Of a stretch of 64,000 nt of DNA, positions 1 through 64,000 are shown piece after piece. The position numbers and the translations under genes were made by a program. Source of the DNA: Deltaproteobacteria bacterium (lineage in GTDB: Bacteria > Desulfobacterota > Syntrophobacteria > Syntrophobacterales > Syntrophobacteraceae). The notes beneath the pieces were generated by a model, which was not told where the DNA came from, did not search any database, and worked only from the letters and a program-made list of their open reading frames with translations. The stretch spans positions 62,001 to 126,000 of the forward strand of contig JAJYDE010000003.1 in NCBI GenBank assembly GCA_021777755.1. Direction: 5' to 3'. The stretch's first letter is position 1; each line of letters opens with the position of its first letter.

Positions 1-378
1 TCGGCGGTCAATCTCGTGGTCGCCCAAAGGCTGGTGCGCAAGGTATGCTCGGTCTGCAAGACCGTCGAAGAGGTCACCGCGGAGACCCTGCTCGACCTCG
101 GGCTCACCGATGAGGAACTTGGCACCTTTACCTGCTATCACGGCACGGGATGCTCGGCTTGTAACGATACCGGATATCGGGGACGTATCGCACTCTATGA
201 GGTCATGCCGCTCTATGACCAGATCCGCGAACTCGTGCTCATGGGCGCTTCGGCCGCGGAGATCAAGAAGGAATCCATCCGACTCGGGATGACCACCCTC
301 AGGCAGGCGGGAATTAACAAGCTCAAGGATGGAGTGACCACAGTCGAGGAAGTCATCAGGTCTTCAGCCAAGGATTGA
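1..378 (+). CDS. pilB: Type IV pilus assembly ATPase PilB, C-terminal end (partial)
   Basis: This is the last 125 codons of a GspE/PilB-family ATPase; the reading frame is open from base 1, so the start lies outside the window. The tetracysteine zinc site of this family is visible as two CxxC pairs (Cys16/Cys19 and Cys51/Cys54 of the visible part), followed by the conserved GYRGRxALYEVM segment. PilB powers pilus extension at the inner membrane, and pilC follows 125 bp downstream on the same strand. A GspE-type secretion ATPase is the alternative; the PilC and PilS-like neighbours favour PilB. Confidence 0.9.
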   Translation, partial: SAVNLVVAQRLVRKVCSVCKTVEEVTAETLLDLGLTDEELGTFTCYHGTGCSACNDTGYRGRIALYEVMPLYDQIRELVLMGASAAEIKKESIRLGMTTLRQAGINKLKDGVTTVEEVIRSSAKD

Positions 379-503
379 TTTGCCTGCGCCCTGCTCTTCC
401 GCCCGGATTACCAGCTTTCAAGCCTTAAGCACCGGCTTTGGACTGCAAATTGCAGGGCTTATGGTTACATGGAACTTATTACAGACACCACAGGAGAGTT
501 GGA

Positions 504-1715
504 ATGCCGATCTATTTATGGACAGGCAAAGATCGCTCTGGCAAGAAGCAAAAAGGCGAAATCGAGGCCGACAATCTCCCCCTGGCCCGCCAGATGGTCG
601 TCAAAAAGGGCGTGACCATCCAGAATATCAAAGTCAAGCCCAAGGACCTCCTGGAGTTCCTGCCGGCCATTGGCGGAGGGATCAAGGACAAGGACAAAGT
701 CATTTTCGTCAGACAGTTTGCAACCATGATCGATGCCGGACTGCCGCTTGTGCAGTGTTTGGATATCCTCCAGGACCAACAGGAAAACGACAATTTCAAA
801 AGAGTTATTCGACAGATCCAAAAAAGTGTCGAAGAAGGCTCGACACTGTCGGACGCCATCAAAAATCACCCCAAAGTCTTTGACAACCTGTTTCACAACC
901 TTGTGGCCGCGGGCGAGGTCGGAGGTATACTGGACGTCATTTTGAACAGGCTCGCCCAATACATAGAAAAAATGGCCAATCTGAAAAGAAAGGTCAAGGG
1001 CGCCCTTACCTACCCGGCCATCGTGGTTTCGATCGCCGTTATCGTGGTGGCGGTCATCCTGATCTTTGTCATTCCGGTCTTTACCAAGCTTTTCACCGAC
1101 GCCGGAGTCAAGTTGCCCGTAATGACGGTAATAGTGATGAACCTGAGCGACTTCGTGAAGCACTATATCCACTGGATCATCATTGGATTTGGTCTTTTGA
1201 TGTACGGGTTTCACCGGGTTCGCAAAACCCCGAAAGGACGTCACCTTTTTGACAAGATGTTTCTAAGGGCCCCGGTTTTCGGCATCCTGCTGCGAAAGAT
1301 TGCCGTAGCCCGCTTTACAAGGACCCTCGGGACCATGCTCTCCAGCGGGGTGCCGATTCTGGACGGCTTGGAGGTCGTTGCGGCCACGGCCGGAAACGCG
1401 GTTGTGGAACAGGCCATACGAAACGCGCGCCTCGCCATTTCCGAAGGCCGTTCGGTGGCCGAACCTCTGGCCGAAACAAACGTGTTTCCGACAATGGTGA
1501 CCCAGATGATTGCCGTGGGGGAAGCAACGGGGGCTCTGGACACCATGCTTGGCAAAATTGCCGATTTCTACGACGAGGAAGTCGATACGGCCGTCGGGTC
1601 CCTGACATCCCTGCTCGAACCCTTGCTGATTCTTTTCCTCGGCGTTACGATCGGCTTTTTGCTGGTGGCCATGTACATGCCGATCTTTCAATTGGCAGAC
1701 GTCGTTTCGAGATAG
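504..1715 (+). CDS. pilC: Type IV pilus inner-membrane platform protein PilC
   Basis: A 403-residue protein of the GspF/PilC family, the usual length, with two T2SSF domains. Three hydrophobic segments are visible (about residues 170-195, 220-240 and 370-395). The protein forms the inner-membrane platform on which the PilB motor acts. The start at ATG 504 is preferred over upstream in-frame codons because AGGAGAG lies just before it and the protein then begins MPIYLWTGKD, a typical PilC N-terminus. It lies between pilB and the sensor kinase, only 8 bp before the latter, so co-transcription is likely. Confidence 0.93.
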   Translation: MPIYLWTGKDRSGKKQKGEIEADNLPLARQMVVKKGVTIQNIKVKPKDLLEFLPAIGGGIKDKDKVIFVRQFATMIDAGLPLVQCLDILQDQQENDNFKRVIRQIQKSVEEGSTLSDAIKNHPKVFDNLFHNLVAAGEVGGILDVILNRLAQYIEKMANLKRKVKGALTYPAIVVSIAVIVVAVILIFVIPVFTKLFTDAGVKLPVMTVIVMNLSDFVKHYIHWIIIGFGLLMYGFHRVRKTPKGRHLFDKMFLRAPVFGILLRKIAVARFTRTLGTMLSSGVPILDGLEVVAATAGNAVVEQAIRNARLAISEGRSVAEPLAETNVFPTMVTQMIAVGEATGALDTMLGKIADFYDEEVDTAVGSLTSLLEPLLILFLGVTIGFLLVAMYMPIFQLADVVSR

Positions 1716-1723
1716 AAGGCCGC

Positions 1724-3445
1724 ATGGCCAAAACGGTTGAACAACACCTTGGCGAGGTCGATTCGAGTCGTCTGCGGAGCAAGCTCAAAAAGCTCCTGCT
1801 CTACCGGTTGGTGCTCGCCTTTTTTTTCCTCATCGTAACGATCGGCGTGGAAAGCCGCCGAAACGGGGCTCTTCCTTCCGGGCTCTTTCGCCCTCTCTAT
1901 CTGTTTTCGTGCATTCTTTTTCTGTTTACCATCATAGGGGCACTCGGTCTCAAGCGGATTCGCCGCCTGGAGCGCTTCGCCCTGGTCCAGATCCTTTTCG
2001 ATCTGGGCGCCATAACGGTTCTGGTCTATATGACGGGAGGAATCGAGAGCAGCTTTTCATCGCTCTACATGCTCGTCATATTCAGCGCGGCCCTGCTGCT
2101 CGACCGCCGGGCAAGCCTTCTGTCCGCGGCCGCGTGCTCCCTTGTCTACGGCATTGTTCTCGAACTTCAATGCTTTTCTTGGCTTTCTCCTCTCCAAATC
2201 GCCGCGGGCGCCGTCCAGCCCCGCGACAGTCGGACCTACCTTTTCAATGTCCTCATCAATACAGCCGCATTTTTCCTCGTGGGTCTTCTGGCCGGCTATC
2301 TGGCCCTGGAACTGCAAAGGTCCAAACTGCGCATTCGTGAGAAGGAAAGCGACCTCAAGGCACTGCAAACCCTCCACACGAGCATCGTGCAAAGCATGTC
2401 GAGCGGAGTTCTTACGGTCGATCTCGAAGAGCGCGTCATCTTTGCCAACAACGCCGCCACGGAAAGTCTTGGCAAAACGACCGAGGAAATCACCGGACGG
2501 CGGGTAGAGGAGATTTTTCCCGATATCGACTTTTCTCAAATTCAAAACGGCTCAGAACACGACACAACAAGACACGGAAGCCGTTTTGAGACCTGCTACA
2601 ACCATCCGGCGGGCATGACGGCCGTTTTTGGCTATTCGGCCTCGGCGTTGAGAATGGAGAGCGGAAAGACCTTCGGCTGGCTCATCGTATTTACCGACCT
2701 GACCAAACACAAGGCTCTCGAAGAACATCTCCAAAGAATGGAGCGCCTCGTGCTGGCCGGAAAAATGGCCGCCGAAATCGCCCATGAGATCAAAAATCCG
2801 CTGGCCGCGATGAGCGGGGCCGTGCAAATGCTCATGGAGGAACCGGCTCTAAGCCCCCTCAATCAAAGACTGACAGGAATCGTGCAACGCGAAATCGAAC
2901 GGGTAAACGGTCTGGTGAGCGAATTTCTCTGGATGACCAAAGGCTCGCCCCAATCGGCACGCATCGAGGACGTGGAGGTATGCCCGGTGATCGAGGAGAT
3001 CGTATCGCTTCTAAGGGCCAACAAGAAGGCCACGGCCTCCCATTCCATAAGGACCGGATTTCACGCGAAGCCCGTCATTGCAATCGACGCCCTCCATCTG
3101 CGCCGCATTCTGTGGAATCTTCTGGTAAACGCCATCGAAGCCATGCCCCGGGGCGGAGAGCTTTCCATCTCGGTCGGCCTGGAGCAAATTGCCGCCCCCC
3201 CGGGCAGGATGGTCAAAATAGATGTCCAAGACCGCGGATGCGGAATACCCGAATCGGCGCTCAAAAGAATTTTCGATCCCTTCTTTACCACCAAAACAAA
3301 CGGAACGGGCCTCGGGCTCAGTGTAGTCTACCAACTGATGGAAAAGGCCGCCGGCAAAGTCGAAGTCAGCGGCCGGCAGCCGGGGCAGGGAACAACCTTT
3401 TCGCTATTTTTCCCTCCAAGCAGCTCTTTTTCACTTGCCAAATGA
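1724..3445 (+). CDS. pilS: PilS-like membrane sensor histidine kinase
   Basis: A 573-residue kinase. The N-terminal 200 residues carry about six hydrophobic helices, as in PilS; a PAS region follows (about 215-325), then a HisKA dimerisation domain with the phospho-acceptor His354 in an AHEIKNPL box. The C-terminal HATPase domain has an N-box (NLLVNAIEAM) and G-boxes (DRGCGIPE, GTGLGL). PilS normally phosphorylates the NtrC-type regulator PilR to turn on pilA through sigma-54. No pilR follows; groES is next. The gene 3' end runs almost into the groES CIRCE element. The PilS name rests on topology and on pilBC upstream. Confidence 0.78.
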   Translation: MAKTVEQHLGEVDSSRLRSKLKKLLLYRLVLAFFFLIVTIGVESRRNGALPSGLFRPLYLFSCILFLFTIIGALGLKRIRRLERFALVQILFDLGAITVLVYMTGGIESSFSSLYMLVIFSAALLLDRRASLLSAAACSLVYGIVLELQCFSWLSPLQIAAGAVQPRDSRTYLFNVLINTAAFFLVGLLAGYLALELQRSKLRIREKESDLKALQTLHTSIVQSMSSGVLTVDLEERVIFANNAATESLGKTTEEITGRRVEEIFPDIDFSQIQNGSEHDTTRHGSRFETCYNHPAGMTAVFGYSASALRMESGKTFGWLIVFTDLTKHKALEEHLQRMERLVLAGKMAAEIAHEIKNPLAAMSGAVQMLMEEPALSPLNQRLTGIVQREIERVNGLVSEFLWMTKGSPQSARIEDVEVCPVIEEIVSLLRANKKATASHSIRTGFHAKPVIAIDALHLRRILWNLLVNAIEAMPRGGELSISVGLEQIAAPPGRMVKIDVQDRGCGIPESALKRIFDPFFTTKTNGTGLGLSVVYQLMEKAAGKVEVSGRQPGQGTTFSLFFPPSSSFSLAK

Positions 3446-3459
3446 AGGCGCGATGATTA

Positions 3460-3486
3460 AAAGCACTCATCATAGACGAGTGCTAA
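3460..3486 (+). promoter_or_regulatory. CIRCE element (HrcA operator) of groESL
   Basis: The inverted repeat AAAGCACTC-N9-GAGTGCTAA lies 70 bp before groES. The right arm matches the CIRCE consensus exactly and the left arm matches 7 of 9 positions. In many bacteria HrcA binds this site and represses groESL until heat stress. A loose TTGCCA at 3435-3440 with an A/T-rich segment about 16 bp later could be the promoter, overlapping the last codons of the sensor kinase. hrcA is not in the window. Confidence 0.93.
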
Positions 3487-3555
3487 CACTGCCGGGCGAG
3501 GCCCTTCGGATTGCCTTGCCCCAATCCACTTTGATCCAAACCGAAAGGAGTTGTT

Positions 3556-5507
<1,952 letters not shown>

Positions 5508-5599
5508 GGATGGAGCCTCTCAGGTTGAAAAGAGGTCCGTCACAGCTCGTCTAAGGGCTCCAATGCCGGATCATGCCTGATGTGGAACCGTTTTTCATT

Positions 5600-5637
5600 A
5601 GCCCCCGGCCCTTTTTTAGGCCCGGGGGCTTTTTTTA
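5600..5637 (+). terminator. Rho-independent terminator after groEL
   Basis: A GC-rich stem (AGCCCCCGG paired with CCGGGGGCT, plus two inner pairs) around a T-rich loop is followed by a run of seven T. It lies about 95 bp after the groEL stop. Confidence 0.92.
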
Positions 5638-5867
5638 TCGGCGAAGTCTTGAGTGCGCCCAATAAGCATTGAATCCGGATAATGTCGGCGCTGCCAAAGG
5701 GAGGAGCGGGGAAAATCTCCCTGCTGATTTAAGTAATTTGAGTGTTTCGTGGCGACGGCAAAGACTATATAATGGGGGCCTAGCGGTTTTACCGCGAAGA
5801 ATCCGCATCCCTGTTTTCAGTTGTATGAACAAACGGCCCAACCTACCCGGAGGCGAAGAGTCAACCA
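5638..5867 (+). promoter_or_regulatory. Intergenic region with likely promoter of the PH-kinase gene
   Basis: No gene is seen between the groEL terminator and the kinase gene. A perfect -10 hexamer TATAAT is at 5768-5773, but no good -35 lies at the right distance (TTTCGT at 17 bp is weak). If used, it gives a leader of about 90 nt. GGAGG at about 5850 precedes the kinase ATG. Confidence 0.4.
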
Positions 5868-7679
5868 ATGATCACAGAAAAATGGATCGTCCCGAAGTCC
5901 CCCCAGCCGATAGATGGCGAAGTGGTCCATGAGGGCTATATTTACAAGTTGGGCGAGGCCTCTTTTTTTATGGAGGCTCAGTGGGAAAAACGATGGGCCA
6001 AGCTCATCGTCGGCAAGCCGATAGTGGGAGGGCCGAGCAAGGCGTGGATTGTTTACTTTAAAATGAACGATCACTCGTTGCTTACAAAAACCGATTCCGA
6101 GGTGATCGAGGCTGCCGCGAAATTTCAGAAGACTAAAAATCTGGAGGGAATCGACGCGGCATGGAAGGGGATGCTCACGGCAAGGGGGGGCATTGCTCTT
6201 CATGACATGGCAAAACTTGTGGAAAGGGTCCAAAACGGCCCGCCGAAGATTCCAGGGGGCGGATTCGACCTTCATCCCAAGGCGGGCACCAAGAGGACGT
6301 GGCGCATTTGGACCGGCTCGGAGAGCATGGCCGACCCATTCGGCTGGGCACAGGAGATTCTGGCCCATGCCCCTGGCATCGCCGCCGAATATGAGAACTT
6401 CACAAAGTATGAGGGCGTTAAGTACAAGCCGGCCAATAAATCGGATGCCATCACCGTTAAGGTGGGCGACGGCACGAATATCAGAGTTGCCCTTCTCGCG
6501 CCCAAATCGCTCGATAGCGGCTATCTTGTCACGCGCAAACTGGGGGCGGGCAGCTTCGGCAAATTCCGCTATGCGCTCAAATATAAAGACGACGGAAAAA
6601 ACAAACTTCTTGCCGTTAAGGAATGTCGTACCGTCGAGAGCAACCATGTCGATGGGGGACCCTCCCGAACCAGCACCTCGACCAGAGAGCAGATCCATAA
6701 CGAGTTCGATAGGATGGAGGTATTGGGATGTAAAGTCAAGATCCTCGACAGGATCGAAATTCCCGTTCTGGGCTATGGAAATAATCACGGGCTGAAGATA
6801 TACGGAATAATGGATTTACTCTACGAATTCTCCCTTTTGTTCAGTAGAATAAAAAAGCTGCCCGATGATAAAAAACGCGCCGCCGGCCGCCTGCTTTTGT
6901 GGGACATTGCAACCGATTTGCAGAAGTGCCACCAAAAAGACTATGCCCACCGCGATTTAAAACCCGAAAATATATTTGTCAGAGATGACGGATATATATG
7001 TTTGATGGACTACGGGGGGTGTTTGAAAAACGGGGTTGATTCCCAAAACGTGGGATATACGCCCGGCTACCGGCCCGATGCCTGGGGTGAGGCCCAGCTG
7101 TCTCGTTGGACGTACGATATTTACGCCCTCATGGTGACATGGCTGCTGATGTTTGGTTCCAACATAGTCGCCACGGATAAGGCCTTGAAGGCTATAATCA
7201 AAGAGACCAAGAATAATAATATTGACGCCACCGCCTTGAAGAAGAAGGCGACTTCAAGTGAGGAAAATTATACCATCCTCAAGAGAGCTTTCGAGATCGA
7301 CGAGCAGATGTCCACCTTTTTATTGCCAAGGCTATTGAACGAGAGTCCTCTTTTTTCATTCCCGATCAAGCCACTAAATCCACCCGGCAATTGCAGCGCA
7401 GCCGATATACTCAATGCGCTCACGTCATTAAATTACGGCAATCAAAACGGGGGAGCAATGAACCTCGACAAGGAACTCGGGAATGCAAGGCAGAACATAA
7501 AGGAGATGATTCCGAAGTTACCCGACTACAATGAGCGTGCAACCTATCTCACGAAAATGATCGAGGTCAGGAGTAAATTCGCCGGGCTCTTAAAAGATGC
7601 CAAGAACGAGAACCTGCAAGCGAATAAATTCGCTCCCATGAAGAAAAAATTCAGTTTGTTCGGCTCGAAGTCCGGATAA
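5868..7679 (+). CDS. Eukaryotic-like Ser/Thr protein kinase with N-terminal PH-like region
   Basis: A 603-residue protein. Residues about 218-470 form a Hanks-type kinase: Gly-loop GAGSFG (226-231), ATP-binding Lys251 (LAVKE), catalytic HRDLKPEN (361-368), metal-binding DYG (381-383, in place of DFG) and YDIYAL after the activation loop. Residues about 20-168 read like a pleckstrin-homology domain: EGYIYKLG and W-x-KRWAKL strands, then KRTWRIWTG and a terminal GWAQEI helix. The last 120 residues look helical. No transmembrane segment is seen, so it is probably cytosolic or peripheral. Base composition is lower in GC than its neighbours, suggesting acquisition. The substrate is unknown and no phosphatase lies beside it. 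Confidence 0.8.
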   Translation: MITEKWIVPKSPQPIDGEVVHEGYIYKLGEASFFMEAQWEKRWAKLIVGKPIVGGPSKAWIVYFKMNDHSLLTKTDSEVIEAAAKFQKTKNLEGIDAAWKGMLTARGGIALHDMAKLVERVQNGPPKIPGGGFDLHPKAGTKRTWRIWTGSESMADPFGWAQEILAHAPGIAAEYENFTKYEGVKYKPANKSDAITVKVGDGTNIRVALLAPKSLDSGYLVTRKLGAGSFGKFRYALKYKDDGKNKLLAVKECRTVESNHVDGGPSRTSTSTREQIHNEFDRMEVLGCKVKILDRIEIPVLGYGNNHGLKIYGIMDLLYEFSLLFSRIKKLPDDKKRAAGRLLLWDIATDLQKCHQKDYAHRDLKPENIFVRDDGYICLMDYGGCLKNGVDSQNVGYTPGYRPDAWGEAQLSRWTYDIYALMVTWLLMFGSNIVATDKALKAIIKETKNNNIDATALKKKATSSEENYTILKRAFEIDEQMSTFLLPRLLNESPLFSFPIKPLNPPGNCSAADILNALTSLNYGNQNGGAMNLDKELGNARQNIKEMIPKLPDYNERATYLTKMIEVRSKFAGLLKDAKNENLQANKFAPMKKKFSLFGSKSG

Positions 7680-7762
7680 TGACATCAATGGTGGCACATG
7701 CATCCAGAGCTGTTGAAAAGACGTAATTTGCACTGTTTCGCCGAGCAGGAGGGTTTGGAGAG

Positions 7763-8443
7763 ATGAAAACTCCACTGGAGAAGGAATTGGATCGGCTTCA
7801 AGATGAACTGATAGACCTTGGAGTCATCGTCGAACGCAGTCTGGTCGAAGCGGTCGAGATTCTTGGCAAGGCACGCCTCGAGGACGCCAAGCGGCTGATC
7901 GAAGCCGACTCCGGTATAAACCGCAGACGCTATCAAATCGAATCGGACACCCTGGTGCTGATAGCCAGGCAGCAACCCATGGCCAAAGACCTTCGCAGCC
8001 TTGCGGCCATTCTCGAAATTGCCGGAGAACTGGAAAGAATCGCCGACTACTCCAAGGGGATTGCAAAAATTGCGCTTCAACTGGGGAATAAACCCCTTGT
8101 CAAACCGTTGATCGATGTTCCCAGAATGGCGGCCCTGGCATCGGACATGCTCCACAGGGCGCTCCTGTCGTTTGTGGACAGGGACATCGAGGCGGCCAAT
8201 TCGATCCCCGGGGAAGACCAGCAGATTGACGATCTCTACGATCAGGTTTATCGGGAACTGATGACCTACGTTCTGGCCGACCCCAGAAACATCGACGGCG
8301 CGAGCCACCTCATGTGGGTGGCTCACAACCTGGAGCGCGCCGCCGACCGGGTGGTCAACATCTGTGAGCGCGTCATCTTCACGGTCACCGGCGAGCTGAT
8401 CGAATTCGACGACAGGCTTCCTTGTGAGGAGGCAAAACCCTAG
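7763..8443 (+). CDS. phoU: Phosphate-signalling protein PhoU
   Basis: A 226-residue protein built of two repeated three-helix bundles. Each repeat has the family metal-binding stretch (ELERIADYSKGIAK near residue 90, NLERAADRVVNICERV near 190). PhoU links the Pst phosphate transporter to the PhoR kinase and limits phosphate uptake. Here it stands alone: no pst or phoBR gene is adjacent. GCAGGAGGG lies upstream of the ATG. An inverted repeat follows the stop. Confidence 0.93.
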   Translation: MKTPLEKELDRLQDELIDLGVIVERSLVEAVEILGKARLEDAKRLIEADSGINRRRYQIESDTLVLIARQQPMAKDLRSLAAILEIAGELERIADYSKGIAKIALQLGNKPLVKPLIDVPRMAALASDMLHRALLSFVDRDIEAANSIPGEDQQIDDLYDQVYRELMTYVLADPRNIDGASHLMWVAHNLERAADRVVNICERVIFTVTGELIEFDDRLPCEEAKP

Positions 8444-8451
8444 CAAAAGAA

Positions 8452-8493
8452 CCGGTGAATGGGTGAATTCTAAAATAATTGTCCATTCACCGG
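8452..8493. terminator. Bidirectional hairpin between convergent phoU and thioredoxin-reductase-like gene
   Basis: A perfect 11-bp inverted repeat (CCGGTGAATGG and CCATTCACCGG, 20-nt spacer) sits between the two convergent stops. There is no long T-run on either side, so it may need Rho or act only partly. Confidence 0.6.
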
Positions 8494-8506
8494 GGCTTGC
8501 GCGGAG

Positions 8507-10159
8507 CTACATCTTTGCAATCCCGCCCGGCTTTTCCAGCTCGGAGGTCCAATAGGGATGATGGAGGTCTTCAAACACCGAGAGAGCCGCCTCGGTTCCC
8601 TGCCCCATGGCGGTTACGATCTGTTTGTAGCCCCCTTCAACATCTCCGGCGCTATAGATTCCCGGGATATTCGTTCTATGATGGGCGTCGTGCTTGATGA
8701 AACCATCCGGGGACAATTCCACGCCAACGGATTTGGCCAGTTCCACCGAAGGCTCGTATCCGATGGCCACGAAAACTCCCTGTACGGGGAAAGGGTAGAC
8801 TTCACCGGTCCGGTTGTTTCGCAAGACAACTTCGGCCACCTTTTCCCTGCCCCTGATCTCCAGGACTTCGGTATCCCAGAGGACCTCGATGTTATTTGAA
8901 AATATGTTTTTTGCCAGATGCTCCTGGGCCCTCAGGCTGTTTCGCCTGTGTACAAGAACCGTCTGGACGCCGATGTTGTGCAGATGCAGCGCTTCGGTCA
9001 CCGCGCTGTTACCCCCGCCGATGACCACCACCTTCCTGTTTTTGAAAAGGGGCCCGTCGCAGGTCGCGCAGTAGCTGACTCCGCGTCCCATGAAGTTCAT
9101 TTCCCCTGTGACGCCCAGCTTCTTGTAATTGGCCCCGGTAGCCAGCACCAGTGCCCTGGCGATATACCTTCTTCTGCCCGTTTGCACCTCGATTCGTTCG
9201 CCGGGCCGAATTTCGACCACTTCTTCTCCCTGAAAGATCTGGACATACTCCAGGGCATGGCTGACCAGGATATCCACCAAAGTTTTGCCTGGAACTCTTG
9301 CAAAACCGGGATAGTTTTCCACGACGGGGGTCGTGGCCACCTGCCCTCCCAGTGCGCCCCGCTCGATTACGGCCGTTCTGAGGCCGCTTCGAACCGTATA
9401 GATCCCCGTGGCAAGGCCGGCCGGTCCCCCGCCCACGATCACGACGTCGGTTTCGATAATCTCCGCATCGGTTTCCGGTATGAAAACGGTCTGTTGTTCG
9501 AGCTTTTCAAGGGATGCGACAAACAGCTCTTCGGGTTGCGCCCCCCTGGCGATAAGAATATCGTTTGCAAAGGCCTGCGGGACACTGAAGGCCGAGTAGC
9601 GATTGGCGGTTTCCTGGTTCGACTGGATGTCGATGATTTCAAGCGAAACCATATCCGGCCTTTCGATGGCCGCCTTCACCGCATTTAGCGCCTCGTCGGG
9701 ACAATAAGGACAGGTGGGGCTCACAAACACCTTGATTTCTCTTCTCCCGCCGATCCTTTTCATAACGTTTAGCGACTGTTCGCTCATATTGCTCGTGTGA
9801 AACCCTATGAGCAGAATCATTCCAACCAGGGTCCTGCCTTCCTCGCCGTAAGGGACGCCCATATATTTTACGGAATAGCGATCGGGTTCAAAAACAAGGG
9901 CCGGAGCGCTCTCCACATTGAGCTTCCTTGCCTCTTCACTGTTCAAGTCGAACTCGCTTAGCACGACCTTCTTGGATATCCTGCTGAAACTCCTCAGAAG
10001 ATCCTGCGCGGCCCTATTGAGAAGATCGTTTCGACCCTTTTCGGTAAAAAGCATTATTCGCACCGCATTGGGAAGCGCATCGAAGGCCGCCCGGAGCTGC
10101 TCTTCGACCTCGGGGCCCCAAAAGGAATTTTGCTCTGTTCCAGGTTTGTCTTCCGCCAT
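8507..10159 (-). CDS. AhpF-like thioredoxin/peroxiredoxin reductase with tandem thioredoxin-fold N-terminus
   Basis: A 550-residue flavoprotein. Residues 1-225 form two thioredoxin folds as in AhpF; only the second has a redox motif (CPYC, Cys150-Cys153). Residues about 235-550 are a thioredoxin-reductase module with FAD motif GGGPAG (243-248), active-site CATC (Cys364-Cys367), NADPH motif GGGNSA (381-386) and a C-terminal FAD segment GIYSAGDV. Electrons would pass from NAD(P)H through FAD and CATC to the N-terminal CPYC and then to a partner. AhpF normally serves the peroxidase AhpC, but no ahpC is near, so the partner is uncertain. Confidence 0.87.
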   Translation of the reverse strand: MAEDKPGTEQNSFWGPEVEEQLRAAFDALPNAVRIMLFTEKGRNDLLNRAAQDLLRSFSRISKKVVLSEFDLNSEEARKLNVESAPALVFEPDRYSVKYMGVPYGEEGRTLVGMILLIGFHTSNMSEQSLNVMKRIGGRREIKVFVSPTCPYCPDEALNAVKAAIERPDMVSLEIIDIQSNQETANRYSAFSVPQAFANDILIARGAQPEELFVASLEKLEQQTVFIPETDAEIIETDVVIVGGGPAGLATGIYTVRSGLRTAVIERGALGGQVATTPVVENYPGFARVPGKTLVDILVSHALEYVQIFQGEEVVEIRPGERIEVQTGRRRYIARALVLATGANYKKLGVTGEMNFMGRGVSYCATCDGPLFKNRKVVVIGGGNSAVTEALHLHNIGVQTVLVHRRNSLRAQEHLAKNIFSNNIEVLWDTEVLEIRGREKVAEVVLRNNRTGEVYPFPVQGVFVAIGYEPSVELAKSVGVELSPDGFIKHDAHHRTNIPGIYSAGDVEGGYKQIVTAMGQGTEAALSVFEDLHHPYWTSELEKPGGIAKM

Positions 10160-10490
10160 TTTTCCCCCCTTTTACATACCGTTACCGTAGCTTACCCAAG
10201 ACAACTTAAAAAGATAAGCACGAATGGTTCCTCGTTCCACTCCCCGCATAGTGGACATTAACAATGCGCGCCTCCTTCGCGCGAGTTTTCGAGGATCTTC
10301 CCGGTACGGGCATCAACGCCGACTTCTCGCGTAGCCTTTCCATGCCGGATGTCAGCAGGGCTTCGCGGGCTTGCGGGGGGCATCGATCGTAAATATATTT
10401 CGGAAAGTAACGGAGGCAAAATTCGCTGCCTCCCGCAAGGGATGTGGCAAATCCGAGCCATCTTCAGCTGTGACAAAATGGAGAAAATCT
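10160..10490. other. Divergent intergenic region
   Basis: This 331-bp stretch separates the minus-strand AhpF-like gene from the plus-strand 67-residue protein and should hold both promoters. I see no clear -35/-10 pair or operator. The only coding trace is a possible PepSY-like remnant listed separately. Confidence 0.4.
10258..10385 (-). pseudogene. Possible remnant of a PepSY-domain gene
   Basis: The minus strand encodes EVGVDARTGKIL just before a stop, which reads like the last strands of a PepSY domain (typical ending evdaktGkil). Extending upstream needs a frame change near 10340, giving a helix-like AREALLTSGMERLRE. No start, signal peptide or second domain is visible. The match is short and could be chance. 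Confidence 0.22.
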
Positions 10491-10694
10491 ATGAATGATC
10501 AACTGCTTGAAAGAATCGGCGACCACATTGCGCAAAAAGAAGGCTACGAGGGTCTCAAAGGGATTGATGGCGTCTACAGATACCTTGTTGACAAATACCG
10601 ATGGCAGCCCCAGGAGGTGCGCAGGCTCCAGAGCGAAGACCTCCATCTTCTATTGGCGGGCTACGAGGAAAAACCCACAACGGCCTGGGACTAG
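10491..10694 (+). CDS. Small conserved-type protein of unknown function (67 aa)
   Basis: A 67-residue cytosolic protein starting MNDQLLERIGDHIAQ. A GGAGAA ribosome-binding site lies 5 bp before ATG 10491, which is why this start is preferred over an in-frame upstream codon. It is helical and charged, has no cysteines and no membrane segment, and ends EKPTTAWD. I recognise no domain. It is convergent with cysS, whose stop is 11 bp away. Confidence 0.62.
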   Translation: MNDQLLERIGDHIAQKEGYEGLKGIDGVYRYLVDKYRWQPQEVRRLQSEDLHLLLAGYEEKPTTAWD

Positions 10695-10704
10695 CATCGC
10701 ACTA

Positions 10705-12195
10705 TCAGGGCTGCAGGCCCACCCGCCATTTGGTTCCTTCGGGAAAGTCTTCGAGCTGAATGCGTTTTTCTTCCAGTTGTTTTCTGATGCGGTCGGCTTC
10801 GGCGAAGTCTTTTTCGATTCGGGCCTTGTGCCTGCGCTCTATAAGATCGCGCACCTCGTCTTCGCTCATACCGGTGGTCTTGAGTTTGAGCGTCCTCTGA
10901 CGTTCGAAAAAGACCTCCGGATCAACCATCAGAAGGCCCATGACCTGGCAGTGCTTTTGAAGACAATCGGCTGAAAGGGCGGCAAGCCGCGCGCAGGGTC
11001 CTTTGAGATTTTTTCTGCCGAATTTGTCGAGAAAGCGCTGAAGATTTCTCTGGAGGGCGAAGATATAGCCCACAGCCTGGGCCGTGTTGAAATCGTTGTT
11101 CATCGCTTCGGAGAAAAGCGCGGGCAGCGACTCCAATTTTTCAAAGAGTTCGACATCCTGTTTTTTAAGTATCTCATCGGGATAGTCGTCATTTCGGCCA
11201 TTGGCCGATCTTTGCGTCGCGGCCTCAAGGGTGGAGTAGAGCCGTTCGAGGCCACGCTCGGCTTCACCTACCGTTTCATCGGAAAAATCCACCGGACTCC
11301 TGTAATGTTTGCTTATGACGAAAAGCCGCAACGACTCGGGGTGGACTGAATCGAGCACATCGCGAATCGTTATGAAGTTTCCAAGCGACTTGGACATCTT
11401 CTCGTTGTCTATATTGACAAAGCCGTTGTGTACCCAGTAGCGGGCGAAGGGGGCATCGAAGGCCGCCTCGGCCTGGGCGATTTCATTTTCGTGATGAGGG
11501 AAAACGAGGTCTTTACCGCCCCCGTGTATATCGAAGGGGGCTCCGAGGTATTTTCTGGCCATGGCGGAGCACTCGATGTGCCAGCCCGGCCGCCCAGGCC
11601 CCCAGGGGCTCTCCCAGGCCGGCTCGCCGGGCTTGCTGCCCTTCCAGAGGACAAAATCCATGGGATTGCGCTTGTTTTCGTCCACCTCGACCCGGGCGCC
11701 GGCCACCATATCCTCGAGCTCTCGCCCGGAGAGTTTTCCGTAGCCGGAGAACAGCTCGACGCCGAAATAGACATCGGTTCCGGCCTTGTATGCAACGCCT
11801 TTTTCCACGAGTCTGCGCACGATCTCGATCATTTCAGGGATGTGCTCGGTTGCAAGCGGCTCCAAGGCGGGGGGCAAAAGGCCCAGGGATTGCATGTCCT
11901 CATGAAAGGCCCGGATGAAACGCTCCGAGACCCGGCGGTAATCGACCCCTTCGGCGGCAGCACGCCGCAGGATTTTGTCGTCGATGTCCGTAAAGTTTCG
12001 CACATAGAAGACCTGGTAGCCCAGGCTCGTGAGAAAACGGCAAATCACATCGAAGACAATAGCCGAGCGCGCATGTCCGATATGGCACAAATCGTAGACG
12101 GTGATCCCGCACACGTACATCTTGACCCTGCCGGGTTCAACAGGAACAAATTCCTCCTTGTTCCCGGTCAAGGTGTTATATATCTGCAACGCCAT
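10705..12195 (-). CDS. cysS: Cysteinyl-tRNA synthetase
   Basis: A 496-residue class I aminoacyl-tRNA synthetase that loads cysteine onto tRNA-Cys. The HIGH motif is present as HIGH within DLCHIGHARS near residue 38, and KMSKS as EKMSKSLGN near 275. The zinc ligands include the Cys of MYVCGITVYD. The C-terminal DALR and anticodon-binding regions follow. ATG 12195 (MALQIYNTL) is preferred over an upstream TTG because AAGGGA lies 9 nt before it. ispF lies 54 bp upstream on the same strand. Confidence 0.96.
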   Translation of the reverse strand: MALQIYNTLTGNKEEFVPVEPGRVKMYVCGITVYDLCHIGHARSAIVFDVICRFLTSLGYQVFYVRNFTDIDDKILRRAAAEGVDYRRVSERFIRAFHEDMQSLGLLPPALEPLATEHIPEMIEIVRRLVEKGVAYKAGTDVYFGVELFSGYGKLSGRELEDMVAGARVEVDENKRNPMDFVLWKGSKPGEPAWESPWGPGRPGWHIECSAMARKYLGAPFDIHGGGKDLVFPHHENEIAQAEAAFDAPFARYWVHNGFVNIDNEKMSKSLGNFITIRDVLDSVHPESLRLFVISKHYRSPVDFSDETVGEAERGLERLYSTLEAATQRSANGRNDDYPDEILKKQDVELFEKLESLPALFSEAMNNDFNTAQAVGYIFALQRNLQRFLDKFGRKNLKGPCARLAALSADCLQKHCQVMGLLMVDPEVFFERQRTLKLKTTGMSEDEVRDLIERRHKARIEKDFAEADRIRKQLEEKRIQLEDFPEGTKWRVGLQP

Positions 12196-12249
12196 TGCAA
12201 CCAGTCCCTTCAAAACGGTGATCGGCGGGCTCTTAACGGATCACTGTAA

Positions 12250-12756
12250 TCACACCTGCACAAAAGGCTCGCCGTCTCGCAAAGCCGACTCTTCCACAAG
12301 AGCCACGGCATAGGCGGCGATTCCTTCCTCCCGGCCCGCAAATCCCAGGGTCTCGGTCGTTTTGGCTTTTATATTGACACTTCCGGGCTCAAGTCCCAGA
12401 TGGTTGGAAATCGTCTCCACCATACGCGGGATGAAAGGGGAAAGTTTCGGCCTTTGAGCTACGATTGTCGAATCGATATTTTTCAGTCTGAAGCCTTTTC
12501 GGGCAATGAGTTCCATGGTCCGGCCCAAAAGGACCATGCTTGAAACATCCCTTAATTGCGGGTCCGTATCGGGAAAATGCACGCCTATGTCGCCCAGGGC
12601 CGCAGCCCCGATCATGGCGTCGCAGATGGCGTGCAAAAGCACATCGGCATCCGAATGGCCAAGAAGACCGCGAGGATACTCGATTGTAACACCGCCAAGG
12701 ATAAGGGGACGTCCGGGCACAAGCCTGTGGACGTCATAGCCGAAGCCTACCCGCAT
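12250..12756 (-). CDS. ispF: 2-C-methyl-D-erythritol 2,4-cyclodiphosphate synthase IspF
   Basis: A 168-residue enzyme of the MEP isoprenoid pathway that cyclises CDP-methylerythritol phosphate with loss of CMP. The metal ligands are visible as DVH in GFGYDVHRL (Asp8, His10) and the His of LGHSDADVLLHAI. Family length is about 157-170. The gene overlaps the ispD stop by one base, so the two are translationally coupled. IspD and IspF are separate here, not fused. Confidence 0.96.
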   Translation of the reverse strand: MRVGFGYDVHRLVPGRPLILGGVTIEYPRGLLGHSDADVLLHAICDAMIGAAALGDIGVHFPDTDPQLRDVSSMVLLGRTMELIARKGFRLKNIDSTIVAQRPKLSPFIPRMVETISNHLGLEPGSVNIKAKTTETLGFAGREEGIAAYAVALVEESALRDGEPFVQV

Positions 12757-13469
12757 TACAGCCTCCCTTTCTCGATGGTCGCCAGATAGAATTCAGCCCA
12801 CCGCAGGTCCTCGGGCGAAGTGAGTTTCATATTGGTTTTCTCCCCCGGGACGATGGAAACAGCACAGCCCAGACGTTCAACAAAAGAGGCGTCATCGGTC
12901 CCGGTCCAGTCTTCCGAAACGGCCCTCTCATAGGCCGCCATAACAACCCGTTTCTTAAAAACCTGGGGTGTTTGCACAAGCCAGACATCGGCACGGGGAA
13001 GGGTCTGACGCACGATATGGCCTTCGGCAAGCTTAACCGTATCGGTTGCGGGCACGGCCGCGATGCAGGCCCCGGTGGCCCTGGCACCTTCCCATACCGA
13101 CTTGATCAGCCCTGGTGAGGCGAAGGGGCGTACCGCGTCATGAATCATGACCCACTCGCACTCCGGGGGAAGCATCTTCAGTCCGTTGAAAACAGAGTCG
13201 CTGCGCTGCCTGCCGCCCGCCGAAATGATAACCTCGGGCAGGCTGGACTCACGTCCGCATCGCCACCGGGACACCAAAGCGCGGCTCTTTTCCGCATAGC
13301 CTTCGGCCACGGCAAGCAGAATCAACGACACGAAGGGCAACTTGGAAAGTGTCTCCAGGCTGTGAGCCAATACAGGCTTTCCGGCAAGCGGCAGAAACTG
13401 TTTGGGGACGGCCCCGCCCATTCTGACACCGCTTCCCGCAGCGGGTACGATCACGCACGTTTCATTCAT
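12756..13469 (-). CDS. ispD: 2-C-methyl-D-erythritol 4-phosphate cytidylyltransferase IspD
   Basis: A 237-residue nucleotidyltransferase that makes CDP-methylerythritol in the MEP pathway. The N-terminal CTP-binding motif VPAAGSGVRMGGAVPKQF has the conserved Arg and Lys; VMIHDAVRPF and the later VQTPQVF are also family signatures. ATG 13469 is chosen; an in-frame TTG at 13481 is possible and neither has a clear ribosome-binding site. It follows rnpB by about 35 bp on the same strand. Confidence 0.94.
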   Translation of the reverse strand: MNETCVIVPAAGSGVRMGGAVPKQFLPLAGKPVLAHSLETLSKLPFVSLILLAVAEGYAEKSRALVSRWRCGRESSLPEVIISAGGRQRSDSVFNGLKMLPPECEWVMIHDAVRPFASPGLIKSVWEGARATGACIAAVPATDTVKLAEGHIVRQTLPRADVWLVQTPQVFKKRVVMAAYERAVSEDWTGTDDASFVERLGCAVSIVPGEKTNMKLTSPEDLRWAEFYLATIEKGRL

Positions 13470-13501
13470 CGCAAAAGACAACCGGCAAAGTTGAAGTAAA
13501 G

Positions 13502-13891
13502 AGAACCGGAGCAGGGCATAAGCCGGGTTCTGTTCCCCGATGATCCGAAGACCATCGTGGCATGATCATTCCTCTAGCCCCGCCGTTACCGGCGGGATCA
13601 AGCGACCGACCCGAGAGCATCGGACGGGCAATCCTCGAACGCTCTCCTATTGGGTCTTGCTCCAGGTGGGGTTTGCCTGGCTCCCGATGTCACCACCGGG
13701 ACCGGTGAGCTCTTACCTCACCGTTTCACCCTTACCTCAAGCGCGAAGCGCAAGAGGCGGTCTGCTTTCTGTTGCGCTTTCCTCCTCGTCGCCGAGACTG
13801 GGAGTTACCCAGCACCTTGCCCTGTGGAGCCCGGACTTTCCTCCGACCGTTCATGGTGGCGGCCGGCGACCATCCGCCCTACTCCGGATCA
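13502..13891 (-). ncRNA. rnpB: RNase P RNA (bacterial type A)
   Basis: The minus strand carries the conserved cores of RNase P RNA: GAGGAAAGTCCGGGCTCC (13844-13826 region) near the 5' end, a GAGGTAAGGGTGAAA-like segment in the middle, and GAACAGAACCCGGCTTA (13535-13519) near the 3' end. The terminal P1 helix is complete: CCGGAGTAGGGC (13887-13876) pairs with GCCCTGCTCCGG (13517-13506), one G-U pair. The length, about 390 nt, is typical of type A. This RNA is the catalytic part of the ribozyme that removes tRNA 5' leaders. Ends are placed from P1 and may be off by a few bases. Confidence 0.97.
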
Positions 13892-13955
13892 CTCTATTTG
13901 CGCTTTGAGCGACAGCCTCATTTCCACCAGTCGATATATTAACAGATTTACGGCG

Positions 13956-14654
13956 TTATGCAAACGCTCCGACCCGCTTGCGGGCCAGAATGGTAATTTC
14001 GTTCAAGGTCCGCTCCAGTCGAAGCCGGGCAACTTCCACCTCGGCCGGCGTTGCATTCCTTTCCACCTTGATCAAGGGCCCATAAGAGACCGCAATCCTG
14101 GAAAAAGGCATCGGGATGACCGTTTTGTCCCAGGTGGGCAATCGCCAGCATCCTTGGGCGCCAATACTTACGGGCATGATCGGAGCACCGGAATACATGG
14201 CCAGAAACAGGAGCCCTTTTTGCGCGACCAGAGCCGGCCCCTGAGAGCCATCGGCAACAAATCCGCACCCCGGACATTCTTTGAACGCGGCTATCATGTG
14301 TTTTAGCGCCGCGGCCCCACCCTTTCCCGGCGAGCCTCGAAAGGGGAAATACCCGAGCCGGCGGACCATGCGGGCTGCGAATTCGCCGTCACGACTGCGG
14401 CTGGTTAAAGTGAGATAGCCGTGATCCCGGAAAACATAGAGGAGTGTCGGATAGGAAAAATGCCAGAAGCCGGCAATTCTGGGCACAACCTCACTTGCCC
14501 GGCGCATGTTTTCCTCCCCCACGGTAACAAAACGGCAGCTCCGGTGCAGGAGTCTCAAAAATCCGGCGGCCAGGCGGGGCAATGCGGGGGCGGCGGCCGC
14601 AATATTGCGGCGTTTCATCGGCAATTCGTGTATATTGAAGACTCGGGAAGCCAT
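13956..14654 (-). CDS. DUF374 lysophospholipid/lipid A acyltransferase family protein
   Basis: A 232-residue protein of the DUF374 branch of acyltransferases. It shows TLTSRSRDGE, then FRGSPGKGGAAAL, and ADGSQGPALVAQKG, the segment equivalent to the DGPRGP motif. The family transfers acyl or related groups to lipid acceptors at the inner membrane; some members act next to lipid A and Kdo genes. It lies near, but not within, the lpx block. The substrate cannot be read from sequence. It is divergent from aroK (30 bp apart) and ends 64 bp before rnpB. Confidence 0.82.
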   Translation of the reverse strand: MASRVFNIHELPMKRRNIAAAAPALPRLAAGFLRLLHRSCRFVTVGEENMRRASEVVPRIAGFWHFSYPTLLYVFRDHGYLTLTSRSRDGEFAARMVRRLGYFPFRGSPGKGGAAALKHMIAAFKECPGCGFVADGSQGPALVAQKGLLFLAMYSGAPIMPVSIGAQGCWRLPTWDKTVIPMPFSRIAVSYGPLIKVERNATPAEVEVARLRLERTLNEITILARKRVGAFA

Positions 14655-14684
14655 ATTATTTCAACTTACATGCAAGTGTCCATT

Positions 14685-15218
14685 ATGAAACGGCGCAGTA
14701 TAGCACTTATCGGATTTCGCGCAACCGGCAAGAGCACGGTGGGAGAAATTCTCGCCGCCAGGTTGGGCTGGAGCTTCATCGACATGGATCGCCGCCTCGT
14801 AGGCGATGCCGGGTGCGACATAGCGGCCTGGGTCGAATTGCACGGTTGGGGTGCTTTTAGAAGGGCCGAATCGGGTCTTTTGGAAGTCCTGCGTCTGCGC
14901 CCGAATCTGGTGATCGCCACCGGGGGCGGAATTGTACTGGATCGGCAAAATCGCGAAGCGCTCAGAAGAGATTTTTTCACTGTCTGGCTCAAGGCCAGCC
15001 GCCAAACCATCGGCACCCGTTTGAACTCCGATCCCGACTCTCCGCTGAGTCGCCCCCCGCTCTCCAACCTTGCCCCCGAGGAGGAGATCGCCAAGATACT
15101 TTCGGAGCGTGAACCGCTCTACTCCAAGGTTGCCGACATGGCCATCGACACCGAAGAGAAACTCCCCGCCCAAATTGTCGCCGAAATTACAGGCAGCCCG
15201 ATATTTACAGAATTTTAA
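14685..15218 (+). CDS. aroK: Shikimate kinase
   Basis: A 177-residue kinase that phosphorylates shikimate in aromatic amino-acid synthesis. The Walker A loop is GFRATGKST (10-18), a shikimate-binding DMDRR follows near 34, and GGG of ATGGGIVL is at about 80. Length fits the family. ATG 14685 begins at the conserved start of the fold; an in-frame ATG lies 15 bp earlier. It is the only plus-strand gene in this stretch, and a shared promoter region of 30 bp separates it from the DUF374 gene. Confidence 0.92.
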   Translation: MKRRSIALIGFRATGKSTVGEILAARLGWSFIDMDRRLVGDAGCDIAAWVELHGWGAFRRAESGLLEVLRLRPNLVIATGGGIVLDRQNREALRRDFFTVWLKASRQTIGTRLNSDPDSPLSRPPLSNLAPEEEIAKILSEREPLYSKVADMAIDTEEKLPAQIVAEITGSPIFTEF

Positions 15219-15313
15219 ATTCCACTGAAAGCACAGGACAAAACGAACGGAACAAATAAAACGCGGGGAGCAGCCAAACCATCCATCTTGAAATCTTCGA
15301 CCGTTTGCGCCCT

Positions 15314-16444
15314 TTATCCTGCCGAGGCGACCCCGAGCACCAACCGCGCCACCCGCTCGGATATTCCGCCCGAGCCGAGTTGCTCGCCAATTCGCCTCAG
15401 CTCAAGCCTTTGACTTTCAAGCAGACGGGGCTCCCGCAAATATCCAAGGGCGCATTGACCCAGCAGTTGCCCGGTAGGCTCCAGGCGTGCGAATTCCGGG
15501 ACTATTTGCCTGCCCGCAATCAAGTTCGGCAAGGCGGTGAACTCAACCGTGGCAAGGGATCGGGCAATCAGTCCGGTAAGTTTTGAAACTTTGTAGAAAG
15601 CGACCATGGGGGTTTCCAGAATCGCTGCTTCAAGCGTTACCGTACCGGTCTTCGTCACAATCAGATCGCAGGCCCTAAGCACCCTGTAGGTGTCGTCGCT
15701 AACGACACGAACGGGCACAGACCAGCGGGCGAGCCTTGCCTGCAAGTCCCGCGGCTCTATGGAAGAAGCCACCGGCATTATGAACTTCACCCGGGGCAAG
15801 GCTTTGAGCACCAGACTTGCGGCCTCCATCAGCATGTCGAAAAAACGGTCGATTTCCCCCGGTCTGCTGCCCGGCAAAAGTCCGACCAACGGGCCTTCAA
15901 AGCCATGATAGACAGAATCGCAAAAGGCCTTGTCGGGTACTTTTTTCATCGAATCGGCCAAGGGATGGCCAACATAGTCGACGTCGATTCCAAAGGAGGC
16001 ATAGAAATCTTTTTCAAAAGGCAGGATGACAGCCATCCCGTCTTTGAGCCTCCCGATTTCCTTGGCTCGTCGTTTTCGCCAGGCCCAGACCTGAGGACTA
16101 ATGTAGAAAAAAACCCGAGCGCCGATTCTTTTGGCCAATCTCGCAAGCAAGAGGTTAAAGTCGGGAAAGTCGATCAAAACGACAACAGAGGGGCGCTGGG
16201 CCAGCAGATAGGACCTGATCGCAACCCATGCGGCATAAATGGACCTCATTTGCGCGGCCACCTCGAAGATACCCACGACCGAAATTTTCCGATTGTCCGC
16301 GACCACCCGAACACCGGCGGCTTTCAATTGAGGTCCGCCAAGGCAGGAAAGTCGGGTTTTCGGGGCGATGGACCTTATGGCGCGGGCAAGATTCGCGCCG
16401 TGCAAATCTCCTGAAGCCTCTCCGGCGCTTATGAAGATTTCCAA
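15314..16444 (-). CDS. lpxB: Lipid-A-disaccharide synthase LpxB
   Basis: A 376-residue GT19 glycosyltransferase that joins lipid X and UDP-2,3-diacylglucosamine into lipid A disaccharide at the inner membrane. The N-terminus FISAGEASGDLHG and the mid-protein FYISPQVWAWR and LLPGSRPGEI are family signatures. TTG 16444 is chosen as start because it falls directly before this N-terminus and GGGGAG lies 8 nt upstream; longer in-frame extensions would add unrelated residues. It overlaps the 3' end of the upstream LpxI-Gfo/Idh gene by 16 bp and is the last gene of the lipid A operon. Confidence 0.93.
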   Translation of the reverse strand: MEIFISAGEASGDLHGANLARAIRSIAPKTRLSCLGGPQLKAAGVRVVADNRKISVVGIFEVAAQMRSIYAAWVAIRSYLLAQRPSVVVLIDFPDFNLLLARLAKRIGARVFFYISPQVWAWRKRRAKEIGRLKDGMAVILPFEKDFYASFGIDVDYVGHPLADSMKKVPDKAFCDSVYHGFEGPLVGLLPGSRPGEIDRFFDMLMEAASLVLKALPRVKFIMPVASSIEPRDLQARLARWSVPVRVVSDDTYRVLRACDLIVTKTGTVTLEAAILETPMVAFYKVSKLTGLIARSLATVEFTALPNLIAGRQIVPEFARLEPTGQLLGQCALGYLREPRLLESQRLELRRIGEQLGSGGISERVARLVLGVASAG

Positions 16445-18399
16445 GTCCCTGGCTCCCCGAAGAGATCTTTTGCGCGCATTTGCTTTTCGATAAGGCTCGA
16501 GATCTCGATAGCCGCGCAAAGGGCGCGCCGCCCCTGCTCGCCGTCGACCTCCGGCGGACTGCCGGTCCTTACCGAATGCATGAAAGAAGCGATCTCCTCT
16601 TCAAGGGCATCCTTCTCGACGATTTCGAAGTTTTCAAGCGACAACTGGGGGAAGCCGTCCTCGCCGGGCTCGGCTTCCTTATAGACCGCGTAAGCGCGCT
16701 TTTCAAAGTAGTCGGCCGAAAAGTAACTATCTTCTTGAAAGATGCGCAACTTTCTCATGCTTTTGATCGAAATTCTGCTCGCCGTAAGATTTGCCACCGC
16801 CCCGTTTTCGAATTCCATTCGCACCGTTGCGATATCGGGCAGGCGGCTCAGCACGGCCACCCCCGAAGCATGAACAGCCTTGAGAGGCGCCTTGATGATA
16901 CTTAAGACGATATCGATATCGTGAATCATTAAATCGAGGATCACATCGACTTCAAGACCCCTTTCGTTAAAAAGGGCAAGCCTGTCGGCTTCAACGAACA
17001 TGGGGTTGGAAAGTCGATGGCGAATGGCGCGGAAGGCGGAGTTGAACCGTTCGAGATGGCCGACCTGCAAAACCGCGCCCGATCGCGCGGCGATGGCTAT
17101 AAGCTCGTCGGCTTCCTCCCGGCTCTTTGTCATCGGTTTTTCGAGAAGAACATGGATCCCGGCGCAGAGAAACTCCCGCGCAATGTCGAAATGATACTGG
17201 GTGGGGGTGACAATGCTTACGGCATCGACCTGGCCGATAAGTTCCCTGTAGTCGGTAAGAGGTTTGGATTTTACCTCATCGGCAATTTCCGCTGCGCGCC
17301 TGCCGTCGATATCGACTATGGCAACCAGATCCGCATCGGGAAGCCTCGCATATTTTTGGGCGTGAAAACGACCAAGATAGCCGACCCCGATCACCGCGGT
17401 CCGGATTGCTCCGGGACGAGGCATGCGCACAAGAACGGACCGGGAAGCCAGGGCGTTATTGTTGGAGCTCTCAACGGGACGCAACTTTTTGATTTCGGGC
17501 AGCTCCGAGGCCAAAACAGCCAGAGCGTCATCGTCCTGGCGTTCATCTCCATCATAGGACTCACCTCGAACCAGGATCGAAATTCCGGCCGAATCGGCGG
17601 CGTCGATGGTCCTTTCACGATCGAAGAGCAGTGTTTTCCCGGCTTCCAAAACCAATACCCGGGCATTGACTCTTTTCATCACCTCGATCGTATCCGAGCC
17701 GGCCGCCGGGACATCGAAACGCAAATCCTGCATGGGCTTGCTGACCTTTACGATCACGGCTCCTTCCCGGCAAAGCCGCCCGCCGCGCATGATCGTCGCG
17801 TCGGTGCCGTCTATGCCTTCGACGGCCAGCACGGACTGATTTTTTACAACCAGACATTGGCCAATGTCGAGTCTTCCGATCGCCTTCGACAAGGCCCATC
17901 CGAAGCTGATATCGGCCTGTTCCCGGCGGTTTGGCTTGCGCCTGGTAAGAATACCCTCCGGGGCCAGAAGCTCGGGCAGAAAGATGGTGGAAGCCTGGAT
18001 GAGAATGCCTTCGGATTCGAGTTCCTCGGCAAGCGCCCTCAGCAGGGAATCATCTTTCCGGTTTCTGAGTCTGTTTATAAAACGCACAGCCCGCCAATCG
18101 GGGCGAATCTTTGCATACATGCGGGTCTTGTTGATCGCCCCGGCCATGGCCGCGTGGGTAATCCCGGCACCGCGGAAGGTCTTGACCAGCCGGTTGAGCT
18201 GGCCGAGCTTGAGCATGTGAAATTCTTCCACATACTTTGAAAGTGTGGGGTCTGTTTCTCCGTCGAAGCCGACGGCAAATACCCGGACCGAAGCCTGGCG
18301 GGCCGCATGAGCAAACAAAAGCGGAAATTGTCCGCTTCCGGCGATAAGCCCCACTTCCCTGATTCTGCCTTCCGAACCTGATTCGTTTTGAGAGGACAT
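16429..18399 (-). CDS. lpxI: Fusion of LpxI (UDP-2,3-diacylglucosamine pyrophosphatase) and Gfo/Idh oxidoreductase
   Basis: A 656-residue two-domain protein. Residues about 12-285 match LpxI (DUF1009): GLIAGSGQFPLL at the start, MAGAINKTRM, and the catalytic-region RFDVPAAGSDT near residue 228. LpxI removes UMP from UDP-2,3-diacylglucosamine. After a variable linker (286-330), residues 333-656 form a Gfo/Idh/MocA dehydrogenase with Rossmann motif GVGYLGRFHA and LLEKPM. In lipid A clusters such a dehydrogenase can be GnnA, which oxidises UDP-GlcNAc at C3, but the partner aminotransferase gnnB is not in the window. It starts one base into the lpxA stop (TAATG). Confidence 0.9.
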   Translation of the reverse strand: MSSQNESGSEGRIREVGLIAGSGQFPLLFAHAARQASVRVFAVGFDGETDPTLSKYVEEFHMLKLGQLNRLVKTFRGAGITHAAMAGAINKTRMYAKIRPDWRAVRFINRLRNRKDDSLLRALAEELESEGILIQASTIFLPELLAPEGILTRRKPNRREQADISFGWALSKAIGRLDIGQCLVVKNQSVLAVEGIDGTDATIMRGGRLCREGAVIVKVSKPMQDLRFDVPAAGSDTIEVMKRVNARVLVLEAGKTLLFDRERTIDAADSAGISILVRGESYDGDERQDDDALAVLASELPEIKKLRPVESSNNNALASRSVLVRMPRPGAIRTAVIGVGYLGRFHAQKYARLPDADLVAIVDIDGRRAAEIADEVKSKPLTDYRELIGQVDAVSIVTPTQYHFDIAREFLCAGIHVLLEKPMTKSREEADELIAIAARSGAVLQVGHLERFNSAFRAIRHRLSNPMFVEADRLALFNERGLEVDVILDLMIHDIDIVLSIIKAPLKAVHASGVAVLSRLPDIATVRMEFENGAVANLTASRISIKSMRKLRIFQEDSYFSADYFEKRAYAVYKEAEPGEDGFPQLSLENFEIVEKDALEEEIASFMHSVRTGSPPEVDGEQGRRALCAAIEISSLIEKQMRAKDLFGEPGTWKSS

Positions 18400-19178
18400 T
18401 ATCTGGTCAAACCTCTCTTGGACCCGGAGGTGACGAATTCGATGAGTCTTTCGATTTCCGGCAATGGTTCGATTTGCTCTCGAACCCTTTGCACCGCGTC
18501 CTGGAGAGTGAGTCCGGAGCGGAAAAATATCTTGTGAAATTTCTTGATCGCCTGAATGGCTTCAGGTGAAAAGCCATGGCGTTTGAGTCCGATCAGATTC
18601 GGCCCGAAAAGAGTGGCGCCCTCGGCGCCGGTGGCCAGCATGTAGGGCGCAATGTCCATGCGCACCCCGGAAAATCCGCCAACACAACTGTATTCCCCCA
18701 ACCTTACGAACTGGTGAACAGCGACGATCCCTCCGATAACGGCATGGGCACCGACTTCCACATGCCCACCGAGGGTGGCCGTGTTGGCGAGCAAGGCCCC
18801 GTTTCCCACCTGGCAATCGTGAGCCACATGACTGTAGGCCATCAGAAAGACCCCGTCGCCGATTCGCGTCACTCCATGGCCGCGTATGGTTCCGCGGTGG
18901 ACGGTGGCGTATTCGCGAACAATGACGCCATTTCCAATAACCACGCTCGTTTGCTCGTCAGCGTAGGTCAGGTCCTGCGGAGGCAGCCCAATCGAGGCAA
19001 ACGAAAAAATGCGATTATTTTCTCCTATGGTCGTCCGGCCTTCAATTACGACATGGTGTCCAACAACGCTTCCTGAGCCGATCACGACTTCAGGACCGAT
19101 GATACTGTAGGCTTCGACCGTCACGTCATCGGCCAGTTGGGCCTTTGGCGATATTATCGCTGTAGGGTGGATCGGCAT
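18399..19178 (-). CDS. lpxA: Acyl-ACP--UDP-N-acetylglucosamine O-acyltransferase LpxA
   Basis: A 259-residue left-handed beta-helix enzyme that starts lipid A synthesis by acylating UDP-GlcNAc. Hexapeptide repeats cover the first 190 residues; the catalytic His is in YSHVAHDC, and the helical C-terminus (KFHKIFFRSG) is present. It is coupled to the LpxI fusion gene by an overlapping stop/start. If the fused dehydrogenase is GnnA-like, LpxA may use the 3-amino analogue of UDP-GlcNAc; this is an inference. Confidence 0.96.
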   Translation of the reverse strand: MPIHPTAIISPKAQLADDVTVEAYSIIGPEVVIGSGSVVGHHVVIEGRTTIGENNRIFSFASIGLPPQDLTYADEQTSVVIGNGVIVREYATVHRGTIRGHGVTRIGDGVFLMAYSHVAHDCQVGNGALLANTATLGGHVEVGAHAVIGGIVAVHQFVRLGEYSCVGGFSGVRMDIAPYMLATGAEGATLFGPNLIGLKRHGFSPEAIQAIKKFHKIFFRSGLTLQDAVQRVREQIEPLPEIERLIEFVTSGSKRGLTR

Positions 19179-19282
19179 TTCTTCTCCATATTTCTTCAGG
19201 CGGCAATTCGGGGCTGCGACCGGTCAAGCCGGCCAACGACAATTCCGGGCATGCTCCGCATAAGAGCACGCAAAATCAAGGC

Positions 19283-19705
19283 CTACAGGACGTTTGCCAT
19301 CATTTCGGCTTCAGCCGCCAACACATCGTCCACAAAGGCCTCTCCGAACATTTTAAAAAAGCCGCCGCGTTGCTTTAGAAGCTTAACTTTCAAAACCAGC
19401 CGGTCTCCCGGACGCACGGGTCTACGAAACCGCACCTTGTCCATTCCGGCGAAATAAAAAGGCTTGTCCTTAAGCTCGGGAAACCCGGTAAAGACCAGTA
19501 TGCCCCCCGTCTGGGCCATGGCTTCCACGATAAGGACTCCGGGCATGATCGGATCGCTCGGGAAATGCCCCTGGAAGAAGGGCTCGTTTACCGATACGTT
19601 TTTAATACCCACAATCTGCTCGGCCGAGCATTCGACAATCCTGTCCACAAGGAGAAAAGGATAGCGGTGTGGAATTATTTCTTTAATCCTTACAACATCC
19701 ATCAT
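19283..19705 (-). CDS. fabZ: 3-hydroxyacyl-ACP dehydratase FabZ
   Basis: A 140-residue hot-dog-fold enzyme dehydrating 3-hydroxyacyl-ACP in fatty acid elongation. [11 protein letters not shown] contains the catalytic His, and [20 protein letters not shown] holds the active-site Glu. It competes with LpxA/LpxD for hydroxyacyl-ACP, so its place between lpxD and lpxA is the usual one. Its first codons overlap the lpxD 3' end by 23 bp. Confidence 0.96.
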
Positions 19706-20762
19706 CGTCTTTCATGGCCTCCCCGATCTTTCTCACCTCTTCATCGAGCCGCTTCACAGCTTCTCTCAACCTTGGCAACCGCCTGATTTCCCCGTATGTT
19801 TTAAACCATTCCGCGTAGGGCACCCCTGGATAGCCGCCCATAATGACCTGGTTTGCCTTGACCGAACCATGAATTCCGGCCTTTGCCGCGGCCCTCACCC
19901 CGTCGCCTATTTCGACATGGCCCGCCACACCCACCTGGCCGGCCAGGATGACGTTTTTGCCGAGCTTGGTGCTGCCCGAGATGCCAACCTGAGCCACCAC
20001 AAGGCTGTCTTCGCCAATTACCACATTGTGGGCCACCATGACGAGGTTGTCGATTTTCACGCCGCGCTTTATCCAGGTCTTTCCGAAGGTGGCCCGATCA
20101 ACCGTTGTATTGGCCCCTATTTCGACATCGTCATCGATCTGAACGATACCGATCTGGGGGATTTTGACATGCCCGCCACCTTCGTCTTGGGCATACCCGT
20201 ACCCGTCGGCGCCGATAACCGCTCCGGCGTGGATGATGACACGGTTGCCGATAACGCATCCATCAAGAATAACGGCTCTTGGATGAATCAAACATTGCTC
20301 GCCGATTTGCACCCCGCGACCAACGAAGGCCGAAGCACCGATAGTCGTAGCCCGCCCGATCCGGGAAAGATCTCCTATGTGGGCAAACGCACCCACTGAA
20401 ACCCCCTCTTCCAAAACAACCGATTCACCGGTAAAGGCCGAAGGGTGGAGTCCGCAGGTCTCGACCCGGGCGGGATAAAAGAGCCGCACGGCCTTGGCCA
20501 TGGCCAGATGCACATTGGGAACGATCAGGAGGTCGAATTGGATATCCCGGAATTTGGGTGACACAATCAGGGCCGAAGCCTTGGATTCCAAGAGCAGATG
20601 TTTGTAGCGCGAATCGGCAAAAAAACTCAGTTGTCCGTGAGTAGCGGAATCCAGCGCCCCTACCCCGCTCAAAGTCAAATCCGGGTCACCTTCGACCTGC
20701 GCATCCAGCAGGCGGCCAAGTTCTCCTAGCGAATAAAGACCCTTAGGCTTTTGATTATTCAT
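19683..20762 (-). CDS. lpxD: UDP-3-O-acylglucosamine N-acyltransferase LpxD
   Basis: A 359-residue beta-helix acyltransferase of the lipid A pathway. An N-terminal uridine-binding domain ([15 protein letters not shown]) is followed by hexapeptide repeats; the catalytic His lies in [15 protein letters not shown] 20762 is preferred over an upstream TTG; GAAGGA lies 11 nt before it. An intrinsic terminator sits directly upstream, after ompH, so lpxD and the genes below may depend on read-through or their own promoter. Confidence 0.94.
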
Positions 20763-20783
20763 CCGACTCAAAATCCTTCAGGT

Positions 20784-20812
20784 AAAAAGGCGGGACGTAA
20801 AGTCCCGCCTTT
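20784..20812 (-). terminator. Rho-independent terminator between ompH and lpxD
   Basis: On the minus strand an 11-bp perfect stem (AAAGGCGGGAC / GTCCCGCCTTT, 5-nt loop) is followed by a run of U. It lies inside an otherwise continuous run of same-strand envelope genes, so it probably reduces rather than abolishes transcription into lpxD-fabZ-lpxA. Confidence 0.85.
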
Positions 20813-20845
20813 GACAGAACACAAACTTCAAAGAAGAAGGCAAGA

Positions 20846-21364
20846 TCAGTGCGGCGTACTGTCGAGCTGGGCTATGACCGCCGCGGAAATATCGTCCTTG
20901 GGATCGCCGACGATGAGGGCGCTTCGATCCACAATCAGATCGTAGCCTCCCTTTTTGGCAACGGTGGAGGCAACTTCACGCATTTTTGTAAAAAGCGGCT
21001 GCATTTCCTTCTTTTTGTCTTGCGCCCACTGCGTTTGAGCGCTCTGCATGCTCTGTTGCAATTTCATGTACATCTGGCGCAACTCCGCCTGCTTTCTGGC
21101 TTTGGCCTTTGCATCCATCACGGCCTGTTTCTTTTCGTAACTGCTGCTGGCCTTGGTGAATTCGTCTTGCTGATTTTTAACGTTGCTCATGAGCTGCTGC
21201 TGATCACCTTTAAGCCTGGCACTGATCTGTTTGCCCCACTGCGAAGTCGAAATCACCTTGGACACATCCAGATAGCCGACCTTCTCCCCCATGGCAAACG
21301 CATGAGAGCCGAGGGCAAAAGTCATCGCCAGCAAAACAAGCATACATCCCCAAAACCGATTCAT
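20846..21364 (-). CDS. OmpH/Skp-family periplasmic chaperone
   Basis: A 172-residue protein with a cleavable signal peptide (cut about residue 24, after GSHAFA). The mature part has a short strand (KVGYLDVSKVI), a long Gln/Lys-rich coiled-coil (about 50-130) and a closing strand (GYDLIVDRSALI), the Skp pattern. Skp trimers hold unfolded outer-membrane proteins for BamA, and the gene lies 21 bp after bamA on the same strand. Confidence 0.93.
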   Translation of the reverse strand: MNRFWGCMLVLLAMTFALGSHAFAMGEKVGYLDVSKVISTSQWGKQISARLKGDQQQLMSNVKNQQDEFTKASSSYEKKQAVMDAKAKARKQAELRQMYMKLQQSMQSAQTQWAQDKKKEMQPLFTKMREVASTVAKKGGYDLIVDRSALIVGDPKDDISAAVIAQLDSTPH

Positions 21365-21385
21365 TTTCAGTCTCCTTACGTTTTT

Positions 21386-24046
21386 TTAAAAGAAAGCTCC
21401 GGCAGAAAACTGCCATTCATATTGCGGATCGCCGGGTCTTCTATCCAATACATAACCCATTTCGATTCTAAGCGGTCCGAAGGGCGAATTCCAACGAATT
21501 CCGGGCCCGACGTCCTCTCTGAAATTAGAAGGGTCGATTTGCTGACCAGCCGAAAAAGCATTTCCCCAGTCGAAAAACACCAGGCCGCGCATACCGTAAT
21601 GCTCAAGGAGCGGAAAGAGCAGTTCGGTATTTAGAACCGCGAACTTGTTGCCGCCGACCACAATGTTGTGCGCATCCCTCGGCCCCAGATAGCCGTAATA
21701 CCAGCCGCGCATGGAATCAATTCCCCCGAGGAAGAACCGATCCCAGATCGGAACGTCGGCCGAGCCGTTTTCAAATCCGGTCTCTGCCCGCACATGGCCG
21801 ATAAATTTCCAGAAAAGCGGATAATAGTAGCCTGCGTGATAGTCTTGCTTAAACAGATTGAACTCACTGCCCAAATCCTTGGAGTCGTACTCGAAAGAGA
21901 CGCCCGAAAAGGAGCCTTTCGTAGGCATGAACGGCTTGTCGGTCGTGTTTCTTTCAAAAGCAAGGCCCACCCCGCTTTGAAGCTGCCAGCCCCTGGCCTG
22001 GGCCGCCTTGAAGACCGGATCGACCTCGGCCGCCGAGTCCAGGTAGTAAATGGAGCCGTTTTGCATCACATAATAGGCGCTCATATTGCTGTAGTTTCCA
22101 AGAGGATAGCCGGCGCGCAATTTGAAACCGTAGTTTTGCGAAGCAAAATCCTGGTAGAACAGTACGGAATCATAGATGTCAAAGCCGCCTGAAAACCGCG
22201 TATCGAAAAGCCAGGGTTTGGTATAGCTAAGTTGATAAAACTGCGCACTCTGGGCGACCAGAGCTTGCAGCCCAAGATATTGGCCCGTTCCGTTGAGGTT
22301 TTTCTGCTGAATCTGGCCCATGGCGAAAAGGCCGTCCAAAGTCGAGTAGCCGCCCCCCACACTGATCGTGCCGGTTTGCTTCTCCACCACTTTCACATTG
22401 AGATCCATAACATTTGGCTGCGCCGTTGGCACGGGAACAATCTCGACGGACTTGAAAAAATCGAGCCTCTTTAGCGCCAGCCGGCTGTCCTCGATGTTCT
22501 TTGAACTGAAAGTATCGCCTTCGGCCACCTTCAGTTCGCGCCGTATGACATAGTCACGCGTTTTTACGTTACCCGTGATGAAAACACGGCCTATCTGCAC
22601 GATACCAAGTTTTTTGATATGAAAATCCACAACCACGGAATGTTTGGCATTATCGCGCTTAATCAAAGGCTCAACTTCAACTTTCGCATACCCCTTGTCA
22701 GTATAATACTGCTTAATCAGATTGATATCGTGTCGAATATGTTCTCCGCTGAAATATTCCTTGGCCTTGGTTTCGAGCTTCTTTTTCGCTACATGGTTAA
22801 ATCCGCTGATAATATCACCCGACACAACGGCCGAATCAATCTTGTATCTTGTCCCTTCGTGGACTGGAATTGTTATATGGAAACCATTTTTTTCAAGAGT
22901 TATTTTGGGTGGTCCAACAACGGCATCCATAAAGCCCTTGTCACGATAGTAAGCGTTCAACCTCTCGATATCAGTATCGAGAATATCTCGCTGAAGCGTG
23001 CCTCTCTCGGAAACGTAAGATAACAGACTCCATTTTCTCGTCTGCATTTCGCCAATGAGTTTGTGAGAGGACATCTGTTTATTGCCGATAAACTTTACGG
23101 ATTTTATGTAAACCTTCTTATTTTCAGCGATATCGAAAGTAACAACAGCCTCGTTCGGAGTAATTGGAAAGGTGATTTCGGGGGTAATATCTACGTTATA
23201 ATAGCCCTTCTGTTGATAAAGTTTGCGTATTTTTTGAACATCACTGGCTATGTCGCTACGTTTCAGAACCGCATATTGTTTGGTTGTAATAGCCGCAAGA
23301 ATGTCCTTTTTCTTTACTTTCTTGTTTCCTTTGAAAATCAGTTTATTGATGATCGGATTTTCCTTAACCACAAAGGTAAGGATCTTCCCGGCAGGAGTAT
23401 TATCGACCTCGGCGTCAACCTTTGCAAAATATCCCGTGTCAAAGATTGCCCGAATATCCTTGCTTACCTGGGCGGGATTGTACAACCGCCCCTTCTTGCT
23501 TTTGACCACGGCTTTTATCGCAGCGGCATCGATGCGCACATTCCCCTTGACCTTGATCTGGGCGATCTCTGATTTACCAAGGACATCAACGCTCGTCTGA
23601 TCCAGGATCTGTTCAACCGCGGAAGCAAGATTCTCCACTCCCTGCTGAGCGGCCAAGAGAGTGATCGTTTTCTTGGCCCCCGAGACATCGACCAAGTCGG
23701 CCTGGATGGAGATCGTATCGCCCACCAGGCTGTAGCCGCCGAACATGACGTAGGAGGCGCCAAGTTTTTTCCCGATCGCCCTGGCTTGCGCCTCGGAACT
23801 GACAGGGCCGTGAGCAACCCTTTTGACCCGCGCCTCAGCGATCAGTGCCAAACCCTTTCGAGCGCCAAGCCGGGAGAAAAGCTCATCGAGGGATGTTTGC
23901 GCCTTGACGGCATTTGGTTGACCGTGCATTGCAAAAGGCAAGATGGCGACACTAGCCTGCTCGTTTTGGCTCCACGCAGCAGGAAGGCTCAACACAAGGA
24001 GAATTAATAGACAAAGAGTTATCCCCGACTTTTTCTTACCAACCAT
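21386..24046 (-). CDS. bamA: Outer-membrane assembly factor BamA with extra N-terminal domain
   Basis: An 886-residue Omp85 protein. A signal peptide (to about 27) is followed by an unusual 135-residue domain (about 30-165) resembling TolB-N/CsgG-type domains: VAILPF at its start and SYVMFGGYSLVGD in its second half. About five POTRA repeats follow (about 165-545), then the 16-strand barrel with the VRGF-equivalent DSMRGWYYG and a terminal Phe. BamA folds beta-barrel proteins into the outer membrane. ATG 24046 is chosen because GGCAGGAAATC precedes it. Length exceeds the usual about 800 residues because of the extra domain. Confidence 0.94.
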   Translation of the reverse strand: MVGKKKSGITLCLLILLVLSLPAAWSQNEQASVAILPFAMHGQPNAVKAQTSLDELFSRLGARKGLALIAEARVKRVAHGPVSSEAQARAIGKKLGASYVMFGGYSLVGDTISIQADLVDVSGAKKTITLLAAQQGVENLASAVEQILDQTSVDVLGKSEIAQIKVKGNVRIDAAAIKAVVKSKKGRLYNPAQVSKDIRAIFDTGYFAKVDAEVDNTPAGKILTFVVKENPIINKLIFKGNKKVKKKDILAAITTKQYAVLKRSDIASDVQKIRKLYQQKGYYNVDITPEITFPITPNEAVVTFDIAENKKVYIKSVKFIGNKQMSSHKLIGEMQTRKWSLLSYVSERGTLQRDILDTDIERLNAYYRDKGFMDAVVGPPKITLEKNGFHITIPVHEGTRYKIDSAVVSGDIISGFNHVAKKKLETKAKEYFSGEHIRHDINLIKQYYTDKGYAKVEVEPLIKRDNAKHSVVVDFHIKKLGIVQIGRVFITGNVKTRDYVIRRELKVAEGDTFSSKNIEDSRLALKRLDFFKSVEIVPVPTAQPNVMDLNVKVVEKQTGTISVGGGYSTLDGLFAMGQIQQKNLNGTGQYLGLQALVAQSAQFYQLSYTKPWLFDTRFSGGFDIYDSVLFYQDFASQNYGFKLRAGYPLGNYSNMSAYYVMQNGSIYYLDSAAEVDPVFKAAQARGWQLQSGVGLAFERNTTDKPFMPTKGSFSGVSFEYDSKDLGSEFNLFKQDYHAGYYYPLFWKFIGHVRAETGFENGSADVPIWDRFFLGGIDSMRGWYYGYLGPRDAHNIVVGGNKFAVLNTELLFPLLEHYGMRGLVFFDWGNAFSAGQQIDPSNFREDVGPGIRWNSPFGPLRIEMGYVLDRRPGDPQYEWQFSAGAFF

Positions 24047-24228
24047 GATTTCCTGCCCCTCCCGCAAGTCGCTCCCACCGGCAAATCAATACACAACAGG
24101 CTCGAATCCTCTATTTGCCTCAAGCCAATTTCCTGGCCCCCTCTAATACCATCCTTCGCGACGCAAGCCCAACACAATTTTTCCGGTTCCGACCGGGACT
24201 CGGGGTCCAACAGCTTCGAGGAACCCAA

Positions 24229-24957
24229 TCAAAGGCTGAGGCTAAGAGATTCCGCCGCCCCACCCCGCTCATCTTTGAGGCGAGCGTCCTTGAGTCGCAG
24301 GACCCTGTGCATCATGGAAGCCAGTTCCTGGTTGTGCGTAACGATAACCATGGTGAGCCCATCGGATTCATTGAGGGACACCAGCAACTCATGAAGCGAG
24401 CGCCCGGTTCGGCCGTCCAGGTTGCCGCTCGGTTCATCAGCCAGAAAGAGTCGGGGTTTGAGCAAAAGCGCCCTGGCCACGGCAACCCTTTGCTGCTCGC
24501 CCCCGGAAAGCTCTCCCACCCGGTGTTTCAATCGTTGTGACAAGCCCAGACGGTCGAGAAGCTCGCAAGCCCGCTCCCGGACCTCGGAACCCGCAAGGCC
24601 GGCAATCAATCCGGGCATCATGACATTTTCGACGGCGTTAAATTCGGGCATAAGGCAGTGGAACTGGAAGACAAAACCTATGTTGCGATTCCTGAAGTTG
24701 GCCAGGTCGCGTTCACCACGGCTGAACACATCCGCTCCGCCGTAGAAGACCTTTCCGGAAGTCGGCCTCTCCAGAGTGCCGAGGATATTGAGCAGGGTGG
24801 ATTTTCCAGCCCCCGAACTGCCCACGATGGCGATTCTTTCCCCCTTGCGTATGACAAGGTCGAGGTCCTTGAAAAGCTCTATCGTATTGCTTGCGTTCTC
24901 AAAGACTTTGGTCAGTCCCAGTGTGTGGACTTCTATGCTTTGCTTTAAATCATTCAT
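24229..24957 (-). CDS. lolD: Lipoprotein-releasing ABC transporter ATPase LolD
   Basis: A 242-residue ABC ATPase: Walker A GSSGAGKST near 50, Q-loop VFQFHCLMPEFNAVEN, signature LSGGEQQRVAVARAL and Walker B LFLADEPSGNLD. LolD drives release of lipoproteins from the inner membrane to LolA. It overlaps the lolC/E gene by 8 bp. The last residues (after about 230) are variable. MacB/FtsE-type ATPases are similar, but the LolC neighbour settles the role. Confidence 0.93.
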   Translation of the reverse strand: MNDLKQSIEVHTLGLTKVFENASNTIELFKDLDLVIRKGERIAIVGSSGAGKSTLLNILGTLERPTSGKVFYGGADVFSRGERDLANFRNRNIGFVFQFHCLMPEFNAVENVMMPGLIAGLAGSEVRERACELLDRLGLSQRLKHRVGELSGGEQQRVAVARALLLKPRLFLADEPSGNLDGRTGRSLHELLVSLNESDGLTMVIVTHNQELASMMHRVLRLKDARLKDERGGAAESLSLSL

Positions 24958-26185
24958 ACTTCAGGGCTTCCGCGGGATCGAGTCCGGCAGCCTTGCGCGA
25001 CGGGTAAAGAGTCGCCAGAAGGCTTATACAAATTGCCGAAAGAGCGATTATCACCAAATCGGAGGCTTCCATTTTCACCGGAAGTTTGGCGATGTGATAG
25101 ACGCTGTCGGGCAAATCGATGAATTTATAATGCTTTAGCAGGGCGCACAAGGTGCTTCCGCCGAAAAGTCCGAGAAGCGTACCGCTGGTTCCGATGAGAA
25201 AGCCTTCCAGGACGAAAATTTTCCTTATGCTGGTCGTGGTCGCGCCCATGGCTTTGAGGATCGCTATGTCGCGGCCCTTCTCCATGACCAGCATCGTAAG
25301 GGAGCTGACGATGTTAAATGAGGCCACAAGGATTATGAGGGTGAGAATGACGAACATGACGGTTTTTTCCAGCTTGAGGGCGGCGAAGAAATTGCCGTTC
25401 ATCTTTATCCAGTCGGTGACATAGAAGGGGTAGCCAAGGGATTTTTTCAAAGCCTTGGCAATAGCGCCGGCCCGGTAGATATTATGGACCCTTACCTCCA
25501 GCCCGGTCACACTGTGGCCGATTCCCAGAAACTGCTGGGCAACCGGCAGATCGACATAAGCAAGAGTGGAGTCGTAATCGTACATCCCCGAGCGCACCAA
25601 GCCGACGACCTGGAAAAGCTCGCTTCTGGGAGCCTGGCCGATGGGTGTGAGTCTGCCGGTGGGCGAGATGATGGTAAGATAGCTCCCGACGCTCACCCCC
25701 AGACTGTTGGCCAATTCACTGCCCAGAATGATTCCCGGATAGGCCGCCTCCCCCTTGCCCGCAGACTGAGCGAGATCGGCTAGCTTTCCCGCAATGAGAT
25801 TCTGCTGGATTCTGATGACTTTCGAGGCCGAAAGCGGGTCGATTCCGTAAAGGATGGCCCCCGAACTCCTGTTTGCAGACATCATCACCGGCGCGTAAAT
25901 ATAGGGTGTTGCCCCCACCACCCCCGGGCTCCTGTCGACCTTGCCAATCGCTTCCTTGTACCCCGATATCGGCCCGGCATAGCTGGTGATGTTCACATGG
26001 GCCGTTACTCCGAGGATGCGGTTTCGAAGATCGGACTGAAATCCGTTCATAACCGCCAAAACTACTATAAGAGCCGTAACCCCCACGCCCACTCCGGCAA
26101 TGGAGATAAGAGAGATCAAAGACACGAAAGTCTGTCTTCGCTTGGCCAGCAGGTATCGAATGCTTATGAAAAACTCAAAACCCAT
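24950..26185 (-). CDS. lolC: Lipoprotein-releasing transporter permease LolC/E
   Basis: A 411-residue permease with one N-terminal TM helix, a large periplasmic MacB-like domain (about 45-270) and three C-terminal helices. The N-terminal FISIRYLLAKRRQTFVSLIS and SIAGVGVGV are LolC/E signatures. Only one permease gene is present, so it probably works as a homodimer (LolF-like) with LolD. lysS lies 8 bp upstream on the same strand. Confidence 0.93.
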   Translation of the reverse strand: MGFEFFISIRYLLAKRRQTFVSLISLISIAGVGVGVTALIVVLAVMNGFQSDLRNRILGVTAHVNITSYAGPISGYKEAIGKVDRSPGVVGATPYIYAPVMMSANRSSGAILYGIDPLSASKVIRIQQNLIAGKLADLAQSAGKGEAAYPGIILGSELANSLGVSVGSYLTIISPTGRLTPIGQAPRSELFQVVGLVRSGMYDYDSTLAYVDLPVAQQFLGIGHSVTGLEVRVHNIYRAGAIAKALKKSLGYPFYVTDWIKMNGNFFAALKLEKTVMFVILTLIILVASFNIVSSLTMLVMEKGRDIAILKAMGATTTSIRKIFVLEGFLIGTSGTLLGLFGGSTLCALLKHYKFIDLPDSVYHIAKLPVKMEASDLVIIALSAICISLLATLYPSRKAAGLDPAEALKYE

Positions 26186-26193
26186 GAGCGTTC

Positions 26194-27687
26194 TTACAGG
26201 CCCTTCTTTTCAGGTCTCATGTGAGGGAAAAGGATCACATCCCTTATGGAAGGCGAGTCCGTGAAAAGCATGACCAGCCGGTCGATTCCTATGCCCTCGC
26301 CGGCAGCCGGGGGCATTCCGTACTCCAGCGCCCGGATATAGTCCTCATCCATCTGATGGGCTTCCTCGTCTCCGGCCTCGAAGGCCGCGATCTGCCGCTC
26401 GAACCTCTCGCGCTGGTCCCTTGGATCGTTTAGCTCGGAGAAGGCATTGGCCATTTCACGGCCGGCGATAAAGAGTTCGAAGCGGTCCACGAATCCGGGT
26501 GCCCCTTGGGTTTTTCGGGAAAGAGGCGAAACCTCGAGCGGATATTGATAGATGAAAGTCGGCTGCACAAGTCTTGGCTCGACCACCAGGTCGAATATTT
26601 TGGTCAGAAGCTTCCCGTGGCCTTCGAATCGCTCGATCCCTATGCCCAAAGACCTGGCATAACTGACGGCCCCCTCCAGGCTCTCCACCGCCTCCCGCGG
26701 TACATTTCCGATCGCGGTGAGAGATTCGAGGAAGGTGTGGCGCGCCCAGGGCGCTCTTAGCTCGATCACGTCACCCTGGTATTCGAGGCTCGTTTTGCCT
26801 TCGTTTACCTCCCCGCACAAAAGGGCGAAAAGCTCTTCGGTAAGCCCCATGAGGTCTTCGTATGTGGCGTAGGCCTGATAGAATTCGACCATCGTGAATT
26901 CGGGGTTGTGCTGCGTGGAGACACCCTCGTTGCGAAAATTACGGTTCAGTTCGAACACCCGCTCGAAGCCACCCACGAGAAGTCTTTTCAGATACAACTC
27001 CGGGGCGATTCGCAGATAAAGATCCATGTCCAGGGCATTGTGATGGGTCTTGAAGGGCTTGGCCGCGGCCCCTCCCGCAATGGCGTGCATCATGGGAGTC
27101 TCGACTTCGAGAAAATCCCGTTCGGCAAAAAACCGCCGCATAGTAGAAATTATCCGGGCCCTTTTTCGGAAGGTTTCCCTTACCTGCTCGTTTACCATCA
27201 GGTCCACGTACCGCTGCCGGTAGCGCAGTTCGATGTCTTTTAGACCGTGGAATTTTTCAGGAAGCGGCCGCAGGTTTTTGGTGAGCAGAACAAGTTCTTT
27301 TACCAGCAAGGTCAGCTCATCGGTTTTGGTTCGAAAAAGCCTCCCGCCAACACGGATGATGTCCCCGATATCCAAACGCCTGGCCAAAGCGTAGCTCTGT
27401 TCGCCGATTTGATTTTTCTGCACGTAGACCTGGATTTTTGAATCCGAATCACAGATATGCATAAAGATGGATTTGCCGAAAGATCTCACCGAAAGCACCC
27501 GGCCGGCAACCACAAAGGCGGTTTCGTCCGCCTCGAGTTCCTCCGCACTCTTGCCTCCGGCTTTTGCAATCAGCCCCTTTATCTTGTCGGGCGCCCCATA
27601 ACCGTTCGGATAGAGCGCCACGTCTTGCCGTTCCAACTCGGCGGCTTTTTCGAGCCGCTCCCGCACAACGATATTTAAATCTTCCAT
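26194..27687 (-). CDS. lysS: Lysyl-tRNA synthetase (class II)
   Basis: A 497-residue class II synthetase with an N-terminal OB-fold anticodon domain (about 55-150). Motif 1 (FLEVETPMMH), motif 2 (FRNEGVSTQHNPEFTMVEFY) and motif 3 (GEGIGIDRLVMLFT) are all visible. It attaches lysine to tRNA-Lys. It heads the envelope run on the minus strand and ends 8 bp before lolC, an arrangement common in this bacterial group. Confidence 0.97.
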   Translation of the reverse strand: MEDLNIVVRERLEKAAELERQDVALYPNGYGAPDKIKGLIAKAGGKSAEELEADETAFVVAGRVLSVRSFGKSIFMHICDSDSKIQVYVQKNQIGEQSYALARRLDIGDIIRVGGRLFRTKTDELTLLVKELVLLTKNLRPLPEKFHGLKDIELRYRQRYVDLMVNEQVRETFRKRARIISTMRRFFAERDFLEVETPMMHAIAGGAAAKPFKTHHNALDMDLYLRIAPELYLKRLLVGGFERVFELNRNFRNEGVSTQHNPEFTMVEFYQAYATYEDLMGLTEELFALLCGEVNEGKTSLEYQGDVIELRAPWARHTFLESLTAIGNVPREAVESLEGAVSYARSLGIGIERFEGHGKLLTKIFDLVVEPRLVQPTFIYQYPLEVSPLSRKTQGAPGFVDRFELFIAGREMANAFSELNDPRDQRERFERQIAAFEAGDEEAHQMDEDYIRALEYGMPPAAGEGIGIDRLVMLFTDSPSIRDVILFPHMRPEKKGL

Positions 27688-28022
27688 AATGGCTCAAACC
27701 CTGAAAAGAGGCGTCGCGCCCCCGTTGCTGTCTAAATCCAATTTAAGTCCGCAGACCACCACAAATATGAAACGTTAGATGATTTGAATTGCCGCGTCAA
27801 GAACCTTATCTTTTTTTGCCTTGGCCGCTCCACCCGGTCCGCGGTGCCCGCGCATTCCGCCCACCCTTGCAATCATGCGAAACGGAGCCGGTCTCGGCCC
27901 CCCGTTCGGGCAAGCCGACAACTCCCCCACCCCGACCATTTTTCTTTTCGGAACAAGCCTGTCATGGCGCTCTTCCGCAAGCCTCGCCCCCCCGGAGCCG
28001 GCATTCTTGAAGGCTCAGAATT
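27688..28022 (-). promoter_or_regulatory. Upstream region of lysS with weak sigma-70-type promoter
   Basis: No gene is seen in these 335 bp. On the minus strand TTGACG (27800-27795) and TAACGT (27777-27772) are 17 bp apart, about 85 bp before the lysS start. The -35 is good and the -10 poor, so this is a tentative promoter for the lysS-lol-bam run. The rest is C-rich sequence without clear signals. Confidence 0.33.
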
Positions 28023-28202
28023 TCAGGAGCCCCCCGGACCTTTCCCCGCTCCTTTTCCCCTTCCGCTGCGGATCATCTTCGAAACCGTGAAAGCCACGAT
28101 CAGAAGCCCCAAAATAATAAGAACCCAGTCGCTTTTAAAAACCCCATATAAAAAAATGACAATTCCGCCAACCAAACTCAGCCACTGCATCCACGGTTCC
28201 AT
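28023..28202 (-). CDS. Small two-helix membrane protein (59 aa)
   Basis: A 59-residue protein starting MEPWMQWLSLVGGIVIFLYG. Two hydrophobic helices (about 7-23 and 27-43) with a short turn are followed by a basic, glycine-rich tail (SGRGKGAGKGPGGS). GGGAGG lies 7 nt before ATG 28202, strongly supporting this start rather than longer in-frame ones. It would sit in the inner membrane with a positively charged tail. I recognise no family. Confidence 0.6.
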   Translation of the reverse strand: MEPWMQWLSLVGGIVIFLYGVFKSDWVLIILGLLIVAFTVSKMIRSGRGKGAGKGPGGS

Positions 28203-28691
28203 GATTTTGCCTCCCGCTACACATTTCCAAAAATCCCCGCCCCGGCCTCCCCCATCAACTTCGTAATCCGGAACAAAGAAGCTCCGGGCGCACACGATGA
28301 GACCGCTCGAATCAGGCCAGCTTTACGTTTCCTAGCGAGTTTTCGCGCAAAAGGCAAAACAAAAGAATTTTCCAAGCAGGCTTGGAGGGAAAAAATCGCT
28401 TTTCATTGTCCACGCCTGTTTGCCTGGAGGCAAGCGGGGAAAACGGGGGCCATCGGTATCGAACCGGGGAAGATTCTTAATGGATCGAACATTGATGAAG
28501 CTCAATCGGAGAACTGAGACGGCCTCTTTTTCCGCCCCGGGTCACAAGCGCACCGAATCGAATTTGCCCGATGCCCGGAAGACCGCTTTATGGAGCGATA
28601 AAAAAACTTGGATCGGCCTATGGGCAACGAGCAGTGAGAAAAAGGAGGCCAAGAGGGCAAACGCGAAAAATCCAGTCCTGCGGCCTGCAAT
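28203..28691. other. Non-coding stretch with two short inverted repeats
   Basis: No convincing gene is seen in this 489-bp stretch; a plus-strand open frame starting at 28420 has low-complexity composition and no ribosome-binding site. Two perfect small inverted repeats occur: CCAAGC-AG-GCTTGG (28372-28385) and TTGCCT-GG-AGGCAA (28420-28433). They lie between two minus-strand genes and have no T-run. Confidence 0.4.
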
Positions 28692-29063
28692 CTACAATGT
28701 TTGCGTGAATGACTCGGGCGTTACCACCAGAGTCGCCCGCAACCATTCGAATTTGGATTTGAGCAAGTCGAAGTCCGGCCCGGAGGTTACGAATGCGGCC
28801 TTGCCCTTGATCAGAAAACCCGTACCCGCACCACGCAGGCCCTGCACTTTGCTGCTCCCCAGAGTGATCAGCACTTCGGGGTTGAAGGCGACATTGGCCT
28901 GCGTGCGGTGCATGTAACCGGCCGGAATCAGCAGTCGCTCATCGTCGGCAATACGGACGTAACTGTTCCAGGTATTGACCAGGTGGGGCCCATCGGCCCC
29001 CAAGGTGGCGATTGCAACTATGCCGTCTTTTTTGAGTATTTCCTTTACTATTTCGGGTATCAT
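28692..29063 (-). CDS. Pyridoxamine-5'-phosphate-oxidase-like flavin-binding protein
   Basis: A 123-residue split-barrel protein. Conserved features are an N-terminal helix (IVKEILKKDGIVAIATLG), a strand pair with HLVNTWNSYVRI, and ALITLGS-type strands after a Tyr/His segment, consistent with an FMN- or heme-binding PNPOx fold. ATG 29063 has AAAGGAG 9 nt upstream. It is divergent from a MocR regulator (62 bp between starts), which suggests MocR controls it. The substrate is not evident; a true PdxH would be about 210 residues. Confidence 0.77.
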   Translation of the reverse strand: MIPEIVKEILKKDGIVAIATLGADGPHLVNTWNSYVRIADDERLLIPAGYMHRTQANVAFNPEVLITLGSSKVQGLRGAGTGFLIKGKAAFVTSGPDFDLLKSKFEWLRATLVVTPESFTQTL

Positions 29064-29125
29064 CGGTTGGTTCTCCTTTAAGATGGTTGTGGTTGTAAGT
29101 CCATGGGCCGGCATTGAGAGTTCCT
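29064..29125. promoter_or_regulatory. Divergent control region of the PNPOx-like and MocR genes
   Basis: A 62-bp region between the two start codons holds a tandem repeat GGTTGT-GGTTGT (29085-29096) and a further GGTTGGTT (29065-29072). MocR regulators often bind direct repeats in such divergent regions, so these are candidate operators. No clear -35/-10 pair is visible. Confidence 0.4.
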
Positions 29126-30520
29126 ATGTTCATCATAAACAACAACGAAAACGTCCCGCTGTTCAAGCAACTCTATATGCGGATCAGGGAGCAAGCACTG
29201 TCCGGGAAGTTGCCTGAACATGCCAAGCTTCCCTCCGTAAGGGAACTTGCGGCCGAACTTTCCATCAGCCGCAACACGGTTGAAGCAGCCTACCAGGAAT
29301 TGCACGCTGAAGGCTATATTTACAGCCGACAGCGTAGAGGCTATTTTGTCTCGGCACTCGATCTTCACGCGGAGCCGCCGACACCGGCATTCAAGCCTCG
29401 CCCACAGAGCCCGCCCGTGCCGCCTGCGTTGCACCACACTTATGATTTTCATCCCGCTCGCCTTGATCCCGGCAGTTTCCCCCTGGCGCTGTGGCGCACC
29501 TGTTTGGTGGAGTGCCTGCGCGAGGGCTTAAGCGAACTTTCCGTCTATGGCGACCCGCGGGGCGACCGGGGATTGCGCTCCAATATCCAACAGTATCTGG
29601 AACGTTCCCGCGGGGTGGTTTGCGACCCGGACCAGATTGTGATCTGCGCCGGACTCCAACACAGTCTCGACATCGTCGCCCACCTGCTAAAAGAGCAACA
29701 TTGCTCCGTGGCGGTCGAAGATCCCGGATACCACCTGGCTCGTGCGGTATTCCGAAACAACCTGTTCAACATAGTCCCGGCCGCGGTCGGATCGGACGGA
29801 CTAGACCTTGAAACAGTTAGAGCCAGCGGGAGCACCATAGCCTACGTTACCCCGTCGCACCAACTGCCGATGGGGTGCGTGATGCCCATTGCCAACCGCC
29901 GGAAACTGATCGAATGGGCCGGATCGGGCAACAGACTGATCATTGAAGACGACTATGACAGCGAACTCAGGTACCATGGGAAACCGATCCCGTCCCTACA
30001 GGGTTTATGGCCATATGGAAACATCATTTATCTCGGGACGTTTTCAAAAATCCTCTCCCCCGCGCTGCGCTTGAGTTATATGGTTCTCCCTCAATCCGTG
30101 CTCGCACGATTGAACGAGCAATATCATGATTATTTTTCCTCCGTCTCACTGCTCGAACAAAAGACAATGGCCAAGTTCATCGAGCAGGGACACTGGATGC
30201 GACACATCCGGCGCATGCGCATCCTCTACAACAAAAAGCACGATGTCCTGATCGAGAGCATCAAACACGAGTTCGGCTCCAAAGCCACCATCCTCGGACA
30301 GGGCGCGGGACTCCACGTGGTATTGCAGTTGCTTGTTCAAAATCACGGGGAAGCTGAAATTATCCGCCGCGCCGCACGAAACGGGATCGGTTTATTTCCC
30401 TTCAGCACTACCTGCGTGAAAAATAAACCGACACTGACAAACCTTCTGCTTGGCTTCGGAGGCATGAGCGCTCTTGAAATAGAGCAAGGCGTTCATCTGC
30501 TGGCCAAACTCTGCTTTTGA
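29126..30520 (+). CDS. MocR-family (GntR HTH + aminotransferase fold) transcription regulator
   Basis: A 464-residue regulator. Residues about 8-75 form a GntR winged helix (QLYMRIREQALSG, LPSVRELAAELSISRNTV). After a linker (77-105) comes a fold-type I aminotransferase domain with the PLP Lys in GTFSKILSPALRLSY. MocR proteins sense PLP or a PLP-derived adduct; PdxR members control vitamin B6 synthesis. The PNPOx-like protein opposite fits a PLP or flavin-linked theme, but no pdxST is here. ATG 29126 is chosen; a TTG lies 12 bp earlier. Confidence 0.88.
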   Translation: MFIINNNENVPLFKQLYMRIREQALSGKLPEHAKLPSVRELAAELSISRNTVEAAYQELHAEGYIYSRQRRGYFVSALDLHAEPPTPAFKPRPQSPPVPPALHHTYDFHPARLDPGSFPLALWRTCLVECLREGLSELSVYGDPRGDRGLRSNIQQYLERSRGVVCDPDQIVICAGLQHSLDIVAHLLKEQHCSVAVEDPGYHLARAVFRNNLFNIVPAAVGSDGLDLETVRASGSTIAYVTPSHQLPMGCVMPIANRRKLIEWAGSGNRLIIEDDYDSELRYHGKPIPSLQGLWPYGNIIYLGTFSKILSPALRLSYMVLPQSVLARLNEQYHDYFSSVSLLEQKTMAKFIEQGHWMRHIRRMRILYNKKHDVLIESIKHEFGSKATILGQGAGLHVVLQLLVQNHGEAEIIRRAARNGIGLFPFSTTCVKNKPTLTNLLLGFGGMSALEIEQGVHLLAKLCF

Positions 30521-30838
30521 GGTGTCGAGGCGCCTCAAGCCGACCTTGGATGGAAATATATTGTCGATTTGCCCATTTATAAAGGTCCAGTTTTGAAAAT
30601 AACCACGGGGGCAGATTAACGATAGAGGTATGAGTTGCGGTGAGTGATCGTTGACTGTATACTCTTAAAGCGTGTGCCGGGCATTCGAGGATATCCGCGG
30701 ACAGGGTCCGCGGCGGGATGGTCCGGCGCTGAAGACAAGTCATTTTCCCCGATAAAGCGCGCATAGCTCACTTCTTTTTCCGACTGCTTTTCAAGCCACA
30801 CGTGACCATATTTCATAACCCCTGCGACGAGTCGTCAG
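30521..30838. other. Intergenic region before the CoA-transferase-GNAT gene
   Basis: No gene is seen. A TTGACT at 30649-30654 overlaps a GTATAC-centred motif (CTGTATACTC, about 30653-30662), which resembles a palindrome found upstream of other acyl-CoA genes in the window. A perfect hairpin CCGCGGAC-AGG-GTCCGCGG lies at 30695-30713. No ribosome-binding site is clear before the next ATG. Confidence 0.35.
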
Positions 30839-32731
30839 ATGGTTGAAAAAGAGGTTCGAGCCGTAAGGCGCAAGGAGGCGGAAAGGGCGAATTCGCCGGA
30901 TAATTTTTCGGCCAAGATCTGCTCGGCAAGGGAGGCGGTGGAGTCGATCCGTGCGGGCAGTCATGTTTACGTGGGAAACGCCTGCGCGACCCCCCGCGTT
31001 TTACTCGACGCACTGGAAAGCCTATGGAACCCTCCAAGCGATGTTACACTACTATCCTTTCTTCTGGACGGCGGAGTCCCCTACACGGACGGACGGCCTT
31101 CTTCGAAGTATCGGCACAAGTGTTTTTTCGTCGGTTCAGGCATCAAGGATTCCGTTCGCCAGGGCGCGGCCGAATACGTCCCGGTCTCGCTTGCCCAATT
31201 GCCGAGGCTCATTGAAAACGGTCGTTTCCCGATTGACGTCGCACTTATTCAAGTATCGCCTCCGGATCGAAACGGCTATGTCAGCCTCGGCATTTCGGTC
31301 GATATTGCTCACGCTGCGATCCGTCACGCCCGGCAGATAATCGCGGTGGTCAATTCCAATATGCCGTTCACTTTCGGCGACACGGTAATACATGTGGATC
31401 AAATCGACCGACTGGTGCCCGATGAGTCGCCAATCGGAGAATACGATCCCCCGGTGGATGATATTGCGAGGCTTATCGCCATCTACATCGGGGGTATAAT
31501 CAACGATGGATCGACCCTGCAAATCGGTTTGGGCCACCTTCCGGGGGCGGCCCTGGGCTACCTGGCCGACCGGCGCGACCTGGGGATTCACTCGGATCTG
31601 ATCACCGACAGTGTCGTCGATCTCATCGAAGGCGGCGTAGTTACAGGGAAGAAGAAGACGCTTCATCGGGGCAAAGTGGTCGCCAGCTATTGCATGGGCA
31701 CACGGCGCCTTTACGATTTTGTCCATCTGAACCCTTTGTTCGAGTTCCGTCCGATAGAGTATGTCTGCGACCCTCTGGTCATCAGGAAAAACTATCAGAT
31801 GGTTTCGATAACCCAAGCCTTCGCAATCGATTTGACGGGCCAGATTTGTTCCGACCAGTTGGACGGCAACTTTTACGGAGGGGTATCAACCCAGCCCGAT
31901 TTTTTGCGTGGCGCGGCAATGTCGGAGGGGGGCAAACCCATTATATGCCTGCGATCTACGACAATGGACGGTTCGCAGTCTTTGATTCGTCCGCGCCTGC
32001 TTTCCGGAGAAGGAGTCGGGGTCTCAAGATCCGACATCCACTATGTGGTAACAGAGTACGGGATGGCCTATCTTTTCGGAAAATCGATACGTGAGCGCAC
32101 CCTTTCGCTGATTGAAATCGCCGCCCCGAAGTTTCGCGACTTGCTCCTGGAGGAAGGAAAGCGCCTGGGGTATCTGTGTGCATCGCAGACTTTGAAATCT
32201 CAAAAACCCTACTTGATCGACGAAGAACGGCTGGTAACGCTGCGCAACGGGATGACTGTCAGGCTGCGCCCCGCACGGGCAAGCGACATGGATTCGCTGG
32301 TGAGGCTTTTCCACGAGCTTTCCGAAGAGGATATATACACCAGGTTTTTTCAGCGCCTCAAATGTTTGTCTTTCAACCAATGTCAGCACCTGTGCAATGT
32401 CGATTTCGAAAACGAGGCGGCTTTCATCGCCGTTACAGGCGAGAGGGAAAACGAAACGGTGGTGGGCAGCGCGTGCTATTTCCTGGAACCTTCGAGCAAC
32501 CTTGCGGAGGTGGCCTATATGGTGGCCGAACGGTGGCAGGGGTGCGGCCTGGGTAGCGCCATGCAAATATTCATGAAGGAGCACGCCGTAAAAAACGGGG
32601 TTCGCGGCTTTATCGCTTTCGTTTTGAACTCCAACAAGAAGATGGTGGCGCTTGCCCGCAAGGCTGGCAGCAACGTCAATATCATCGAGGACGAAGAAGA
32701 ATGCGAAATAATCACATACTTTGACAAGTGA
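30839..32731 (+). CDS. Acetyl-CoA hydrolase/transferase-family protein fused to a GNAT acetyltransferase domain
   Basis: A 630-residue fusion. Residues about 27-460 match the acetyl-CoA hydrolase / 4-hydroxybutyrate CoA-transferase family (DRNGYVSLGIS, LQIGLGHLPGAAL, FYGGVSTQPDFLRGA). The segment where the family normally has its catalytic Glu reads GIHSDLITDSVVDL, with Asp in that place. Residues about 475-620 form a GNAT domain (VRLRPARASD at its start, acetyl-CoA loop RWQGCGLGSAM). It could move CoA between acids or use acyl-CoA for protein acetylation. It is convergent with the acyl-CoA cluster on the opposite strand. Confidence 0.85.
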   Translation: MVEKEVRAVRRKEAERANSPDNFSAKICSAREAVESIRAGSHVYVGNACATPRVLLDALESLWNPPSDVTLLSFLLDGGVPYTDGRPSSKYRHKCFFVGSGIKDSVRQGAAEYVPVSLAQLPRLIENGRFPIDVALIQVSPPDRNGYVSLGISVDIAHAAIRHARQIIAVVNSNMPFTFGDTVIHVDQIDRLVPDESPIGEYDPPVDDIARLIAIYIGGIINDGSTLQIGLGHLPGAALGYLADRRDLGIHSDLITDSVVDLIEGGVVTGKKKTLHRGKVVASYCMGTRRLYDFVHLNPLFEFRPIEYVCDPLVIRKNYQMVSITQAFAIDLTGQICSDQLDGNFYGGVSTQPDFLRGAAMSEGGKPIICLRSTTMDGSQSLIRPRLLSGEGVGVSRSDIHYVVTEYGMAYLFGKSIRERTLSLIEIAAPKFRDLLLEEGKRLGYLCASQTLKSQKPYLIDEERLVTLRNGMTVRLRPARASDMDSLVRLFHELSEEDIYTRFFQRLKCLSFNQCQHLCNVDFENEAAFIAVTGERENETVVGSACYFLEPSSNLAEVAYMVAERWQGCGLGSAMQIFMKEHAVKNGVRGFIAFVLNSNKKMVALARKAGSNVNIIEDEEECEIITYFDK

Positions 32732-32759
32732 GCGGAAATCTTCTTTCGGCTTCGAGCAG

Positions 32760-32787
32760 GGGTGCGAGCGCTCGCGCGCCCGCACCC
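32760..32787. terminator. Hairpin between convergent genes
   Basis: GGGTGCG (32760-32766) and CGCACCC (32781-32787) pair around a GC-rich loop in the 109-bp gap between the convergent CoA-transferase-GNAT gene and the HMGL-like gene. No T-run follows on either strand, so termination here is only likely. Confidence 0.45.
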
Positions 32788-32840
32788 GCAAAAGCATCCG
32801 ATAGCCTCCGAGATGCCTGTACTACCGCGAAGCTTCCGGC

Positions 32841-34025
32841 CTAGGCCTTCTTCCATGCGGCCGGGCCCCACTTTTCGGGCAAAACGGCCGTAGGGCTCCA
32901 TTCGGCCGGCACGAGGCAGCCGGGCTTTTCGCCCAGTTTTTCGATCAGCTTCGATAGACCCGGTCGCGCGTACTGCATATGGCCCTCCTTGAGTGTGCGG
33001 CCGTTGCACATGGCCTCGGAGCGCAGTCTTCGCCCGATGGTTTTTTCCATCTTCGCTCCCAGCCACAGGACCCGGTCCACATCATAGCCGTGCTCGAGGC
33101 CCAGTTCGTCCACCATCACCAGAAGGTCTTCGAGCGTGATGAGGCCCACATATCTTGCGTCTTTGTAGTAATATTCACCGGTTCCCCGCACGGGGCAATC
33201 GTCGAGGAAATTCGCGGGTTGCCCGCCCAAACCGCCAATGGTGCCCTCGAAGCGGTATATACCGGCCTGGAGCGCGGCAAGGACCGAAGCCGAAGCCACG
33301 CGCTTGGTCTCGTGCAGATGGCACAGATGGGCCTCGGGATCTGGCATGGCGTCCATGATCATGGAAAAATACCGGTAGACCTGGGCCGCGGAGGCCGAAC
33401 CGTCGTGGTCGGCGTGCTCGATGTCGTTTGCACCGATGGCCAGCCAGCGCTTGGTGAACTCGACGGCGTCTTCGAGCTTCGTTGCGCCGGTGATCGGGCT
33501 TCCCCAGATTGTGCTGACCGTACCGCACATCTTCATGCCCACGTCGGCGGCCTTCTTGATGCAGCGCTCGGCTTCCCGCCAATATTGGGAAAGCGTCGTG
33601 CCCGAATTTGCGAAATGGTGTTCGGGGTCGGTCGAAACCATCATAAGAACACGGTCGGGGCCGATTCCCCGTTTCTGCAACTCGACTGCCCGATCGACCG
33701 CCGCTTCGCGGATGGTTACCGCGGTCATGACCACCGAGTCGTAATCGACGCCCTTTCTTGCACAGCGTTTTTTGAAGGCATCGCTTCGAAGGGCGGTCAT
33801 GACCTGTTCGGCGTCCCTGAACTGGGGGATGCCCTCCGGGTTGCCAAGGTTTGTGACTTCGATTTCCTTTGCGCCCGCAAGAATCATCTCCTGGGCATAA
33901 AAGATCTTGGCGCTCGTGGAGATGAATTTTTCTTCATGCTGAAAGCCGTCTCGAACGGTTATATCGCCAATGGTCACCTTTTTGGGCATTCTTGGAAAAA
34001 TCTTCCAGTAATCGTACTCGGTCAT
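32841..34025 (-). CDS. DRE-TIM metallolyase (HMGL-like) family protein 1
   Basis: A 394-residue TIM-barrel enzyme of the HMGL/LeuA/pyruvate carboxyltransferase group. The catalytic Arg-Asp is in ITVRDGFQ near residue 20, the metal ligands HxH in HLCHLHETK, and the loop after it reads GGLGGQPANF, where true HMG-CoA lyases have GLGGCP with the catalytic Cys. It therefore probably performs another aldol/Claisen-type lyase or synthase reaction. ATG 34025 is preceded by AAGGAG. It is the last gene of a three-gene operon with the carboxyltransferase and the second HMGL-like gene. Confidence 0.82.
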   Translation of the reverse strand: MTEYDYWKIFPRMPKKVTIGDITVRDGFQHEEKFISTSAKIFYAQEMILAGAKEIEVTNLGNPEGIPQFRDAEQVMTALRSDAFKKRCARKGVDYDSVVMTAVTIREAAVDRAVELQKRGIGPDRVLMMVSTDPEHHFANSGTTLSQYWREAERCIKKAADVGMKMCGTVSTIWGSPITGATKLEDAVEFTKRWLAIGANDIEHADHDGSASAAQVYRYFSMIMDAMPDPEAHLCHLHETKRVASASVLAALQAGIYRFEGTIGGLGGQPANFLDDCPVRGTGEYYYKDARYVGLITLEDLLVMVDELGLEHGYDVDRVLWLGAKMEKTIGRRLRSEAMCNGRTLKEGHMQYARPGLSKLIEKLGEKPGCLVPAEWSPTAVLPEKWGPAAWKKA

Positions 34026-34072
34026 TGATAAAGTCTCCTTGTCTGGTGTGGTTTTCTTATCGATTGAGTGCA

Positions 34073-35710
34073 TCAGACTTTCATATCGCCCCAGTCGGAT
34101 TTTTCGATGCCGGCGCGGTAACAGAGTTCGAGGGCCCTTGCCAGCTTGTCGCGCACCTCGCCGAATGTGATGATCCCGTCGTGGAAGAGCAAAGAGCCGG
34201 TAAGGAAGGGATGGCCTTCGGCATCGTAGCGGTCCATCATCATTTGGCGAAACTGGGCCATCTCCTGCTCATCGACCTTTTCGCCCTTATCGACAATATT
34301 TTTTCTGCGAATGGTCTCCATGACAAATCCGGCGGTTTTACCCGACATGACCGTCGTTCGGCCTCTCATGGTGGTAAAGCAAAAGACGGGTTTGAAGGCC
34401 CTGCCGCACATGCCGTAGTTTGCCGCGCCGTGGTCGGGACCGATTACCAGTTGAATCTTGGGAACGTTAAGAGCGCTGCAGGCGCGCACCATATCGGCGC
34501 CGTATTTTCCTATGCCGCCCCACTCTTCCTGCTTTCCGACCATGTAGCCCGGAGAGCCCTGCAAGAATATCACCGGCAGTTTGGAGTTGCCGCACCGGAT
34601 CATCCACTCGGTAGCCTTTTGAGCCGCCTCGGAGTAGATTATGCCGCTGCCGTTGGAGGCAACCACCCCTACGGGCATTCCCTTGAGCCACATCTTGCCG
34701 ACAACGATCGACTGCCCCCTGGCAAGGCCGTAGGTGGGCTTGTATTCATGGAAATAGGAATCGTCGGCGATGCACTTGATGGTGTCCTTGATGGGGATGG
34801 CGCTGTAGGTATTTACGGGGGTGGAGCGCATCATTTCACGGTAGTCGAACCGGGGCTCTCTTGGCTTTCTTCGCTCGCAGTGCAGCGGCTGGGAGGGTTC
34901 GAACTCCATGATGTCGCGGATCTTGAGCACCCCTTCGGCCTGGGACTTGACGCAGTGGTCGCACCCGCCCGAATGCTGCGTATGGACATAGGCCCCGCCG
35001 AGGTCTTCGGCCGTAACCGTCTCCCCGATGGCCGATTTTACCATGGGAGGCCCGGCCAGGAAGGCGAAGGCCAGCTTCTCGATCATGATCGATTCGGAGG
35101 CCAGATAGACGATGTAGGCGCCCCCGGCCGTGTTTCCGCCCGTGGACAGGGTGTATTGTTTTATCCCCTTGGCCGACATGCGGCACATATTGTAGAACAT
35201 GGTGCCGAAGTGGCCGTCGTCGGCAAAACAGCCCAGCTGCAAGGGAAGGTTGACTCCGCCCGAGTCGGCTATGTAGATGCAGGGAAGTCCGAGACGTTCG
35301 GCGATGGCCTGTGCCCGCATGTGTTTTTTGAGAGTGATCGGGAAATAGCTTCCCGCAGCCAGGCGGTTTTCGTTGGCAAAAATCATGCAATCCTTGCCGT
35401 GAACCACGCCGATGCCTGTCACCACGCCTCCACCAGGAATGTGGCCACGCTTTTCCGAAACGTAGAGGTCGCCGCCATAGAGCTTTATGTCGCCAATATT
35501 ATAGCCCGCATCGAGGCCGAGTTCGAAAAACTCCGTGCCCGGATCGATGAGCATCCGGACGAGATCGCGCATCGGCTTTTTGCCCTGTTTGGCAAGCCGG
35601 TTTATCTGCTTTTCGCCGCCAATGTCGTAGGCCTCCTTACGCCGCTCCGTGACAATAGCGTCCTGTTCTTCCCAGTGTTTTAGACGCTCCACTCTTTCGT
35701 CATCTTCCAT
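34073..35710 (-). CDS. Acyl-CoA carboxylase carboxyltransferase subunit (methylcrotonyl-CoA carboxylase beta type)
   Basis: A 545-residue carboxyltransferase that would move CO2 between biotin and an acyl-CoA. It has two crotonase-like halves; GGGVVTGIGVVHG, KHMRAQAIAERLGLPCIYI, TAGGAY and FLAGPPMVKSAIGE follow the MccB pattern closely. ATG 35710 has GGAGG upstream; longer in-frame starts run into the upstream gene. No biotin carboxylase or biotin carrier gene is in the window, so the partner is encoded elsewhere or the enzyme works in a decarboxylase complex. The preceding HMGL-like gene ends 32 bp upstream. Confidence 0.9.
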   Translation of the reverse strand: MEDDERVERLKHWEEQDAIVTERRKEAYDIGGEKQINRLAKQGKKPMRDLVRMLIDPGTEFFELGLDAGYNIGDIKLYGGDLYVSEKRGHIPGGGVVTGIGVVHGKDCMIFANENRLAAGSYFPITLKKHMRAQAIAERLGLPCIYIADSGGVNLPLQLGCFADDGHFGTMFYNMCRMSAKGIKQYTLSTGGNTAGGAYIVYLASESIMIEKLAFAFLAGPPMVKSAIGETVTAEDLGGAYVHTQHSGGCDHCVKSQAEGVLKIRDIMEFEPSQPLHCERRKPREPRFDYREMMRSTPVNTYSAIPIKDTIKCIADDSYFHEYKPTYGLARGQSIVVGKMWLKGMPVGVVASNGSGIIYSEAAQKATEWMIRCGNSKLPVIFLQGSPGYMVGKQEEWGGIGKYGADMVRACSALNVPKIQLVIGPDHGAANYGMCGRAFKPVFCFTTMRGRTTVMSGKTAGFVMETIRRKNIVDKGEKVDEQEMAQFRQMMMDRYDAEGHPFLTGSLLFHDGIITFGEVRDKLARALELCYRAGIEKSDWGDMKV

Positions 35711-35742
35711 AGTAGTCCTCCACGATTCACACTTTTGCGGTG

Positions 35743-36753
35743 TCAATGGCGAACGTCGCGCCCCGCCCCCGACTGCCCCCGGACTGGACGCAGACAGGCT
35801 TTGGCGTGCTTTAGCGTTTCGCCGCAAAGGCCGCTCGAACGCACCCGGCTGTGCAACTGCGTTCCCAAAAGTTCTTCCATAAAACGGCCGCATTCGATCA
35901 AACGTTCCATATCTATCCCGGTGGGGATCCCCATCTCCTCGAAACCATAGACGATGTCCTCGGTCGCAAGACCGTGCGGATCGACTTTTCCGAGGGCCTT
36001 TTCCTCGATTGCCGTTCGAAAATATCCGTGCACCCCAGCCCCGCCCAGACTCGACTTGAAAATGCGCACCCCCGATTCGTAGGCGGCAAACACATTGGCC
36101 AACCCCATGCCCCGGTTGTCGTAGAAATGCACGGCAAGCTTTGAAGACTCCACCTCCGCCATGCATGCCCGCAGATGCTCGCGCACAGTGACCGGGTTGG
36201 CCATGGCAAGCTCGTCGTTAAGACAGACCTGCGAGCAGCCCAGTTGGACCAGTTTGGCCACCATTGCCGAGAGGTTTTCATAGTGGCCAACCGGATCTTC
36301 TCCGGCAAACCCGAAAGCCGCGCCCACGTAAGCGCTGGTCTTGACCGCACTGGCCCCGGCGATTTCGCAAATCGTGCTGATCCGTTTGAGGGTCTCGGCT
36401 ACGCTCCTGTTAAGGGTCGGAAAGCTCAGCCGGTCGGTAAGAAAGACCCATACCGAGATCTCGTCGGATTTGCAGGCTATGGCGCTACGGCATCCGGTTT
36501 CGTTTGGAACAAGCACCTGCCGGATCCTCTCACCGCCCCCTTCGCCGCAAGAAACCCCGGAGAGCACCTCGACGGCATCCCTCATCTGAGGCGCCACCCT
36601 GGGATGGACGAAAGAAGAGACCTCGATTTTGCGAAAACCGCACTCGAACAGCTCGTTGACAAGCGCGATCTTCTCCCGGGCGGGAATATAGTCGGGGTGA
36701 TACTGCAAGCCCTCACGGGGGCCGATCTCGATTATTTCAACATTGTTTTTCAT
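35743..36753 (-). CDS. HMG-CoA-lyase-like protein 2 with altered active site
   Basis: A 336-residue protein clearly of the HMG-CoA lyase family: IGPREGLQ near residue 11, KIEVSSFVHPRVAPQM, and LATEDIVYGFEEMG near 275. Key residues differ. The metal-binding HxH of the family reads HFYDNRG (His-Phe-Tyr), and the loop that should be GLGGCPYA with catalytic Cys reads SLGGAGVHGYF. It therefore probably does not cleave HMG-CoA in the standard way. It heads a sigma-54-type operon with the carboxyltransferase and HMGL-like protein 1. The final 25 residues are Arg/Gly-rich and variable. Confidence 0.83.
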   Translation of the reverse strand: MKNNVEIIEIGPREGLQYHPDYIPAREKIALVNELFECGFRKIEVSSFVHPRVAPQMRDAVEVLSGVSCGEGGGERIRQVLVPNETGCRSAIACKSDEISVWVFLTDRLSFPTLNRSVAETLKRISTICEIAGASAVKTSAYVGAAFGFAGEDPVGHYENLSAMVAKLVQLGCSQVCLNDELAMANPVTVREHLRACMAEVESSKLAVHFYDNRGMGLANVFAAYESGVRIFKSSLGGAGVHGYFRTAIEEKALGKVDPHGLATEDIVYGFEEMGIPTGIDMERLIECGRFMEELLGTQLHSRVRSSGLCGETLKHAKACLRPVRGQSGAGRDVRH

Positions 36754-36802
36754 CGGCTCTCACACTACGGACAATTCATCCAGACAAGACGACCTCTTAA
36801 TG

Positions 36803-36818
36803 GGCAAGAACCGTTCCA
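36803..36818 (-). promoter_or_regulatory. Sigma-54 promoter of the HMGL-like/carboxyltransferase operon
   Basis: The minus strand reads TGGAACG-GTTC-TTGCC, which fits the -24/-12 consensus TGGCACR-N4-TTGCW at all but one core base. It lies 50 bp before the HMGL-like 2 start, giving a leader of about 40 nt. The gene of a sigma-54 activator lies immediately upstream. Confidence 0.72.
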
Positions 36819-36947
36819 TTCGGGGCCGGAGACCACCCGGGGCGAAACGGGATCTTTTTTACAGGCGAAAGGGACCCGATATTCGTATACATTTAGACAC
36901 ACACGAAGGGGGTTGTCGCGTTTTTTATACAGACTCGAAACGGCTTG

Positions 36948-38366
36948 TCAGCATATTCGGTGTTTGGCGAGCTTGAGGTAGAAGGAGCGGCGGCTGAGGC
37001 CAAGGGCTTCCATGGCCCTGGTCCTGTTGGGAAATCTTTTGAGAACGGCTTCGAGCAGATCTTTTTCGAAGGCTTCCATGACGTCTTTATAGACAAGGCC
37101 CCGGCCGGGGTTTTCGGGTTCGCTCCCCGCCGGAATGCGCCGGTCGAGTTCTGCGCGGCCTTGGGATACCAGCAGGTAGTGGGGCAGATCGGAGGGCTCG
37201 ATCAGTTCCGAATCGGTCATGTTGAGCGCGTAGTTCACCACGCTTCGCAGTTCCCTCGCGTTTCCGGGCCAGGGATGGGAGAAAAAAATATCCATGGTGG
37301 CCCGGCTGAATTCGGCTTTCCTTTTGTAGTGGCGACAAAGGCCGTCGAGGAAATGGCCGGCGATCAACTCGATGTCCCGGCCCCGCTCGCGCAAGGGCGG
37401 CACATGGATGGTCATGGTATTTAGCCGGTAGAAAAGGTCTTCTCGGAACTTGCCCTCGATCATCATTCGGGAGAGGTCCCTGTTGGTGGCGCTGAGAATT
37501 CGCGTATCAACAGGTATACATTTTTGATCCCCCACCCGCCGGAACTCCCCCTCTTCGAGCACCCTGAGGATCTTGGCCTGGGTGTTGAGTTCGAAATCGG
37601 CCACTTCGTCGAAAAACAGGGTGCCTTTGTCCGCGAGGTCGAACAGGCCCTTTTTGCCCTCTTTTCGGCCTCCCGTGAAGCTGCCCGAGGCGTAGCCGAA
37701 AAGTTCGGATTCGATCAGGGTGCCCGGAATGGCCGCGCAGTTGATGCTGACGAATTCGTGGTCGCAGCGTCTGCTCGATTCGTGAATGGCGCGCACCAGC
37801 AGTTCCTTTCCGACCCCGGACTCGCCTGTTACCAGGACGGAGAAGTCGGCCCTGCCAGCCTTGTAGGCCAGGTAGAGCGCGGCGCGGAAAGGACTGCTGG
37901 CGCCCACGAGTTTTTTGAAGGGGGCGGGCAGGTCGGCGCCCCGGGCAATGCCCGCGTCGAGGTAGGATTCGACGTAGCGCCGCCTGGCCTTGGAATCGGC
38001 CTCCGAGGCCTCTTGATGGACCACGTTCATGATGGTGACCGAGCAGGCGAAGTCTTCGGCCGAAGGCAGCAGAAGCACCGAACATATGACCGCCCCTTTT
38101 AGCGAATCGATGTATTTTCGCACATTTGCCACCTCGGTACGATTGGCCATGGCCTTAAGGGTCAAGGAATCGGCTTCGATCTCGGCAAGTTTACGACCCG
38201 CCAGGGCATGGGCGGGAAGGCCCATGATGCGGCTGCACGCATCGTTGGCATAGACCACGGTCCCCTGCCTGGAGGTGACCAGGACCGCGTCGCCGATGTG
38301 TTTTAGAATGTGGAACTCGCCGCTTTGCAAGACCGTTTCGAGGCCTTTTTCGACATTTTCTTCCAA
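36948..38366 (-). CDS. PAS-domain sigma-54-dependent transcription activator
   Basis: A 472-residue enhancer-binding protein. A PAS domain (about 15-115) replaces a receiver, so it senses a small ligand or redox signal rather than phosphorylation. The AAA+ domain (about 150-385) has Walker A GESGVGKE (181-188), Walker B GTLFFDE and the sigma-54 contact loop as GSFTGG (228-233) instead of GAFTGA. A Fis-type helix-turn-helix ends the protein (RAMEALGLSRRSFYLKLAKH). It is 9 bp after the hydratase gene and directly upstream of a sigma-54 promoter, so it very likely controls the HMGL-like operon. Confidence 0.9.
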   Translation of the reverse strand: MEENVEKGLETVLQSGEFHILKHIGDAVLVTSRQGTVVYANDACSRIMGLPAHALAGRKLAEIEADSLTLKAMANRTEVANVRKYIDSLKGAVICSVLLLPSAEDFACSVTIMNVVHQEASEADSKARRRYVESYLDAGIARGADLPAPFKKLVGASSPFRAALYLAYKAGRADFSVLVTGESGVGKELLVRAIHESSRRCDHEFVSINCAAIPGTLIESELFGYASGSFTGGRKEGKKGLFDLADKGTLFFDEVADFELNTQAKILRVLEEGEFRRVGDQKCIPVDTRILSATNRDLSRMMIEGKFREDLFYRLNTMTIHVPPLRERGRDIELIAGHFLDGLCRHYKRKAEFSRATMDIFFSHPWPGNARELRSVVNYALNMTDSELIEPSDLPHYLLVSQGRAELDRRIPAGSEPENPGRGLVYKDVMEAFEKDLLEAVLKRFPNRTRAMEALGLSRRSFYLKLAKHRIC

Positions 38367-38375
38367 GGCCGGTCC

Positions 38376-39158
38376 TTATTTTCCCTTGAACACCGGTTTT
38401 CGCTTTTCTCTGAAGGCGGTCAACCCCTCGGTGCGATCTTCCGTGGGGATGGTCACCCAGTAGGCGTTCGATTCAATGGCGAGGCCGGAGCGCAGATCGA
38501 CCTCCAGACCGTGGTTGATGGCGTACTTGGCCTGGGTGATGGCAATCGGACCACCCTCACAGATCATTGCGGCCATCTCCAGGCATTGGTCCATCAGGGC
38601 CTCGGGGGCAACGACCTTGTTTACCAAACCGATGGAAAGAGCCTCCGCGGCATCGATTCGCCTGCCGGTGTAGATGAGTTCCTTGGCCTTTGCCCGGCCG
38701 ACGATGCGGGGCAGCCGCTGGGTGCCGCCGCCGCCCGGAATGATCGCCAGTCTTGTTTCGGTAAGCCCCATGGTGGCCTTTTCCGAAGCTATGCGGATGT
38801 CACAGGCCAGGGCCAGTTCGGTACCGCCCCCGAGAGCTATCCCGTTTACCGCCGCGATGACCGGCTTGTTCATGTATTCTACGAACGTAAACAACTCGCG
38901 CAGAGTGAAAATGAATTTTCTTACCTCTTCTTCGGGAAGGGTCGCCCTTTCCTTGAGGTCGGCGCCGGCGCAAAAGGCCTTTTCGCCCGCCCCGGCGATT
39001 ATGATCACCCTGACTTGAGGGTCCCACTGAATCGCGTTGACTTTTTCCGAAAGGGCCCGCAACATACCGAAGTTCAAGGAATTCATCACTTCCGGGCGGT
39101 TTAGCTTCAAGATCGAGGTCTGCCCCGATCGCTCTTCCAACACCAACGACTGCTCCAT
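38376..39158 (-). CDS. Enoyl-CoA hydratase/isomerase, methylglutaconyl-CoA hydratase-like
   Basis: A 260-residue crotonase. Oxyanion-hole segments are FCAGADLKERA and ALGGGTELALACDIR, the latter with the catalytic Glu; IIPGGGGTQRLPR and the C-terminal VDLRSGLAIESNAY are shared closely with AUH/methylglutaconyl-CoA hydratase. This suggests hydration of a branched enoyl-CoA, the step after methylcrotonyl-CoA carboxylation. ATG 39158 follows AGGAGGAAAT. It leads a two-gene unit with the sigma-54 activator; its upstream region has two strong inverted repeats. Confidence 0.88.
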   Translation of the reverse strand: MEQSLVLEERSGQTSILKLNRPEVMNSLNFGMLRALSEKVNAIQWDPQVRVIIIAGAGEKAFCAGADLKERATLPEEEVRKFIFTLRELFTFVEYMNKPVIAAVNGIALGGGTELALACDIRIASEKATMGLTETRLAIIPGGGGTQRLPRIVGRAKAKELIYTGRRIDAAEALSIGLVNKVVAPEALMDQCLEMAAMICEGGPIAITQAKYAINHGLEVDLRSGLAIESNAYWVTIPTEDRTEGLTAFREKRKPVFKGK

Positions 39159-39199
39159 ATTTCCTCCTGTTGATTCCGCAAAGGGATTCCGATCCGCCA

Positions 39200-39214
39200 C
39201 ATGCTAATAGCATG
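39200..39214. repeat. Inverted repeat in the hydratase promoter region
   Basis: CATGCTA-A-TAGCATG is a perfect 7-bp inverted repeat with one central base, 42 bp before the hydratase start. It may be a second operator. Confidence 0.45.
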
Positions 39215-39238
39215 CTGGAGCAGTTACCATTTTTGCCA

Positions 39239-39256
39239 AAAATTGTATACAATTTT
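39239..39256. promoter_or_regulatory. 18-bp perfect palindrome, candidate GntR-type operator
   Basis: AAAATTGTATACAATTTT is a perfect 18-bp palindrome between the kdpD-like stop and the hydratase start, both on the minus strand. Its TTGTATACAA core resembles operators of FadR/FCD-type GntR regulators. It lies about 80 bp before the hydratase ATG. No GntR-FCD gene is in the window. Confidence 0.6.
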
Positions 39257-39277
39257 ATATTACAGAAGGATATTCGC

Positions 39278-40444
39278 TCAAGACTCTTGCCGCCTCACGG
39301 CCCCCGGGAGTTTTTGCTCGGCTTTGGCATCGACTACCACGACGGTGAGTCCGCGAGCCTTCAGGATCAACTGCTCGACGACGGTTTTTCGTCCGAGCAG
39401 CCGCTTCCACAAGGGCAAGTGGCCGGGTCTGCCGATCACGATATGGCCGACACGGTATTCGCTTGCGAAGTGAAGGATGGTCTCGGCGATGTCCTCGCCC
39501 TTGTAGGTGAAAACGATGGCGCCCAGGGCGTTGGCCAGGGTGAGGGTCTCGGAGAGGTAGCGCTGGGTGGTGGCGTCGATGGCGGTCGGGGATTCGGAGG
39601 GCCGTTGGACATAGACGGCGTACCAGTTGCGGTTTAGGCGCCCGGAAAGCCGCGAGCCGTAGCGAAGCAGCCCCGCGGAATTTGGACCGCGCGAACTGAG
39701 GCACACCATCACCTGATCGGGAGCGGTCGAGTGTTCCTCCTCGGGGGTGCTTCGACGCTTGAGATCGATCTGAGAGGCGAGTTCGCGAAAGGAGAGTTCG
39801 CGCAATTCATTCAAGTTGGAGCGTTTGAAGAAGTTTTCAAGGGCCGTGGGCACTCTTTCGCTCGGGTAGATTTTGCCCTCTTTCATGCGCTGCTGCAGGT
39901 CTTCGGGGGCAAGATCGACGTTTACGATTTCGTCCGCCTCGGCCAGAATGGCGTCGGGCAGCCGTTCGTGGACCTTGACGCCGACCAGTTGCTCGACCGT
40001 ATCGTAGAGGCTCTCCAGGTGCTGGACATTCATGGTCGTGATGACGTGAATGCCTGCGGCGAGAAGATCCTGGACATCCTGGTACCGCTTTGCGTTTTCG
40101 CCCCCCGGAACGTTGGTGTGGGCCAGTTCATCGACCAATGCCACTTCAGGGCGCCGAGCCAGCAGGGCGTCCAGATCCATTTCTTCAAGCAAAATTCCCC
40201 GGTAGTGAATCCGTTTTCTGGGGATGATCTCCAGCCCCTCGACCAGCTGTGCGGTTTCGGCCCTTCCATGGGTTTCAACCAGCCCGACGACGATATCGAC
40301 TCCGGCCAGCCTCAGGCGATGGCCTTCGAGAAGCATCTGCCAGGTTTTTCCCACTCCTGGGCCATAGCCAAGGTAAACTTTGAGCTTGCCACGTTGGGCG
40401 CGGCGAATCAACTGAAGAAAGCTAAGGGCCTTGTCTTCGGCCAT
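39278..40444 (-). CDS. kdpD: KdpD sensor module only (KdpD domain + USP domain, no kinase)
   Basis: A 388-residue protein equal to the cytoplasmic N-terminal part of KdpD. Walker A is GYGPGVGKT (26-34) and Walker B region VDELAHTN near residue 108. A universal-stress-protein-like domain follows (about 245-375, ending in GRPGHLPLWKRLLGRKT). The four TM helices, GAF, HisKA and ATPase domains of full KdpD (about 890 residues) are absent, and no pieces follow downstream. It is 24 bp after kdpC and has its own GGAGG site. It may bind c-di-AMP or K+-related signals and modulate KdpFABC or the adjacent sensor kinase. Confidence 0.88.
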   Translation of the reverse strand: MAEDKALSFLQLIRRAQRGKLKVYLGYGPGVGKTWQMLLEGHRLRLAGVDIVVGLVETHGRAETAQLVEGLEIIPRKRIHYRGILLEEMDLDALLARRPEVALVDELAHTNVPGGENAKRYQDVQDLLAAGIHVITTMNVQHLESLYDTVEQLVGVKVHERLPDAILAEADEIVNVDLAPEDLQQRMKEGKIYPSERVPTALENFFKRSNLNELRELSFRELASQIDLKRRSTPEEEHSTAPDQVMVCLSSRGPNSAGLLRYGSRLSGRLNRNWYAVYVQRPSESPTAIDATTQRYLSETLTLANALGAIVFTYKGEDIAETILHFASEYRVGHIVIGRPGHLPLWKRLLGRKTVVEQLILKARGLTVVVVDAKAEQKLPGAVRRQES

Positions 40445-40468
40445 CGGGACCTCCGGCTTGAACGAGGA

Positions 40469-41065
40469 TCACTTTTTGTTGCTCTTGTCGAGGGCGAGGT
40501 TTATCAGCAGAACGTTTACCCGGGGTTCGCCCAAAAAGCCCAGTTGACGGCCGGCGGTGAACCTTGCGATAAATCGGCGCACGACCTCGACCGACATTGC
40601 CCTGGCACGGGCAACCCTTGGCGCCTGCAATTGGGCATTTTCCACGCTGATATCGGTATCGAGGCCGGAGCCGGAGGCCGTCACCGCATCGGCGGGGACC
40701 TTGACGGCGGGCGGGAGGTCATTTTCGGACCGATAGGCCTCGACCCTGGTTTTTACCTCATCGTGGAGCTTTTTGGAAAGAGGCCCCAGGTTGCTCGCGT
40801 TGGAACTTGCGGCGTCATAGCCGTTATCTCCCGCCTCGGAGGGACGGGGATGAAAGTAGCGCTCTCCGGTGAAATTCTGGGCGATAAGGCTGCTGCCGAC
40901 CACCTTTGCGCCCCGCCTTACGAGCGAACCGTTCGCCTGGTCATGGAAGGCGAGTTGGCCTATACCCCAGACCAGGAGCGGATAGAGCCCGCAAAGCACT
41001 GTTCCAAGAATGATCGTCACCACTGCCGAGGCCCGGAAATCCTTAATCAACGCCTTTATGTTCAT
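40469..41065 (-). CDS. kdpC: Potassium-transporting ATPase subunit KdpC
   Basis: A 198-residue KdpC: one N-terminal TM helix (about 12-35) and a periplasmic domain with GERYFHPRPS, YDAASSNASNLGP and DTDISVENAQLQAPRVA, all family signatures. KdpC stabilises the complex and helps ATP binding or ion access. It follows kdpB by 12 bp. Confidence 0.96.
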   Translation of the reverse strand: MNIKALIKDFRASAVVTIILGTVLCGLYPLLVWGIGQLAFHDQANGSLVRRGAKVVGSSLIAQNFTGERYFHPRPSEAGDNGYDAASSNASNLGPLSKKLHDEVKTRVEAYRSENDLPPAVKVPADAVTASGSGLDTDISVENAQLQAPRVARARAMSVEVVRRFIARFTAGRQLGFLGEPRVNVLLINLALDKSNKK

Positions 41066-41077
41066 AGCTCTTTCTCC

Positions 41078-43102
41078 TCAGGCCAGTCCGACGGCCCGGA
41101 TTATCATGTCGATCAGCTTAATGCCGATAAAGGGAATGATGAGCCCGCCCAGGCCGTAGATGAGAAGATTTCGGCGCAGGATCTCCGCGGCCCCCAGAGC
41201 GCGGAATTTAATGCCTTTAAGGGCCAGGGGAATTAGGGCCACGATGATCACGGCGTTAAAGATGACGGCACTGAGGATGGCGCTGTGGGGGGTGCCGAGC
41301 CTCATTACGTTCAAGGGGGCGATGACCGGGAAAGTCGATACCAGCATGGCCGGAATGATGGCGAAAAATTTGGACACATCGTTTGCCACGCTGAAGGTCG
41401 TAAGGGCTCCCCGGGTCATGAGGAGCTGTTTTCCGATCTCGACCACCTCGATGAGCTTGGTGGGGTTGGAATCCAGATCGACCATGTTGCCGGCTTCCTT
41501 GGCGGCCTGGGTGCCTGTGTTCATGGCCACGCCGACATCTGCCTGTGCGAGGGCGGGGGCGTCATTGGTGCCATCCCCCGTCATGGCCACAAGATGCCCC
41601 ACCGCCTGCTCGCGGCGAATGAGCGCGAGTTTATCCTCTGGGCGGGCTTCGGACAAAAAGTCGTCCACTCCGGCTTCCCGGGCGATGGCTTCGGCGGTGA
41701 GGCGATTATCCCCGGTAATCATGACCGTGCGGATGCCCATGGCGCGAAAGCGTTCAAACCGGTCCTGAAGGCCGCCTTTTACGATATCCTTGAGATGAAT
41801 GGCGCCCATTATTTTCCGGTCCTTGGCCACTACAAGCGGGGTCGCTCCCTTCTGTGCGATATCCTGAACACTGGCCACGACCTCTGGGGGCAAATCTTCG
41901 CCAACGAATTCACACACGGCGTCGGCGGCACCCTTGCGGTACTGGCGCCCGTCGAGATTTACACCGCTCATGCGGGTTCTGGCGGTGAAGGCAATGAACT
42001 CGGCCTGTTCGAATCCGCTCAGATCCCTTTCACGAATGCCAAACTCCTTGGCCAAAACGACGATGCTTCGGCCCTCGGGCGTCTCGTCGGCAAGCGAGGC
42101 GAGTTGGGCCGCGTCGGCCAGTTCTTCGACCGAGACCCCTGGAGCTGGCACGAACGAAACGGCCTGCCGGTTTCCAAGGGTTATGGTTCCGGTCTTATCG
42201 AGCAAAAGCACGTCCACGTCCCCGGCAGCCTCGACGGCCCGGCCGCTCATGGCCAAAACGTTATGCTGCACCAGCCGGTCGATGCCCGCAATGCCTATGG
42301 CGCTAAGAAGCCCGCCGATGGTGGTGGGGATGAGGCATACCAGAAGGGCGGCCAGAACGGTTATGGAAAAGAGCGTATGGGAATAGGCGCCGAAGGGCTT
42401 GAGAGTTGCCACCACGATGATGAAAAGGATGGTAAGGGAGGCAAGAAGGATGGTAAGGGCGATTTCATTTGGCGTTTTCTGCCGCTTTGCGCCCTCTACG
42501 AGGCTTATCATGTGGTCCATGAAGCTCTCGCCCGGATTGGCCGTCACCCGGATTGTTATCTCGTCGGAGAGAACGCGGGTGCCTCCGGTGACCGCGCTGC
42601 GGTCGCCTCCCGACTCGCGGATAACGGGCGCGGACTCCCCCGTAATGGCCGACTCGTCAACGCTTGCGGCCCCCCGGGTCACATCGCCGTCAGCCGGAAT
42701 GACCTCGCCGGCCTTGACAACCACCATGTCGTCTTTTCGAAGCGACTCGGCGGCGACGGTCTTGGTCGTTCCATTCGGCTGGAGAAGATTTGCCGTGGTA
42801 AGAGTACGGGCTTTGCGCAGCGTATCGGCCTGGGCTTTGCCCCGCCCTTCGGCCATGGCCTCGGCAAAATTGGCAAAAAGCACCGTAAACCATAGCCACA
42901 GTGATATTTGCAGCGGAAAACCTATCGCCTGGCCGCGCAGGGGGGCGAAAATCAGCTCGACGGTAGTAACTATCGCGCCCACCAAGGTGACGAAGATTAC
43001 CGGGTTTTTTGCCAGGTAGACCGGGTTCAGTTTCAGGAAACTGTCCCGAATCGCGGGAACAAGGATCGATCTGTCGAAAAGTGAATGTTCTTTTCCGGCC
43101 AT
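41078..43102 (-). CDS. kdpB: Potassium-transporting P-type ATPase subunit KdpB
   Basis: A 674-residue class IA P-type ATPase, normal length. The actuator motif TGES is at 154-157, the phosphorylated Asp302 in DKTGT, and the hinge [17 protein letters not shown] near 510. It hydrolyses ATP to power K+ import through KdpA. It lies 12 bp after kdpA and 12 bp before kdpC. Confidence 0.98.
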
Positions 43103-43114
43103 CTGTACTACCCC

Positions 43115-44866
43115 TCAAAAAAGCATGGTCGAGTGGACCATGAGGAAGTGTTCCACAATGGGGCCCAAGCTCACCACGGGAAAAAAGGTCAAGGCTCCGA
43201 CAATCAGAACCGTGCCGATAATGAGAAGGATGAAGGTTGCGCCGGCAACGGGCATGGAACCCGAACTTACCGGAACGGCCTTTTTGGACGCAAGGCTTCC
43301 AGCAAGGGCCAGCACGGGAACGATCACAAAATAGCGGCCAACAAGCATTGCGAGACCAAGGGTGGTGTTGTAGGGCAAGGTGTTCCCGCTAAGACCCGCA
43401 AAGGCGCTGCCGTTGTTGTTGATACACGAGGTGAAGGCGTAGAGGATTTCGCTAAGGCCGTGGGGACCCGTGTTATTGAGTCCCGCAAGCCCCCAGGTGG
43501 AAACGCAGGCAAGGGCGGTAAATCCGAGAAGCACCGCCGAGGGCAAAAGAATGGCAAGCACCGCGGCCATGACATCGTAGGATTCGAGTTTTTTGCCCAA
43601 GTACTCGGGCGTTCGACCGATCATGAGACCCGCGAGAAATATGGCCAGCACCACGAAGATCAAAATGCCGTAAAGACCGGCCCCCACACCCCCGAAGACC
43701 ACGCATCCCGTGTGCATGTTAAAGAGGGGCACGAGTCCTCCGAGGGGCAGAAAGGAATCGTGCATGGAGTTAACCGCTCCGCATGAAGTATCGGTTGTAA
43801 CGGTTGCAAAGAGCGCGGAATCAAAGGCGCCGAATCGGGCCTCCTTTCCTTCCATATTGCCCTGGCGGGCGGAAACGCCAAGCGAGGTAAGCCGCGGGTT
43901 GCCCCGGGATTCGGACCACCAGCAGATCATGGTGCCGGCAAGAAAAAGGATTAACATGGCCGACCAGATGGACCAGCCGTGCTTCTGGTTTCCCACCATG
44001 CGGCCGAGCCAATAGGTCAGGCCGCTACCGATGGCGAAAATCGAGAGCATTTCGACAAAATTCGATAGAGGTGTCGGGTTTTCGTAGGGGTGGGCGGAAT
44101 TGGCGTTCATGAACCCGCCACCGTTGGTCCCCAGTTCCTTTATCGCCTCCTGGGAGGCGACCGGCCCCATGGCGATCGACTGCGTCGAGATCAGCTTTTG
44201 CCCCGTGGCGGTTTTTCCCGTGTAGGGTTCAACGATGTGAGCGGTCACGTAGTGGCTGAAATTTTGGATCACCCCCTGGGACATGAGGAAAACTGCCATA
44301 ATTATGCTTAGCGGAAGCAAAAGATAGAGGCTTACCCGTGTGAGATCGACCCAGAAATTTCCGAGGAGCCTTGTTTTCTGCCTGGCTATGCCGCGAACCA
44401 AGGCTGCAGCGACCGAAATACCCATCGCGGCGGAAAAGAAATTGTGCGATGTGAGCGCCACCATCTGGGATAAGTAGGTCATGGTGGACTCGCCGCCGTA
44501 ATTTTGCCAGTTGGTGTTGGTGGTGAAGCTCGAAGCGGTGTTGAAGGAAAGATCGGGCGAAAGGGCCCCGAAGTGCTGAGGATTCAGCGGCAAAAATTGC
44601 TGGAGCCTCAGCAGGGCGTAGGTGAAAAGGGCCCCTGCAAGGCTGAAGACAAGAGCCGAGCCGGCATAACCCTTCCAGTCCTGCTCGCCGGTCCCTTCGG
44701 CGCCAATACAGCCGTAGACCAGATTTTCCACCGGTTTTAAAACCGGCTCCAGAAATGTTTGTCCCGCAGGGTCGAGCACCCGCATGAGGTAGAGCCCGAG
44801 AGGCTTCGTAACAGCCAGCAAGACGACGGTGAATACGGCCAGTTGAACCCAGCCCGCAGCATGCAT
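43115..44866 (-). CDS. kdpA: Potassium-transporting ATPase subunit KdpA
   Basis: A 583-residue K+ channel-like subunit with about ten TM helices. The four selectivity-filter repeats are visible, for example TNTNWQNYGGE, GTNGGGFMNANSAHPYENP and CINNNGSAFAGL. KdpA binds K+ with high affinity at the periplasmic face. GAGGAG precedes the ATG. It is slightly longer than the E. coli protein (557). Confidence 0.98.
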   Translation of the reverse strand: MHAAGWVQLAVFTVVLLAVTKPLGLYLMRVLDPAGQTFLEPVLKPVENLVYGCIGAEGTGEQDWKGYAGSALVFSLAGALFTYALLRLQQFLPLNPQHFGALSPDLSFNTASSFTTNTNWQNYGGESTMTYLSQMVALTSHNFFSAAMGISVAAALVRGIARQKTRLLGNFWVDLTRVSLYLLLPLSIIMAVFLMSQGVIQNFSHYVTAHIVEPYTGKTATGQKLISTQSIAMGPVASQEAIKELGTNGGGFMNANSAHPYENPTPLSNFVEMLSIFAIGSGLTYWLGRMVGNQKHGWSIWSAMLILFLAGTMICWWSESRGNPRLTSLGVSARQGNMEGKEARFGAFDSALFATVTTDTSCGAVNSMHDSFLPLGGLVPLFNMHTGCVVFGGVGAGLYGILIFVVLAIFLAGLMIGRTPEYLGKKLESYDVMAAVLAILLPSAVLLGFTALACVSTWGLAGLNNTGPHGLSEILYAFTSCINNNGSAFAGLSGNTLPYNTTLGLAMLVGRYFVIVPVLALAGSLASKKAVPVSSGSMPVAGATFILLIIGTVLIVGALTFFPVVSLGPIVEHFLMVHSTMLF

Positions 44867-44877
44867 TCAAGTTCTCC

Positions 44878-44964
44878 TCAAAAGTCTTCAGGTCGGATGA
44901 GTACCCAGAATAGATAAATTATCAGGGCGACAGCTATAATTCCTACGATTATGTCTTCGATCAT
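44878..44964 (-). CDS. kdpF: KdpF, small stabilising subunit of the Kdp ATPase
   Basis: A 28-residue single-helix peptide, MIEDIIVGIIAVALIIYLFW followed by a short polar tail ending PEDF. Its size, position 11 bp before kdpA and single TM helix match KdpF, which stabilises the KdpABC complex in the membrane. Its ATG overlaps the stop of the preceding 30-residue gene (ATGA), so translation is coupled. Confidence 0.88.
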   Translation of the reverse strand: MIEDIIVGIIAVALIIYLFWVLIRPEDF

Positions 44965-45053
44965 TTCCTCTCACTTTCAAAAAAAAGCGCATACAATCCG
45001 GAAAGAATGAAAAACCCGATCAGAATGCCAACATACAAAACGTCCCAAAACAT
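44961..45053 (-). CDS. 30-residue single-helix membrane peptide upstream of kdpF
   Basis: A 30-residue peptide, MFWDVLYVGILIGFFILSGL plus a short tail ending ESERK. TGAGGAGGGATC directly precedes its ATG, a very strong ribosome-binding site. It has one hydrophobic helix (about 5-24) and overlaps kdpF by four bases. It lies 9 bp after the sensor kinase stop, so it is in the same transcription unit. It may be a second small Kdp subunit or a sensor accessory; the function is unknown. Confidence 0.72.
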   Translation of the reverse strand: MFWDVLYVGILIGFFILSGLYALFFESERK

Positions 45054-45062
45054 GATCCCTCC

Positions 45063-46910
45063 TCAGGAACACGGGCCCGCATCGGGCAAAGGGTTTGATG
45101 CGCTCTCGGCCGGCTTCAAGGTGAATGAAAACCGCGTGCCTTGGCCCGGCTTGCTGCTCACCTCAATTTTACCGCCGTGGGCCTCGATTATTTCCTTTAC
45201 GATCGCAAGGCCCAACCCCGTGGTGCTCAATCTGCCGTGACCGGGGGCCCGGAAGAATTTTTCGAAGATATGCGGCAGGTACTCCTCAGATATACCGGAG
45301 CCGGTATCTTCCACACGGAAAAAGACAAGTTCATTCTCAACGCCTGCCGAGACCTTCACCTGTCCGCCCGGCCGGGTAAATTTCAAACCGTTGTCGAGCA
45401 GGTTGGAAAATACGATTTCCATTCTCATCCTGTCGGCCATGACTTCCGGGACATCCCCCGGAAGGTCCAAAACGAGCGCCACACCCCTGTCGGCATAAGC
45501 GGGCTTCATTTCCTCGATCACACTTAGCAGGAACTGGTCGGGATTTACCGGCTCGATCTCGATTTTGGAAGCCCCCGACTCGAGTTTGTGAATGTCGAGC
45601 AGGTTTTCGATGATATTGTAGAGCCGATCGGAATCGTCGCGGGCGGCCACAACGAGTTCCGCCTGTTTGGGTGAGAGCGGGCCGAGCTTTTCGGAAAGCA
45701 GTACATGGGCGGCAAGCCTGATGGAAGTAAGAGGGGTTTTGAGTTCATGGGAAACCGTGGATATCAGGCCGCTTTTCATTTCATCGATCTGCCTCGACCT
45801 GGTTACGTCCGCCAGGATCAATGTGACCCCGATGAGCCTTCTTTCCTCGTCCAACATGGGTACGGCTTCGGGAAGAAAGAAATGCTCCTCGCCGTCTTTA
45901 AAAATCTGTATGGCCGATTCATGGGTTTTGAAAGAGGCCGGACGACGTTCGAGAAGAACGCGCTCGAACAGATCGCGGATCTTTTCGTGTTCGACCGCCT
46001 CGATGGCTTTTCCCGGTCGGAGGTCGAAGAGCCTTTGGGCAAATTCATTTGCAGTCTCGATAATCCCGGCCGCATTGCAGATGATCACGGCGTCCGGAAG
46101 AGCGTTGAGGGCCGAAAGGGTGGCTTTTTGAGACCGGATGAGCCGGGCACGGTTCGAGCGCCTGAACTCTCTAAGAGTTGAAGTCATATCGTTAAAAGCC
46201 GATGCGAGTTGCCCTATTTCGTCGCCCGAGGAGACCCTTACCACCAGATCCAGGTTTCCCTTCTGAATTTCTTTCACCGAGCGGGTCAAATTGGATATGG
46301 GCCTTGCGATGGAGGCCCCCGTAACGATGACGAATATAAATCCCAGTCCGATTCCCACCGTGACAAGGGCCAGCACTTCGCGATCGGCCTTGGCCTCCTG
46401 TTGGCGAAATTTCGTGGTGCCGGAGATCAGATTGTCCAGGTTCATGTCGGAGGTTCGCCCGGCCAGATCCTTGATTGCGTCTGAAAGCGGCAAAAGGCGC
46501 GACAGATAAAAAGCCTTGCGAGCGTTCCCATCGGGCAGCTTTTGATACCGTTCCAGATCCATTCCGAACTCTTCCCATGATCGAGTCAGTTGCCGGTAAA
46601 GCGCGGCCTCCCCCGGCGGAGCCCCCCTACCCTTCAGCGCCTGGAGACTTTGAGAGAATCTCGCAACCGCTACCTTCATGTCGGGCATCCCCGACTTGCC
46701 TTCAAAAACAAAGCTCCGAACGCTTCCATCGATTTGTTCCACAGCCTGTTTCATGTTCCTCAAGGCAACAATTCTGTTGCGGCCTTGCAGAAAAACCGCC
46801 TGCTGCCTCATGCCCGATTCGCGCATGGCCCCGATGGTGATGATGCCCACCGCCATAAGAATCACGAGCGGGCCAAAGGAAGCCGCGACAAGTTTGGTTC
46901 TCACTCCCAT
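45063..46910 (-). CDS. KinB-like membrane sensor histidine kinase adjoining kdp
   Basis: A 615-residue kinase. A first TM helix (about 8-28), a periplasmic helical sensor (30-178), a second TM (180-201), a HAMP domain (202-255), a PAS domain (262-375), HisKA with His388 in STVSHELKTPL, and a HATPase domain (N-box NLLDNGLKF, GTGxG-like TGLGLAI). The order matches KinB/NtrB-type kinases, not KdpD. A consensus sigma-54 promoter precedes it and the small kdp genes start 9 bp after it. With the AlgB-like regulator upstream it forms a two-component system that probably controls kdp. Confidence 0.88.
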   Translation of the reverse strand: MGVRTKLVAASFGPLVILMAVGIITIGAMRESGMRQQAVFLQGRNRIVALRNMKQAVEQIDGSVRSFVFEGKSGMPDMKVAVARFSQSLQALKGRGAPPGEAALYRQLTRSWEEFGMDLERYQKLPDGNARKAFYLSRLLPLSDAIKDLAGRTSDMNLDNLISGTTKFRQQEAKADREVLALVTVGIGLGFIFVIVTGASIARPISNLTRSVKEIQKGNLDLVVRVSSGDEIGQLASAFNDMTSTLREFRRSNRARLIRSQKATLSALNALPDAVIICNAAGIIETANEFAQRLFDLRPGKAIEAVEHEKIRDLFERVLLERRPASFKTHESAIQIFKDGEEHFFLPEAVPMLDEERRLIGVTLILADVTRSRQIDEMKSGLISTVSHELKTPLTSIRLAAHVLLSEKLGPLSPKQAELVVAARDDSDRLYNIIENLLDIHKLESGASKIEIEPVNPDQFLLSVIEEMKPAYADRGVALVLDLPGDVPEVMADRMRMEIVFSNLLDNGLKFTRPGGQVKVSAGVENELVFFRVEDTGSGISEEYLPHIFEKFFRAPGHGRLSTTGLGLAIVKEIIEAHGGKIEVSSKPGQGTRFSFTLKPAESASNPLPDAGPCS

Positions 46911-46940
46911 CTCTTTAAACCTTCCCCGGGATTATCCATA

Positions 46941-46956
46941 GGCAAATCACGTGCCA
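46941..46956 (-). promoter_or_regulatory. Sigma-54 promoter of the sensor kinase-kdpFABCD operon
   Basis: The minus strand reads TGGCACG-TGAT-TTGCC, matching the -24/-12 consensus exactly over TGGCACR-N4-TTGC. It lies 31 bp upstream of the sensor kinase ATG, with the start point expected near 46930. The next gene upstream encodes an NtrC-type activator. Confidence 0.85.
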
Positions 46957-46972
46957 AGAGCATGGTAAGACA

Positions 46973-47012
46973 AGGTTATGTAATTTCAACCTGTTGCGCA
47001 TGCCGACCGGCA
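46973..47012. promoter_or_regulatory. Candidate activator sites upstream of the sigma-54 promoter
   Basis: Two inverted repeats lie 17-71 bp upstream of the -24 element: AGGTT-N10-AACCT (46973-46992) and TGCCG-AC-CGGCA (47001-47012). They are in the right place for enhancer sites of the adjacent NtrC-type regulator. Binding is inferred only. Confidence 0.45.
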
Positions 47013-47077
47013 CGGTTCAGAAAGACTTGATTGCAAAATGAAAGATGGCGATTTTCCGAGATTTCAAAAAGAAACAA

Positions 47078-48436
47078 CTACAGGCCGTACTTCTTTCGCT
47101 TTCGCCAAAGAGTGACCGAATCCATACCCAGGATGCATCGGGCTTGCTCGATCGATTTACTGGAGGCGAGCACTCGCCTGATGTGGGTCCTTTCGAGTTC
47201 TTCCATGGTGACAGGATCACCTGGTTGGGACTCGCGATCGGGGGCTTTGAGCTTGACCGGCAGATGGCGAATGGAGACCATGAGTTCTTCGCAGAGCAAC
47301 ACCGAGCGTTCGACGGCGTTTCGCAACTCCCTCACATTGCCGGGCCAGTCATAGTTTTGCAGAATTTCACAAGCTTCCTTGGAAAACCCCAGAATCCGTC
47401 TGTGGTTTTCCCGGGCGAAAAAAGCGAGCAGATTTTCGGCCAGCGGCAGTATGTCCTCCCGACGCTCTCTAAGCGGGGGCATCAGGAGCGAGACCACATC
47501 GAGCCTGTAGAAAAGGTCCTCACGGAACTTTCCGGCCTCGATGGCAGCTTCCAGATCGACGTTGGTGGCCGTGATGATCCTGACATCGGCTTTGCGAGTT
47601 TTCAGTTCACCGAGGCGTTCGTAGCTCTTTTCCTGTAGAAACCGAAGCAGCTTGGCCTGAACGGGCGGGGGAAGATCTCCTATTTCATCGAGAAAAAGCG
47701 TACCTCCCTCGCTGGCCGCAATGCGTCCCGGATAGTCTCGCACCGCCCCGGTAAAGGCCCCGCGGGCATGGCCGAAAAGTTCGCTTTCGAGCAGTTCGGC
47801 GCTAAGAGTTGGGCAGGATACGGTGGCGAAGGGTTTGAGAGATCGGCCGCTCCAGGAATGGAGCAGGCGGGCCAGGATGGTTTTACCCGTGCCGGACTGA
47901 CCGCGAATTAGAAGCGAGGCATCGCTGCCGGCAACCTGGCGGGCCATCAGCAGGACCCGCTGCATGGCGGGGCTTTTGCTTTCGAGCACCGCCTCCGGAA
48001 CGACTTCTTTAAGTCTGTCCTGAAGAGAGGCCACTTTCTGCTCAAGGGCCCTGATTTCAAGGACCTTGCCGACAAGCAGTGAAAGCTGGTCGTTGGAAAA
48101 AGGCTTTGGCAGATAGTCGAAGGCGCCCCTGCGCATGGCCTCGACGGCCGTGTCGATCGAGGCGTAGGCGGTGATCACGATGCACTTGATCCAGGGGCAA
48201 AGCGACCGAAGATCTCCTAGAAGATCGAGCCCGGACTCGGAGCCCAGGCGAAGGTCGAGCAGCGCCAGATCGAAATGACGCTCACCGGCCCTTTCCAGTG
48301 CGTCCGCCGGGTTTGCGGCCGAAGTTGCGAGGTGGCCCTGGGATTCAAGAGCAATGGCGAGCGTTTTCCGAATATTGGGCTCATCATCGACGATGAGGAT
48401 GGAAAGGGAGGAATTTGTCTGCAAGTCGGATTTCAT
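47078..48436 (-). CDS. NtrC/AlgB-type sigma-54 response regulator
   Basis: A 452-residue regulator. The receiver domain (12-125) has the phospho-acceptor Asp61 (LLDLRLGSESG), and Lys111 in DYLPKPF. The AAA+ domain (about 150-385) has Walker A GQSGTGKT (179-186), GAFTGA (226-231) and GTLFLDEIGDLP. The C-terminal HTH (ARCILGMDSVTLWRKRKKYGL region) resembles AlgB. It is intact for sigma-54 activation. The gene is 167 bp upstream of the KinB-like kinase, with a sigma-54 promoter between them, so it probably activates the kinase-kdp operon. Confidence 0.91.
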   Translation of the reverse strand: MKSDLQTNSSLSILIVDDEPNIRKTLAIALESQGHLATSAANPADALERAGERHFDLALLDLRLGSESGLDLLGDLRSLCPWIKCIVITAYASIDTAVEAMRRGAFDYLPKPFSNDQLSLLVGKVLEIRALEQKVASLQDRLKEVVPEAVLESKSPAMQRVLLMARQVAGSDASLLIRGQSGTGKTILARLLHSWSGRSLKPFATVSCPTLSAELLESELFGHARGAFTGAVRDYPGRIAASEGGTLFLDEIGDLPPPVQAKLLRFLQEKSYERLGELKTRKADVRIITATNVDLEAAIEAGKFREDLFYRLDVVSLLMPPLRERREDILPLAENLLAFFARENHRRILGFSKEACEILQNYDWPGNVRELRNAVERSVLLCEELMVSIRHLPVKLKAPDRESQPGDPVTMEELERTHIRRVLASSKSIEQARCILGMDSVTLWRKRKKYGL

Positions 48437-48485
48437 CCGAAAAACTCCCGAGCAGGTCTATCAAACATCTTTGCCCATGAGAAGC

Positions 48486-48514
48486 TGAAAAAGGGCGGCC
48501 ATAAGCCGCCCTTT
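48486..48514 (-). terminator. Rho-independent terminator after the Lon-family gene
   Basis: On the minus strand a 10-bp stem AAAGGCGGC-type (AAAGGGCGGC / GCCGCCCTTT, 5-nt loop) is followed by TTC-rich sequence, giving a short U-run. It isolates the protease gene from the response regulator downstream. Confidence 0.8.
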
Positions 48515-48562
48515 CAAAGCCTTCAAAGCAGGTCCTGGAAAGCCAGGCCAAAAGCGGTTTTC

Positions 48563-51040
48563 TTAGTGGCCGCAACCAGGGCAGCCGCCGCCATTATCTT
48601 CTTCTTTCTTTTGGGCGCCGTCTTCGGATTCCTTGCCGAATTTGCGCACGATTTCCGAGATTTCCTTCAGCCTGTCGTCAACTTTTCGGTAGACGGAGCC
48701 CTCGGGATATGCGCCGTCGGCCTCGACAACCCCGGCATCGACCCCGGTAAGGATCTTCAGCCCTTCTTCGACTGTGGCCACAGGCCAGATATGGAATTTG
48801 CCCTGCGCGACCGCATCGACCACTTCCTGATCGAGCATCAGGTTGCTGATGTTTTTGTGCGGAATCATGACGCCCTGTGAGCCATCGAGCCCCTTGACTT
48901 TGCAGATATCGAAAAAGCCCTTTATCTTGTGATTGACGCCTCCGATGGGCTGGACTTCGCCCTTCTGGCTTACCGAGCCGGTCACGGCGATCCCCTGCTT
49001 AAGAGGCACACCGCTTATGGCGCTCACCAGCACGTAGTATTCGGTGCTCGAGGCCGAGTCTCCGTCGATCATCCCGTAGCTTTGCTCGAAGCACACCGAG
49101 GCTGAAAAGGCTATGGGCTTGTTGTAGGCGAACCGTTCACGGAAAAGGCTGCTCAGAATCATCAGCCCTTTGGTATGAGTCGCGCCGCTCATTTTCGATT
49201 CCCGGTCGATGGAGACCATTCCCTCGCGGCCAACCGAGACGGTGGCGGTGATCCTGTTCGGCCTTCCAAAGACGTGATCTCCGGTCATAAGCACGGCCAG
49301 ACCGTTTACCTGGCCGACTTTTTCGCCTTCAGTCTCCACCCATATGATGTCGCGTTCCATGATCTCCTTGACGCGCTCTTCAATGAGGTTGGATCGATAG
49401 ATACGCTTCTTTATGGCCTCATCGACATGCTTTCGGCCCACAAACTCGCTGCCTTCGATGCCGGCGAAGTAATTGGCCTCCTGGAGCAGATCGGCGATCG
49501 TTCCAAATTCGAGGGAAAGTTTTTCCCTGTCTTCGGTGAGTTCGACGGAGTATTCGAGCACGCGGGCCACACCGGTCCCGTCGAGGTGTTTAATTTTGTG
49601 CTCCTTGCAGTAGCGGGCGATCATCCTGGAGCATTCCAGGACCTTGTCCGGCTTTTTGTCCATCTGATCGCTCAAGTGGGCTTTGACCTTGAAGAGCTTC
49701 TGGAAGCGTTCGTCGTAGCTGTAGAGCAACTGATAGATGTACGGGTCGCCCGTTAGAACGATCTTCAAATCCAGCGGAATGGGCTCGGGACGTATGGTCC
49801 TGGTGCTGAAAATCCCGTAGAGTTCTCCAAGATCTTCGATCCTGATTTCCTTGTCGCGCAGGGCCCTTTTCATTGCCTCGTAGGATATGAACCACTTGAG
49901 CAGATCGAGGGCCTTCATCACCAGATAGCCACCGTTGGCCTTGTGCAACGATCCGGGCTTTATCATCGTATGATCGGTAAAAAGGGCACCGAACCATGCC
50001 TGCCTCTCTATCGAGCCAAACAGGTTCGGGTATGCCGGGTTGGATTCTATGATCACCGGAGCGCCCTTGGTCTCGGAGTTGTCGATAAGCACGTTGACGT
50101 CGTACTTTCGCAGATTCATCTCCTTGGGCGGGCCTGCAAAGGGGGCCACGGGCTGGCCGGGCGGCTGCTGAGATTCGGGTTTTTTCTTGAAATCGTCAAT
50201 GTTTTCAAGCACATCTTCTTGAACTTCTTTCAGATGGTCGAGCACCTGGGCATCGTCGTGGTATTTTTCCTCGTAGGAATCCATCAACTGGCCAACGACA
50301 AAAAGCGCGATTTCGTTATCGAGCTTAGTGTGCTTTTCCTTGAATTCGTTTTCAACCGCGTGAATCTTCTTGATGGTGTCCTTCATTCTCTCGTGGAGTT
50401 CGTCGCTTTTGCCGCGAAGGTCCTGGCGTTCCTCTTCGCCGAGGTGGCGCAGGTCCTCCTGGGTCATCGGCTCGCCCTCTTTGTTGGCCGGAATGATGAC
50501 CATACCCACCTGCGAAAACTGCAGAATAAAGCCCTGATCGCGAGCCTCCTGCGAGAGTTCATCGATATAGTCGCGTCGCTGCTTTTCAAAGGCCTGGTGG
50601 ACTTCGGACTCCTTGGCCCGATAATCGTCACTGTCGAAGACTTCCGGGATTTTAGCCTGAAGAGTGTCTATGAAATCATTCATGTCCTTTTTGAGCGCTT
50701 TGCCTCGCCCCGCGGAAATTTTCAAACACTTGGGCTTGTCCTGCTCTTTGAAATTGTAGACATAGCACCAATCGGGAGGAGTTTCTTCCTTCGCGGCCTG
50801 CTCTTCGATGTAGGTCCTCGCGGTATAGGTGAGGCCGGCTTTCGAAGGTCCGGCCACAAAGATATTGTACCCCGACGTCTTCATCCCCATCCCGAATTTG
50901 ATGGCGTCAATGGCCCGATCCTGACCAACGACCCTGTCGGACACACCATCCAGGGAGGCCGTGGTCTCAAAGGAGAGCAGGTCATCTTCGAAATGCGCTC
51001 TTAATTCATGTGCGGGAAGTCCCCGGACTGTATCAGACAT
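48563..51040 (-). CDS. Lon-family (S16) protease with degenerate ATP-binding loop
   Basis: An 825-residue protein of the LonB/LonC-like group. The C-terminal protease domain has the Ser-Lys dyad: Ser662 in GDSASS and Lys705 in GGVNHKIKGF. The N-terminal AAA+-like part has GPSKAGLT (64-71) where Walker A should be, lacking the GK[ST] lysine. A long insert (about 110-300) looks coiled-coil. The tail GGGCPGCGH could bind a metal. It has no N-terminal Lon substrate domain and no TM segment. AAAGGAG precedes the ATG. ATP-independent or weakly ATP-dependent activity is possible. Confidence 0.87.
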   Translation of the reverse strand: MSDTVRGLPAHELRAHFEDDLLSFETTASLDGVSDRVVGQDRAIDAIKFGMGMKTSGYNIFVAGPSKAGLTYTARTYIEEQAAKEETPPDWCYVYNFKEQDKPKCLKISAGRGKALKKDMNDFIDTLQAKIPEVFDSDDYRAKESEVHQAFEKQRRDYIDELSQEARDQGFILQFSQVGMVIIPANKEGEPMTQEDLRHLGEEERQDLRGKSDELHERMKDTIKKIHAVENEFKEKHTKLDNEIALFVVGQLMDSYEEKYHDDAQVLDHLKEVQEDVLENIDDFKKKPESQQPPGQPVAPFAGPPKEMNLRKYDVNVLIDNSETKGAPVIIESNPAYPNLFGSIERQAWFGALFTDHTMIKPGSLHKANGGYLVMKALDLLKWFISYEAMKRALRDKEIRIEDLGELYGIFSTRTIRPEPIPLDLKIVLTGDPYIYQLLYSYDERFQKLFKVKAHLSDQMDKKPDKVLECSRMIARYCKEHKIKHLDGTGVARVLEYSVELTEDREKLSLEFGTIADLLQEANYFAGIEGSEFVGRKHVDEAIKKRIYRSNLIEERVKEIMERDIIWVETEGEKVGQVNGLAVLMTGDHVFGRPNRITATVSVGREGMVSIDRESKMSGATHTKGLMILSSLFRERFAYNKPIAFSASVCFEQSYGMIDGDSASSTEYYVLVSAISGVPLKQGIAVTGSVSQKGEVQPIGGVNHKIKGFFDICKVKGLDGSQGVMIPHKNISNLMLDQEVVDAVAQGKFHIWPVATVEEGLKILTGVDAGVVEADGAYPEGSVYRKVDDRLKEISEIVRKFGKESEDGAQKKEEDNGGGCPGCGH

Positions 51041-51078
51041 AAGTTTGGCTCCTTTGCATCCTCGTCAAGCCATCACAA

Positions 51079-51372
51079 TTACGATTCCGCCTCACTACCG
51101 GCTTCGCCATTTTCTTCCGGCACGGGTAGATCGCCCTGCCCCACCACCTCCAGCCTGGCCCTTTTCTTGCGACTCGAAGCCGCCGTTTGCAAAACGGTAC
51201 GTATCGCGTTTATCGTGTATCCGCTCTTGCCGATAATGCGGCCAATATCCTCCGGGGATATTTTAAGCCCGATGAGGACGGTGTCATCTTCTTCGCGCTC
51301 TTCAAGCTCCACTTTTTCCGGATGATCGGCAAGCGATTTTACCAGGTATTCCGCCAAATCTTTCAAAGCCAC
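51079..51372 (-). CDS. khpA: KH-domain RNA-binding protein KhpA
   Basis: A 97-residue protein with one KH domain; the GxxG loop is in GRIIGKSGYT near residue 45. KhpA binds RNA, often with KhpB, and is usually next to rpsP-rimM; here it follows the UPF0045 gene with translational coupling. GTG 51372 is the start, with GGAGG 6 nt before it that also spans the upstream stop. The acidic C-terminal tail (after about 80) is variable. Confidence 0.9.
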   Translation of the reverse strand: MALKDLAEYLVKSLADHPEKVELEEREEDDTVLIGLKISPEDIGRIIGKSGYTINAIRTVLQTAASSRKKRARLEVVGQGDLPVPEENGEAGSEAES

Positions 51373-51374
51373 AT

Positions 51375-51692
51375 TTATCCTCCAGCCATCCGGTCCGCAT
51401 CCAGCTTTTCACGCACCGAACGAATCTTGCGTTCAATACTCGAGTCCTTGTCACGCCGGTCGTCTATCCTTATCTGGGTCAGGACCCTCACGGCGCCGGC
51501 GTCGAAACAACTCTCATGCATATTTCTGACCGTGGCCAGAATTTCGTCCAAATCGCCCGAAATGATGGTCCCCATGGCGGTCAGTTCGAATCCAAGACCG
51601 GTCTTTTCGAGCACCCTCACAGCCCCGGCCACGAAACGACTAACACCGGCACCAACGCCCAGGGGCACAATACTAAGTTCTACGATCGCCAT
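51375..51692 (-). CDS. UPF0045/MTH1187-family (thiamine-binding-like) protein
   Basis: A 105-residue ferredoxin-like-fold protein of the MTH1187/YkoF group. Conserved features are the N-terminal IVELSIVPLG and GFELTAMGTIISGD. Some members bind thiamine, but no thiamine gene is near. Its stop codon lies 2 bp before the khpA GTG start, so the two are one operon. Confidence 0.85.
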   Translation of the reverse strand: MAIVELSIVPLGVGAGVSRFVAGAVRVLEKTGLGFELTAMGTIISGDLDEILATVRNMHESCFDAGAVRVLTQIRIDDRRDKDSSIERKIRSVREKLDADRMAGG

Positions 51693-51739
51693 TGCAACCC
51701 GCCCGCGGAAAGTTAGATTACTGCAAAGCCGCCTATAAT

Positions 51740-52615
51740 TTAGCCATTCTCCCGGCGTGAACCCAGAAAATTATTGAAGGAAGAAAGCCGCGCCAATCCC
51801 GCGAGAGTCTCATACAAGTGTTCGACCGTGTGAGGCTCGAGGGTAAGGAGCGGAGAAATCCCCCTGGCGATAAAAAATTCGAACAAAAGATCGAAGTCGA
51901 TCGTTGCCGCCCCCACAGGCAGATGAGCATCACACGAGCCATCGTTATCATGAAGATGGACTTCTTTCAAGTATGGCCAGGTCGCCTCCAGCCACTTGTC
52001 CAGGGCGGTTTTGGAAAAAGCGTGCTGGTGCCCGACGTCCAGACAGAAGCCAAGCCACGGCGACTGCATCCTTTCCAGAAGCTCCCTGTGCAACTCGGGT
52101 CCTTCTTCGAAGACGTTTTCCAAAACGAGCGTTACTCCCAACCTCTCCGCCCGCCGCACAAACGGCTCCAGGGTAGCCAGTCCGTGTTCGATCCACTCGC
52201 CCCGGTGGCCGTCATGATGTCTCGGATCAAAGCCGGTATGCAAGACCACCCGCTCGGGCAGCACTTTTTCGATCAACCGGAAAAGGCTGTCGAGCCTCGA
52301 TCGCACAACCTCCCGTATGGCCGGATCAACACTTCCCATATTCAGATCCCAGAAGGGGCCGTGAAAAGTGATCGATCCCCCGCGTTCCCGCACCCGCAAG
52401 ACCAAGGCACAAACATCTTCGGGCGTGCAACTCTCAAGGTCCGAAGCCGCAAACCCGAACTCGACATTTACGAGGGCACCGACGACCAGGTCCATAAAAC
52501 GCCCCCTGTGGCTCCAGGGCATATTGACGAATACATGCCGAAGTACATGGCGCATCGCGGGATCGATTTCGCGAAATTTCATGAACTCTAAATCGGGTTT
52601 TGTTAACCTCGACAT
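51740..52615 (-). CDS. TIM-barrel sugar phosphate isomerase/epimerase-like (AP endonuclease 2 family) protein
   Basis: A 291-residue protein of the xylose-isomerase-like TIM-barrel superfamily. Metal-ligand positions appear as HTGFDPRHH, LVLENVFEE (Glu), CLDVGHQHAFS (Asp-His) and EVHLHDNDG (His). Members include endonuclease IV, epimerases and isomerases; the substrate here is unknown. ATG 52615 is chosen from context; an ATG 33 bp later (MKFREID) is equally possible. It is the last gene before a plus-strand hypothetical. Confidence 0.8.
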   Translation of the reverse strand: MSRLTKPDLEFMKFREIDPAMRHVLRHVFVNMPWSHRGRFMDLVVGALVNVEFGFAASDLESCTPEDVCALVLRVRERGGSITFHGPFWDLNMGSVDPAIREVVRSRLDSLFRLIEKVLPERVVLHTGFDPRHHDGHRGEWIEHGLATLEPFVRRAERLGVTLVLENVFEEGPELHRELLERMQSPWLGFCLDVGHQHAFSKTALDKWLEATWPYLKEVHLHDNDGSCDAHLPVGAATIDFDLLFEFFIARGISPLLTLEPHTVEHLYETLAGLARLSSFNNFLGSRRENG

Positions 52616-52721
52616 TGCAACCACTCATGTCAACATTACAAATAGCCAATTTGGCGGGAAAGGGGCCAATTTCCTGAAATCGGACGCCGCCACCGGGCAC
52701 GTATAGAAGCAAGGAGATGAT

Positions 52722-52742
52722 AAGTCAATTGCTTATTGACTT
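52722..52742. repeat. Inverted repeat AAGTCAAT-N5-ATTGACTT
   Basis: A perfect 8-bp inverted repeat with a 5-nt spacer, 59 bp before the hypothetical gene start and about 105 bp from the TIM-barrel gene start on the other strand. It may be an operator for either gene. A second, looser repeat CCTGTTT...AAACAGG follows at 52746-52782. Confidence 0.5.
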
Positions 52743-52800
52743 CAGCCTGTTTTAACTCCATCCTGTCCGCATTTTAAACAGGGACTGTGAGGACGACGAT

Positions 52801-53133
52801 ATGAAGCAATATGTAATAGACCAACTTAGAGAAAGCGACTACGACAGCATTCTGGGCTTCCTGCAAAAAAATGCGGAGGCTTCCGAATTTGGTGACGTCT
52901 TCTGGGTAAAGCTCCCCGCGCAACTCTACAATGAAATCCAAAGGGAACATGAGAAATGTCAGCCCTTCTGCTTTGCCGTAAACATTTCCCCGGCCCAGGC
53001 CGCTTTCGAAATGCTGGTTCGAAGCCGCCAGCTGCTGCGATGCAATTGCATCGCCTATGCGGACTCCAGGCAGAAAGACTTTATCATAGACTACGCCGAC
53101 CGCATGCTCGAAGAGCTTAAAATCAAGATTTAG
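52801..53133 (+). CDS. Hypothetical protein (110 aa)
   Basis: A 110-residue soluble protein beginning MKQYVIDQLRESDYDSILGFL, with GAGGA 7 nt before the ATG. It appears alpha/beta, has three Cys in the middle (CQPFC and LLRCNC) and ends with a Lys-rich helix. No family is recognised. Two inverted repeats lie just upstream, suggesting local regulation. It is convergent with rpe and overlaps its 3' end by 11 bp. Confidence 0.7.
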   Translation: MKQYVIDQLRESDYDSILGFLQKNAEASEFGDVFWVKLPAQLYNEIQREHEKCQPFCFAVNISPAQAAFEMLVRSRQLLRCNCIAYADSRQKDFIIDYADRMLEELKIKI

Positions 53134-53797
53134 ATTTTTCACCGCGCGCAATGGCCGCTTTGATATTGTCGATATTTGCACGGTAGTCGCCGTTAAAAAC
53201 CGCCGAACCCGCAACAAAGACATCGACACCCGCTTCGGCCAATTCGGGGGCCGTCGCGGGGTTTGCTCCGCCGTCAACCTGAAGCAGCACCGAGAGCCCC
53301 AGATCATCGATTTTCCGGCGGCATTGCCTGATTTTGGGCAGCATGTTGCGTATGAACGCCTGACCGCCAAACCCCGGGTTTACGGTCATGAGAAGGATCA
53401 TGTCCACATCGGGAAGCACCGCTTCCACCATGCAGAGCGGGGTGGCGGGATTAAGAGCCACGCAGGGCCTCACCCCCAACTCCCTTATGTTCTGCACCAC
53501 CCGGTGCAGATGGGTGCAGCTTTCCGCGTGCACCCCGATAAGATCCGCCCCGGCCTTGGCGAAATTTTCCACGTAACGCCCCGGGTCCTCGATCATCAGG
53601 TGGACGTCCAGGGGCAGCTCCGAGGCCTTTCGCAGCGCCTCCACCACGCAGGGCCCCATGGTGATATTGGGCACGAATCGGCCGTCCATGACGTCCACGT
53701 GGATCCAGTCGGCACCGGCCTCCGATACGGCTTGAACCTCCTCGGCCAGCCTGCCGAAATCGGCGGAAAGAATCGAAGCGGAAAGAAGTTTTTTCAT
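53123..53797 (-). CDS. rpe: Ribulose-phosphate 3-epimerase
   Basis: A 224-residue TIM-barrel enzyme interconverting ribulose 5-phosphate and xylulose 5-phosphate. LSASILSADFGRL, HVDVMDGRFVPNITMGP, DVHLMIEDP, MTVNPGFGGQ and VDGGANPAT contain the metal and catalytic residues. ATG 53797 (MKKLLSAS) is preferred; an in-frame GTG is 9 bp earlier. A dehydrogenase gene lies 33 bp upstream on the same strand. Confidence 0.97.
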   Translation of the reverse strand: MKKLLSASILSADFGRLAEEVQAVSEAGADWIHVDVMDGRFVPNITMGPCVVEALRKASELPLDVHLMIEDPGRYVENFAKAGADLIGVHAESCTHLHRVVQNIRELGVRPCVALNPATPLCMVEAVLPDVDMILLMTVNPGFGGQAFIRNMLPKIRQCRRKIDDLGLSVLLQVDGGANPATAPELAEAGVDVFVAGSAVFNGDYRANIDNIKAAIARGEKSKS

Positions 53798-53830
53798 TTT
53801 GCACACCTTGTTTCGGCTTTGGGCCGGCTG

Positions 53831-54781
53831 CTAACGATTTTTACGATGAAGCGGCTCAAGATTGTTTCCCACCCTTCGGATATTTTCCGCCACCGTTCGC
53901 ACGATTCCCGACACTGAAATATCGGTTGCGCCTCCGACATGGGGGGTTGCAAGCACGTTGAAGGAAAATACGGGATCCCGCGGGTCGGGAGGCTCCTCCC
54001 AGAAAACATCCAAACCCGCGCCCGCGATCTTACCCGAAGCCAGAGCATCGAGCAAGCAGGCGCGATCGACCAGACCGCCTCTAGCCAGGTTTATCAAAAA
54101 GGCCCCTTGCTTCATTGCCGCAAAAGCCTGCCGGTTCATAAGGCATTTGGTCTCCGAAGTAACTGGAAGGCAAAGGATCACATAATCGGAGCGCCCGAGA
54201 AGCTCCGGCAGATCCTCGGGCCCGCCTGCCCATTCCAGCCCCAACTCCTCCACAGCCCTGCCGGGATCGCTGCGTTTTACGGCAATCAGTCGGGCCTCGA
54301 AGCCTTTCAGCCTTCGCACAAGGGCTCGACCTATGCCCCCCAGCCCGACAAGGCCGATGGTCTTGCCGCTAAGCGACATCCCCCTTGGTATCCCCATTCG
54401 GCGCTCGCGCAGGTTTTGCGCCATTGCCCGAAAATCCCTGGAAAGCCCGATCAACATATAAATTCCCAACTCGGCCACCGAATCGGCGTTGCCGGAGATA
54501 TCGGTTGGAACATTGGCCACCTTGATATTTAGAGCCTCGGCGGCACAGATATCCACCCCCTCAAGTCCCGAACCGCATTGCTGAACGAGCTTCAACCGGT
54601 CCGAGGTCTCGAGGATTTCCCGCGTGACCGGACTCATCGTGGGAATAAGGATGTCAAACCCCTTCAGACTATCCACCGAGAAGCTTCCGGAGGCCACAAA
54701 TTCGTGTTCCGGCAACTCGTTTCTGATCCGGTCGAACATACCACCCCAACTTTTTTCATGAGCGGCGAAAAGAACCCTCAT
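53831..54781 (-). CDS. D-isomer-specific 2-hydroxyacid dehydrogenase (SerA-like)
   Basis: A 316-residue NAD-dependent dehydrogenase. The nucleotide loop is GLGGIGRALVRRL near residue 145; the catalytic Arg is in INLARGGLVD, and the His in ATPHVGGAT. It lacks the ACT domain of phosphoglycerate dehydrogenase SerA, so it may act on another 2-hydroxyacid. ATG 54781 has GGGGGGC upstream; an earlier in-frame TTG has no such site. It precedes rpe in an apparent operon. Confidence 0.88.
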   Translation of the reverse strand: MRVLFAAHEKSWGGMFDRIRNELPEHEFVASGSFSVDSLKGFDILIPTMSPVTREILETSDRLKLVQQCGSGLEGVDICAAEALNIKVANVPTDISGNADSVAELGIYMLIGLSRDFRAMAQNLRERRMGIPRGMSLSGKTIGLVGLGGIGRALVRRLKGFEARLIAVKRSDPGRAVEELGLEWAGGPEDLPELLGRSDYVILCLPVTSETKCLMNRQAFAAMKQGAFLINLARGGLVDRACLLDALASGKIAGAGLDVFWEEPPDPRDPVFSFNVLATPHVGGATDISVSGIVRTVAENIRRVGNNLEPLHRKNR

Positions 54782-54820
54782 ACGATTGCCCCCCGACAAA
54801 ACGCGATCAAAATAAGTCGT

Positions 54821-55168
54821 CTACATTTCCCCCGGCTGTTTGTCGGCCGCTGTGCGCATGACCCGATAGTTTTGACCCCATCGGTGCATTTCATCCAGTA
54901 TGGGTTGCAGACTCCTGCCCGTTTCGGTAAGAGAATATTCCACCCGGGGCGGCACTTCCGCGTAAATTTTACGCTCCACCAAGTCGTCGCTTTCCATCTG
55001 CCTCAGTTGCTGGGTCAGCATCTTTTGACTTATACCTGAAATCCCGCGGCAGAGTTCACCGAATCGTTTCACTCCTTTGAACAACTCACGCAGGATCAGC
55101 ACTTTCCACTTGTTGCCCAGAAGCGCCAGGGTGATTTCCACCGGGCAACCGAACTTTTCCCCGGACAT
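54821..55168 (-). CDS. HxlR-family winged-helix transcription regulator
   Basis: A 115-residue HxlR regulator: CPVEITLALLGNKWKVLILREL (residues about 6-27; the conserved Cys is at position 6), a recognition region ISQKMLTQQLRQME, and a wing VPPRVEYSLTETG. HxlR proteins often sense electrophiles or oxidants through the N-terminal Cys. ATG 55168 is chosen because AAGGAG lies 6 nt before it; longer frames add unrelated residues. It is divergent from the dioxygenase-FMN reductase pair, its likely targets. Confidence 0.9.
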   Translation of the reverse strand: MSGEKFGCPVEITLALLGNKWKVLILRELFKGVKRFGELCRGISGISQKMLTQQLRQMESDDLVERKIYAEVPPRVEYSLTETGRSLQPILDEMHRWGQNYRVMRTAADKQPGEM

Positions 55169-55358
55169 AGTCATCTCCTTATAGACTGACCGCGCCTCCG
55201 CATTGCTTACCTTTTTGTCAGTACCAGACGAAAAAGTACCTTCTTGCACATCGAAAGCTTCAGTCATAAAATAGCGCCATGGGACAAAGTAATCAAGCGT
55301 CTCGCCCCCCGTGGGCGGGCAAGAATTGAGCGTAAAATTGGACCATGGAGGTGCGGGG
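55169..55358. promoter_or_regulatory. Divergent control region of hxlR-type gene and dioxygenase
   Basis: A 190-bp region without a gene. A direct repeat GTACC (55221-55225 and 55236-55240, 15 bp apart, each inside A-GTACC) lies about 55 bp from the HxlR start. It is a candidate HxlR operator, since it is spaced about one and a half turns. No clear promoter hexamers are seen. Confidence 0.35.
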
Positions 55359-56138
55359 ATGTCCGAGTTGATGCCGACTCTTTTTTTCGGGCATGGCAAT
55401 CCCATGCTGACGTTATCTCAAAACGCCTATACGAAAGGTTGGAGCGAGGCGGGCAGGTCGATACCGCGCCCCGCGGCCGTACTGGCCATTTCCGCCCATT
55501 GGTTCGGGGGCGGAATATCGGTGAGTTCCAGTGCGCGGCCCGCAACCATCCACGATTTCTACGGCTTTCCGGAAGAACTCTTCGAAATCCGATACCCGGC
55601 GCCGGGGGAGCCCTTACTGGCTTCTCGGGTGAGGGATTTGTTAGGGCCCCAAGAAGTCGGGTTGAACCGGGAGCGGGGGCTGGATCACGGGGTTTGGTGC
55701 ATCTTGCGCCATCTATTCCCCGAGGCCGACATCCCGGTTGTTCAGCTGAGCATGGACGCGGCCATGGCCGCGAAGGCACATTACCAAATCGGCGAAAAAC
55801 TTGCGCCGCTTCGCAGGGAGGGCGTCCTTATCCTTGGCAGCGGCAATATCGTTCACAATCTCGCCATGTATTCATGGGAGTCCCGCAGTCCGGTCGTATA
55901 CGACTGGGCGCTGCGATTCGAGAAACAGGCGCGGGAGCTTTTGACCAAGCGCCGGGACTCGCAATTGATCGATTTCGAAAGCCTTGGCCCGGATGCGCGG
56001 CTATCGATTCCCACCCCGGAGCATTACCTGCCGTTACTCTACGTGCTGGGTGCGAGCGAGGATGGCGAACGGCCGACTTTCCCGATCGAGGGAATCGACG
56101 GAGGTTCCATGTCGATGCTCGCTGTTCGGATGGGATGA
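55359..56138 (+). CDS. LigB/YgiD-type extradiol ring-cleavage dioxygenase family protein
   Basis: A 259-residue protein of the 4,5-DOPA extradiol dioxygenase (YgiD) group. Metal ligands are His12 (GHGNP), His47 (AHWFG) and His166 (NIVHN), with His110 (LDHGVW) as acid/base. The family opens catechol rings with a metal and O2. In an anaerobe it may remove oxygen or catechol by-products. ATG 55359 follows GGAGGTG. The FMN reductase gene starts 14 bp later, so both are likely co-regulated by the HxlR protein. Confidence 0.88.
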   Translation: MSELMPTLFFGHGNPMLTLSQNAYTKGWSEAGRSIPRPAAVLAISAHWFGGGISVSSSARPATIHDFYGFPEELFEIRYPAPGEPLLASRVRDLLGPQEVGLNRERGLDHGVWCILRHLFPEADIPVVQLSMDAAMAAKAHYQIGEKLAPLRREGVLILGSGNIVHNLAMYSWESRSPVVYDWALRFEKQARELLTKRRDSQLIDFESLGPDARLSIPTPEHYLPLLYVLGASEDGERPTFPIEGIDGGSMSMLAVRMG

Positions 56139-56152
56139 AAAAGGAGAACGCA

Positions 56153-56704
56153 ATGGAAGAATACCCGATTGGTGTTGTTGTCGGAAGCATTCGGCGGGAT
56201 TCGTTCAACCTCAGGTTGTTTGAAGCGCTGGCAAAACTGGCTCCCCAGGAATTTTTGTTCAAACGGCTGCGAATAGATGATCTGCCCCTCTACAACCAGG
56301 ACGACGACGCAAATCCGGCGGAGTCCGTGGTACGGTTGAAAAAAGATATTCTTTCGTCCCGGGGGCTTCTTTTCCTGACCCCGGAGTACAACCGCTCGAT
56401 GCCGGGGGTGCTAAAGAACGCGCTCGACCATGCATCCCGGCCCTACGGTCAAAATGCCTGGGCGAAAAAGCCCGCCGGGGTACTCGGGATTTCGATAGGA
56501 CCCAGCGGCACGGCCATGGCCCAACAGCATTTGCGTAACGTTTTGGCCTATCTCGACGTGCCCTTGCTGGCCCAGCCCGAGGTCTTTTTGCAGGCCAAAG
56601 AGGGGCTTTTCGACCAATCGGGAAATATCGGGGCGGCAAGCAAGGACTTTCTTCAAGGATGGATGGACCGCTACGTTGCCTGGGTCAAAAAGCACGCGGC
56701 GTGA
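56153..56704 (+). CDS. NADPH-dependent FMN reductase-family protein
   Basis: A 183-residue flavodoxin-fold reductase: VVGSIRRDSFN (phosphate loop of FMN, residues 8-18), FLTPEYNRSMPGVLKNALD and SIGPSGTAMAQQHLR. Related proteins reduce quinones, azo compounds or chromate. AAGGAG lies 7 nt before ATG 56153, 14 bp after the dioxygenase stop. Together with the HxlR regulator this looks like a quinone/electrophile response unit. Confidence 0.9.
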   Translation: MEEYPIGVVVGSIRRDSFNLRLFEALAKLAPQEFLFKRLRIDDLPLYNQDDDANPAESVVRLKKDILSSRGLLFLTPEYNRSMPGVLKNALDHASRPYGQNAWAKKPAGVLGISIGPSGTAMAQQHLRNVLAYLDVPLLAQPEVFLQAKEGLFDQSGNIGAASKDFLQGWMDRYVAWVKKHAA

Positions 56705-56880
56705 AAAGGTGGTGGCGCTCCCCCGAGTCGGCGGGCCTGAGGGGTCCGGGTTTCGGGGGGCGCCTTGATTTTGATTTGTCGGGCTACGGTCTTGCTTATT
56801 CAAGCGACGGATTGTATGCTGGGCGACACCATGGAAAAAACGATCCGTTAAGTTTGAAGAATTCACGGAGATCCGGCCCC

Positions 56881-58065
56881 ATGCCGTTTGGACCAAACCG
56901 CGACAAAGAACCGACGACCCGCCAGGGGGACCAGCATGAGAGAGATTCGCAAATCAAGGCTGTTCCCTCCGTCTCCGTAGTAATTCCGACCTACCGGGAA
57001 GCAGAAAACCTGCCGTCTCTCATAGCCCGTCTAAAGGAGCTTCGCACGGTTGGGGGCATGGATCTCGAACTGCTCATCATGGATGATGACAGCAGGGACG
57101 GAACGCGGGAGTTCATCGAGGGACTTGGCGAAGAGTGGGTGCGGCTGTTCATTCGAACGAGCGAAAGGGGGCTTGGCCCCGCGGTATGCGATGGACTCAA
57201 ATCCGCGCACGGAGATGTGATCGTTGTCATGGACGCGGATCTCAGCCACCCGCCCGAATGCATTCCGGCACTTGTTGAAGCCCTCGGGGCGGGCCATGAT
57301 TTCGCCCTGGGCTCGCGCTATGTCGAGGGTGGATCGACCGCCAAGGACTGGGGATTTTTTCGCCGGCTCAACAGCAGGGTCGCCACCTTGCTGGCAAAAC
57401 CCTTCACCGATGCAAAAGACCCGATGAGCGGCTTTTTCGCCCTGCGGCGCAGCGCCTGCGAACAGGCCGCACATTGTTTGAACCCGATAGGCTACAAAAT
57501 CGGCCTCGAACTGATTGTCAAGTGCGAGTGCGAGCGGGTTAAGGAAATTCCGTTCCATTTTTGCGACCGCAAAGCCGGAGAAAGCAAACTCACGCTTGCC
57601 GAACAAGCCAGATATGTACGGCATATCAGGCGGTTATTCATATACAAGTACGGAGCCTGGGCCAATCTGGCGCAGTTTTTGGCGGTGGGAGCACTTGGCG
57701 TAATAGTGAACCTGGCCACGCTCACTTTGCTGATGGATTTTGGCCTGGGAATCAAATTTTCCATCGCGGCGGCCATTGCCGTATCCATGGCGTTCAATTT
57801 CGTCTTGAACCGCCGCTTCACATTCTCCCATGCCCGAAACGGCTCAGTTACCAAGCAATTCTTCGGCTATATCGGGGCGTGCTCGCTCGGAGCGCTTCTC
57901 AACTATTTCGTGGCCTGCGGACTATCCCGCCAATTTCCCTCTCTTTGCCCGCAACTGGCCGCCGCGGGCGGTATTATCGCCGGGGTGGGCGCAAATTTTC
58001 TTTTCAATCAGTTCGCCGTCTTCAAAACGGAAAAAGCAACCGAGGAGGAGCGGGCAGTGGTATGA
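56881..58065 (+). CDS. Polyprenol/dolichol-phosphate sugar synthase: GT2 domain fused to GtrA membrane domain
   Basis: A 394-residue protein. Residues about 35-255 form a GT2 glycosyltransferase: VVIPTYREAENL, DDDSRDGT, catalytic DADLSHPPE and GSRYVEGGS, as in DPM1. Residues about 265-385 carry four TM helices of a GtrA domain with FVLNRRFTF. It probably loads a sugar on polyprenyl phosphate and helps flip it for cell-envelope glycan modification. ATG 56881 has GGAG 10 nt upstream; the long frame before it is not coding-like. It abuts the convergent PNP gene. Confidence 0.88.
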   Translation: MPFGPNRDKEPTTRQGDQHERDSQIKAVPSVSVVIPTYREAENLPSLIARLKELRTVGGMDLELLIMDDDSRDGTREFIEGLGEEWVRLFIRTSERGLGPAVCDGLKSAHGDVIVVMDADLSHPPECIPALVEALGAGHDFALGSRYVEGGSTAKDWGFFRRLNSRVATLLAKPFTDAKDPMSGFFALRRSACEQAAHCLNPIGYKIGLELIVKCECERVKEIPFHFCDRKAGESKLTLAEQARYVRHIRRLFIYKYGAWANLAQFLAVGALGVIVNLATLTLLMDFGLGIKFSIAAAIAVSMAFNFVLNRRFTFSHARNGSVTKQFFGYIGACSLGALLNYFVACGLSRQFPSLCPQLAAAGGIIAGVGANFLFNQFAVFKTEKATEEERAVV

Positions 58066-58896
58066 TCAAGGCTCGCCACACTTTTCGAGCACTTTTTCGA
58101 AAAGGTTGCCCAGAGTGCGCCCGGAGGCCGCGGCCGTGCGTATGACCTCTTCAATGGGCGCGGGCCTGTAGCAGTCGGGCAGATTCACATTGGTTATAGC
58201 CGAGACCGCCAGCACATCCATACCGGCGTGGACCGCGGTTATCACTTCCATGATGGTCGACATTCCCACCGCGTCGGCCCCGCACATCTTGAGAAAACGG
58301 GTCTCGGCGGCGGTTTCCATACTTGGGCCAAGAACCCCGACATAGACGCCCCGGCGCAGTTTGATGCGCTCCTTGAGGGCTGTTTTTTCCGCAAGATCCA
58401 CGAGACCCCGGTTGTAGGGCTCGGTCATGTCCGGAAATCGCACTCCCCATTGGTCCTCATTGGCCCCGACCAGGGGATTTTGGCCGGTAAGGTTGATATG
58501 GTCGGTTATGACCATCAGGTCTCCGGCGTCGAAATTGGGATTCAGCGCCCCGGCGGCATTGGAGATCATAAGGATTCGGGTCCCCAGCGCCCGCAACACC
58601 CTGATCGGAAAAGAAATCGTTTGCGGCGAAAAACCTTCGTAGAGGTGGAATCGCCCGTCGAGGGCAATCACGGACTTTCCGGCCCACCGACCCAGAATCA
58701 TTCGCCCCTGATGCCCGGGGGCGGTACAGACCGGATGATGGGGTATGTCGCGGTAGGCGACGGCCACCGGGCTTTCAATGGCCTCCACAACTCCGCCAAG
58801 GCCCGTTCCCAGAACCAGCCCGACAGGACGGCCGCCTTTAAGATGAGGTCTTAGAGCTTCGGCCGCCTCTTCCACTTTTCTTTTAATTTCCGTCAT
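58066..58896 (-). CDS. Purine nucleoside phosphorylase (PNP-I, trimeric type)
   Basis: A 276-residue enzyme splitting purine nucleosides with phosphate. LVLGTGLGG (phosphate loop, 27-35), GRFHLYEG with the phosphate-binding His, SNAAGALNP and GMSTIMEVITA all fit the trimeric PNP family. ATG 58896 has GGGAGG upstream. Its stop touches the end of the convergent glycosyltransferase gene. MTAP is a close relative, so substrate range is open. Confidence 0.93.
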   Translation of the reverse strand: MTEIKRKVEEAAEALRPHLKGGRPVGLVLGTGLGGVVEAIESPVAVAYRDIPHHPVCTAPGHQGRMILGRWAGKSVIALDGRFHLYEGFSPQTISFPIRVLRALGTRILMISNAAGALNPNFDAGDLMVITDHINLTGQNPLVGANEDQWGVRFPDMTEPYNRGLVDLAEKTALKERIKLRRGVYVGVLGPSMETAAETRFLKMCGADAVGMSTIMEVITAVHAGMDVLAVSAITNVNLPDCYRPAPIEEVIRTAAASGRTLGNLFEKVLEKCGEP

Positions 58897-59025
58897 GAAA
58901 ACCTCCCCTTTTCGATAGACGACAATTGACACGGACAGAACCTTTTGTAAAGATCTCCGCAAGAGAGATCGAGCGGACAATTTGATTATAGATTTGAACC
59001 CTGGACAAGTTATATTTATTTCGTC
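58897..59025. promoter_or_regulatory. Divergent promoter region of the PNP and hrpA genes
   Basis: The minus strand has a perfect TATAAT (from ATTATA at about 58984-58989) about 90 bp before the PNP start, with only a poor -35 (TAACTT). A small inverted repeat GATCTC-N7-GAGATC is at 58952-58970. On the plus strand an A/T-rich TATATTTATT precedes hrpA. Confidence 0.4.
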
Positions 59026-62000
59026 ATGACTTTTTCGACTTCCAAAACATGGCCCGAACCCGCGGAAATCATAATCCCCCCCTACCCTTTCGACCTTCCG
59101 ATACTTGAGCGAAGGGCGGAGATCGTCGCGGCGATTCGCAAACACCAGGTACTGGTGATTACCGGCGAAACCGGGTCGGGCAAAAGCACCCAGATCCCGA
59201 AGTTTTGCATGGAAGCCGGGCAAGGCACATCCGGCATGATCGGCTGCACGCAGCCGCGCCGCATAGCCGCCATCACCCTGGCCGCGCGGGTGTGCGAAGA
59301 GTTCGGCCCGCGGGGGCCGGCCCTTGTGGGGTACAAAATCCGGTTTGCCGACCACACCGCCCGCACGACCACAATCAAGTTCATGACCGATGGCGTTTTA
59401 CTTGCCGAAGCGCAAAGGGACAGGAATTTCCGTGCCTACGACACCATCATAGTCGATGAGGCGCACGAACGGACCCTGAACATCGACTTTCTTATCGGGA
59501 TTTTGAGACAGACTCTTTCCAGAAGGGCCGATCTCAAGGTCGTCATCACCTCGGCCACAATCGATCCCGAAAAATTTTCCAGCGCCTTCGGCGGCGCGCC
59601 CATTATCGAAGTGTCGGGCAGGATGTTTCCGGTCGAAGTCTTGCACATACCGCCGGACAAAGAGATGCCCCAAGAGGGGACGGAGGCGGGCTACATCGAT
59701 CAAGCGTTGCAGGCCGTGGATCTCTTGCGGCCCGATTCGCAGGGCCGGGGCGACATTCTCATTTTCATGCCGACCGAAAGCGACATACTGGAGACGGTCC
59801 AAAGAATCGAGGGAAAATCCTTCCCGAACACGATTGTGATGCCTCTTTTCGGCAGAATGGCCGCTTCCGATCAACAGAGGGTTTTCGCCGCAACCACTCG
59901 GCGCAAGATCATCGTGGCCACCAATATCGCCGAGACCTCGGTAACAATTCCTGGCATCCGCTACGTTATCGACACGGGATTGGCCAGGACCTCACGGTAC
60001 AACCCGCGCTCGAAGACCCGCAGTCTTCCCGTGGCGCCGATTTCGAGGGCGAGCGCGGACCAGAGGAAAGGCCGGTGCGGGCGGGTGGAGGCCGGTGTTT
60101 GCATAAGGCTCTATTCGGAGGAGGATTATTCGGACCGCCCCCTTTATACTCCGCCTGAAATTCTTCGCTCAAACCTTGCCGAGGTGATTCTGCGGATGCT
60201 CCACCTCAGGCTTGGCAAGGTGCAGGACTTTTCTTTTCTCGACCCGCCCTCTTCGGCGGCCGTAAAGGACGGGTTCGCCGTTTTGCGCGAACTGGGCGCT
60301 GTCGATGACCACCAAAGGCTTACACGGGCCGGCAAGATGATGGCCCGCATGCCTCTGGACCCCCGCATCGCAAGGATGCTCATAGAGGCGCGAGAGGAAA
60401 AAGCTCTAAGAGAGATCATGATCATCGGCTCTGCGCTAAGCATCCAGGACCCGCGCGAGCGCCCGCTTGATCAGGAAGCCGCGGCCAGGCAGGCCCAGGC
60501 GGTTTTTAAAGACACGCGCTCGGATTTCGTATCCATTCTGAAAATCTGGCAGGCTTGCTGGGAGCAACCCGAGTCCGGGACTGCAAGGCATCTGAAAAAA
60601 TTTTGCCGCGATCATTTCATGTCCTTTAGACGGTTGCGCGAGTGGCGGGATATATTTTTGGAAATCCGCTCGATTCTTGCCGAAATCGGGGGCTTTGAGG
60701 AAAACGCTCACCCGGCGGGCTACGACGGAGTGCACAGGGCGATTTTGGCCGGCTATCTCAGCCAGGTTGCCGTGCGCAAGGAAAAAAATCTCTACACGGC
60801 CGCACGGGGCAGCCAGGCCATGCTCTTTCCGGGATCGACCGTTTTTGGCAGGGGCGGAACCTGGATCGTGACCTCCGAACTGGTGCAAACCACCCGGCTT
60901 TTTGCGCGCACGGCTGCAAACATCGACCCGGAGTGGATCGAAAAGGTCGGCCGTCATGTCTTGAAGTACAGTTGGTCCGAACCTCACTGGGAGAAAAATC
61001 GCGGCCAGGTGACGGCCTTCGAAAAAGCCACCGCTTACGGACTGACGGTTTTCGAGAGGCGCAAGGTAAACTTCGAGCGGATCGACCCCGAGCAGGCGCG
61101 CGAGATTTTCATCCGTTCGGCCCTGGTCCAAGGGGACCTTCCCCCGCGGTACGGTTTTCTCGACCACAACAGCGCACTTCTTTCCCAGATCGAGGAGCTT
61201 GAAAACAAGACCCGCCGAAGGGGCCTTCTTGCCGACGAGCAGGCGCTTTATGATTTCTACGATGCGAGGCTGCCGCAACTTTGCGATATCAGATCATTTG
61301 ACAAACTTTTAAAAGACAAGGGCGGAGACGATTTCCTCAAGATGAAAAAAGAGGAGCTTCTTCAAAACCAGCCCGCCACGGAGGCGGCCGAACAATTTCC
61401 CGACGCTCTTGGCACCACCGGAGCCGAGCTTCCACTGCGCTACGCCTTCAGCCCCGGGGAGATAGACGACGGAGTGACTCTTCGAGTGCCGGTGCACACC
61501 CTGCCCTCCCTTCGCCCGCAGGCCTTTGAATGGCTCGTCCCCGGCATGGTGGCCGAAAAGGTTTCGATTCTTCTAAAAAGTCTTCCCAAAGAGGTTCGAA
61601 AACGGCTTGCGCCGATCGGCGAAACGGTACGCGAGATATCGGCCGCGCTTTCCTTCGGGGACGGAGACTTCCACACCCGGCTTTGCGAAGCGGTTTTCAA
61701 CCGCACCGGAATCCGGCTCGCCCCCGCACAGTGGGGCCAGGCTCAACTGCCCGAGCATCTCAGGATGCGTTTCGAGGTTTTGGACCCATCGGGGAACGTG
61801 TTGGCCTCGGGTCGCGATATCGAGGATTTGCGCACCTCGGCCATCGAAAAGCACGAAGACCGATTGTGGAAGGAGGCGCAAAAGAAACTGGAACATGATG
61901 AAGTGGCCGGTTTGGATTTCGGGGAGCTGCCGCGGCGCGTTGAGATCGGGACCGACGCCATGGGCATTCCAAGATTTGCCTGGCCCGGTTTGGCCGACGA

Positions 62001-62784
62001 GAACGGCTTGGCGGCCCTTCGTCTTTTTGCCGATCCGCAAAGCGCGGCCGAGTCGTCGCAGGCCGGTCTTTTGCTTCTTTATAAAAAAGCCTTTGCGGCG
62101 GAACTGGCTCAGTTCAAAAAATCCTGGGCATTCCCGGACACCTTTGCCGCGCGCGTTTTCTTCATGGGTGGTATAAAAAACGGCTCCCTTGCGCTCTATG
62201 ATTATATTCTACAAAAGATTTTCGGCTTGGACCTCAAAGTCCACCCGGACCGCAAGATTTTCCTGGAAAATCTTGAAAAACTGAGAGGCCGGCTTGGAAT
62301 TCGCGGTCAGGAACTGCGGGAGCCTGTCCTCAAGGCCGTCGAGCAAAGACACGCGACCATGGGGGTAATTGAGCGGTTCAGGCGCATGGCCGCGCACAAC
62401 CGCGCCGTTAGCGACCGTCTGGCGGCTGTGCGACGGGAGCTTGAAGCGCTGATTCCGCCCGATTTTTTGAATACTTTTTCCGAACAGCGTGTCGGGGGTC
62501 TTGTGCGCTATGCGAAGGGGCTGGCCATTCGAGCGGAAAGGGCCTACGTCTATCCTGAAAAGGACAGCGCCAAGGAGGCACAGGTGATGGTTTATGCCGG
62601 TCGGCTGGAGGATATCGGCAGTCGGCTACTCCAGCGGCCAACCCCGGAAGGACTGGGATTTTTGCAGGAGGCTTCGCAAATGATCGAGGAGTTTAAAATC
62701 AGCCTGTTCGCTCCTGAAATTAAGACCCTGTTTCCGGTCTCGGAAAAACGAATTGAAAAAAAGCTGAGCGGATTTGCCAAATGA
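59026..62784 (+). CDS. hrpA: ATP-dependent DEAH-box RNA helicase HrpA
   Basis: A 1252-residue helicase. Walker A GETGSGKST (47-55), motif Ia TQPRRIAA, DEAH (144-147), SAT in VITSATIDPEKF, and QRKGRCGR-type motif VI (ADQRKGRCGRVEAG) are present. HA2 and OB regions follow, then the long C-terminal DUF3418 region typical of HrpA (AHGLT-like ATAYGLTVFERRKVNFE near 670). HrpA rescues stalled ribosomes and remodels RNA. No clear ribosome-binding site precedes the ATG. The NUDIX gene overlaps its stop (ATGA), so the two are coupled. Confidence 0.95.
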   Translation: MTFSTSKTWPEPAEIIIPPYPFDLPILERRAEIVAAIRKHQVLVITGETGSGKSTQIPKFCMEAGQGTSGMIGCTQPRRIAAITLAARVCEEFGPRGPALVGYKIRFADHTARTTTIKFMTDGVLLAEAQRDRNFRAYDTIIVDEAHERTLNIDFLIGILRQTLSRRADLKVVITSATIDPEKFSSAFGGAPIIEVSGRMFPVEVLHIPPDKEMPQEGTEAGYIDQALQAVDLLRPDSQGRGDILIFMPTESDILETVQRIEGKSFPNTIVMPLFGRMAASDQQRVFAATTRRKIIVATNIAETSVTIPGIRYVIDTGLARTSRYNPRSKTRSLPVAPISRASADQRKGRCGRVEAGVCIRLYSEEDYSDRPLYTPPEILRSNLAEVILRMLHLRLGKVQDFSFLDPPSSAAVKDGFAVLRELGAVDDHQRLTRAGKMMARMPLDPRIARMLIEAREEKALREIMIIGSALSIQDPRERPLDQEAAARQAQAVFKDTRSDFVSILKIWQACWEQPESGTARHLKKFCRDHFMSFRRLREWRDIFLEIRSILAEIGGFEENAHPAGYDGVHRAILAGYLSQVAVRKEKNLYTAARGSQAMLFPGSTVFGRGGTWIVTSELVQTTRLFARTAANIDPEWIEKVGRHVLKYSWSEPHWEKNRGQVTAFEKATAYGLTVFERRKVNFERIDPEQAREIFIRSALVQGDLPPRYGFLDHNSALLSQIEELENKTRRRGLLADEQALYDFYDARLPQLCDIRSFDKLLKDKGGDDFLKMKKEELLQNQPATEAAEQFPDALGTTGAELPLRYAFSPGEIDDGVTLRVPVHTLPSLRPQAFEWLVPGMVAEKVSILLKSLPKEVRKRLAPIGETVREISAALSFGDGDFHTRLCEAVFNRTGIRLAPAQWGQAQLPEHLRMRFEVLDPSGNVLASGRDIEDLRTSAIEKHEDRLWKEAQKKLEHDEVAGLDFGELPRRVEIGTDAMGIPRFAWPGLADENGLAALRLFADPQSAAESSQAGLLLLYKKAFAAELAQFKKSWAFPDTFAARVFFMGGIKNGSLALYDYILQKIFGLDLKVHPDRKIFLENLEKLRGRLGIRGQELREPVLKAVEQRHATMGVIERFRRMAAHNRAVSDRLAAVRRELEALIPPDFLNTFSEQRVGGLVRYAKGLAIRAERAYVYPEKDSAKEAQVMVYAGRLEDIGSRLLQRPTPEGLGFLQEASQMIEEFKISLFAPEIKTLFPVSEKRIEKKLSGFAK

Positions 62785-63647
62785 GGGGCGCACCGAAAGA
62801 ACTGGAACTTTTCTTTGACTCCATCGCCCTTCGAAAGCGCGTGCTCGAGGTCCTTTCCAAAGAGCCCTGCTACGGTTTTCCATCGCCCGACCCGAATTGC
62901 GGCCATGGCGAGCGCACCGCGAGCGTTCTGCTTCTGCTCGGCCACTTTTCACCCGCAAAGGATGCTCTTCCCGAGGCGGGCATAATCCTTAACAAGCGCT
63001 CCGAAAAGGTGAGGCAGCCAGGGGATCTGTGCTGCCCCGGAGGCGGGGTTGAAAAATTGGACTACCTTTTTGCCCGTCTTCTGGCCCTTCGCGGCTCCAC
63101 TCTATCCAAATGGCCCGCCTGGGGGCGACTCAAGGCCGCACACCCCGAACGCGCGGCCTTTCTTTCCGTCATGTATGCCACCGGGCTTCGGGAAAGCTGG
63201 GAAGAGATGGGCGCAAACCCCTTCGGGTTGACTTTTCTCGGCCCCCTTCCCAGACAGTGCCTCACCATGTACCGGCAGACCATCCATCCGATGGTCGCCT
63301 GGATGTCGGCCCAAAAGCGCTTTCGCCTGAGCTCCGAAGTCGAAAGAATCGTTGGATTCCCCCTTCGGGCACTTTTAGACCCTGGCAATTACGCCTGCTA
63401 CAGGCTGACTGCTCCCCCGCACCTCAATTGGGGCTTCAAGGGCGAAAGCGAGGACTTTCCCTGCTTTGTCCATTCGGTTGATGGACGCAGGGAACTCTTG
63501 TGGGGTGCCACCTTCAAGATCGTAACCAGGTTTTTGGAGTTGATTTTCGGCTTCAAGGCACCCGCTTTGACCGGACTGCCCCTGATTTCGGGCAGGCTGG
63601 ATGAAAACTATGTCAACGGGGGAAATCGTAACTGCGCAGGGCCATAG
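62781..63647 (+). CDS. NUDIX hydrolase with a long insertion in the NUDIX box
   Basis: A 288-residue protein of the CoA-pyrophosphatase-like NUDIX branch. The first half of the box is CCPGGGVEK (85-92) and the catalytic part RESWEEMG (137-144). The two are separated by about 45 residues, some 30 more than in the standard box. It would hydrolyse a nucleoside diphosphate linked to X; the substrate is unknown. It starts four bases inside the hrpA stop. A diverged copy of its last 80 bases appears at the window edge. Confidence 0.85.
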   Translation: MRGAPKELELFFDSIALRKRVLEVLSKEPCYGFPSPDPNCGHGERTASVLLLLGHFSPAKDALPEAGIILNKRSEKVRQPGDLCCPGGGVEKLDYLFARLLALRGSTLSKWPAWGRLKAAHPERAAFLSVMYATGLRESWEEMGANPFGLTFLGPLPRQCLTMYRQTIHPMVAWMSAQKRFRLSSEVERIVGFPLRALLDPGNYACYRLTAPPHLNWGFKGESEDFPCFVHSVDGRRELLWGATFKIVTRFLELIFGFKAPALTGLPLISGRLDENYVNGGNRNCAGP

Positions 63648-63847
63648 GGACTGGGCGCATTTTCTCCTTTAATAACGAATATTTTGACTGGCAAAGTCTG
63701 TTCATTGGCCAATGCCGATCTGCGACCCCTTACGGGGCCGCATCCTTCTTTTTCGCCAAATCGCCTGAAATTCTTGTCCGTAAATTTTCGCGATATTGTT
63801 CAAAGTTGAATGATGTTTTGACTGGGCCCTTCAGCCGGGAATCACTA
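63648..63847. other. Intergenic region with terminator after the NUDIX gene
   Basis: A 200-bp region without a recognised gene. It holds the hairpin terminator listed at 63722-63754. The remainder is A/T-richer sequence with no clear signal. Confidence 0.4.
63722..63754 (+). terminator. Probable intrinsic terminator after hrpA-NUDIX
   Basis: GCG-A-CCCC and GGGG-C-CGC pair around TTAC (one A/C mismatch), followed by ATCCTTCTTTTTC. The T-rich tail is interrupted but fits a rho-independent terminator. Confidence 0.65.
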
Positions 63848-64000
63848 ATGCCCCGGATGATTTGCCCCGGTCTGGGGAAAAAGCCGTCCTTTTCCCCGAA
63901 GCCCGAGGAACTCGGGTACGCATTGGAGTTGATGATTGGGATTCCAGGGCGGCCAGGGTTGCCCGCGATTTCGGGCAGGCCGGGTGAAAACCATGGCGAG
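63848..64000 (+). CDS. Partial open frame with a diverged copy of the NUDIX C-terminus
   Basis: A frame opens at ATG 63848 and stays open to the window end (51 codons). Its last 25 codons (LELMIGIPGRPGLPAISGRPGEN) resemble the end of the NUDIX protein (LELIFGF...GLPLISGRLDEN), and the DNA shares exact runs TTGGAGTTGAT and GATTTCGGGCAGGC. It may be a related gene, a decayed duplicate or a repeat. No ribosome-binding site is clear, so coding status is uncertain. Confidence 0.35.
   Translation, partial: MPRMICPGLGKKPSFSPKPEELGYALELMIGIPGRPGLPAISGRPGENHGE

Follow-up and report, generated by a model that had tools for sequence, protein, structure and literature searches.

Within the window analysed here, a 64,000-nucleotide stretch of a deltaproteobacterial genome (Syntrophobacteraceae), we identified a gene encoding a 603-amino-acid protein with a Hanks-type Ser/Thr kinase domain preceded by a region with similarity to pleckstrin-homology (PH) domains. 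The gene is real and complete, and it is restricted to one species; the ORF, the kinase motifs, the lack of the gene in congeners and the empty site are directly established. With moderate confidence, we interpret the product as a soluble bacterial Hanks kinase whose N-terminal PH module, split by an insert, would regulate or localise the kinase, and which was gained by a single lineage. PF00169-type PH domains are a hallmark of eukaryotic signalling and, to our knowledge, the pairing of PH with a kinase is very rare in bacteria. If this is a genuine bacterial PH-kinase fusion, such a switch architecture would not need phosphoinositide signalling in order to arise, and the protein would offer a small, tractable system in which to study the control of a kinase by a PH module.

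Table 1. Coordinates of the kinase gene, its parts and its neighbours in the window
Feature	Position	Strand	Basis or remark
Putative PH-kinase gene, 603 aa	5868..7679	+	ORF; missing from congeners
Residues 17-66, putative PH beta1-beta3 (GYIYK ... WEKRWAKL ... AWIVYFK)	5916..6065	+	Strongest PH signal
Residues 67-104, probable helical insert in the PH domain	6066..6179	+	PF00169 matches only with the insert removed; helices in both models
Residues 105-168, putative PH beta4-beta7 and C-terminal helix (GGIALHD, GGFDLHP, TWRIWT, FGWAQEIL)	6180..6371	+	hhalign register of the trimmed sequence
Kinase domain, residues 220-477	6525..7298	+	Pfam Pkinase score; motif positions
C-terminal extension, residues 480-603	7305..7676	+	Helical in low-confidence model; basic end KKKFSLFGSKSG
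Intrinsic-terminator-like inverted repeat, predicted to end the groEL transcript	5600..5630	+	13-nt repeat, 92% complementary, then T-run
phoU	7763..8446	+	Pfam PhoU, E = 1e-36; possible co-transcript with the kinase gene

The kinase domain and the distribution of the protein

The Hanks-type Ser/Thr kinase domain is complete and unambiguous. Pfam Pkinase (PF00069) matched at 57.4 bits (E = 1.9e-15), above its gathering cut-off of 31.7, and all catalytic motifs are in place: the G-loop (residues 225-231), AVK (249-251, with K251), HRDLKPEN (361-368, with D363) and DYG (381-383, with D381). The last of these replaces DFG, confirming the original prediction of a complete Hanks kinase with this substitution. 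The activation segment of kinases usually ends in GTxxYxAPE; in this short one, TPGYRPDAW (398-406) stands at the end, with TPGYRPD taking the place of the APE motif. The matched bacterial Ser/Thr kinases (STKs) also carry a TPGY ending. No Pfam family matched the C-terminal extension, and the AGC hydrophobic motif is not present in its tail.

When the whole protein or its N-terminus was used to look for homologues, the searches returned generic kinase-domain matches only, one of them in the GTDB genome contigs. No full-length relative, and none with the N-terminal domain in common, turned up in GTDB genome contigs, plasmids, phages, viral contigs, genomes of the same genus, family, order and class, or 395 genomes of the phylum. 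Two N-terminal matches with E values of about 0.001 in the phylum genomes were discarded, being short frames full of stops. No PF00169-type PH domain was detected among 395 sampled genomes of the phylum by a search in which the control genomes gave no signal either. A survey of Planctomycetota kinases lists 132 accessory Pfam domains, and its main text does not mention PH (PMC11032199).

The N-terminal region as a candidate PH module

The original prediction had described residues 20-168 as PH-like. We find a signal that exceeds shuffles and natural controls, although it is of modest significance, lies mostly in beta1-beta2 and stays below the Pfam cut-off. When untrimmed, residues 1-200 matched no Pfam family at E values up to 10. 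Once the probable insert was removed, PF00169 was the sole match among 24,736 Pfam families, with E = 0.052 after this one deletion and 0.0038 after two further loop trims (profile positions 1-76), the choice of trims being guided by the PH hypothesis. The score with the insert removed, 18.2 bits, is below the gathering cut-off of 25.1. Residues 14-70 alone matched only PF00169 (profile positions 1-25, E = 0.14), the second fragment alone matched nothing in Pfam, and the sequence beyond the hairpin adds about 5 bits to the match. No Pfam match was obtained with five full shuffles or with two versions in which the hairpin was kept and the rest shuffled, and the bacterial PH (bPH) families did not match the N-terminus, trimmed or untrimmed.

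A local PH profile gave a similar picture. This profile was assembled by hand from 16 members and was subjected to a leave-one-out check. Against it, the untrimmed N-terminus ranked above all of 150 shuffles and all of 85 natural 190-residue stretches, and the ranking did not change when every control was given its own best single deletion. In the beta1-beta3 part (residues 17-66), the profile score of 9.3 bits was reached by none of 2000 shuffles, with the signal confined to residues 19-46 and no significant score for the second half alone. With hhalign, the alignment of the trimmed sequence to the same profile spans 94 columns, starting at beta1 and reaching the C-terminal helix, and scores 26.4 versus 19.3 for the best of 150 shuffles. 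The aligned elements follow the PH order: beta1, beta2, beta3, GGIALHD, GGFDLHP, TWRIW and a Trp-containing C-terminal helix. In the PDB, the best sequence match of residues 1-200 was to the SKAP55 PH domain, over its first 30 residues (E = 0.7), and in a phmmer search with the trimmed N-terminus unrelated proteins ranked beside SKAP55.

Structure prediction, which had been suggested as the check on this assignment, yielded single-sequence AlphaFold models with a pLDDT of 35 for the full protein and 41 for residues 14-172. Both of these low-confidence models contain strands, helices at about 76-104, further strands and a final helix, an outcome that does not refute the PH fold and is too low in confidence to carry weight alone. 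A Foldseek search with the residues 14-172 model (pLDDT 41) retrieved nothing meaningful. Since most of the statistical weight lies in the beta1-beta2 hairpin, the claim can be put no more strongly than this: a PH fold of the N-terminal region is likely, and residues 17-168 are probably a PH domain that a helical insert of about 36 residues divides.

The phosphoinositide-binding motif of PH domains, K-x(n)-[KR]-x-R-x-hydrophobic, lies in beta1-beta2. It is incomplete in this protein: K27 and R42 are kept (the counterparts of Akt K14 and R25), while E40 stands at the place of Akt R23. The loss of this basic residue at the middle position weakens the case for phosphoinositide binding; the original suggestion was, more broadly, of lipid or protein ligands. 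The genome encodes two inositol-1-phosphate-synthase-family and five CDP-alcohol phosphotransferase-family proteins, so inositol lipids are conceivable, though unlinked to the kinase. The two synthase-family proteins are divergent (G000:C39:22069-23292 and G000:C13:31440-32606), and the second is flanked by a transposase-like ORF and a sugar-phosphate isomerase/epimerase-like gene. A lipid ligand is speculative, and a protein partner or regulation in cis is the simpler expectation than an inositol lipid.

Gene context and origin

The ORF opens with ATG and closes with TAA after 603 codons, and GGAGG precedes the start codon by 14 nt. It sits between groEL and phoU, well away from the ends of a 147-kb contig; the genome (4.2 Mb) is 96% complete. 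This position and these flanks argue against a stray contaminant contig. The inverted repeat and T-run downstream of groEL are predicted to insulate groEL and the kinase gene from each other. On the other side, 83 bp separate the kinase gene from phoU, which has the same orientation, and no terminator-like site was found on the + strand of the gap, so the two genes may share a transcript. The gene, originally described as standing alone, does so with respect to groEL but not clearly with respect to phoU. A candidate conserved phoU promoter upstream of the kinase gene was dropped, its local alignment being no better than those of shuffles.

All 10 congeners lack the kinase gene. Four have pilC-pilS-groEL-phoU-trxB in the same order, with a groEL-phoU gap of about 290-380 bp and no kinase gene, and in a fifth the 612 bp present upstream of phoU on the contig hold no kinase gene. 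Three more distant congeners carry pstS-pstC-pstA-pstB-pstB between groEL and phoU, and another distant one has pst genes upstream of phoU on a contig that begins inside pstS. In all four the pstSCAB-pstB operon immediately precedes phoU. Given the lack of the gene in all 10 and the empty site in four, its gain in the groEL-phoU gap of the window lineage is the simplest reading. In the four closer congeners pstSCAB-pstB has been lost or moved, so that groEL adjoins phoU, where the window genome has the kinase gene instead. The phoU of one congener (G009:C14:20093-20746) has an in-frame TAG within the aligned stretch.

The composition of the gene bears on how it was acquired. Its GC content of 50.3% is 2.8 sd below that of the other window ORFs, a set that includes a few spurious frames, while against the same ORFs GC3 falls short by 0.6 sd and the codon-usage score by 1.25 sd. 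It is the kinase part that shows the dip (47.9%), not the N-terminal part (54.6%). The low GC noted originally is genuine, but the codon usage does not clearly mark the gene as foreign, and the near-normal GC3 and codon usage lend no support to a recent transfer from a very different genome. Acquisition, as originally proposed, is therefore favoured by the empty site and the congeners and not by codon usage. No convincing target-site duplications or terminal repeats were found at the edges of the gene.

Elsewhere in the window, a class A RNase P RNA gene lies at 13504-13885 on the - strand (Rfam RF00010, 312 bits), and ORFs that overlap it, 13650-14306 among them, are probably spurious. The - strand gene at 8507-10159 encodes a protein that resembles thioredoxin reductase and has a thioredoxin-fold region at its N-terminus (matches to Thioredoxin_3 and Pyr_redox_2), in an AhpF-like layout.

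Proposed function, alternatives and relation to known systems

In the mechanism that we propose, the kinase would be soluble and, as its motifs predict, catalytically competent. Its N-terminal region of about 150 residues would form a PH fold interrupted by the short helical insert, and would hold the kinase inactive in cis, dock it to a protein or an acidic membrane surface, or both. Ligand binding to this module would then free or position the active site. The gene would have entered the groEL-phoU gap in one species lineage and is probably transcribed with phoU. More tentatively, the Akt-like layout could reflect a eukaryotic-type, helix-split PH domain joined directly to a bacterial Hanks kinase by shuffling within bacteria, giving a lipid- or protein-gated switch.

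Other explanations deserve consideration. The N-terminus could be a lineage-specific non-PH domain in which 28 residues, G-Y-x-x-K ... W-x-x-R-W, resemble beta1-beta2 by chance or convergence, the protein being otherwise an ordinary orphan bacterial kinase. The restriction of the local-profile signal to one short stretch, the failure of the untrimmed region to match Pfam and the low pLDDT of both models would all be explained in this way. However, the rest of the module adds to the PF00169 score and aligns in register as far as the C-terminal Trp helix, and we consider a non-PH domain rather unlikely. Capture of PH and kinase together from a eukaryote, from an Akt- or MRCK-like source, would fit the best PDB kinase matches, which are eukaryotic (MRCK and CaMKK, 36 bits), and the match to PF00169 instead of the bacterial PH families. 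The PDB, however, is dominated by eukaryotic kinases, and the highest kinase-domain matches are bacterial, from the 395 genomes of the same phylum (45 bits), and share the TPGY ending. Together with codon usage near that of the host and the lack of introns and of eukaryotic neighbours, this makes such a capture very improbable.

The gene might also be a single-gene anti-phage kinase, a variable cargo between core genes whose N-terminus senses a phage component, similar to PD-T4-6, a system that consists of one kinase, or to the kinase MAD6. It is indeed species-specific cargo in a core-gene gap, and of the defence models mad6 (43 bits) scores highest, followed by PD-T4-6 (41 bits). These matches, however, cover the kinase domain only, with other bacterial kinase families not far behind (LanL, 41 bits). 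No further defence gene was recognised among the scanned neighbouring genes, and the gene edges showed neither a mobile element nor a repeat. A defence role is thus improbable, and we retain the PH-regulated kinase as the preferred reading.

As in Akt/PKB, a PH-like module at the N-terminus of this putative PH-regulated kinase precedes the Ser/Thr kinase domain, and the beta1-beta2 WxxR(W/Y) signature of the Akt1 PH domain aligns with it. In this the predicted Akt-like layout stands, whereas membership in the Akt or AGC kinases is not supported. AGC-type activation segments contain GTPDYxxPE; this kinase instead has TPGYRPD and no hydrophobic-motif AGC tail, and its PH module has a helical insert and an incomplete basic phosphoinositide motif. 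Its catalytic motifs are complete as in bacterial Hanks STKs (PknB-like and unclassified), and its closest matches are bacterial STKs with TPGY. Unlike these, it has a short activation loop with DYG for DFG, and its regulatory module is N-terminal and PH-like, while theirs are C-terminal PASTA, TPR, WD40 or receiver/PAS domains. The PH superfold occurs in bacteria in the PH-like domains (PHb, bPH) known from PF08000 and related families (PMC2817789). In contrast to these families, the oligomeric-ring context is absent here, and it is the eukaryotic-type PF00169, with its long beta1-beta2 hairpin, that gives the signal.
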